Assembly (NCBI RefSeq): GCF_030463535.1
Contig: NC_132893.1
Location: forward strand, 30,388,782-30,452,781
Reading direction: 5' to 3'
Source of the DNA: Salminus brasiliensis
Taxonomy: Eukaryota > Chordata > Actinopteri > Characiformes > Bryconidae
Length of the DNA stretch: 64,000 nucleotides
Position 1 is the first letter of the stretch, and each line of letters opens with the position of its first letter. The notes beneath the pieces were generated by a model that had not been told where the DNA came from, did no database searches, and was given only the letters and a program-made list of their open reading frames with translations. Shown here piece after piece: positions 1-64,000 of the stretch. The translations under genes and the position numbers were made by a program.

Positions 1-12
1 TTTAAAGACTAC

Positions 13-3000
13 CTGGCTAACTTGATTGACCATTTCCTCCTCCTCTTCTGCCTCCTCGCCAAATGAGAGCAAGCTGAAATTTCTGATTAGAAAGAAAAAG
101 AATACTACTGTTGAGCCACGCCGGCAAATTTGACAAGCATCAAATACAGGGACCTCACTGCCTTTCAGAAACAGTATTTTTTACTTCCGTAAAATAATTA
201 AATAAATAAATAAGCAACACTATTTTAAGGAACACACAAAGCTTTTGTTAACCTCTAATTTTCTGTGTTATGATCTTTACTAGGACATAACTAGGTCTGT
301 TATGCAAAGATCCATCATAAGTTGTAATTTGGCAAAATACACACTGCTACCACCCTGTTATGCAAATTAAACAATTACCTAAATGTAAATTTTTTAGTGT
401 GCAAGGGCAGCATTTTAATATTTGTGGGTTCTAGGCAAAGCCTAAACAGCACTAAATAATAACAGGGTGGTAACGTGTTACTGTATACAACCAATAATGC
501 ATTAATATTGGTCATATTAACCACATATCAGACCTCCAATTATGCACTAATATACTAATAATAACTAAAGCTTAAGGCATAGAGAATAAATCATTTAGAA
601 AAGTCTAATTCAGGGTTACAGTGGTGGAAAAAAAGTATTTAGTCACCAATTGTGCAGGTTCTCCCACTTAAAAAGATGAGAGAGGCCTGTAACTGTCCTA
701 ATAGGTAGACCTAATAGAGACAAAATCAGAAAAAAAAATCTGAAAATCACATTGTCTGATTTTTAAAGAATTTATTTGCAAATAATGGTGGAAAATAAGT
801 ATTTGGTCAATAACAAAAGTTCATCTCAATACTTTGTTATATATCCTTTGTTGGCAATGACAGAGGTCAAACGTTTTCTGTAATTCTTCACAAGGTTGGC
901 ACACACTGTTGCTGGTATGTTGGCCCATTCCTCCATGCAGATCTCCTCTAGAGCAGTGATGTTTTGGGGCTTTCGGCGGGCAACACAGACTTTTAACTCC
1001 CTCCAAGGTTTTCTATGGGGTTGAGATCTGGAGACTGGCTAGGCCACTCCAGGACCTTGAAATGCTTCTTACGAAGACACTCCTTTGTTGCCCTGGCAGC
1101 GTGCTTGGGATCATTGTCATGCTGAAAGACCCAGCCACGTTTCATCTTCAATGCCCTTGCTGATGGAAGGAGGTTTGCACTCAAAATCTCACAATACATG
1201 GCCCTATTCATTCTTTCATGTACACAGACCAGTCGTCCTAGTCCCTTTGCAGAGAAACAGCCCCAAAGCATGATGTTGCCACACCCATGCTTCACAGTTG
1301 GTATGGTGTTCTTTGGATGCAACTCAGCATTCACTCTCCTCCAAACACAACAGTTCTACTTTGGTTTCATCTGACCATAAGACATTCTCCCAATACTCTT
1401 CCGGAACATCCAAATGCTCTCTAGCAAACTTCAGACACGCCCGGATATGTTTCTTCACACCAAGCTGCTTGCCTATTGCAGATTCAGTCTTCCCAGCCTG
1501 GTGCAGGTCTACAGTTTTGTTTCTGGTGTCCTTCGACAGCTCTTTGGTCTTCACAATATTGGAGTTTGGAGTGTGACTGTTTAAGGTTGTGGGCAGGTGT
1601 CTTTTATACTGTTAACAAGTTCAAACAGGTGCCATTAATACAGGTAATGAGTGGAGGACAGAGAAGCCTCTTAAAGAAGTTACAGGTCTGTGACAGCCAG
1701 AAATCTTGCTTGTTTGTAGGTGACCAAATACTTATTTTCCACCATTATTTGCATATAAATTCTTTAAGAATCAGACAGTGTGATTTTCAGATTTGTTTTC
1801 TAATTTTGTCTCTCATAGTTGAGGTCTACCTATGATGTCAATTACAGGCCTCATCTTTTTAAGTGGGAGAACTTGCACCTTAATAAATCCTTTTCTAATT
1901 CATTTCTGACACTAGTAATGATGCAATTCATCATAAAATACAACATCCGCAGTACCTAATACAGCACCGTCTTACTTTGTGGCCTTAGACTGAGACTTCT
2001 TCGAGTCCTCTTTGGATTTCTCTTTCTTGACTTTTATTTCACGGGGCTCAATGTCATCAAAGGGAGAATGTAAAACCTGTGAAAGACAAATCAGACGCTT
2101 ATAGCGGCAGCAATACAAAAAGTCAACAGTTCAATCATAATCATAATCTTTTAGAAGAACTGGCCATACCTCTGTAGCCCGGATTTTGTGTGGGTTCAGT
2201 GGCCGCTCGTTACCATCACACTCCACCTCCGCTAACCTTAACATGTTGTACACTGTGTCGCCTGTGACCTGGAACCAAGAGCAGAGCAAGTGTTCTAGAG
2301 TCGAGTCGAGCTCATCTTATCGTGAGTCAGTTTTTCCTCAGTGTATCGTGGGTAATGTCAGTATTTCTAGAACCTGCAGGTGTTACATATTGCCACTGTC
2401 AAGTAAAAACCTTGTATATTACACTAATTTTCTATTTTAACAAAGTAAATCTGGCAGCTGTTTTAGTCAATTGAGACTAACCCGCATAATGAACGGGCAA
2501 AGAGAAAAGTTGGGCGATATGAAACATTAAAATCATGATAATTATATATTTTTTCCAATATAAGATATGATTTAATATTTTGCTGCAAAAAAAAATATGC
2601 TTCACTCCATTGAATTAAATAAGACTGATTACACTAATCAGTGCTCTTTAGGATACGCCCATAACGCCATTTTTTGTACCACGATAGCAAAATTTAATCC
2701 TGCTACTTTTCAATCTTTTCATATTGACTTGCATTGAAAGTTATCTAAACATTTTTATTTGGTCAATAGAGAGCCTGTAATGAGCAACAAGTAACTGTAC
2801 ACACTTCCTAATAACAAGTAGGTGATTGTATGTGTTTACATTATGCCATTATCTTACTTTATGAATGTATTATCATCAGACATAAGTTTGTATCTTGCAG
2901 TTTCCTCTTAAATAATTAATTTTTGTACTTTTTTGTACAGCGCTTCAGCATTAACAGATATGTACACAAAAATTTACACATATCAACACTAGCGATTATT

Positions 3001-5178
3001 CCCACATTGGCACTTCATAGTTTTCACAGCTTTTTACCCCAAATGTGCCATTTTTCAGTGCATTGTCTGTTCCAACTTGTTCACAAACTTCAAAAAAACA
3101 AATCAAAATATCAGGACATTTTTGTCACATTGTCCACCCTTTCTCACGATGAAAATGAATGTCAGAGAAACTTTTAAGTGCAAAAAAATAAATAAACAAA
3201 CAAAAAATAAATAAATAAATCACCTTTCCAAAAATGGTGTGCTTTTTATTGAGCTCATCGGCCCGCCCCAGCGTGAAGAAGAACTGGCTCCCATTATCAT
3301 GTGGCCCTGCGTTTGCCATGGCCACCAAACCTCTCCGGTTGAACCGTAATCTGGAGTGAAACTCGTCCTGAAACATGAAAACCAAACATAAGCCATACGA
3401 AAGCCGGCAGCTCAGCACCAGCCGTTCATTCCTTCGATTTCATACACTCAATTTGTGAAGCAATTCAGGCAAACCGTCTCACCTTGAAAGGACGACCAAA
3501 GATGGACTCCCCTCCAGCTCCAGTCCCCGTGGGATCACCCCCCTGGATGATGAATTCTGGTACCACTCGATGGAATATTGTACCATTGTAGTAACCTGCC
3601 AACAAAGTAAGCAACAGTAACACAAACAGACAAGATATTGACATAGTTATTGTTACACAACATATCCAAATGTTTGCAGACAACCCCTTTAATTAGTGGG
3701 TTTGGCTACATTAAGGTGTAGTCGTTGCTGACATGCATACAAGCGCGTATTCTGAGCTTGTTTAATCCTCATAGAAAAGCACTGCCAGTAGAATAGGAAG
3801 CTGTGGAGCAACCAGACATTAGCCTAAGGTCACCATGCCCAATGTCAAGAACTGGCAAGAGGGCTATAAACCCAGTGGAACTGTGTTCTCCAGAGTGATG
3901 GAGCTCCTTCCAGTGCTTTTGTGAGTGGCATTTGACATACAGCACTAATCATGAAAAGTCAGTACCTGACCTCCCTACTTGACTTGAACAGCCTGTCCAG
4001 CTCAAGCTGTGTAACCACCCTGACCAGCTGGCTTACCAGCACAGGGTCTGTTTCCAACTGGATTACCAACTTTTTAAACCAGCCTGACCATCAAAGAACA
4101 GCTTATGTCATCTGAAATCAACAACCAGCAAAAGCTGGTATTGAGCTAGATCGGGTTGGGCAGAGTGCAAGCAAATCCTCACTGCATTAAGCAAAGTATT
4201 AAGCAAAGCTGGTTGGCCAGTTTGGGTTAAGCTGGTCATACTGGTAGACCAGTGTGGTCGGGCTGGTCATGATGGTCAGGCAGCAAGATAGTCAAGATAG
4301 CCATGGTGGTCATACTGGTGGACCGATTACCTTGTTCAGGTTGGTCACACTTACAGATCTCCAAAATACTCAAAAGCACATGAGTATCATGGCTCTGTCG
4401 GCTGACCAGCATGACCAGCATGACCAGCCTGACCAAACTCGTAACCCAGCATGCCCCACAGTGGCTCATGCTGATAGTCCATCAAGCTCAAATGAAAACA
4501 TCTACTATTAAGGACATGTTTTATTACACGAAGATAAAAGCAGTAGCTAGTTGTGCAGCTGTTTACCTTCCATGCACAGCTGGACGAAGTTTCTGCAGGC
4601 TTTGGGAGCTTCTTTGGACCACAGCTCCACATCAATATCGCCTGCAGAGGTCTTAATTAAAACCTTTAAGGAGAATAAAGAGGGAGTACATCAGTTTAAA
4701 CACCTCTAGCTGCTTTTAGGCCACAACAGATTGTAGCTCAGCTACGTGTTTTAACCTAAATGATGATGTTTTGCCAGCTACAGCAAAGTTAAGCAAAAAG
4801 CAGTAAATCCAGGTCCGGAAAGTCGGAATCCACCCCAGGTTTTTGTTCCAACTGCGTGAACAGCTCCGCTGCCGCTCAGCCATTGCAGCGCCAGTCAGGC
4901 AGTTGGAAGAAAATCCCGGGGTGGATTCCGGCTTTCCGGACCTGGATTTGCTAGCAGCGACTTTTGCAGCAAAGCTAGCTAGGTTTAATGTGACAGTCGG
5001 TCAGAAGCATACACGAAGACCAAGGCTTTTGAAAAGATCAATGTTTATTCGGCATATTCTTCATTTGTTTACATCTTACGAACAAAAGCCAGTGTAATGA
5101 GACTGCATTTAGCTAGCTAGCTCTCTGGCTACGCACCTTGCCATCTGTTGGCGGCTCCTGGATGTAAATGTTGCTCAT
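13..5178 (-). CDS. cwc27: Spliceosome-associated cyclophilin CWC27 (5' seven coding exons; 3' end outside window)
   Basis: Coding exons in transcript order: 5178-5137, 4663-4567, 3595-3483, 3367-3224, 2268-2170, 2076-1976, 82-13. Each is flanked by AG/GT and the frame is continuous for 222 residues. The start [14 protein letters not shown] and the cyclophilin fold (about residues 14-170) match the CWC27 family. FHRVVPEF carries the conserved Arg (R56), and GSQFFFT follows. The motif RADEL has Glu (E122) where active cyclophilins have Trp. This is the known CWC27 signature of lost or weak prolyl isomerase activity, so the protein is thought to act as a structural factor in the activated (Bact) spliceosome in the nucleus. 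A Lys-rich stretch and an acidic stretch ([10 protein letters not shown]) follow the fold. Human CWC27 has 472 residues, so roughly half is missing beyond position 1. The gene is head-to-head with srek1ip1. Confidence 0.96.
340..475. repeat. Dispersed repeat with 14-bp inverted repeat arms
   Basis: Positions 348-361 (TACCACCCTGTTAT) and 459-472 are exact reverse complements, about 98 bp apart. A diverged relative lies at 50752-50835 in the opposite orientation (same CACCCTGT arm and a GTGGGTTCT core). It is therefore a dispersed element and not a unique hairpin. It lies in the cwc27 intron between the exons at 13-82 and 1976-2076. Confidence 0.5.
619..1884 (-). mobile_element. Degenerate Tc1/mariner transposon in a cwc27 intron
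   Basis: The left terminal sequence starts after a TA at 617-618 (CAGTGGTGGAAAAAAAGTAT), and a long inverted counterpart occupies about 1715-1884. The outermost bases of the right end are missing. The minus strand encodes broken transposase pieces: a helix-turn-helix segment with WSDETK (about 1554-1340), then DNDPKH and PDLNPIEN (about 1334-1000). These carry the three acidic residues of a DD34E catalytic triad. The pieces sit in different frames and are interrupted, so this is an inactive relic. Internal copies of the terminal motif near 785-815 and 1722-1750 are typical of the long inverted repeats of this family. Confidence 0.9.
2490..2600. repeat. Fragment of an AT-rich dispersed element (GGGCGATAT type)
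   Basis: TTGGGCGATATGA followed by AT-rich sequence resembles the starts of two longer copies at 50940 and 51476. Only a fragment is present here. The rest of the intron between 2600 and 3220 shows nothing I recognise. Confidence 0.4.
3661..3950 (-). mobile_element. MITE-A copy, partial (cwc27 intron)
   Basis: It starts with the CCAAATGTTTG terminal motif and continues with the internal landmarks of the full copy at 12972-13478 in reverse orientation (GCACTGCCA, CTGTGGAGCA, AGGGCTATAAA). It is diverged and incomplete. Confidence 0.6.
4003..4440. repeat. Degenerate AGCTGGT-type minisatellite (cwc27 intron)
   Basis: Many copies of GCTGGT/ACCAGC-like words occur at irregular 10-12 bp spacing, with switches between strands (for example around 4200-4320 and 4400-4440). 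The same vocabulary is amplified in arrays at 9003-9262 and 6779-8920 in srek1ip1. Confidence 0.6.
4805..4949. mobile_element. Short MITE with about 50-bp near-perfect terminal inverted repeats
   Basis: The left end (AAATCCAGGTCCGGAAAG...) and right end are inverted copies with one mismatch over the first 32 bp. The similarity extends with a few more mismatches to about 51 bp. Only about 43 bp of unpaired spacer remains and there is no coding capacity, so transcripts would fold into a long hairpin. It lies in cwc27 intron 1, 188 bp downstream of the exon 1 donor. Confidence 0.8.
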
Positions 5179-5579
5179 GTTTCAAGCAGTTTTAGCTCGC
5201 CGTTTTCCTCAGAATTACCGTACTGACAAGAAAAGGACAGTAAACGGTTCAAAAACTCGCATCTAAATAAAATATCACTCTAACAAGTCCTCTCCACCGC
5301 CGCCAGCTTAGACTTCTTCTTCTACCGCAGCTTCACTGCGAGGTGGACGCTGCTCGTCGTTATGCTGCCACCTACAGTCCAGAGGCTGCACTGCATAGGG
5401 CATAGCTGTTATTTCACCCTGCATAACTTAATAGTCCACACAGGTCCTGCAGGACCCTGCTGGTTTTAGGTGGTCTAAGCTGAGTTTTGATGTTGTTTGG
5501 GTGATTGGGAAGTTGGTTATCCACGTGGAAACATGCTGGTATGCAAGCTGGTTAAACTGGTGCAATATAAATCCAAAAA

Positions 5580-5893
5580 GCTCTGGAGCAGATAAACATC
5601 ACCCAACTGGCACCATGCTGCCTAATGCCAGGTGTGGGCTAGAGGGGTATAAAGCCCCCCAGCATTGAGCTGTGGGGCAGTGGAAGAGCGGTGTTTTTTG
5701 GAATAAAGGGTGGTGCTTCATCTAATACTTTTGGGATGGTGGGGTGGTGATCATCCAATATCCTGACCTTACCAAAGCTTTTGTACTGGTCCTCACAGCA
5801 GAATCAGGATCTCTTTATTTCAAGTATGTTACACATACAAGTATTACACTGAGACAAGTAGAGAAGTAATAAAGTACTCATACAAGTATGAAT

Positions 5894-5959
<66 letters not shown>

Positions 5960-5982
5960 GCCTGAGTAAACATATATATATA

Positions 5983-6039
<57 letters not shown>

Positions 6040-6371
6040 AGATAGATAGATAGATAGCTATATGCATAACTATTATGTACAAAAGGTTATAGAGGATATA
6101 AACATTTCCAGAAAGTTAACATCTGTACAGCTGTGCAAATAACCATGGTGCAAATGTTTCGCATGTTATGTAGCAGTACTGTGTTTCAGTTAAACCCAGT
6201 TTGGTTCAGTTAAATTCAGAGTTAATAGATGATAAAAAATGGTCCATAAAGCTTCCCCTTTACAGTAGAGACAGTTACTCCAACAAAAGCAGGATCAACT
6301 CTTTTTTAATGCCCATGATTTCTGAAGAAACGATGAATGAGCAGGTGTCCCAATACTTTTGTCCATGTCAT
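5580..6371 (-). mobile_element. MITE-A copy split by a later insertion
   Basis: 5580-5799 matches the middle of MITE-A in reverse orientation (CTCTGGAGCAGATAAAC, GGGGTATAAAGCC). The rest (CAGTAGAGACAGTTACTCC to GTCCCAATACTTTTGTCC) resumes at about 6249 and ends at 6371. The roughly 450 bp between begins with a different dispersed repeat (ATCAGGATCTCTTTATTTC) and carries the TA/GATA microsatellites. Confidence 0.65.
5898..6060. repeat. Compound (TA)n-(TG)n-(GATA)n microsatellite
   Basis: (AT)n runs at 5898-5956 and about 5992-6030, a short TGTG stretch lies between them, and GATA units occupy about 6038-6058. Confidence 0.95.
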
Positions 6372-6509
6372 GTAACCGCTCTGCCCTCCAGTAGGTGGCG
6401 GTAACGCTCGCCATATCTTCGCGGAAGAAGACGAAGGAGAGGCCCTCTCCGGTGTGTTGCTGCAGGCTCGAGCTGCTTTCTTCCATCAACAACTCTGTGA
6501 TTTCGGAAA

Positions 6510-13929
<7,420 letters not shown>

Positions 13930-14902
13930 AGAGGGAAGGTTGGGTTATTTGGATGTCTGCTTACGAAGGACCAGCGTCTCTTAGGAACACGACGGATGTT
14001 TGCAGAGGATTGTTACTCATAAAACATTACGATCTAATGAATCCAAAAACCTGAGGCTTTAATGTTTAAGCCATAAATCTTTCTCCTGAACCTTGGTAGC
14101 TGTGTTCTAGTAGGTAGTAGAGTTCTGTGCTGGTTGGGAAGTAATCTTAATCCTTTCTCACCATATTTTTCATGCTGTTTTGATTTTGTACAGAAATTAA
14201 ATAAATAAAAAAAACACATGGCTGTTACTTTTATAGAATGTGTGTGAAATTGTATTTTTGTGGTTATTAAACCTTTACCATTTAAACAAAGCCATTCAGA
14301 GGGGTTAGGGTTAGTTCACAGTGGTGGTGAATAGAGCCACACTTTAATGCATATAAACTCTTCCACTTATTCACTACCACCAACGCTGCATACAAAATTA
14401 CTGTAATATTTAGTTTATTGTAGCTTTTTTCCTTCCACAAGCTTCTGCAGTGTCAGCGTTTATTTCTGTCCAGGGTTGCTTTCATTTCTCTCTAAAATCT
14501 TGTATTGATGATGGGAGATTTAGGCACACTGTGCAAAGTCTTCTCCAGCACATCCCAAAGATTTTCAATGGGGTTCAGATCTGGAGTTGAGTCAGAGTTG
14601 TTCACAGTGGTGGTGGTGATGGCTGCAATGTCACAGCATTTATTTCTGACTTGTATTAATGATCTTGTATTAATGATGGAAGATTTGGACCACTGTGCAA
14701 AGTCTTCTCCAGCACATCCCAAACATTTTCAATGGGGTTCAGATCTGGACTCAGTGGTGTTTCACAATTCATGTGTAAAAACGATGTCTCGTGCTCCCTG
14801 AACCACCCTTTCTCATTTTGACCCGATGAATCCTGGCATTGTCACATCGTCTGCGCCATCAGGGAAGAAAAAATCACACTATTTTCAATGTTGATTAAAG
14901 AC

Positions 14903-15187
14903 GTGTCTTCCTGTGTCCCCCCAGAGAAAATACTATTTAATTAAAAAATAATGTTTGAGAAACACTGTGGAAAATGTACCTCAAATTCAGGACTGTTTAA
15001 GTATTATTAGATAAGATAAGATAAGATAATCCTTTATTAGTCCCGCAGTGGGGAAATTCTCAAATTCTCATTACTATTATTAGTTTTATTAGTATTAGTA
15101 TTATTTTCTTATCTTTGGATAGCTGTGCTTCCCTGTCTCTGTTAGACCTGCTCTGTGAGACCCTTTATGTATTTGTTTATTTTCTAT
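14903..15187 (+). repeat. Segment duplicated at 16487-16640
   Basis: Both copies begin GTCTTCCTGTGTCCCCCCAG and contain AGCTGTGCTTCCCTGTCTC and GAGACCCTTTATGTATTTG. This copy is lengthened by an insertion at about 14950-15110, which includes the GATAAGATAA...CCCGCAGTGGGGAAATT repeat (15005-15065). Confidence 0.7.
15005..15065 (+). repeat. Dispersed repeat ending in CTTTATTAGTCCCGCAGTGG
   Basis: (GATAA)n followed by TCCTTTATTAGTCCCGCAGTGGGGAAATT. A second copy lies at 55481-55535. Confidence 0.7.
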
Positions 15188-15892
15188 TTTATTTTTCTAG
15201 ACTTACTTTTGACACTACATGAGTGGGGAGGGGGTGGGTTTGCAGGAATAACCTGGTCGTTCAGTATATTCAGGTAGTCAGCTGACCTCACTCTTTGGGC
15301 ACATAACCTAGACCTGACCAACTGCAGCAACCCCAATATCAAAGCACTGCCCCCACAGGGGTGTACTGTAGGCATGATGGATGCATCACTTTAGCCACCT
15401 CTCTTCTTACCCTGATGCACCCCTCGCTCTGGAACAGGCTCTCATCAGACCACATGACCTTCTTCCACTGCTCCAGAGTCTAATCTCTAATCTATGCTCC
15501 CTAGCAAATTGATGCGGGTTAGCCTCACTGACTAGTGTTTTTCTCAATCTCTTCACATTGTGCATGTGGAAATGCTCTTATTTTTACTAATAAACACATC
15601 CCTAATAAACATCTTAACCCCATGTTAGTAGTTTCAATAATGTCCTTTGTTTTTGTCTCTGCTTGATGCAAGCCAATAATATGACCCTATGAAACAACTG
15701 AAATAACAAATGAAAATCTACCCATCTGCATCCCCCCAATGGGAGGCTCTTATCTATTTACTTAGTTCAATCCAGGTGGTGACCTTTTTTTGGCCAGGCA
15801 GTTTATCTGTGTTATATCTGATATGGAGACCTCTGGACAAACCAGTCAGTCAAACAAATTATCCTAAAATTATCATTGTCAGGGTGGATTTA

Positions 15893-16237
15893 TACTAAAG
15901 GGGTGTAAAGCCCCCCCAACACACACACTGAGCTGTGGAGCAGTAGAACTGTACTGTCTGGAATGATGGTGGTTCTCCATCCAATACTGTTGGGATGTGT
16001 TTGGGAGTTGGGGATGAGTTGGGGTGGTGATCACCCAACATCCTGACCTCACAAACATGAATGGCTTTACTGAATGCAGTAAAATCCTCACAGCAATTTT
16101 GCTCCAGACTCTTGTAGAAAGTCTTCTTCCCTGGACAGTAGAGACAGTTACTCCAACAAAAGGATCAACTCTTTTTAATACCCTTGATTTTAAAAGAAAC
16201 AATCAATGAGCAGCTGTCCCAATACTTTTGTCCACAC
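15893..16237 (-). mobile_element. MITE-A copy, partial
   Basis: Reverse orientation. GGGGTGTAAAGCCCCCC is at the left, and AATGAGCAGCTGTCCCAATACTTTTGTCC ends it. The CAAATGTTTG half is missing. Confidence 0.7.
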
Positions 16238-16486
16238 ATTATTAAACTCTTAATAAATAAATATGGATTAAATACATGTCACATTTTTCAACTACTTCAG
16301 AGAGGCACACAGACAGCAGCAAACTCAGCAACAAAATAAAGGTGCTGTAGAGGGATCTTTAGATATTGCAATGAAAGAACCACGCATGTTTCATAAGGAG
16401 CCATTTTTATAATAGAGATGTGTGCATGTGAAGAACCTTTACTTTATAAAAACAATGTGTATGTGTAAAATCAATGTGGATAAAAG

Positions 16487-16524
16487 AAAAGTGTCTTCCT
16501 GTGTCCCCCCAGAGAAAATATTAC

Positions 16525-16560
<36 letters not shown>

Positions 16561-16640
16561 CATATTTGGGTAGCTGTGCTTCCCTGTCTCTGTTAGACCT
16601 GCTCTGTGAGACCCTTTATGTATTTGTTTATTTTCTGGGT
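16487..16640 (+). repeat. Second copy of the 14903-15187 segment, with (ATT)n
   Basis: It contains the same flanking words as the first copy and an (ATT)n run at about 16526-16560. G-rich sequence (GGAGGGGGGTGGGAATGTTG repeats) follows to about 16690. Confidence 0.7.
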
Positions 16641-16839
16641 GGAGGGGGGTGGGAATGTTGAGGGGGGTGGGAATGTTGTGGGGGGGGTGGATTGTACGGA
16701 TGCCTCTACTGTATGTTGTAAGAAGTTTTGATGTAATGGGATGAAAAACTATAACCGTAAGTGGTTCTTTTATGGCATTGCTTAAAGACCCCCTTTGAAG
16801 CACCCTTTTTTAAAGAAGTAAATTCACCAAAACTCACAA

Positions 16840-17010
16840 AAACTATTTTAAAAAATGGCATATTAATAATAATTGATTAAAAAAATAATAATTTTAATAA
16901 CTATTATTAATAATAATAAATAATAATAATAATAATAATAATATAAAAATAATAATTAATGATAAAAAAATAAATTATTATTTATAATAATTTAAAATCT
17001 TAAATTTAAA
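16840..17010. repeat. AT-rich (ATA/TAA)n low-complexity tract
   Basis: Almost pure A/T with AATAAT units. The following 17060-17340 is of mixed composition with no recognisable gene. Confidence 0.9.
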
Positions 17011-17644
17011 AATGTAAAAACACAAAAAAACTGCAAATAAGAACCACAAATAAAAAAGGGTTGAAAGTCCGAAGATGCAGATATGTCTTTCCACCAGGAT
17101 ACATCCGTCATCTTCCTGGAACTGAGCTGTACTTCGGCCTTCAGAATCAGCAGCTCGAGACGAGGGTCAGATCGGAGTGCTTACATTTACTATATTTGTG
17201 TGTGTTGCTTTGGCTTCCAGCTGTAAGCCTCTTCTGCTCCCTCATTTCATTGAAGCCTCTCTGGGATCTGAGGGTTTATAGGAGAAAGGAAAATTCAGCT
17301 GCCGTTCAGGTGATGCAGAGCACATTTCTGTCTATGTTCACATAGTGAATAACTTGGGTTAGGCACAGAGTCCAGAAGTGTAGGCGTGATGATGTGTGAT
17401 GATGCTGTTTATAGCTCAGGTGGAAAAGCTGATTGTGTGTCAGTGGGGGTGTATGAAGACCAGGGTGTGGAACCGTGTGTGTGTTATCTAATCCGTAAAG
17501 GGCTAGTTTAGAATTAAGTAAGCCACACTTACTCAAACAGGTGCTTATCGAGTAGAAGCCAAGTGCAGCTAATGCTTTTCAGTGGCTGATTAGTGTTTTC
17601 TCCTTATTGCTGCTATTTCTGTTACAGTACATTGGTGCAGTGCA

Positions 17645-18130
17645 GTTCATCCCTTGTACCTGTAGGTCATCATTGAACAGATGAACACCTCGTATCTCCA
17701 GAATGTCAACATCACAGGAGAAGAAAAAACCCTTTCCATGGGTTGTACTATATGTAATTTTGGATCTTTTCTATTGGTCCATTCATCAGGAAATTCTGCC
17801 ACAATATAAAGAACAACGGCCAGATTCACATTATGTCAAAAAATGGAAAAATGACATGGAGAAATGGAGATACAAGGCTTTAGCATGAAAGCAAGACGGT
17901 TTTTTTTGAGCCGAAGTATCTGGACATCTTTAGTGAACTGTTATAAAGCAAAAGTATTTGGACACACCTTTAATTAGTGGATTTAAATGGAAAGTTCACC
18001 CTATGTGACATTTGAGCCAAAGTATCAGGACACCCCTCTAATTAATTTTGGTCCATGAAATGTTTACACAATGAAAAATGATAAAGAGGAACTGTCAGAT
18101 GCACATTATGTCCAAAAATGTGAAAAGTGG
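17645..18130. repeat. Cluster of dispersed-repeat fragments (shared with 13495-13645)
   Basis: The TATTGGTCCATTCATCAGGA segment at 17775-17800 is followed by several GCCAAAGTATC/GGACACC words, so it resembles several overlapping degraded elements. No coding potential is evident. Confidence 0.5.
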
Positions 18131-18229
18131 CAAAATGATGACTGAAGGTTGACAGTGATGATATATTACATCAATACTATGAGGCGTTTGAACACACATC
18201 ATCAAAGTCACGCAAAACTCTTATTTCCA

Positions 18230-18625
18230 AAACGGAAACTTTACAGAACTCTTAACTATCATTACTCTCATTACTCTGACCATCACTGCCACGACTATAT
18301 TAAGTTATTCTGCACCATGATTATTATATTATTATTATTGAAATGTTGCACACATGAGCAATTCAACAGTATAGGTTTGGTCATTTTTATCATTAATGTT
18401 TAAATAGTTCTGATCAGAGGAGGACGGGTCGGGTCCCCCTTGTGAATCTTGGTTCCTCCCAAGGTTTCTTCCTCCAGCTCTGAGGAAGTTTTTCCTGGCC
18501 ACTGTTGCCGCTGGCTGCTCACTGGGGGTCTTTGATCCTTCATGTTATTATTTTTTCTTTTTTTTCTGTCTTTTACTAATTACCGATTGTGTAAATCTGC
18601 TTTGTGACAACAACATTTGATTGAT
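18230..18625 (+). mobile_element. TTGAC-tail retroposon-like element, copy 1 (5'-shorter)
   Basis: It shares GAGGAGGACGGGTCGGGTCC, GGTTCCTCCCAAGG and CTGCTTTGTGACAACAACA with copies at 19928 and 23268. It lacks their 5' part and ends in TTGATTGATTG. Confidence 0.75.
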
Positions 18626-19307
18626 TGTGAGTCATTCTGGAGCATTTCTGTTGATCCATTTAATGTGACTTTTTGACCCTGGTCAGATTTAAAATATTTT
18701 AAAAAGTGAAAAACGCATTTTTATCTATTCTAATTTAAAAGTGCAATGTTTGTTTTGAGCCAAACAGCCAAAATTAGGCGATACACAAATACACTAAGTA
18801 GGTACGTTTCAAGAGTTGTTCAAGATGTTACACTTGAAGTTTTTGTTTGTATGTAATATTTTGTTACTAAAATCATTTTTAAAAATGCAAATTTAAAAGA
18901 AAATATAATTTACTAAGTTAAACACCATGTGAAAGTATTTGTAATATAGATCATAATTATAAGACATATAAAATATAAGACAAGGAATACACAAGGAAAC
19001 CCAAAACAACCATTAACACCATTAATACTGGTGCTACCATTTACTTCAACAACAGCAACCAAACATTTCCCATAACTGTATATTCCAGGTTCCATAGAGT
19101 CCATTTTTGTCTGTTTTGTCCCAGTGGTGCCCCACACAGGATATATAGGTATACATCATAAAACATGTCAGGGTGGGGTTAGTGTAACTTTCTGTTGGGC
19201 CAAATCAAACATGCTCATGGCTGCAGGCTTGGGCTTCCCTGTGCTAAATGGTGTAACGATTTTCAGAAGAATTATTAAAACTACAGTCAAGGACCAGCAA
19301 ATCCATG

Positions 19308-19313
19308 TTTTAT
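19308..19313 (-). terminator. Polyadenylation signal for shisal2b
   Basis: AATAAA on the minus strand, 87 bp downstream of the shisal2b stop codon. Confidence 0.5.
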
Positions 19314-19399
19314 TAATATTTAAGTTCTGATTTTGACATTTGCACCTTTCAGATGCCTCACTATTCTATCATCCAGAAAAGTACAGTACTGTATCCTAA

Positions 19400-21492
<2,093 letters not shown>

Positions 21493-21689
21493 TTATTTCA
21501 GTACAATCAACAAATAGCAACAGTCTGTGGACAAGAGCACACTTCAGAATCACTTAGTGCTCATGTTTTACGTAGACACAGCAAGACCCTATTATGGGGG
21601 GGATAAAGAGGGCCATGCATGTCCAGTCAGACTCTTTAGGCCTATTAATGCTATTAATTCTCTGTCCATTTTCCGCCCATAAATATATT

Positions 21690-22496
21690 AGTTCATAATT
21701 AATGGTGCAGGTTGTACAAGCAGGTAACTAGACAATACGCTGGAGTGGTCCAATCCTTGCTGAAAAATCCAGCTAGTTTAACAGCAAAGGGTCTGTTCTT
21801 GCTTGGTGCATTATTATTGGTTATGGTTATTATTGGTATGTTCTTGCGATGCTCGTTGCTATCTTGCACACCGCCAACTATTTTCATGCCTTCCGACTGC
21901 ATTGTTCAAATAACAACGGAGCATGTAAATATATCTACGCCGATGGGTGTGGTGGTCTCGTAAATTTCTGGCGTATCGCTGTCTTGGAAATGGAGAACAC
22001 AGGATTTCCACGGACTGAAAACAACCTTGGCAGACGTCAACAGTCAGACGATCGTTGCTATCTTGGCAGTTAATTGTCAGCACAGACGCGTGCAGCCCAG
22101 CGCATGCACACCCCCACTTGTTACTCACACATGGACACTCAGCAGTGCACAACCCCATACCAAACCTCTACATCAATAATAAACAGGAACGAAATAAAAG
22201 AACATTACTCTGGAGGTGAGGCGCTCCACCGCTTCAGCACACCTTCCCAGGCCGTGCGTGGTGCGCCACTGAAATAGCAATCCGCCAAAGTCAGACCGCA
22301 CCTGGCTCTTAAAGGTAATGGCAAGTGGCAAGCTGATTGGTTTATTGGTACATGTTTCATGCCTTTTGGCCGTTTCGAGCCGCACAAGGTGTACTTTTTT
22401 CCGTCGCTATGATAGCAAAAACATAAACACCCCTAAATCAAGCTACACAGTGCACCGTTGATGGCTTGCCTAAAGGTTGCTAAAATAGGGCCCCTG
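21690..22496 (-). mobile_element. PIF/Harbinger-type non-autonomous element
   Basis: The right boundary reads, on the minus strand, GGGCCCTATTTTAGCAACC, like the termini of Harbinger elements in cyprinid genomes. The interior phrases TGGCTCTTAAAGGTAATGG, TGATTGGTTTATTG and GGCGGATTGCTATTTCAG (minus strand) also match my memory of those elements. The left terminus is not clear. Confidence 0.55.
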
Positions 22497-23267
22497 GAGT
22501 GTTAAGGGATTAACCACATTTATGTGTGCAGGTTACAACCAGGTGAGTTGTAGTTTTATTTGTGATCCAGAACTAACATCAGTACCAGCCCAGTGAGCAA
22601 AGACCTGTCCAACTGACAAACTTTTAACATTTTTGCCTGACATTTAAAAGACGTCAGCATGGGGGCCAGAATGAATGTTTTTATGAGGTCTTTTTAAGGT
22701 GTGTTCATGGTCTTATCAAGGTTCAGATTAAGGCTTTATGGTATAATAACTTTTACCGCTTTCACAACTCACAGTAAAATGCATTATTGCAGTTGCCCAC
22801 AGGCTTATTTAAAACAACTCAACATTTCTAGTTTCAAGACATTACATGCAGGACATTGTCTGGCATGACCTGACCTGCCAGGTACTTTATTTTTCAGGTA
22901 CCATTTTTTTTGTCGTAGTGAGATAAGAGTAGGATGGGCCAGGCTGGGTGTGGGGGCGCGTGGTTTGTCTGCTGACCATTAGTGCCATGGTTGCATAGTA
23001 ATGGCTAACCGCACAGCAGTGTTTTACTGTTTAACAGAAAATGACCTATACGAGTCGTTCGCTGAGTGCTATTTGGGGGCACAACATTAAACTTGGAAAT
23101 ACAGTCATTCTAAAATGTTATGTATGATCACACTGAGTGATTGGAAATTAGTAAAGTTAGTAAATTTTGACCCCATCTGAGGGTCTTTTGAAGTTTGCAT
23201 GTTTGTTGGGTGACCACATTATATATATATATATATATATATATATACTTCCCATACTTAATTAGTT
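22497..23267. other. Intergenic stretch without recognised gene
   Basis: Mixed-composition sequence ending in a (TA)n run at 23219-23247. I see no conserved exon on either strand. Confidence 0.6.
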
Positions 23268-23819
23268 TAAATGGTCACCCAGCCTGACCTGCTGGAAGAT
23301 TGCCCGCTGAAGTCCCCTCTACCTGCGTCAGACCAGCTGCCACCTACGAGTCCGACCATCAGGCCCCCCACCCACCACCACCCATACCAGACCAGCAGCA
23401 CACCCTCCTACCACTGCTACCTGTCTAATGACCATGTTAAAACCTAAGTGGACTCGTAACTATCTGCCACTATTAATATCACCACTATTAACTATCTACA
23501 CCATGATTAATATATTATGATTATGATCAGAGCAGTTCAACAGTATCGATGGTTTGGTAACTTTTATCAATAATTTATTAATAGTTCTGATCAGAGGAGG
23601 ACGGGTCGGGTCCCCCTTGTGAGTCTTGGTTCCTCCCAGTTTTTCTTCCTCCAGCTTTGAGGGAGGTTCTCCTTGCCACTGTTGCCGTTGGCTGATCCTT
23701 CATGTCTTATGTTATTTCTTATTTTTTCTGTCTTTTACTAATTACTAATTATGTAAAGCTGCTTTGTGACGACAACAGTTAAAAAGCTATACAAATAAAT
23801 CTGACTTGACTTGACTTGA
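23268..23819 (+). mobile_element. TTGAC-tail retroposon-like element, copy 3
   Basis: AAATGGTCACCCAGCCTGAC start, CCACCACCCATACCAGACC middle and an (ACTTG)n tail. It is about 90% similar by eye to the copy at 19928-20470 and begins at the same internal position. Confidence 0.85.
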
Positions 23820-25855
23820 AAGTACAGTAATTCTGATACTCAGGTTCCCCAGTTAAGGTGTCCTTCAACCTTTGTGGTACATGTGGTACTCAGCATGTGG
23901 ACTGTATCTGTGGTTGTTGGTCTTCTGGTGTGTAATATCTGGTGTACAGTGGGTGAATGTGCTGAGTGTGATTTGGGTTTCTATAGTGTATGAGTGTGTA
24001 TTAACATTAACTCGGTCCACTCGGTTCTGAATGGGCTCTTCAGTGCTGGGTTAAAAACAGAGCAAGGCGAGCAGTTCTCCAACCGGTAAACCAGAGCGTT
24101 TCAGTGATAGTTTTATAAAGGATCAGATATTATGGTCTGTATTTTTTGGACCGGGATTAACATTGCTGATTCTGGATCTATTCAAATATGGCTGATTTTC
24201 AATCTGCGTTCTTGTCAGTACTTGTGTTCCTGTGGACTCGTGAGTCAAACTTGTCAAGTCAGTACTACCAAGTTCACAAGTTCAGACTTGGACCTGTCTC
24301 AATCCAATCCACCGACCATGGATATTCAGATTTTAGTTTGTTTGTTGTTCGATTAAGCCGATTTGGAAAACATAAGACTTCAATTTAGTGTATAAAACCA
24401 ACAATAACCAACCCTGTTTTAGCTTAAATAAAAAAGGTCTATATTTAAAGCAAGTGGTACTTTTTTGTGATGATTTTTTTTATGAATTGACCCATATTAA
24501 TTTTTAAAATGTCTTATTAGTTTATATTTTCTTTAATCTTGCCAGTTTATAAATTCTTTTGTAAGATTTGTTTTTAAATAAATCGAATTATTAAATATCG
24601 TGAATTTTATCACTTTGCATTTTTAAAATCTTTTTTCTTACATTGGGGCTACTGGTATAAATTACACGTAATCAAAAGTGTTTTAATAGATCCTGTTAGG
24701 AGTCAAACCAAGGTGTGAGTATATTACATGTCATCACTTTAGACCCCTCAGAACAAGCTCTGTGGTATTTTCTTCCTCATTAATGGGAACGTTTTAAGCT
24801 GAGAATAAAGGGGTCCAGTGAATGTGACACTGTGGTTGTCCGTTCAGCTCTGGGCATTTTGCTGTGTGGAGGTATCAGAACAGAGAAGCAATAAACTGTG
24901 AATGTCTGTGGCCTTCCAGGGCCTGGAATATAAATGCTGGTACATTTAAATTACATCATATATTGGCAATCAAAATGAATCAAAATGAATTGCTTAGATG
25001 CACGTACACTACCACAGTATTACGTAACTGTGGCATTGCATCTGTGAGGCCTACCTGCCTTATAGGTTTATAGTTACCGTCTGTTGTAGGCCACTGTCCC
25101 CCCCAGTTATCACTGGTCATTCTTACACCACAGGGGCAATTTAGACCAGTTATGATTTCCAGTAGAGCAGTGACGATGACTGATACTGACAATGACACTG
25201 ATAATGATGTCCACACAAAAAACAGTCCCTTATAGCTCTTCTTACAGGTGTTAGAGACCGTAGCTCATCTCTTGATGCTCAGTTTGTGTTTGCCATCGTC
25301 TAGTCAATCATCAGTGGTCAGTTCCTAAGCCGTTGTAAACCCACTCTTGACCTGGCAGTGAAACCAATGTGTGTATAAAAAGCAGCACCTTAAGGCCTTT
25401 ATGTGAGGCCAGAGGAGGAGTTACTAGACTATCTAGTACCGTCATTTATGTCAGTACAGTGTTTGAGCATGTCTGTCTGTCTGACAGTGTAACGACATGA
25501 GGACAGAAGAGACCGTATCAGAACTGAGCAGAAGAACATTTCAGTCACGTTGACGTTTTAAGATTACGGCAGTAAGCAGAGCATGAGACTGAATCAGTGG
25601 TTAAATTGCACATTAAAGGTGTAATCTGATGAAAGAAGGAAAATATGTTTATAATCATTGTAACACATGTCACATGCAGAGCTATAAATCATGCCCTTAG
25701 ATCTAACCATAAAATAGCAATTCGGCTTGGGTGGGGTTATAACTGGTAGAACTGGGCGGTGTTGCAAGCCTCCTGAAGCGGTCGACTCTCCAGGTAGTGG
25801 ACTTTTGTCTGTTTGGGGTAACTAAGTTGTAAAGATTACAGCCGGTGAGTTCTCA
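23820..25855. other. Intergenic stretch with no recognised gene
   Basis: AT-rich sequence at 24380-24640 is followed by unique-looking DNA. Around 25070-25340 are words (GGGGCAATTTAGACCAG, ATCAGTGGTCAGTTCCTAA) that partly recur at 31340-31360, so a degraded repeat is likely. I see no exon supported by homology. Confidence 0.5.
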
Positions 25856-25931
25856 TATAAAGACCTCTCACGCTGTTAGTGGACATGTGGACACTGCAGT
25901 GGATACTTGAAGGAGGAGAATCTACAAGCAG
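25856..25931 (+). promoter_or_regulatory. TATA box and non-coding exon 1 of the PLAC8-like gene
   Basis: TATAAAG at 25856-25862 is followed about 25-30 bp later by the expected start (about 25887). A good donor GCAG|GTAAGAATC lies at 25931/25932. The next acceptor TTAATGCACAG at 26671 precedes the ATG by 6 bp. A TATA-driven short leader fits an inducible or tissue-specific gene, unlike its housekeeping neighbours. The promoter is inferred. Confidence 0.5.
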
Positions 25932-26389
25932 GTAAGAATCTCACTCTTCAATCTGTTTTCTCAGAATATTAATATTATTGTATTATTTTCCATTTGTAAT
26001 GGTGTGTTTGTAAGCTGTTTACAATGGTTTGTTATAGCTATTACTTAATAAGGTCCTTTATGCATTATTAGTGTTTTCAATGTTATTAATGTTAGTAATT
26101 ATTCATTGTTTATTAGAATATCAATATTATTGTTATTATTATTTTCCATTTATAATGGTATGTTGTAGCCATTGCTTAATAAGGTCCTTTATGCATTACT
26201 AATGTTTTTAATGTTAGTAATTATTCATTGTTTATATAGTCAATTCAAATGTATGTAAAGTATGAAAAATGTACATATATATATATATATACACATTATT
26301 ATTACATATTACATTACATTATATGTATAATGATTAGTTTATGAATAATGATTAGTTTAGTTATTGTGACTGAGAAAGAACAAGCCAAT

Positions 26390-26390
<1 letters not shown>

Positions 26391-26452
<62 letters not shown>

Positions 26453-26501
26453 GTCATATATTACATCATGTATACATATATAAATGTGTGATATTACTTT
26501 C

Positions 26502-26580
<79 letters not shown>

Positions 26581-26620
26581 TACATATACATATATATGTA
26601 TGTATATGACTATATATAGA
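26391..26620. repeat. Two long (TA)n tracts with CA/TATG tail (PLAC8-like intron 1)
   Basis: TA runs at 26391-26449 and 26507-26570, then CACACACA and TACATATA. They lie about 50 bp upstream of the coding exon acceptor. Confidence 0.95.
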
Positions 26621-26677
26621 CATATGTGTGTGTGTTGAAAATCACCCATTCTGTATGTGTTTAATGCACAGACGATT

Positions 26678-28699
26678 ATGGAGGTAACGACCCAGCCTGG
26701 ACCATTCGCACGCACAGATTTTCAGACTGGGATGTTTGAATGCTGTGACGACTGCTGCACATGTAAGCCTCAGCTACACCTCACAATTCTGCCTCTCTGA
26801 TTTCCCCTGGTGGAGTGAGGCAGATGTGTAAGAGCTTACCTCTGTAAATGCAGATGAAATGTTTGAATGTTGGTGGATTTAACATTTACTGTGTTTTTCC
26901 TTTCCAGGCATGTATGGATGCTTCTGTCTGCCTTGCCTGGGCTGTACCATTGCCAGTGACATGGGAGAATGCTGCCTGTGTGGTCTAGGCATGCCAATGC
27001 GCAGCGTGTACCGAACCAAATACAACATTCAGGTCAGTCAGCAGAACACACACTGATGACACTAAACATGCTCTTAGAGATTGTTGATGCTCTGACAATA
27101 CACAGGATTAGTGTGATTTATTTTAAAGATTATTACAATTACTTACATTATATTACATTAGATTCAACTTTATTGTCATTGAGGAAGTATAAGTAGTGAT
27201 TCAGTGAATTAGTAAACTACTATAAATGTTATAATCATTTATATAAATGAATCAGTAACTATTATACATGATTCAGTAATTCATTATTTATTATGTAACT
27301 AATATAAATTATTAAGTAATTAAAATTAATGAATTAGTAACTACTAAAAATGACCCTAACCACTGTAAATGATTCAGTAATTACTATGAATTGTTCAGCG
27401 CCTACTAAAAAGCATTCATCACTTATTATATGATTCAGTTCATAAATATGAATGATTAAGTTACTAATATAAATTATTAATATACTAATATACTACTATT
27501 AATAACTACTAGAATTGATTCAGTAATTACTATAAATAATTCAGTAAATATATAAAAGATTCAATAATTACTATAAATGATTCCGTAATTACTATAAATA
27601 ATTTAGTAAATATATAAAAGATTCAGTAACTATATAAATGATTCAGGAATTAATTTCAATAAATTAGTAACTACTATAAATGATTCAGTAATTACTATCA
27701 ATGATTCAGTAATTACTATAAATGATTTAGTAAATATATTAAATATTTAGTCATTACTATCAATGATTCAGTAATTACTATAAATGATTCAGGAATTAAT
27801 TTAAATAAATAAGTAACTACTATCAATGATTCAGCTACTACTACAAATGATTCAGGAACTATATAAATGACTCAGTAATTACTATGAATTGTTCAGCAAT
27901 TACTATAAATTATTCATCATTTATTATATGATTCAGTCATAGATATGAATGATTAAGTTACTACTATAAATTATTTAGTAACTACTATAATTGATTTAGT
28001 CACTACTATAAATGATTCAGTAACTATATAAATGATTCAGGAATGAATATAAATATATTAGTAACTGCTATAAATGATTCAGTACCTATGTAAATGATTT
28101 GCTAATTGTTATAAATAAATGATTAACTACTAAAAATTATTAAGTAATTATTATGAATGATTCAGTAACTACTGTAATTAATTCAGTAACTACTGCAAAT
28201 GATTCAGTAACTGCTAAAACAATTCTGTAATTACTGAAAAGTATTTAGAAACTACTATAAATGATTCAGCATCTTTTATATTCAGAAATAAATATGAACG
28301 ATTAAGTTACTACTATAAATAATTCAGTAAATACTTTAGTACTTTAGTAATTCAGTAAAGATTTAGTCATTTCTTTAAATGATTCAGTAACTTCTATAAG
28401 ACTCATATAGCAGTGGTGCAGTTATAGAGTGAGGACTTGAAACCTGGGCCCTCAGGGTTTAGGGCTTAGATTAGAGTAAATGTACTGAACTCTGTGCACT
28501 TGGTGGTGGTAGCAGATGTGTGTGAGCAGATGTGTGTATGAAATAATGCACAAGTGAGTGAGTAGCGCCCTCTACTGTTTGCTCTGATCTGCAGGGATCC
28601 ATGTGCAACGACTTCTGTGTCAGCCAGTTCTGCCTGCCCTGCTCTACCTGTCAGATAAAGAGAGACATTGACAGGAGGAAGCAGCAGGGGATTTTCTGA
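26678..28699 (+). CDS. PLAC8 / cornifelin family protein
   Basis: Coding exons 26678-26762, 26908-27032 and 28595-28699 (315 bp, 104 residues) are in frame at both junctions. The PLAC8 domain covers nearly the whole chain. Residues 22-41 hold the Cys-rich signature (CCDDCCTCMYGCFCLPCLGC), followed by ASDMGECCLCG, MRSVYRTKYNIQGSMCNDF and a second Cys group FCLPCSTCQIKRDIDRR. Family members (PLAC8/onzin, cornifelin) are small Cys-rich proteins of membrane or cytosol with varied reported roles. I cannot assign the exact paralogue, so I leave the symbol blank. Its position next to cops4 fits plac8. The polyadenylation signal AATAAA is at 28887-28892. Intron 2 (27033-28594) is mostly an AT-rich array. 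Confidence 0.93.
27180..28420. repeat. AT-rich degenerate tandem array, unit about 21 bp (ATTCAGTAATTACTATAAATG)
   Basis: More than 50 imperfect copies of a GATTCAGTAA-TTACTATAAAT unit fill about 80% of the last intron of the PLAC8-like gene. Units vary between about 17 and 24 bp, and some carry GAATTA or ATATAT variants. Confidence 0.85.
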
Positions 28700-28899
28700 G
28701 ATGGACAACACGACAGCACACACAGTAAAACACACCCTCACACTCACATGACACTGGTTCAGCGAGTGTTTTCACCTCAGCTCAACCAGCAGAGTCCCTC
28801 CTGCCCCTGAAGGAAGTCCCTGACACTGTTTTGGCACTTGGCTAATGGAACTGTACCGTGTACAAAATCTGCTCAACATGAACCTCAATAAAACAGACC

Positions 28900-29605
28900 C
28901 TTCACCCACAGTGTTTTTATGTGCATCTGTGTGACTGTGAGTGACTATAATGACTGTTTACTGAGACAATACAGCGTCTTTATTATGTATACACTTTCAG
29001 TCCAAAACCTTGTATCTCCAAAATTCACATTATGTCAAAATGTAAAAATGTATCTTGCTAACTTTTGGGTATCCTTGAAAAATTGACACATTTTGTTGAT
29101 GTTCTAAATGACAATAAGTAAAGAACTCCTCTACAGTTTAAACAACAGAATTAATTTTATTTTTAATGTATTTTTCCAAATTCAATAATATATTGGAAAA
29201 TATTTAAGCAAAAGGCATTTAATGTGCCATTACTTTTACACACACCATATTTCATATTTTTTCCTTATAATGTCAAATAAACAGTAATCATGTTTTATGG
29301 TGTGTAAAAGTGTGTTTCTGTAGATGTGACTTCACTTGACCAGAGGTGACCACAGACTGTAATTAAACTATTTAAATGTTAAGAATTATTTTTTACATTA
29401 ATGTTTTTATTTTATTTTATATACAACGCAAGGTTTAAACACTGAACTGTTTAAAAAATGAAAAATGATGGAAGCAAGACATTATTGAAAATACTGTAAT
29501 TATCCACTTAACTGGTCAAAGTATTAAATATTTAATTGAGAATTAGACAAAATTTTGGCACATACTATATTGGAAGGTCCTGTTTTTTTATATATATATA
29601 TATAA
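28900..29605. other. Intergenic AT-rich stretch without recognised gene
   Basis: The sequence downstream of the PLAC8-like polyadenylation signal is AT-rich and ends in a short (TA)n at 29588-29604. No exon is visible. Confidence 0.5.
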
Positions 29606-29870
29606 AAAGCCGACACGCTCGGAGGAAAGTACCGGGTCCCCAGCTCCACCGCACTAGCTAGGTGCTAGCTATGCATGTGCCGGCCAACATCCCTTAATAG
29701 TGATGAGAGGAGAGAGCGCCATCTACTCACCGAGAGAAAGCAAGGGTGTATATTGTGCTCTCTCAGATTCTGGCTGCTGATGGCAAAGCGACTCAGCTCG
29801 GGATTTGAACTCATGACCTTCAGGCCAGAGTGGAAGCACATTAGACAACTGAGCCCATGGAAGGTGCATT
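29606..29870 (-). mobile_element. tRNA-derived SINE, copy 1
   Basis: On the minus strand, GGTCATGAGTTCAAATCCCG is a tRNA-like B box. It is followed by the body GAGTAGATGGCGCTCTC and ends in CTTTCCTCCGAGCGTGTCGG, with a TA-rich tail at the 29606 end. The body matches copies at 53105-53390 and 56345-56770 on the plus strand. Confidence 0.75.
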
Positions 29871-30760
29871 AGGATCCTTTGAGGCCTTCCTTGATGTATT
29901 CCCATCCATCGCCCGTGTGCTATTAAGTCCAGATGTACCCATACAGCTATAAATCTGTCATTAATCATAATTCCTTATTATTACAAACACAGGGCTCAGC
30001 TCAGCTGTGTTAATTAAGAGCCCTGTATAGTTTCCAATGTTCTTCATAAACACACTTTATACACACGTACCGCACAGTGAATGATTAACGTGCTATCTCC
30101 TCTTAAACCGTTATACGATATCACAGTGAACTACTACTTTTGTCACGTAAACACTTGTGCCATAACATATCAGGTTCTTACTGCTCAGATGATCACAGTG
30201 TAATCACCACGCCTTCAGTCTACAGCTGTAGTGTGAGCTGTTTATTACAGGGTTGTAAAAGGGGAGGGAATTCTGGGAATGTGGGGTGGATTCTGGGCAG
30301 CTTCAGCTTTAGACTTGAAGACCAGACGCCTGACAGATAACGCGGTCACAGGAAACAGAAGAGAGACATGGAAATATTCAGGAAGATAGATGGGGAGGGA
30401 GGGGTGAGGCATGGGGAGTTCCAGGCTTCAGCCCTGGTCCAGATGGCCTCCAAAACCCTGCAGTCCTCCAAGGCCACACGAAGGTGCTGTCATCAATGCA
30501 TGAGCGTAGACAAAAAGGGCTGTTTAAAAGTGTGTTTTCAGGACAGACTAAATGGGCTAATTTGCTTAGCTACACAAGCGCAATACAATCTCAAACAGCT
30601 GAGCCATTCAGTAATGCTGGGCTCTTAGCTGAGGACTGCAATACAGGCACTCACAGCATGTGAAACGGGACATCCTTTAGCATTGTGGTCCTCGCAGACA
30701 TGTGTAAAACAGCAGCCTACGTACTTCATGTGTGCGTATACACTGCATTGTCAGTTCCAC

Positions 30761-31022
30761 TATATAGACAAAAGTATTGGGACACCTGCTCATTTATTGT
30801 TTCTTCCAAAAATACTACTTTCATCCTACTATGGTTGGATTAACTGTGTCCAGGAAAAGCTTTCTACTTGATTTTGGAGCATTGCTATGAACCCAACTCA
30901 ACCCAAAAGTATTGGATGGAGCACCAACCATCATTACATGCCAGCAGGTTTATGCTTATCTGCTCCAGAGAGTCCTATTCTTTTGACAGTACTTGTCTAC
31001 TGGGACTAGACAAGCTGTACAT
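30761..31022 (+). mobile_element. MITE-A copy, internally deleted
   Basis: It begins TATATAGACAAAAGTATTGG and carries AGTATTGGATGGAGCACCA and CTGCTCCAGAGAGTCCTATT. It lacks the CAAACATTTGGAC end. Confidence 0.75.
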
Positions 31023-31540
31023 GGATATCTATGTACTATACATGTGCATGCAGACAGTTACTTACTGAAACCCACCCAATGTTGCACGATGTCTATTTGG
31101 ATGTTGAACCTGACATGAACATCTATGGTAATGTGTATCATGCTAGATCAAGTGTACCAGGCACAGCGCTGTGCATGTTTGTTTTTTTTTAAACCCGGTC
31201 TCTGTTCACCAGTCAATTAGACACCCCCCAAACAGTAGATACACCTTTCTGGTGAACAGTCAGATACTATAGATCTCCATCCACAGATCCTATACTATAG
31301 ATCCTTATAACTGCCCAATTTGTCCTCTAGCCCTTCATCGATGGTCAGTTCCTAACCACAGAGCCACTTACTGTCCAGTTTTCCACCCAACAGAGACACC
31401 GAGATACACACCAACATGCTACTACCACTGCTGTGCTGGTCAGCAGTGTCCTTTTCCATTGAGACTCAGCAATTGTATGCCTATTGTAAGTATCTATATG
31501 TTTACAAAGTAGGTACGCTTGAGGTTTGTAGATTTACACA
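31023..31540. other. Intergenic stretch, no recognised gene
   Basis: Mixed-composition sequence with a few words shared with 25300-25340 (GTCAGTTCCTAA). Nothing codes convincingly here. Confidence 0.5.
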
Positions 31541-31544
31541 AAGG

Positions 31545-31550
31545 TTTATT
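31545..31550 (-). terminator. Candidate polyadenylation signal of cops4
   Basis: AATAAA on the minus strand about 235 bp past the stop codon. Another AATAAA (31784-31789) overlaps the stop codon itself and is too early to be the main signal. Confidence 0.5.
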
Positions 31551-31784
31551 AAGACATCTTCACATACTACGTCCATGTTAATATGACGTGTGCCTCAAAA
31601 CCTAAAACAGTCACTGTGAATATGTCGTCACGCACGTGCTGCAGCTGATCCAACTGCTTACAAAGCAACATCTTAACAGAGTACTCAGGCGGCCTGCTCA
31701 CAGCTGGCCTTTTGAGAAGGAGTCTTTGGAAAGTGTCTCTGCAATTTTTGATCTAGAGGTGGTGCAATGGCATGGCAGAAAGGT

Positions 31785-37813
<6,029 letters not shown>

Positions 37814-38208
37814 TTTCCCCAATTCACAACAAGCAGCAGCGCAGACTACTGACAGTCCGGAGGGCAGTAGAGTCTCCCAGCTTACTGCACGGGGTAAAAC
37901 CCATCACTGGCCAGTCCTCCAAGCCCTGGTGGTACATTAAAGACCCCTATCTTGCATGTTTTCATGTAGGCCTATTTCATTCACCCCTTAAAATGCCCCC
38001 ATCGTGTGGTTTGAATTGATTAGCTACGTTGCCATTTACCAACCTCTCTTTGTGGCTTTAATGGGGACCAAAATAAACACATACTTTTCACTGTGAGATT
38101 AAAGACTCAGAAAGCTCCCCTGATCTACATACTTACATACTTACATACATTTAAAGAACTGCATCTGCTGTGGGATGGTATAGAGAAGTCTGAAATGGCC
38201 ATAATATT

Positions 38209-41200
38209 GTGTATAGGGTTTAGGATGTAGGGTGTAGGGTGTAGTGTATAGGGTTTTGGATGTAGGGTGTAGGGTGTGGAGTATAGGGTTTTGGATGTAG
38301 GGTGTAGGGTGTGGAGTATAGGGTTTAGGATGTAGTGTGTAGGGTGTAGTGTATAGGGTTTAGGATGTAGGATGTAGTGTATAGGGTTTAGGATGTAGTT
38401 TGTAGAGTATAGGGTTTAGGATTTAGTGTGTAAGGTATGGAGTATAGGGTTTAGGATGTAGTGTGTAGGGTGTAGTGTATAGGGTTTTGGATGTAGGGTG
38501 TAGGGTGTGGAGTATAGGGTTTAGGATGTAGTGTGTAGGGTGTAGTGTATAGGGTTTTGGATGTAGGGTGTAGGGTGTGGAGTATAGGGTTTTGGATGTA
38601 GGGTGTAGGGTGTGGAGTATAGGGTTTAGGATGTAGGGTGTGGAGTATAGGGTTTAGGATGTAGTTTGTAGAGTATAGGGTTTAGGATTTAGTGTGTAAG
38701 GTATGGAGTATAGGGTTTTGGATGTAGTGTGTAGGGTGTGGAGTATAGGGTTTAGGATGTAGTGTGTAGGGTGTGGAGTATAGGGTTTAGGATGTAGTGT
38801 GTAGGGTGTAGTGTATAGGGTTTTGGATGTAGGGTGTAGGGTGTGGAGTATAGGGTTTAGGATGTAGTGTGTAGGGTGTAGTGTATAGGGTTTAGGATGT
38901 AGTGTGTAGGGTGTGGTGTATAGGGTTTTGGATGTAGGGTGTAGGGTGTAGTGTATAGGGTTTAGGATGTAGGGTGTAGTGTATAGGGTTTAGGATGTAG
39001 TTTGTAGAGTATAGGGTTTAGGATTTAGTGTGTAAGGTATGGAGTATAGGGTTTAGGATGTAGTGTGTAGGGTGTGGAGTATAGGGTTTAGGATGTAGGG
39101 TGTAGTGTATAGGGTTTAGGATGTAGTTTGTAGAGTATAGGGTTTAGGATTTACTGTGTAAGGTATGGATATAGGGTTTAGGATGTAGTGTGTAGGGTGT
39201 GGAGTATAGGGTTTAGGATGTAGTGTGTAGGGTGTAGTATATAGGGTTTAGGATGTAGTTTGTAGAGTGTGGAGTATAGGGTTTAGGATGTAATGTGTAG
39301 GGTGTGGTGTATAGGGTTTAGGCTGTAGTGTGTAGGGTGTAGAGTATAAGGTTTAGGATGTAGTGTGTAGGGTGTGGAGTATAGGGTTTAGGATGTAGTG
39401 TGTAGGGTGTAGAGTATAGGGTTTAGGATGTAGGGTGTAGAGTATAGGGTTTAGGATGTAGTGTGTAGGGTGTAGTGTATAGGGTTTAGGATGTAGTGTG
39501 TAGGGTGTGGAGTATAGGGTTTAGGATGTAGGGTGTAGTGTATAGGGTTTAGGATGTAGTGTGTAGGGTGTGGAGTATAGGGTTTAGGATTTAGTGTGTA
39601 AGGTATGGAGTATAGGGTTTAGGATGTAGTGTGTAGGGTGTGGAGTATAGGGTTTAGGATGTAGGGTGTAGTGTATAGGGTTTAGGATGTAGTTTGTAGA
39701 GTATAGGGTTTAGGATTTAGTGTGTAAGGTATGGAGTATAGGGTTTAGGATGTAGTGTGTAGGGTGTGGAGTATAGGGTTTAGGATGTAGTGTGTAGGGT
39801 GTGGGGTATAGGGTTTAGGATGTAGTGTGTAGGGTGTAGTATATAGGGTTTAGGATGTAGTTTGTAGAGTGTAGAGTATAGGGTTTAGGATTTAGTGTGT
39901 AAGGTATGGAGTATAGGGTTTAGGATGTAGTGTGTAGGGTGTAGAGTATAAGGTTTAGGATGTAGTGTGTAGGGTGTAGTATATAGGGTTTAGGATGTAG
40001 TGTGTAAGGTATAGAGTATAGGGTTTAGGCTGTAGTGTGTAGGGTGTAGTATATAGGGTTTAGGATGTAGTGTGTAGAGTGTAGAGTATAGGGTTTAGGC
40101 TGTAGTGTGTAGGGTGTAGTGTATAGGGTTTAGGATGTAGTGTGTAGGGTGTGGAGTATAGGGTTTAGGCTGTAGTGTGTAGGGTGTAGTGTATAGGGTT
40201 TAGACTGTAGTTTGTAGGGTGTGGAGTATAAGGTTTAGGATGTAGTGTGTAGGGTGTGGTGTATAGGGTTTTGGATGTAGGGTGTAGGGTGTAGTGTATA
40301 GGGTTTTGGATGTAGTGTGTAGGGTGTGGAGTATAGGGTTTAGAATGTAGTGTGTAGGGTGTAGTGTATAGGGTTTAGATTGTAGTTTGTAGGGTGTAGT
40401 GTATAGGGTTTAGGATGTAGTGTGTAGGGTGTAGAGTATAGGGTTTAGGATTTAGTGTGTAAGGTGTGGAGTATAGGGTTTAGGATGTAGTGTATAGTGT
40501 GTAGAGTACAGGGTTTAGGATGTAATGTGTAGGGTGTGTGTAGGGTAGTCTAGTGTGTAGTGTGTACTGCCTAGGCTGTAGTGTATAAAGTGTAGGTTGT
40601 TGACTAGTTTGCAGTGTATAGGTTGTAGGGTATAGGGGGCGGTGTATAGCATGTAGGTTATCGGTTGTAGTATGTAGGGTATAGTGTGTAGTGTTTTGGG
40701 TCTAGTGTGTAGTGTGTAGTGCATAGGCTGTAGTGTATAAAGTGCAGGTTGTTGTCTAGTTTGCAGTGTACAGTTTGTAGTCTGTAGTGTGCAGGCTGTA
40801 GGGTGTAGTGTTTAGGGTCTAGGGTGTAGTGTGTAGTGCATAGGCTGTAGTGTATAAAGTGTAGGTTGTTGTCTAGTTTGCAGTGTACAGTCTGTAGTCT
40901 GTAGTGTGCAGGCTGTAGTGTGCAGGCTGTAGGGTGTAGGGTGTAGTGTATAGTGCATAGGCTGTAGTGTATAAAGTGTAGGTTGTTGTCTAGTTTGCAG
41001 TGTACAGTCTGTAGTCTGTAGTGTGCAGGCTGTAGGGTGTAGGGTCTAGTGTGTAGTGTGTACTGCCTAGGTTGTTGACTAGTTTGCAGTGTACAGTCTG
41101 TAGTGTGCAGGCTGTAGGGTGTAGGGTCTAGTGTGTAGTGTGTACTGCCTAGGTTGTTGACTAGTTTGCAGTGTACAGTCTGTAGTGTGCAGGCTGTAGG

Positions 41201-41521
41201 GTGTAGGGTCTAGTGTGTAGTGTGTACTGCCTAGGTTGTTGACTAGTTTGCAGTGTACAGTCTGTAGTGTGCAGGCTGTAGTGTGCAGGCTGTAGTGTGC
41301 AGGCTGTAGGGTGTAGGCTGTAGGGTGTAGGGTCTAGTGTGCAGGCTGTAGGGTCTAGTGTGCAGGCTGTAGGGTGTAGGGTGTAGGGTCTAGTGTGCAG
41401 GCTGTAGGGTGTAGGGTCTAGTGTGCAGGCTGCAGGGTGTAGGGTCTAGTGTGCAGGCTGTAGGGTGTAGGGTGTAGGGTCTAGTGTGCAGGCTGTAGGG
41501 TGTAGGGTGTAGGGTGTAGGG
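38209..41521. repeat. 3.3-kb G-rich heptamer satellite between cops4 and lin54
   Basis: The whole array reads in 7-bp steps around the consensus GGGTGTA. From 38209 to about 40510 a higher-order unit of five heptamers (35 bp) dominates, ending in GAGTATA then GGGTTTA, with many units shortened by whole heptamers. From about 40520 to 41290 a second type recurs, with GTTTGCA, GTGTACA and CTGTAGT heptamers. From about 41290 to 41521 simpler TGTAGGG, TCTAGTG and TGCAGGC heptamers prevail. G is on the plus strand throughout. The array fills almost all of the gap between the cops4 start and the lin54 CpG-rich promoter. Apparent open frames in it are artefacts. Confidence 0.97.
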
Positions 41522-41985
41522 TTCAAGATAAGACGCTAAAAGCGGACAACCCGTGCGCGCGGGCGTTCCGCGTATACGTAACACGCGGGTTCCCATGGAG
41601 GCGGAGCCTCATTATGGGATGTTAGAGGTGAAATGGCGCTCGGCGCGGTATTTTAAACAATCGGATCTGTTTCGGGAAACGTAGCGAAGCGAAAAACGGT
41701 GCGGGACCCAACTGGACCCGGACGTGCACGAACGCAGCGACAAGCGTCCACATTCCCAGGGAAGCCGCCGTGACAGAAACGTAAGAAACCCTGCGCTGCT
41801 CGGTGCTGGTCCCGCTGCTCGGTGCTGCTCGGTGCTGCTCGGTGCTGGTCGCTGCGGGCAGGATGATCTTAGCTGCTTGCGTTAGCCGGTTAGCCGGTTA
41901 GCCTCTGGCCGATAGCGGGGTTTAGCCGCCGAGCTAACAGCTGATATATTCCCTGCTCGACTCAGCAGGGCGGACTTTCTGTTTC
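41522..41985 (+). promoter_or_regulatory. lin54: CpG-rich promoter and non-coding exon 1 of lin54
   Basis: CpG-dense sequence starts directly at the end of the heptamer satellite. A strong donor (GACAGAAAC|GTAAGAAAC) lies at 41780/41781 and pairs in frame-independent fashion with the acceptor at 47667. Possible elements are a YY1-like AAATGGCGC at 41631, TTTTAAA at 41651 and an E2F-like TTTCGGGAAA at 41670-41679. The transcription start is probably between 41620 and 41720. No TATA box is evident. Confidence 0.6.
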
Positions 41986-43021
41986 TATGGGGGTTTGCTC
42001 CACAACACCCAAAATAAAAGTAGCTGAAAAGACTGTATGGCACCTCAGTTTAATTTAGGAGCTTATCTATAAGAGTGTATAGCTATATCTAGCTAACAAC
42101 GTTTGTCTTATTTAATCGACAAGTAAAGTTGACAGCAATGACAGCAGCCTTTCTAGTGATTATCTAGCTAGATATTATAAGTAGATATATTTTGAGTAGC
42201 TATATATTTTTTTCATTGCATTTATGAGCTCAATAAAGTAGGCTATTGTACAAAACATCGCCAGTTTACACATTTTTATATAGCACTAGTGCATTTATTA
42301 TTATTATTACTAATTGATGTCTGTGGTATGGTCGCTTTGCTTATGTTTTCTTTTTATTTGTGTAACTAGCTAATTGTCTGCTCAGGATTTATTACGGTTA
42401 CATTAATAAGTTGGCTAATCGGGCATCCATTGCGCGCAGATATAGTTAAATATTTATTATTATTATTATTTTTTTTTATATGTGCAATTGAACAACTGAA
42501 AGACTGCGAGGATAAGGTTAAAATTAGTTAAAATAAATTATTAATGTCTGAATTTGGGCTGGAGGGTGGTTGTATACAAACCCAGGCGGTGTTGCAGTGC
42601 GCGTGGAAGTTCCTGTTGGTGCCCCGTGCGAAAGAGACCTGGTGCAGTTTATTAAATAATGAGGGAAACGATGGTTATGCATGCTTATATGCTTATAGAC
42701 GGTAAATAATTTTTTTTTGCACGTTTGCATCTGCCTTTTAGCGCCTGCCAAAGCCGGCAGACCCAGTAAACCCCCTCTCCGCTGTTGTTTTTCTCGTGTC
42801 TGAAAATGAACCGATGACGAGTTGAAAATGGCGGATCTTTCGAAATCCAACCCGGGCCTGAAATAGAAACGCAGCTCGGCTGCCCGCTTCCCGCAGGACT
42901 CCTCATCGCCACACCTCACTCTTTCCAGCCTGGATCGATCTGTCATTGCGACCCAGGTTCATTTACAAACTGCAAAGCAATGGTTGATAAAAATCGACCA
43001 ACGCTGGTGAAAAGCCCCTAA

Positions 43022-43052
43022 GCTGGCTCGGCTCGGCTCGGCTCGGCTCGCC
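43022..43052. repeat. (GGCTC)n pentamer repeat
   Basis: Six or so GGCTC units. They lie at the end of a second CpG-containing block (42720-43075), which also holds AAAATGGCGGATC at about 42825 and could act as an alternative first exon (CACAGAG|GTAGGA at about 43072). That is speculative. Confidence 0.8.
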
Positions 43053-43620
43053 TCTCTGACCATCACACAGAGGTAGGACAACGAGTGTTATTTCTCTGGG
43101 ATGTTAAAAGAGGCCTCACAGCACCTTTTATTTATTTAGCCATCTATCTATCTAGCACTTTACTTTACTATATATCTATACCTCTTCCCAGATCCATATT
43201 TCTAAGCCCAAACAGCCCTAAACAACAAAGCCCGCAACCTCATCAACCTCATCAACCTCATCAACACCACCATCATCATGGCTGAGGAGTCTGAGGCTTG
43301 TGTAGTTATCAGCTATATAGATAGGTGTGATCTCGGGTTTCAGGGCTTGACCAAAGCTGTCAGTGTTTCGGGACCTCTAGCCCTGCTATCCGCACGAATA
43401 TTAGCCATGACAGCTCGCCCCCTCCTCCTCACAGCCGGGTTCATGCCCAGCTAGCTCGCTTGCTAAGCTAAGCCAAGCGGTCGAAAACACGGTCTGTTCG
43501 AATAGCGCGCCAACCGCCCAACCGCTCCTCGCACCACGGCTCGCTTTCTGGCTTAAATCTTTATATATTTGCTCATTTGAGGTGAAAGTACAGTTAGTGT
43601 GAGCTAGTTTAGGCTCCCCA

Positions 43621-46260
43621 GCCTTTAGTCTTTATGTACTAACTAGCTTTTCACTTGCTGCTTCGAATAAGGCCGCTGTTCTTTCTGACTTTCTCTTCAT
43701 AACTTCAAAATATTATGTTTTTTTTACACTAATGCTGCTTACACAGTTATTGTCTGTGTTTTCTCTCTTTTTAATTAAATATTTAGGCGAATTAATTGTT
43801 CCTAAATGTATTTATGGATTTCATATGCATCCTGCTGTTGTTGAGTGACCACATTAGACTGGCTTATTAGACAGAGAGAAATCTCAGTTATTAACTGTAT
43901 TATTGTCATATAACTGATATAAGCTGTTATTTAAGCACTAAATAAAAAATCTAGTGTTTTTAATGTTCATTTTTGGCCTAAAAATGTTGTGGTCCAGGAC
44001 AGTTGGCTCTTCAGCCTTTAGTCTTTATGTACTAACTAGCTTTTCACTTGCTGCTTCGAATAAGGCCGCTGATATTTCTGACTTTCTCTTCATAACTTCA
44101 AAATATTATGTTTTTTTACACTAATACTGTTTACACAGTTATTGTCTGTGTTTTCTCTCTTTTTAATTAAATATTTAGGTGAATTAATTGTTCCTAAATG
44201 TATAAATATATGTATGGGTTTAATATGCATCCTCCTGTTGTTGACACTGGCTTATTAGACAGAGAGAAATCTCAGTTATTAACTGTATTATTGTCATATC
44301 ACTGATATAAGCTGTTATTTAAGAACTAAGGAGTAAATTTAGTGTTTTTAATGTTCATTTTTGGCCTAAAAATGTTGTGGCCCAGGACAGTTGGCTCCTC
44401 AGCCTTTAGTCTTTATGTACTAACTAGCTTTTCGCTCTAAATAAGGCCGCTGATATTTCTCTATTTAACTTAAATATCTTTACTTTTACACTAATGCTGT
44501 TTACACAGTTATTGTCTGCGTTTTCTCTCTTTTTAATTAAATATTTAGTCGAATTAATTGTTCCTAAATGTATAAATATATGTATGGGTTTAATATGCAT
44601 CCTCCTGTTGTTGACACTGGCTTATTAGACAGACAGAAATCTGTTATTAACTGTATTATTGTCATATCACTGATATAAGCTGTTATTTAAGAACTAAGGA
44701 GTAAATTTAGTGTTTTTAATCTTCATTTTTGGCCTAAAAATGTTGTGGTCCAGGACAGTTGGCTCCTCAGCCTTTAGTCTTTATGTACTAACTAGCTTTT
44801 CGCTCTAAATAAGGCCGCTGATATTTCTCTATTTAACTTAAATATCTTTACTTTTACACTAATGCTGCTTACACAGTTATTGTCTGCGTTTTCTCTCTTT
44901 TTAATTAAATATTTAGTCGAATTAATTGTTCCTAAATGTATAAATATATGTATGGGTTTAATATGCATCCTCCTGTTGTTGACACTGGCTTATTAGACAG
45001 ACAGAAATCTGTTATTAACTGTATTATTGTCATATCACTGATATAAGCTGTTATTTAAGAACTAAGGAGTAAATTTAGTGTTTTTAATCTTCATTTTTGG
45101 CCTAAAAATGTTGTGGTCCAGGACAGTTGGCTCCTCAGCCTTTAGTCTTTATGTACTAACTAGCTTTTCGCTCTAAATAAGGCCGCTGATATTTCTCTAT
45201 TTAACTTAAATATCTTTACTTTTACACTAATGCTGCTTACACAGTTATTGTCTGCGTTTTCTCTCTTTTTAATTAAATATTTAGGCGAATTAATTGTTCC
45301 TAAATGTATTTATGGATTTCATATGCATCCTGCTGTTGTTGAGTGACCACATTAGACTGGCTTATTAGACAGACAGAAATCTCAGTTATTAACTGTATTA
45401 TTGTCATATAACTGATATAAGCTGTTATTTAAGCACTAAGGAGTAAATCTAGTGTTTTTAATGTTCATTTTTGGCCTAAAAATGTTGTGGTCCAGGACAG
45501 TTGGCTCCCCAGCCTTTAGTCTTTATGTACTAACTAGCTTTTCACTTGCTGCTTCGAATAAGGCCGCTGATATTTCTGACTTTCTCTTCATAACTTCAAA
45601 ATATTATGTTTTTTTTTACACTAATACTGTTTACACAGTTATTGTCTGCGTTTTCTCCCTTTTAATTAAATATTTAGGTGAATTAATTGTTCCTAAATGT
45701 ATAAATATATGTATGGGTTTAATATGCATCCTGCTGTTGTTGACACTGGCTTATTAGACAGACAGAAATCTGTTATTAACTGTATTATTGTCATATCACT
45801 GATATAAGCTGTTATTTAAGCACTAAGGAGTAAATCTAGTGTTTTTAATGTTCACTTTTGGCCTAAAAATGTTGTGGTCCAGGACAGTTGGCTCCCCAGC
45901 CTTTAGTCTTTATGTACTAACTAGCTTTTCGCTCTAAATAAGGCCGCTGATATTTCTCTATGTAACTTAAATATCTTTACTTTTACACTAATGCTGTTTA
46001 CACAGTTATTGCCTGCGTTTTCTTGTTTTTTATTGTTGGTATATTTCTAAATTACTTTATGGATTTAACATGCATCCTGCTGTTTTTGAGCAACTACACT
46101 AGACTGCATTATTAGACAGAAATCTATCAGTTATTTACTGTATCTTTTTTTTTTTTTACGTGTCACTGATGTAGGCTATTATTTAACCACTAAAGAGAGA
46201 ATGTAGTGTTTTTAATGTTAATTTTTGGCCTAAAACAGTTAATGTATTTGTTAATGTAAG
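43621..46260 (+). repeat. Seven-copy, 368-393-bp satellite in lin54 intron 1
   Basis: Copies start at GCCTTTAGTCTTTATGTAC: 43621, 44014, 44402, 44770, 45138, 45512 and 45899. An eighth, badly degraded start lies near 46268. Two subtypes differ in the segment after AACTAGCTTTTC. Type A (CACTTGCTGCTTCGAATAAG) is copies 1, 2 and 6. Type B (GCTCTAAATAAGG) is copies 3, 4, 5 and 7. Copies 3 and 4 have exactly 368-bp periods and are almost identical. No open frame is shared by all copies. Confidence 0.95.
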
Positions 46261-47667
46261 GCTCCTGTTAATCCAGTCTTCATGTACTTACTAGCTGTTC
46301 ACTTCACGCTGTTGACTCATCTTGTAGATCGGATATGAATTTACTTTATGAAATTAACACATGCATTTTTCTGTTTTAGAGTCTAGGCCTCATCATTAAA
46401 CTGGAATATCACTGGTATATTTACACATCACTTACACATCACAGATAATCTTAGGAAAGAGAGACGTTTTGTAATGTTTACGTTCAGCTGTTTCATTATT
46501 TTTATATATTTATTGTCTCAAAACATCTCATGTCTTTCCAATACTTGTATTGATACTATTACCAACCTTTATGGACATTTATTTACAAATGTACCTCTTG
46601 TGATGAAATTATTGGTGCTAGCATTACTGATAATTTTTGTTAATATCCAAGGCTTCACGTCAAATTAAGGAACATCTGCGACTTCTGATCAACATAACGA
46701 GAAATTATAATTATTAATTAAATGTCCGTTATTATAATTACAATGGTTTCTGGGTTTAAGCAGCTTGAAAGTATTCTTTATTTGAACATGCAACTATTTA
46801 TAGCTGTGAAAGGAAGGAAGGCCCAGGCACCATTTCTGATAACCTACCATGATGAGCCAAGTTAGCATCTGTTTGTTTTTAGCCACATTAGCATTTTAAA
46901 TTGAGGCTTTTGTTCAAAGGGGAATTCCACCAATTTTTTAACATTTCTGCCTTATTTGTTTGTTGAGGTCGGGGGGTGGGGGGGTGGTCCGATTTTAGCC
47001 ATTTTGTTAGACATCCAAGAACACCTGTCAACCTGCGTGATTTTTATGTGATACTTATAAATGTAGTATAGTGGTAAAAAGTCTAAATAGAAATAAGGGG
47101 TTAATTTAATGTAGTAAATTTTATTTATTTATTTTTTTAATTAGGCTTTTAGGACAAAAACCTTCTTAAAACAGTGTCTCATGTAGTAACTTTTATATAT
47201 TTATATTTATATTAAAGCTTTGTTCCACGTTTGTCCCACATATGGATGCCCACCATGGTCAATGATGGGACCAGAAGGGGTTAAACATTGGCCCCATCTG
47301 GGTTGTACACTGCATACAGGGCCTGGATGGGATTCATATGAGATTAAAGTGAGCTGTAATGATGGGGAGAACAACGGGGTCCCAATAAAAGCACATGTAC
47401 AAACTCACTCAGAGCCCATGCCCACCTGGAACCTGCCTAGCCTCTGTTTCACCCATGTGAGCCATGCATGAGCATGTTGGCTGGACTGCATTTCTTGGCC
47501 ACTACGTCATAGAACGCTGTTTCTATGTGAAGGACCCTTCGTTCACAGCCTAGCAATGCGGCCTACGTTTGGTGCGATGTCGAGGACCCAACTGATGATG
47601 TACCCTGTAACACTTGTGTGACTAGCGTTCTCCTCGCTGATCTTAATAATGTGTGTCTTTGTTTCAG
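46261..47667. other. Remainder of lin54 intron 1
   Basis: AT-rich, with a G run at about 46970-46990. Nothing coding is supported. The exon 2 acceptor GTTTCAG is at 47667. Confidence 0.6.
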
Positions 47668-47688
47668 TGACTGAGTGCTTGTGAGAGG

Positions 47689-48415
47689 ATGGACGTGGTG
47701 TCGCCAGATATGAACAGTCTCCTCCCTGATGAGATCATGGACACTGAGGCCATTGCCATGGAGGAGGACCCCCCCAGTGAACCTCCTGCACCATCCACCC
47801 AGTCAGAGCCTGAGCCAGCTCAGGTTCCTATGGAAACAGAGGTGCCTGAAATCATCAGCTTGTGTCCTGCTGCCATGCCGACACAGAAGACGCAAGCTCT
47901 GACCACATCCACCACCACAGACTCCACTTTGTGCAGCATCAGCTCTGGGACGCAGCTTCTCGTGACCTCCTCTTCTGGCCTTAAGCCAGTCACCACCTCC
48001 ACCACCCAGTCCAGTCCTGTGGTGGGCCAGGGCCTTCCCAAGCTCTCTGCCCCTTTAACGCTCCCGGCCAACCACCAGCTGATTCTTAACAAAGTGGCTG
48101 CAGATGGCAAGCCTCCAGCCACCGCTGTCCTCAAGCAGGAAGGCCAGAAACTCTTGGTCACTGGTCTCAGTAAAACTGGGCAGCCCCTCGTGCTGGCTTT
48201 GCCTCACACGTGGAGCAAGCCAGCCACATCTCAGGGCACAGGGGACGGCAAGGCTCAGCCGACGCAGTTTAAAGTGGTGACTGCAGGGGCGAAGCCTGTC
48301 ATCGGAGTTCAGGCCGTGAGCTCGGCCAGCCAGCTTCTGGGGTCCTCTACACCATTGCAGGCCCAGCAGCTCAAAGCTGTTCAGGTGTGTATGCATGCAC
48401 TAGGGATGGGTCAGC

Positions 48416-48506
<91 letters not shown>

Positions 48507-51500
48507 CCCTGTCATGATATCGGATCTGATCCTGTATCTGTAGGCCATTTACTTCCTATGTAACTGTTTAAACATCATGCATGGTTATTGAAAATTACAT
48601 GGTTATTTTTTAATGATTTGATTGACTGGGGTTTATTCCGTCAAACCTAGTTTGTTTAGTCAGTGTCACAATTGGTCTGGAGCCTATCCCGAATCTTTGG
48701 GCACAAGACATTTACCCCCAGTCCATTACAGAGGGGTTTCTTCCATTGTACATCATTAAAACCAGGGCTGCACAATATATAGTTTCAGCATCGCAGTGTG
48801 TGTATGCCCAATAGTCACATAAGAGCACCTGCAGTGTCCTGTACGGCACATTGAATTAAACGGGATGACGTTTTGTTGCTTGATGCAAAAGAAAAATTCA
48901 CCCTGCTCTCATTTTTAAAGACCTATCTACCAGAAGTGGGTGATATCTGCCTGATATCAGTCACTTTACTTTAATCTGGTGATCTATTTATTTTATATTT
49001 AATATGTATTGCTGAAAAAAAATAATGTTGTGCAGCTCTTATTAATTCTCTAATCATTTGTTTGTATGTAGGACTAACATTTTTCTGGTTTTCTGATTAA
49101 AAAAGCATTGAGTTTTAGATTTTATCTTAATAGTTCGTATTAAGGTGAGCATCAGAAAGGTTGACCAGAGGTCTGCCCGATATGGGGGGGGGGGGGGAAT
49201 GTAATATCTCAATACTTCTCGAGACACACTGTGTGAAACAATATTTTTCTGAAGTTTGATCATATGCAAAAATGAAGTACAAATATTTGTATTATTCAAC
49301 ATTTCATACAACCCTCACTACTAAATTTAGTAAAACAGGGCTATTTACACTCACTTTATCATATTGCCTAGTTTACAGTGTTGTTCTATATGGACAGGAG
49401 CTCTTAGCACCAAATTAGTCATTGGACACTATTTTGGATTTCTAGTTAGCTTGAGAATTATGGCCTGGTACCTGGCGTCACAATGTCTGTTATTTATGTA
49501 AATATATGAGGAGCTTCCCCCCTTGATCAACAGGTTATGCAGGATTAGGAGAGTGAAAAAAAGATAGGACCATTTGTTTAAGGCTCAGTCACTTTTTTTC
49601 CAAAGTTAGATCAGTATCTATCCAGAAACATAAAGCATTGCAATAAGCAAACAGCGTCACGAAGGTTGAAAAATGTAGTCTATTATTCGGGCCTAATAAT
49701 TTGGCTCTAGGGATTTGAAAACTCCCTGTTTGAACATTACATTAATATGTCATGATGGCCAGTCAGGCAACAGTGGACCAATTAGGATGTTCAATTTATG
49801 AATTACTGTGTATTTTCAAAGCAGGAGTGTTTAATCTTGCCGTCTGCAATGTAGTCATCTCATTTACTCTCATTTAGACGAAGACATTCGTAGTAGTTGA
49901 TGGTAGTCTATCGCCCCACGGTTCGGGGCATGCGTGAACTGTTCCCCAAGTTTAACCATAACAGTGTGGAAACATAAGTGTTTTACTGCAACTGTTACTT
50001 TTTACGGTGATAATTCACCCAATCTGGATGCAGAAAAGTCAGCTTTTTCCTGATCTGATGCATGACTCAAAACTGATCCGAACCGAGCCACGTTTTATGT
50101 TATGCCACTTGTTGATGTTTTTTTTAAGCGCTTCAGTCATCAGAATTGTGCATGTGTATTGTTTTAAGCTTTTATTTGATGTCCATCTTTTGACAGATAA
50201 CAAAGAAAACACCAGTCTCCACAGCAGGGCCCATGATAACTAAGCTGATCATCACAAAAGCCTTGAACAGCAAGGCCCTGACGGGTCAAACCGCCGTGCA
50301 GGCTCCCATGGTCACAGGTGATTTTCCTGTTTTTCTTTATGCAGTGATCTGCAGTGATATAATGCACCTTGTTAGTTAGAAGAAGTATGTAAAGACTGAC
50401 AATTATTCTTATTATTCTCATCTTATTAAAGTTTGTAGTGTGAAATATTTTTGTATTTTTTTTCATCAGGGAGGGTCCTTTCACAAGGCACACCAGTGAC
50501 CCCTCCGCGGAGCATTGCTGTTGGGGAAGCTGTCAGCACAACGCCACAGAACATCTCCAGCAGCAGCAGCAAAGTGGCCATATCCCCCCTCAAATCTCCC
50601 AGCAAGGTGCGTTTATTGGAGAGCACCTGAATGAAGCTTTTTGTTTGTTTGTTTAAGAAAATGATCAATTATCCAAAGAATGTATGTATTCAGTATTTTA
50701 GGATATTTTTTTTTGTTTGGGGCAAAAAAATATAACTTAACAAACCTACTTACCACCCTGTAATTTTACCTTAGGTGCCTTAGAGCACCGGTGACTGCTT
50801 GCAGAACCCACATATTATAGCACGGTTTTAACAGTGTAACAAACACACTGCAATTATTCTCAAGTCTTACCGGATAGATTAAGAGTATTTATGGGTATTT
50901 ATAATTTTAAGCCAAAAAAAACATAACTTTTGTAAGTAGGGCTGCGCAATAGGGTAAAAATATTATATCAAGATATTTAAAGACATTTTTCACGATACAT
51001 GTAATCACAGACTAAATACATCAGTAGCAACAGATTCTTAAAAAGTGATTTTCAGATACTCTCCCATACATCATCTGCTGCACTTCATCTAATTAAACCA
51101 GTCTAATTACACTGTTTCTGACAAAACGTGCAGCTGATCAGTGTTTATTAAGCACTAACAGTCTCCTCCATATGTTTAGAAAAGCATAATTTTATCACAA
51201 TAACAAACATTTATCACGAAACGATTAAATATTGTCATATTGCCCAGCTCTATTTGTGATAAAATGTTCTTGGCATCAGGCAGCATATGCTTTGCCATGT
51301 TGTATAATAGGGTTTATGTGTTGTAGCTTTTACAGACATGAAGAATTTCAGGTGTCTAATTCCTACCACTAGTTTCTCTAGACTAGTTTCTCTAGACTAG
51401 TTTCTCTATGGCCATTTGAAATCAAATCATATCCTTTCTTTTACAATTGAATTATACAGATGTGTGAAATGAGGGTTGGGCGATTATGGTAAAGGTACTA

Positions 51501-54500
51501 TATCATGATATTAAAAGACATTTTTCACAATATTATCACTAGACATGTAATCACAGAAAAAAACATCAGTAGCAACAGATTTGTATAAACTACAATCTAG
51601 ATACTCTCCTGTACTGAACACAGTAGTTTCTTTTTAAATGAAACATCCACTGAACTTCATCTAATAAAACCAGTCTAATTACACTGTTAGTAATGAAACA
51701 TGCAGTTGATCAGTGTTGTTGTTGTTGTTTTTTTTTTTAAGCACGAACAATGTCCTCAATATGCGTAGAAAAGCATATTGTTTATCACGCTAACAAAATT
51801 TCACAATACGATATTGTGAATAATGTGAAATCCACTTTTAATTACTGTGTATAATTAACCATTGTTCTTTTATCAGAGAGCTAGGACAATAAAGAAAGTA
51901 GGTCATGAAAACAGCTATGTGACAAGCCCTTTCTGAGCTGAAGATAGTGTTAGACACACTGAAATGTGTAGGACTGAGGGTAGGGGAATCGCTGTTTTTT
52001 GGAATCCACTTGGTCTTTTAATGAAATAATCTTGTGTCTCTTTTTTTCTGACCAACATATAGCTGACTGTGGTTTCAGTGGCCAGCCAGCCTCCTAACTC
52101 TCCTCAGAAATCTGTGGCGCTGCCCCTGAATGTGGCTCTGGGCCAACAGATCCTCACTGTGCAGCAGACTTCCACAACCTCACCAGTTAAAGCAGGAACT
52201 AGCCAATCCACTGCCCAGGTGCCTCACTCACTATCACTATCTTTCAAGGCACTTACCAAGCACAAGTCTCTCCTCAGGCTTTGGATACAGTGTTAATATT
52301 TTATCATGTCAGCCTTCAGCTCTGTCAACCTTTCAGCTCACCTCCTTTTTCAAGGCCTTCCTTCGGGTGCCTAAAGTGGCTGATGCTGTGAGAGTATTGA
52401 ATAGACATTGAAACATTTAGGGAAAATGATATTGCCAGCCTTTTTTTCTATATGTGTAGCGATCAAAGCAGACCAAGTCTTAATCATTTGATCAAAAGTT
52501 GTACTATTGAGAAGTTGCAGTTGCAGATGCATGCATGGTGTTACTGAGCACTCGTTGTATTTTGCTGAAGTTTGAATGTATGTGGAGTCTAAATGAAGTA
52601 ACAGGTTTTACCTCTGCTGTACTCTCAGACAGTTAAGCCAGTGCAGACGGTGACAGTAGGTGGAGTTGGCACACCTCAGTTTAAAACAATCATCCCCCTG
52701 GCTACGCCTCCCAACGTGCAGCAGATACAGGTGCCAGGCAGCCGTTTCCACTACGTGCGTCTGGTCACAGCTACAACGGGGGGAAATACCCCACAGACGG
52801 CCAGTCCCAGCACGAACACCAACCCTGCCATCCAGCCAGGTACTGGGCTTCAACACACATGCTTGTATTTGTACAGTGTCCGTTTGAACATGATGTCCAA
52901 TATGTAGTGTGTGTTCTTTTCTTTTTTTTTTGTCATAAATCTTTCATTTCATTAATTACATTTTGCAAATTATAATTAACAAGCATGTCTTTAGTTGTAT
53001 ATATGCTTTTTATATTGCATCCATTTCTCAGTATTGTTCAAAAGATCAGATATCCATAGGTTTAAAGGTTAAAAAAAAGTGACTTCAGTTCAGAAAGTGA
53101 AAAGTAGTGATTTTGAAAGTCTGAGAACGGCACACTCTCCCCTCCCCATCACGCTTGAGCGATGTTGGCAAGCACAGGCGTCTGTTAGCTGGTGCATTGG
53201 AGGTGGGGACCCAAAGCTTTCCTCCGAGCGTGTTGGCTGCAGTTTGAAAAGTGGTGGTGGCTGGCTTTGCATGTATTGGAGGAGACATGTTAAGTCCTTA
53301 TCCTCCTGCTCTCTGGAACATGGGGAGGGCTATGTATGGGCGGGTTTGGCCGTACCAAATCGGGAGAAAGAGATTTGACAAAATAGTTTAATAAAAGAAA
53401 GAAAAAGAGGTTCTCTCCAAACCCACCTCATTGCTCATTGGTAAGAGTGGGATGTTCACAGCTTGTAATGAGGGGCACACATTCTGGCTTAGGAGTAACA
53501 AGTCTTGAGTTCATCTTGAACATCTGGTGACGTGATCATGTTACTTTAAAATTGAATAGTGTGGATCTGATTGTGGATAATGGCTCCTGCGGGTTCCAAT
53601 CAGATTCCACTCTGAAGAAATCTTGCTTTAGAGAGTTTGCACTTGTCGAAAGTGTGTTTGAGAGATAGAGATTGTAATATTTGATTGCCTTTCTCTTTTT
53701 GCAGGTAAACCCATGATGATGAACACCACTGCGGTGAGGATGTCTGTTCCCATTGTCCCAGCACAGACTGTCAAACAGGTAACTGCACACTCCCTTCTCA
53801 TCCTTAACAAAGAGATTGTCAGTGCCAATTATGTGAAGCATTTGCATGTAAGAAAACGGGATCCAGCACTGTTTTGTGGTGCTGTTGACTGACTGCACCA
53901 AAATCCCACCGTATATGGAGAGCTGTGTGTATATTGTATGTATCGGTATATTGTTTCACTCTGTCTGAGGAACCTCATCTTCATTTAGCCTATCAGGGCC
54001 TACTGTTTATGGCTTTGACTAATATTAAAGTTTAGTCATTCAAAAAATTGCGTTTAGCTCTTTAATCTGCTTGGATGTGGAAGTTAACATGTGGCACAGA
54101 GTATCTACTGAACTCAGAAAAAGACAGTTTCAGTTTCAATTCCCTTATACAGCTTTTATTTGGTGCTGCTTTTAATTGTGGGAGTTTTCAGCCATGAGCA
54201 GAAGACCAGTTGTGGTGTGGGGTTGATTTTGTATTCTCAGAGATGCCGTTCAGCCTTACTTCTGCATTGTTCTTCATTGCCTTCTCAGGTGGTACCAAAG
54301 CCAACAGCCCAGGTGGTGACCACCAGCCAGGCACAGCAGCGACTCATCATGCCAGCCACCCCACTGCCTCAAATCCAGCCCAACCTCACCAACCTGCCCC
54401 CTGGCACTGTGCTCGCTCCTGCCCCTGGTGCTGGAAACATGGGCTATGCTGTGCTGCCGGCCCAATATGTCACACAGGTGTGTTTGTATGCGCAACCTGG

Positions 54501-57500
54501 ATGTGTCTGGGTTGCAGTTTCTCAGTTAGCTGGAAAATGGCACATGAGATGATGTGAAGGCCATTCCTGAAGACTTTAGATTTTCATACTGACACAGAAA
54601 CCTTATATGGTGGAATTTCTTATCGTATATTCGATGTAACAGTGTGCTGTGGACAGAATCACTTGCCTGTTGGTGGGTGCATAAAGTACTCTCAGAGCTT
54701 GCGTGAATAGAATTGTGGACCCAGTGTGTGCATCTAATTGTCTCTGCTTGCTCCTGTAGCTTCCACAGTCTGCATTTGTGACTTTGGCCAGCAGCTCTGG
54801 TTTTTCCGCCCCTGCCTCCATTCAGACCCAAGCCAGGCTTCCTCTCAACGGGTAAATGAACCATCATGCACGGAGTCTGCTTTTTGCACTATGATGTAAT
54901 TAATAAATGCAACAGCATGCTTCAGCAGTCCAACACCGTAATCCTCTCGTTTTTGAAAACTGGCCTTTCTCTCTGGATTATTGACTAATTGTATTAATCT
55001 GATCAGAGCATCTGCCTCGTTTAAGAAGCACTGACGAGCCAAAACATTATGACCATTATAAATTCTAATGTGACACCGAAACGGCTCACTCTACAAGACC
55101 TCCGAAAGTGTCCTGTGGTATCTGGCACGAAGACATTATTTGCATATTCTTTAAAAGTCCTGTATGTTGTGAGATGGAGCTGACAACATTCTTCCATTGC
55201 CAGAAAGTCCAGCGGATACACAGCCCCATATGTAGCAGATTGCAATGCACAGTGTGTCATGACACATTTCCCCCTTCGGTCTGTTCAGTCAGACTAAATA
55301 GCAGTCATTGTCATTGTGCGTCATTCAGCCTTGACAGCCAACACCCTGCTGCTGATTTGTTGTGATTTGTGGTCAGTTGGTACTCACCACGGCTGACCAC
55401 CGCACAAGCCTTGCCATTTCTGAGGTGCTCCAACCTAGTCGTCTTGCTCTAACGATTTGGACCTTCTCTAACTCACTCTAAGATAAGATAAGAGAGTCCT
55501 TTATTAGTCCCGCAGTGGGGAAATTCACAATTTCTAACTTGTACCCCTGACCTTGCTCTTGATCTTTGAATGGTCATAATGCTTTGTCTCATCTGTGTAT
55601 GTAAACTCACCATTTGTTTGATTCAGTTCTTTACTTTGTTAAATTAATATTTTTTTGGTCTTATTGCAGTTTATCAGCATCAGATACAACCTCAAGACCA
55701 CGAAAGCCTTGCAACTGCACCAAGTCACAGTGCTTGAAGCTGTAAGTGTGGCTTTACTTCTGTTCATCAATATCCGTTTCCAGAACATGTGCATAGCAGA
55801 CTTTATCTGCGGTTTTAAACGATGAATAAAAGATGTGTCTACTTGCAGGTATTGTGACTGCTTTGCCAATGGGGAGTTTTGTAATAACTGCAACTGTGTA
55901 AATTGCTTCAACAACCTTGACCATGAGAGTGAGCGGCTTAAAGCAATTAAGGTACCAAGGATCAGTAGTTCATACGAGTTCCTATTTTTATTACACTTCC
56001 TTTCTGTCTCTTGTAGTTCATTTGAACAATTTAGAAAAAGAAAACTGAACAGGATTCTGGCCATCCATGAGATGTTGATTTTTGTGCCGTAGGCTTGTTT
56101 GGACAGAAACCCAGTGGCCTTCAAACCCAAGATTGGCAAAGGAAAAGAGGGAGAATCAGACAGAAGGCACAGCAAAGGCTGCAACTGCAAGAAGTCTGGC
56201 TGTCTGAAGAACTATTGCGAGTGCTATGAGGTGAGCTGGCTCTTCGGACCCGGTCATTGGTGTGGTTTTGTGTGTTGTTTTGTTTGTTTGTTTGTTTCAT
56301 AGATAAATTATCAAACAGATAAATTCTCTGTTATTAAGGCCTTACACAGACAACTGTTCACTCCCGAGTGGGACAGCTGTCTTAAGTGTTGGTGTCATCA
56401 TCTGCAGATTGTTGGTTCAATCCCTGGTGATGCCATTTGTGGCCAGGAGTCCCAGAGAGCACAATTGACCTTGCTCTCCCTGGGTGGGTAGGATGGCCCT
56501 CCGCCACTCCCTCCTTTCACTCAGTGTAATTTTAGCCAGTGTGGGCGTCCGTCTGTTAGGTGATGTAACCGATCCGGCAGTTAGTGTTCTCCTCCTGGCT
56601 TGTTCAGCTGTCTAGTGACGTTGCTTTAGAGGCAGTTTAAAAAGAAGTGGTAGGTTTGCTTCATGTGACTCAGAGTAAGCACATGCTAGCCTTCACCTTC
56701 CCAGCACTTGTGGTGGTGTTTGATAAGGGAGTTCTAGTCGACTGGGAGGGAATTGGGGTGAATTAATTTTTTTTATATATCACAATAATATATGGGTTAT
56801 ATTTGTTTAATATGAATATTTTAAAAGAATCTTCTGTTTTTAGGCAAAGATCATGTGCTCGTCAATCTGTAAGTGTGTGGGCTGTAAGAACTTTGAGGAG
56901 AGTCCAGAGAGGAAGACTCTGATGCATTTGGCTGATGCCGCAGAGGTGCGAGTGCAGCAACAGACTGCAGCGAAGACTAAGCTGTCCTCTCAGATATCAG
57001 ACCTGCTCACCAGAACTACACCAGCCGTCACCAGCGGAGGCGGGAAGTAAGGCCTGCCTTTTTGGTTTCACACTCCACTTTGCTGGGTTGAGAATCCTTA
57101 CCTTAATCTTGATTCAGACGTGCTGATGTTTATATTAAAAGAAAAAAACATGGCAAAGCTTAATTGTCACTAATATTCCAGTAAAATATTTGCAAATTAA
57201 AACATGAGCACCAAAGCAGAACCGCTTTTGCCAGTTTATTTGGGACATTAGTCTTTTATATTAAAGAAATACTTCAGCTATCTGTCAGAATATGTATTAT
57301 ATAGTTTTATACCACAGAGAATTTCTTTTTAATTTCTCTGTGCATGAAAAAGAACCGAAAACATTCATTGTTAGTGAATTTGTCAACAGGTTTTCTGGCC
57401 TTTCTTATATTAATTAGAGAAAAATGCATCATCAATTTGTCAGTGTGCTGCTGAGGCTGCACGTAGAGGTTAGGTGGGGGTGGGGGCTGAAATATTCATT

Positions 57501-58126
57501 TACATGGGACATTTTAACCACTTGCTGTATTGAAAATTATGAATTGAGACCAACATGCACAATGTCCAAATGTTTGTGGACACCCCTTTTAAATAATGCA
57601 TTCAGCTACTTTAAGGTGCTGACACAGACGTGCAAATGCACACCCCCAGCTTAGCTAGTCATTGTAGAGAAGTATTGCCAATAGAATAAAGGTTTGGGCC
57701 AGGTTTGACCTAGAGGTGGACTTAGACCTGTGGATCAGTGCAACTGTGTTCTCTGGAATGATGGTCGGTGCTCCATCCAGTACTTTCGGAAAACTTTATT
57801 TAAAAAAAAAATAAAAATAATAATAATAATAAATAATAATTTTTGAATTCAGAAGAACAGTGAATAAACAGGTGCCATCCCTCGCCTTGATAAGATGTTC
57901 CTTACCTGTCTTCTGTGTCTCACACAGGTTGCCGTACACTTTCGTAACAAAGGAAGTAGCAGAGGCGACATGTGACTGCCTGCTGGAGCAGGCTGAAAAA
58001 GCTGAGCTGACAAACCAGTCGCAGGCTCTGGCCGAGAGGCTCATCCTGGAGGAGTTTGGCCGCTGCCTCCGCAGAATCATCAGCTTTGCCAGCAAAGCAA
58101 AGACAGACTGCTCCATCAACTGCTAG
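47689..58126 (+). CDS. lin54: LIN54, DNA-binding subunit of DREAM/MuvB
   Basis: Thirteen coding exons: 47689-48384, 50197-50317, 50470-50606, 52063-52218, 52629-52839, 53705-53778, 54289-54477, 54760-54851, 55670-55741, 55849-55951, 56093-56230, 56844-57046, 57928-58126. They total 2391 bp and 796 residues, and every junction is in frame. The start [19 protein letters not shown] and the Ser/Thr/Pro/Gln-rich middle match LIN54. The tandem CXC (CRC) domain covers about 573-680: [15 protein letters not shown], a linker with [20 protein letters not shown], then [16 protein letters not shown]. Tyr584 and Tyr658 align with the human tyrosines that enter the minor groove of the CHR element (TTYGAA). 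LIN54 recruits MuvB to cell-cycle promoters for repression with p130/E2F4 or activation with B-MYB. The exon at 52063-52218 adds a 52-residue segment absent from the human form I remember. Confidence 0.97.
48420..48501. repeat. (TA)n microsatellite, about 40 repeats (lin54 intron 2)
   Basis: An uninterrupted TA run beginning 35 bp after the donor of the largest coding exon. Confidence 0.97.
49184..49198. repeat. Poly-G tract (lin54 intron)
   Basis: ATATGG followed by a run of about 13 G. Confidence 0.9.
50752..50835 (-). repeat. Relative of the 340-475 dispersed repeat
   Basis: TACCACCCTGTAATTTTACC and AGAACCCACATATTATAGC match the 340-475 element in inverse orientation. Confidence 0.5.
50940..51255 (+). 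mobile_element. AT-rich dispersed element (GGGCTGCGCAATA), copy 1
   Basis: It shares AAAGACATTTTTCAC, ATGTAATCACAGA, ATCAGTAGCAACAGAT, TAAACCAGTCTAATTACACTG and AGAAAAGCATA with a second copy 220 bp downstream. The ends are loosely inverted (GCGCAATA...TATTGCCCAGC), suggesting a non-autonomous DNA element. Confidence 0.7.
51476..51835 (+). mobile_element. AT-rich dispersed element (GGGTTGGGCGATTA), copy 2
   Basis: Same order of shared words as the copy at 50940, in the same orientation and same lin54 intron. It has diverged by about 20% and contains a (GTT)n-poly-T insertion near 51715-51740. Confidence 0.7.
53105..53390 (+). mobile_element. tRNA-derived SINE, copy 2 (lin54 intron)
   Basis: The body lacks the tRNA-like head: CACACTCTCCCCTCC, GCGATGTTGGCAAGCACAGG, then CTTTCCTCCGAGCGTGTTGG. 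A tail region follows with CTCTGGAACATGGGGAGGG and ATCGGGAGAAAGAGATTTGA. Confidence 0.7.
55020..55480 (+). mobile_element. Internally deleted Tc1/mariner-type fragment (lin54 intron)
   Basis: CTGACGAGCCAAAACATTATGACC is a known end motif of a fish Tc1/mariner-like family. CTGTGGTATCTGGCACGAAG and GCCATTTCTGAGGTGCTCCA are internal words. There is no transposase frame. Confidence 0.6.
55481..55535 (+). repeat. CTTTATTAGTCCCGCAGTGG dispersed repeat, copy 2
   Basis: AAGATAAGATAAGAGAGTCC then the same core as at 15005-15065. It sits at the end of the Tc1-type fragment. Confidence 0.7.
56345..56770 (+). mobile_element. tRNA-derived SINE, copy 3, with tRNA-like head (lin54 intron)
   Basis: It has the B-box sequence TTGGTTCAATCCCTGGT at 56413-56429, then GAGAGCACAATTGACCTTGC, GGGTGGGTAGGATGGCCCTC and CGTCTGTTAGGTGATG. 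The 3' half is diverged. It is the most complete copy of the family in the window. Confidence 0.7.
57561..57876 (-). mobile_element. MITE-A copy (last lin54 intron)
   Basis: It begins AATGTCCAAATGTTTGTGGACACCCC and ends near AGTGAATAAACAGGTGCC. An (AAT)n expansion lies at 57812-57838. It ends about 50 bp before the final exon acceptor. Confidence 0.75.
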
Positions 58127-61100
58127 GACTGACCCACCAGATATGGCTAGACTGCACCACAGGGACCTGGGTTACGCTGAGCTGGGCCAAGCCAAGGCTT
58201 CAGCTATTGTTTAGTCCTAAGGTGGCTGGTCCCAGATCAGAGCTTGGCCGAACTCCTCATGCTCCTCACCAGCTGCAAGAGTTTCCTGGATGTATTTCAT
58301 GCTTCTTGACTTGCATAAAAGGCAGTAGGTCCGCTGAAGACTTCGAGGGGCTTCTTGGTTGATTCTACATAGGGATCAATGGATGCAGGGATTATGTGGG
58401 CTATGCTGGATGCAGAGAAGGACTCTGCGAATTCCGGTGCTTCCCAAAGGATGCCTCTGGGTTGTGGGGAAGGGACGTTCTAGGCAAGACGAGCTATACA
58501 CTGTACAGTGGAGAGGAGGAGAGGACTGCATAGGGGCTGGCCATCAGCCTCGCCTGCATCACAGTAGCCTTTGTGTTTGGGCTTGCACAGTTCGCTTATT
58601 TGGAGATTTTTAAGGTTTTGTTTTTTTTTTAGTTTCTTTTCTTGTCCCAATGCAAACTTTCATTCTTTTTTCCTTTTTTTTTTAAACCTGCAATCATGGC
58701 ATTTTTCCTACTCTTTTAATGGGAATTTCATTCATACCGATCACTCTGTGTTGTGTTTTTTTATTATTTTTTTTCTTTCTTTTTTTTTCTCTCCATTTGT
58801 CCTGTCAGTTTTCTGTCTTATTTACCGCCAATAACCTCAGATCAATAATCATGATTTGTATACAGTAAGTAGCCTATACTGTAGCCTCAATATGTGTTCT
58901 CAATATTTTTTTGCTTTTTTTCCCTGGTCTGCAGAAACTCCCCAAAGAAGCTCACTGTGTCAGAGTCCCAGATTCGCACAGTAGTTTCTTATTTGGTTGC
59001 ATCAACAGGTTCCTGTTGATGTGAAGGAAGGTCACGCCATTATTTCACAATTCCATAAGTTTCGGTAACCTGATTTATTCTGTTTCTCTTCTCTAATGTC
59101 AGAAAATGGTGCTTTTTGCTTCCAATTCTGTCCCAAACCCCTTGCACTAGTGGGTTTACATACTATTAGGCCGGCTCTTGCCTGTTTAAAGTCCTGCAGG
59201 GCTTGGGCATTAGCTGATGAGTTGAAGTGAAAGGAGAAATCATCTACACTGCACGGTGCATGGAGGCTCAGGTCTGGTGACCTGAGGACCAGCGCTGTAG
59301 AGATTACAGAGATTAGGAGCACACAGACACACTCAAGGCCAAAAAATAAACTGGTGAAAGTTTGACCCACATCTTCACGCAGTCATTCATATTCATGCAA
59401 TATACATGTGAACCAATAGGGATGTGAGTCGACTGTTTAAAATCTCCACTGTGTGAAGAGATGCAAATCTGGATCCGTTTTGAAAGGCTTGCTGAGTCTT
59501 TAGGCTTTCTTTTCTTTTTTTTCTGGCCAGTTTTAGTGATTTTTCTCAAAGCCCACTTATTTAAATATGCAAATATGCTGAACGCGACTGTATGGGGATT
59601 TCAGGGTCTTTCTTGTTTGGTCACAACGTTTTATTTCTGTTGCAGTTTGATATACCAAAACAAATTCTGTAAGGAGAAACGGATGGGGACAGAAATTATG
59701 CGTACCTGGACATGTTCGAATTGGTTGGTCATGATTCAGTTGGCACAGGTGGTCAGTACATTGGTGTGCAAAGCTTCAACTGGTCATCAAATGAAGCTTT
59801 AGATGAAGAAGAAGTGTGAGGGCTTAGTGGTTTGACAATGAGAATAAACTCGTACCCTGTGAAGTATCTTAAAACCACTTCCTTGTAGTACGTGTTCCGT
59901 TCCAGAGTGCCTTTACAAGTCACAGGTTAAATTCTTGTTCACTGTGGTTTCTTCAAATGGATGTACCAAGTGTCTGTTCCCAGATCTTCTCAGAGTCGGG
60001 TGCTGATGATGTGGGTTTTTTTTTATTATTTTTTTTTTTTGTTGTTGTTTTGGTTCTCCTGTTCTGAAGAGCTTTAAGAATGTGGGCCCATCGTTTTTAA
60101 TGAAGTCTAATTTTAACTAAAGTGATTTGGGTGCTTCAGATTGGTGAGGAATTTAAACCCTTTTAAAACTGTATTGGTCTTGCTGGTCCAACTGGGACCA
60201 GAATGGAAAAGGTTGATCATATTGAACGTGTATAATTCGTGACTAAGCATGACCTACCTAATTGTAAAACTTTCCCCATTTTGGGGCAATAATGGAACTG
60301 TCAAGGCCCGTATCCGTAGAGCTTTCTCAGAGTAGGAATGCTGATTTGGGATCAGATTTTACTTGCTAGGATGCCCCGAAATGGGAGTTGTGGTCTGATC
60401 TGATTTTTCATGTACATATCTGCTAATACTGACATATAAACAAAAAATATCTACCTATAATGTTTGGACTAAAAGTTTGGACTTTATCTACCTGGATCAA
60501 CATCACATAGATGGACAGACGTATTTGGACTGATATTGTATTCCATCTGAAATCAAGGGTCTTAGAAGAGTTTACCCTGCTTTTGCTGGAGTAACTGTCT
60601 CCGAAGGCTTTCTACTAGATTTTGAAGCATTTCTATGAGGATTTGACTGCATTCATATAGCGTTAGTGAGGTCAAGATGTTTGATCTCCACTTTAGCGCA
60701 TCCTCAACTCGCCCCCAAAGTAGCCACCATCAATCCAGAGAACACAGCTCAATGCTGGGGGGCTTTATACCCCTCTAAGACACACATTGCATTAGGCATG
60801 GTGCCAGTATCTTTATGTTTATCTGCTCCAGAGAGTCCTGTTTTACTGGCAGCACTACTCTACAGAGAGTGGACAAGCTGTGCATGTGCATTTGCACATC
60901 TGTCAGCAGTGGTTAAGCAACTTAATGTAGCTGAAGAACCTCATTAGAAACAGTGTCCACAAACGTTTGGACATATAGAGTAAATAGTGAGACATTTTGG
61001 TGCAGTAGTTCAATAAATCTGTCAAATCTGAACATTTGTTCAGTGCTGCTGATGAAGCGCTGGTACCAATATGGTTCTGATGTCTAGGGATGCAGAAGGA

Positions 61101-62340
61101 TCTTACTGACTAGAATCGGTCCTAGATCACCACTCAACATTCAGTTCTGGTTCTATGTAAAATTTGTTAGGAAGTTTGACACATCCCACTTACTACAATG
61201 TCCCTGAATGTCCAGAAACACAAAACAGTCTGTCTGGGTTCTCCCTAATAATGAGGGATGTAAGAATTGTGTAATTGGTGTATTCTGGTCTGCCTTAATT
61301 GCCACCTCAGTGCTCAGGGTTTGCTTATATTCTGTAGTGTGCTTCGATAGTATAACCAGTCAGACCAGCTGTTCGTTTGCTGGGATGATGGCGATGGCCT
61401 GTGTTGTTGAAGTGATTTGCCCCTAGTCCAAACTGTATGTCCACTTTTTAACAGCAACTTTTTACTTTCAACCTGCTTTACTCCTTTATAGGTTCATTAT
61501 AAGACCGTAGTGATCACCACCTTGCAGATCATCTGCAGCTCATTGCCAGATGCTAGTGTACTGACTCATGGAGGACCTTGTTCTGGTCAAATATCCTTCT
61601 GATTTAAATCACTGTGAGCTTCTGTAAATCGAAATTTCCACAGAACATCACCTGTGCCATCCTGCGCTTGCATTTAGGGGTAGTCTTTGTCTTTTGTTTT
61701 GTGGATTGTGGAGGTTAGCTTTTGTTCACAGAGCTGCGGACAGATCCCACAGTCAAAACCTCTTGGACATATTTGTGGTTTTACAGACTAACGTTGCACA
61801 CATGATTTTAGATTTGGCTTCTTGATGGGGAGGATAGATTCTTCAGGAGATTTCTCACCTGGTTTCCGAGTGATCTGACCATGTAACCTTATAGAAATGT
61901 ATAAATGTAAATGAAAAGATCTGTAGTGCTCCTTTGTAAAATTGCGATACCAAACCTCGTTTTCCACAAATTAGACAACCTTAACTAATATATGCTATTA
62001 TTATTATTATTTACAGATTTGTAAGAAAAATCTTAATCAGCTCTACTGTTTGTTTATTTGTTTTTCTTTACTGTATGTGTTGGCAAAATCATTGGCTGTA
62101 TTTCTTTACACATCAAATCAAGTGTTTTGGGTTTTTTGGTTTTGTGTTTTTTTTATACAGTATATATTTTGTTTTCTCCCCCACATGCTGTCATTGTTGT
62201 AAACCTTTTTTTCCCTGTCTAATTATTTAATTTATCTCCTTTTTAAATCTCCTTAATATGATAACACCAAGTATCGCTCAGAATTAAAATTCCTAAAAGT
62301 ATTTTGGAAAGTTAGATTTATATTCAGTGTATTGTGTACA
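58127..62340 (+). other. lin54: Probable long 3' UTR / downstream region of lin54
   Basis: No other gene is visible for 4 kb after the stop. AATAAA motifs occur near 59840 and 61010. A further AATTAAA-rich stretch at about 62280 could mark the distal end. Vertebrate lin54 transcripts are known to have long 3' UTRs, but the true end cannot be read from sequence alone. T-rich low-complexity tracts occupy 58620-58800 and 60015-60050. Confidence 0.4.
60508..60982 (+). mobile_element. MITE-A copy, near full length (lin54 3' region)
   Basis: It runs from ATGGACAGACGTATTTGGAC to GTGTCCACAAACGTTTGGAC, with the internal landmarks GGGGGGCTTTATACCCCTC and CTGCTCCAGAGAGTCCTG. If the lin54 3' UTR extends past this point, the transcript contains a MITE. 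Confidence 0.8.
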
Positions 62341-62522
62341 CACTACAAACCAATTAAATTCATACCGTGCTTTAAGAGTTGAGCGAGCAGTCAATCAAGC
62401 TGTGGCTGGGCCTTTTTACATTTATTGTGTTATTTATTTATTTTCTTTCCCCCTCTACCCAGGGCTAGATTCTGAGATCTAGGTGTATGGAAATACTTGG
62501 ACTATTTGGTGCTTTTATTCTT

Positions 62523-62830
62523 GGCTTGTTTGGTGCATCATTCAAGCATTTTTAATCTAATCCAGTTTTACATTTACATTTACGGCATTTAGCTGACGCT
62601 CTTATCCAGAGCGACTTACAAGGTTACTCATATTACAAAGGTGGGCCAATATAGTGTTAGGAGTCTTGCCCAAGGACTCTTATTGGTGTAGCACAGCAAA
62701 GTCACCCAGACTGGGAATCGAACCCCAGTCTCCCACGTAGTGAGGTGGCTCACTAGCAGGTAGTGGTATTATCTGTTGCACCACACCAACCACTTGGTTT
62801 TATTATTACAGGTGTGAAAACTCCAGCCGT
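62523..62830 (+). repeat. Older repeat interrupted by a GGCATTTAGCTGACGCTC element
   Basis: The outer repeat (TGGTGCATCATT ... ATTACAGGTGTGAA) has an uninterrupted counterpart at 63556-63620. The inserted element covers about 62570-62790. It begins ACATTTACATTTACGGCATT, contains TCTTATCCAGAGCGACTTAC and a tRNA-like stretch GGGAATCGAACCCCAGTC, and is flanked by GTTTT on both sides. Confidence 0.7.
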
Positions 62831-64000
62831 ACTCTACTAAACTACTAAACCACTTTCAAGTAAACCCTGGGTCAGTTTGCTTCTTAATGGTGGTCCACAC
62901 CAAAGGAGGCTGTAGGTAGGCTTCCTTTACACAGCAGTTAAAGTGCCCCCAATCCAGTTTTCTCACCACATCTGATTGTGTGTGTGTGGTTTTTAGACTG
63001 ATCTCTTTAATATGAGAGTCGTCTGAACAGTTCATACTCCTAAACCGACGCCCATCCGTGAAAGAACAATGCTTTACGTAACGTTTTCGGTTTCATCTCC
63101 ACCAGCATCACAGAAGGGGCTGGGCTGATCACCAAGAAAGTCTTTAAGCTCACTTTATAAAGGACTCGTTGTTCAGTCATGATCACTTCTCTGGTTTGTG
63201 TTCTTGGTTTCGTTAAACTTTGCTTTTAAGCTTTTTATTGTTATTTCTTTGCTGCTGTAGCAGCGCCCTCCTCAGGCTGGGTTCAGCCATTTCTTTGTAA
63301 TATGTGCCTTTTAAGAACCAAGACCTCAAACCCCCAAATATTTGATTTCTGTTACCTCTCCATCTCGCCGCTGGATATTGGATTTCAATACTACGTATGA
63401 AAGTGTCTCAAATCGGATCAGACGGTATCAGATTCGGTGTGTTTTTCGCCGCTCACACCCCCACACAGAACACATCTGTATCACATAAGATTGAAAAGAT
63501 CCGATTTGGACCACTTTGACTTGCTGTGTGAATTATAGCCTTAGACTTCCCTCCTGTTTGGTGCATCATTAAAGCGTTTTAATGCTAATCAGTCTTATTA
63601 CAGGTGTGAACGCTCCACCTACACTCCGATGTGCACTAAACAACTGAACTATGGTCCACCATAAACAGCAGGCCATGGTCTGCTTCCAGGTGAACTCTAA
63701 TTCGGCACACTGCTCTGTGGTATTCCACCAAACGAGAGCATGCACCATCAGAGCATGCTTTTCTTCCCTTCTACCAACATCTCACCTTATCTGTCTGTAT
63801 AATCTACCTGTTTTGACGTTGGCTTTTTCACAGAAACTCCTCGCTCTCCGTTGGGAAATATTTTTGGAAGGATGGGTTTGAGCTTTAGAGCTGGTGAGGC
63901 TGCAGGTGTTTTACTCCAATCAAGCAGAAGCACAACAGCTTCCACTGCTTTAATCAGTTGGTCTCAGCATTCAGGCATGAGGGTGAGCTCCTGCGTGGCT
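62831..64000. other. Right-end intergenic region, no recognised gene
   Basis: Besides the uninterrupted repeat copy at 63556-63700, the sequence is of mixed composition. I see no exon with homology on either strand. Confidence 0.5.

Follow-up and report, generated by a model that had tools for sequence, protein, structure and literature searches.

Background

Common human minisatellite VNTRs show an enrichment at transcription starts, and for some of them a correlation with expression is described (PMC8096271). GC-rich human minisatellites, for which CEB1 and CEB25 serve as the comparison here, cluster at chromosome ends (PMC3486850). A 77-nt minisatellite of the fish Nothobranchius is centromeric and present in high copy (PMC2688266). 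The minimal heptamer of KLF4 is RRGGYGY, and a repeat of 60 x 19 bp has been described whose units are potential sites of KLF4 K409Q (PMC9391581).

The window, which is the whole 64,000-nucleotide stretch of Salminus brasiliensis DNA analyzed here (C16:30388782-30452781), contains a heptamer array that resembles each of these systems in some respects. Like the promoter VNTRs in PMC8096271, it has a pattern of at least 7 bp near a likely promoter; it is known here from the sequence of one assembly. It shares the G-rich strand and the tandem turnover of CEB1 and CEB25, and the chromosome-end clustering in human has its counterpart in a contig-end bias of the related loci described below. It differs from CEB1 and CEB25 in its 7-bp base unit, in having one canonical G3 motif in 3.3 kb, and in having CpG islands on one side only. 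As a fish tandem repeat with a unit of 6-99 nt it is similar to the Nothobranchius minisatellite (PMC2688266), but its largest part, zone 1, is private to one locus. The heptamers AGGGTGT, AGGGCGT, and AGGGCGC fit the KLF4 RRGGYGY of PMC9391581, whereas many other units of the class do not.

Among the titles listed from the open-licence literature, none describes the array or a promoter heptamer of fixed orientation, and literal-string matches were unrelated by title.

Structure of the heptamer array

The array occupies 38209-41521/41522 on the plus strand (ends within a base or two), is ~3.3 kb long, and has a base unit of 7 bp. The original prediction had placed it at these coordinates, to within a base or two, with a strict 7-bp phase and a 35-bp higher-order unit. 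The analysis agrees with it in all three respects. In 38209-41521, identity is 0.677 at lag 7 and 0.775 at lag 35, while 200 shuffles gave a mean of 0.337 and a maximum of 0.357 at lag 7. The periodicity at lag 7 is absent from the flanks (0.25 in 3.3 kb on the left and 0.27 in 2.2 kb on the right). Parsing by dynamic programming yielded 476 units of 45 types, 466 of which are exactly 7 bp. The ten others comprise a single 6-bp unit, two units of 4 bp and 3 bp where zones 1 and 2 meet, and seven 5-bp G(A/T)CTA units, which recur within a higher-order unit. Both the 7-bp base and the 35-bp higher-order unit fall within the range of 6-99 nt by which a minisatellite is defined, as in PMC2688266.

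Three zones with distinct heptamer vocabularies, as originally proposed, are seen; their borders were drawn by eye. Zone 1 (38209-40542, plus strand) is composed of 35-bp units (five heptamers) and 28-bp units (four heptamers), and the consensus from 55 units is GGGTTTAGGATGTAGTGTGTAGGGTGTGGAGTATA. The spacing of GGGTTT-type units is five heptamers in 56 cases and four in 12, which supports the proposal that length changes by whole heptamers. Identity between 35-bp units is flat with distance (0.906 at one unit and 0.901 at 40). No block of positions in the 35-bp unit is conserved beyond chance (P about 0.6), which argues against unit-by-unit selection on the long array. Zone 1 is almost free of C (7 C in 2334 bp), with C-less runs of 953 and 706 bp; the longest such run outside the array is 97 bp. 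The distinct changes counted for a possible mutational loss of C (9 G>A, 1 T>C, and 1 A>G) are too few to decide on it.

Zone 2 (about 40543-41300, plus strand) has higher-order units of 117 bp and 82 bp carrying the 5-bp G(A/T)CTA. Zone 3 (about 41301-41522, plus strand) consists of 28-bp units of GGGTGTA, GGCTGTA, GGGTCTA, and GTGTGCA and terminates in three GGGTGTA and GGGTTCA. Exact repeats of 21, 20, and 16 heptamers are found at distances of 566, 692, and 336 bp. Together with the 82-bp tandem in zone 2, these indicate duplication of large blocks besides that of single heptamers. The array holds two CpG, at 40640 and 40662.

Two other readings of the array were tried and rejected. A G-quadruplex minisatellite of the CEB1 type would have a canonical motif per unit, and the only canonical G3 motif of the whole array is at 41498-41521, the end of zone 3; 13 are counted if loops of up to 12 are allowed. 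G-quadruplex function was rejected on this single motif. A minus-strand open frame of 183 codons extends over 40658-41209. Among 2000 heptamer shuffles of zones 2 and 3, 6% reach 183 codons, so the heptamer vocabulary may suffice to explain the frame.

The presence of GGGTTTA had been taken to link the array to the plant-type telomere repeat. This link does not hold. TTTAGGG occurs once (40811), neither (TTTAGGG)2 nor (TTAGGG)2 exists within the array, there is no YTAGGGTTR site, and the TATAGGGTTT block shows no extra conservation. On these motif counts and that block, a reading as telomere or TRF sites was also rejected. GGGTTTA is found 56 times, and the next unit is GGATGTA in 41 cases and one of its close relatives in 15, never a GGG unit. 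The resemblance to plant telomeres is an accident of vocabulary, GGGTTTA being one step from GGGTGTA.

The array had also been called a satellite. All 21 matches of a 24-mer from zone 1 in the ~1.07-Gb (1.066-Gb) assembly, where repeat counts can be lower bounds, are inside this one array. 'Satellite' is thus the wrong term for a locus-private array; the test is based on the zone-1 24-mer, and words of zones 2 and 3 were searched genome-wide only as GGGTGTA runs. The same 24-mer had no match in genome_contigs or viral_contigs, and another zone-1 pattern had none in viral_contigs.

Genes and the CpG island beside the array

As originally predicted, cops4 (minus strand, ATG at 37813) and lin54 (plus strand, coding start at 47689) diverge from either side of the array, whose left end is 396 bp away from the ATG of cops4. 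The first coding exon of cops4 is at 37741-37813 on the minus strand, with a splice donor inferred by eye; its N-terminus is taken by us to be that of cops4. Of the other exons, a later one is similar to COP9 signalosome subunit 4 (E 4.9e-54), and another matches Pfam PSMD12-CSN4_N. The first coding exon of lin54 is at 47689-48420 on the plus strand, with a splice acceptor just upstream of the ATG; 48420 marks where the open frame stops. We take the N-terminus at 47689 to be lin54-like. LIN54 carries the tesmin/TSO1 CXC domain, and downstream of this exon a CXC (TCR) domain of tesmin/TSO1 is found at 55826-56092 on the plus strand (Pfam E 6.6e-5, just above the cut-off). Human COPS4 and LIN54 are presumably close head-to-head neighbors. 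Mouse Cops4 and Lin54 share one 0.73-Mb interval (PMC9024903).

A CpG island at 41523-42000 (bins from 41501, plus strand) adjoins the right end of the array and is the putative promoter of lin54. The density of CpG leaps here: there are 0 in 41251-41500, 30 in 41501-41750 (o/e 1.55), and 20 in 41751-42000 (o/e 0.88), against a mean o/e of 0.36 for the window. From the right end of the array it is another 6.2 kb to the first coding exon of lin54. The array would then separate the promoters of cops4 and lin54.

In the putative lin54 island, at 41642-41657, GGCGC precedes TTTAAA by 5 bp, and this TTTAAA is a CHR of the TTYRAA type. The GGCGC is presumably CDE-like. With the two elements so placed, self-regulation of lin54 is possible; LIN54 itself binds a CHR of the TTYRAA kind (PMC4974476).

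Related heptamer loci in the genome

In the same assembly, (GGGTGTA)3 occurs 21 times at seven loci including the window. Further words were searched together with their backwards controls. TAGGGTGTAGGGTGTAGGG occurs 47 times at 14 loci (control 1), and TAGGGAGTAGGGAGTAGGG occurs 146 times (control 3), with at least five loci among the matches listed. TAGGGCGTAGGGCGTAGGG occurs 6 times at five loci, three of them already known, and with 2 occurrences of its control it is weak as a count. At least 21 loci of the TAGGG(T/A/C)G heptamer class were found in total, and 18 of them were read.

These loci are concentrated toward contig ends. Seventeen of the 21 are less than 5 Mb from a contig end (expected, 4.4), and 13 are less than 3 Mb from one (expected, 2.65). 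The array in the window is 6.4 Mb from the end of its contig (C16, 36.84 Mb).

An array of TAGGGAG, at least 2.3 kb long, is present at G000:C6:41865273-41867565, and its matches are often 31 bp apart.

Runs of GGGTGTA are also seen in at least 116 stretches of genome_contigs, which among bacteria are mostly cyanobacterial, and in one viral contig. The bacterial tandems are up to 336 bp long by a loose measure. They have the same heptamer in tandem, but the genomes are unrelated, and the bacterial and viral tandems are taken as convergent. A similar heptamer-phased motif presumably exists in salmonid and cyprinid genomes; it was not found in the open-licence literature.

CpG-rich flanks and their orientation

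A CpG-rich flank is present at 12 of the 18 heptamer loci read. The threshold for it, at least 12 CpG in 300 bp, was fixed once the first seven loci had been seen. By the same measure, 4.2% of 2848 random points from 20 random 8-kb stretches have such a flank; these points are unmatched for distance to chromosome ends, near which gene density may be higher. The richer side lies 3' of the G-rich strand at all 12 CpG-flanked loci.

The first seven loci (the window and L140-L145) each have a 300-bp flank of 14 or more CpG, as have at most 2.2% of the random points. Their richer side is always 3' of the G-rich strand, narrowly so at L142 (18 versus 16). The array in the window has 37 CpG in the 3' 300 bp and 2 in the 5' 300 bp; the orientation count took only 41244-41521 as its run, which leaves the 3' flank unchanged. 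The window array is thus a tandem of the TAGGGNG kind with CpG-rich DNA 3' of its G-rich strand.

The orientation rule from the first seven loci was applied as a prediction to the next 11. Five of these (L169, L171, L173, L174, and L176) have at least 12 CpG, where ~0.5 is expected at 4.2%, and all five have the richer flank on the predicted side. The six loci without such a flank are L167, L170, and L172, which hold (TTAGGG)2, and L168, L175, and L177. L168 is irregular, L175 is within purine-rich simple sequence, and L177 has 11 CpG with the richer side 3'. L146, known from a hybrid match only, has 6 and 3 CpG in its flanks, below 12.

Sixteen other G-skewed tandem arrays, taken from the window and the random stretches, served as controls; five of them come from one stretch (L164), and the set is unmatched for distance to chromosome ends. 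Three of the 16 have at least 12 CpG, and all three are richer on the 5' side. Overall, 5/16 are richer on the 3' side.

Genes beside the related loci

For four genes downstream of the runs, the name is backed by a database match: lin54, uridine-cytidine kinase, glycogenin, and a cytidylyltransferase. All of them have the G-rich strand as their sense strand (4/4). In the case of uridine-cytidine kinase 2 (UCK2), 35 residues from the proposed initiator Met align to the start of a solved protein. This Met is 87 bp from the last heptamers, and exon 2 follows on the same strand. At L141, a glycogenin exon is found on the same strand at a distance of over 3 kb, and at L145 a CTP_transf_like exon likewise has this strand.

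Three more genes are named on our assumption: SERINC1-like at L140 (128 bp), MYDGF-like at L173 (100 bp), and TMEM177-like at L142, all with the G-rich strand as sense. Neither Pfam nor PDB supports these three names. Unnamed sense frames at 128 bp from the run of L171 and 121 bp from that of L176 have no Pfam match, and at L176 an antisense frame of 56 codons is longer than any in sense. A FISNA exon, whose domain points to a teleost, lies 4 kb downstream of L144 in the same sense and is too far to assign. No gene is paired with the runs of L169, L174, or L177. Overall, the start codons of different genes are 87-267 bp from the last clean heptamers.

Candidate factor sites

The array contains 77 AGGGTGT and 23 AGGGTGTGG, all on one strand; the remaining 60.7 kb contain 7 and 1, respectively, on both strands. 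RRGGYGY is found 78 times on the plus strand for the 476 units and 0 times on the minus strand, compared with 67 on both strands of the remaining 60.7 kb. The Sp/KLF core is thus dense in the array without being present in each unit.

A factor of the Sp/KLF kind is suggested because AGGGTGT, AGGGCGT, and AGGGCGC fit the KLF4 heptamer. GGGAGTA (L171, L173, L174, L176, and L177), GGGAATA (L140), and most units of the window array do not fit it, so the factor stays a candidate.

Origin of the array

On balance, we favor the view that a heptamer run near a promoter overgrew to give the array, a locus-private and strand-asymmetric minisatellite. The CpG islands beside the heptamer runs would be promoters, and the short runs would be tandem promoter-proximal sites. 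The seed of the array would have been a short TAGGGNG run flanking the lin54 CpG island at its 5' end, perhaps bound by a zinc-finger factor of the Sp/KLF kind. Replication slippage and unequal exchange could expand such runs by whole heptamers, favored near chromosome ends and in open chromatin. At lin54, this process would have run away to 3.3 kb, leaving a functional seed in a mostly neutral overgrowth. The expanded length is probably neutral, and allele length may tune lin54.

A broader proposal is put forward tentatively. Tandem TAGGGNG may be an oriented promoter element located just 5' of CpG-island promoters, with promoter architecture and the birth of VNTRs coupled; the lin54 array would be a runaway case and its zones successive expansions. 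If the oriented link holds genome-wide, it offers a simple route from a promoter motif to a promoter VNTR. A single genome would then offer a natural length series that begins at a few heptamers and reaches about 476, the question of whether promoter VNTRs originate in functional motifs would be open to direct testing, and there would be a lineage-specific promoter motif to look for in fish. If the oriented link fails, the array is an ordinary minisatellite.

That last reading, which we consider rather unlikely, assumes chance duplication of a heptamer in recombination-rich DNA near chromosome ends and no binding function; nearness to CpG islands would merely mirror the sites of breaks and open chromatin. 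The whole-unit turnover without constraint inside the unit fits it, as do the strong preference of these loci for contig ends and the fact that five long arrays, the heptamer array included, already cover 14% of the window. It fails to predict that the CpG-rich side is 3' in 12/12 loci, or that this is lacking in the 16 control arrays, and the recurrent TAGGG(T/A/C)G vocabulary does not follow from it either.

It is improbable that the runs are remnants of a dispersed transposon, one end of which carried heptamers and a CpG-rich part, although this would explain the fixed orientation. Consistent with such a remnant, ATGRRRCGC is located 7-26 bp 3' of the run in 5/13 flanks (L142, L144, L173, L174, and L177), a pattern chosen post hoc and counted without a chance control, and L143 and L177 share 33 bp at 85%. 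The all-against-all comparison of the 13 flanks (up to 500 bp), however, gave just two short matches, of 33 and 53 bp, and the start codons close to the heptamers belong to differing genes.

A degenerate interstitial telomeric array, in which the vertebrate TTAGGG drifted to a 7-bp unit, is very improbable: the G-rich strand, the contig-end bias, and the arrays of L167, L170, and L172 (with L167 lying 19 kb from a contig end), which mix TTAGGG with TGTAGGG and have no CpG-rich flanks, would suit it, but the array in the window keeps phase 7 throughout and has one TTAGGG in 3.3 kb, with neither a tandem nor YTAGGGTTR, and (TTAGGG)2 is missing from the other 14 fetched loci.

Other arrays in the window

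Three other arrays in the window were recorded. The array at 6779-8924 has 51 copies of a 42-bp unit with 97% matches and looks younger than the heptamer array. The A+T-rich array at 27239-28399 has a 21-bp unit with about 70% matches and looks older. At 43722-46034, past the CpG island and ahead of the coding start of lin54, a 368-bp unit is repeated six times.
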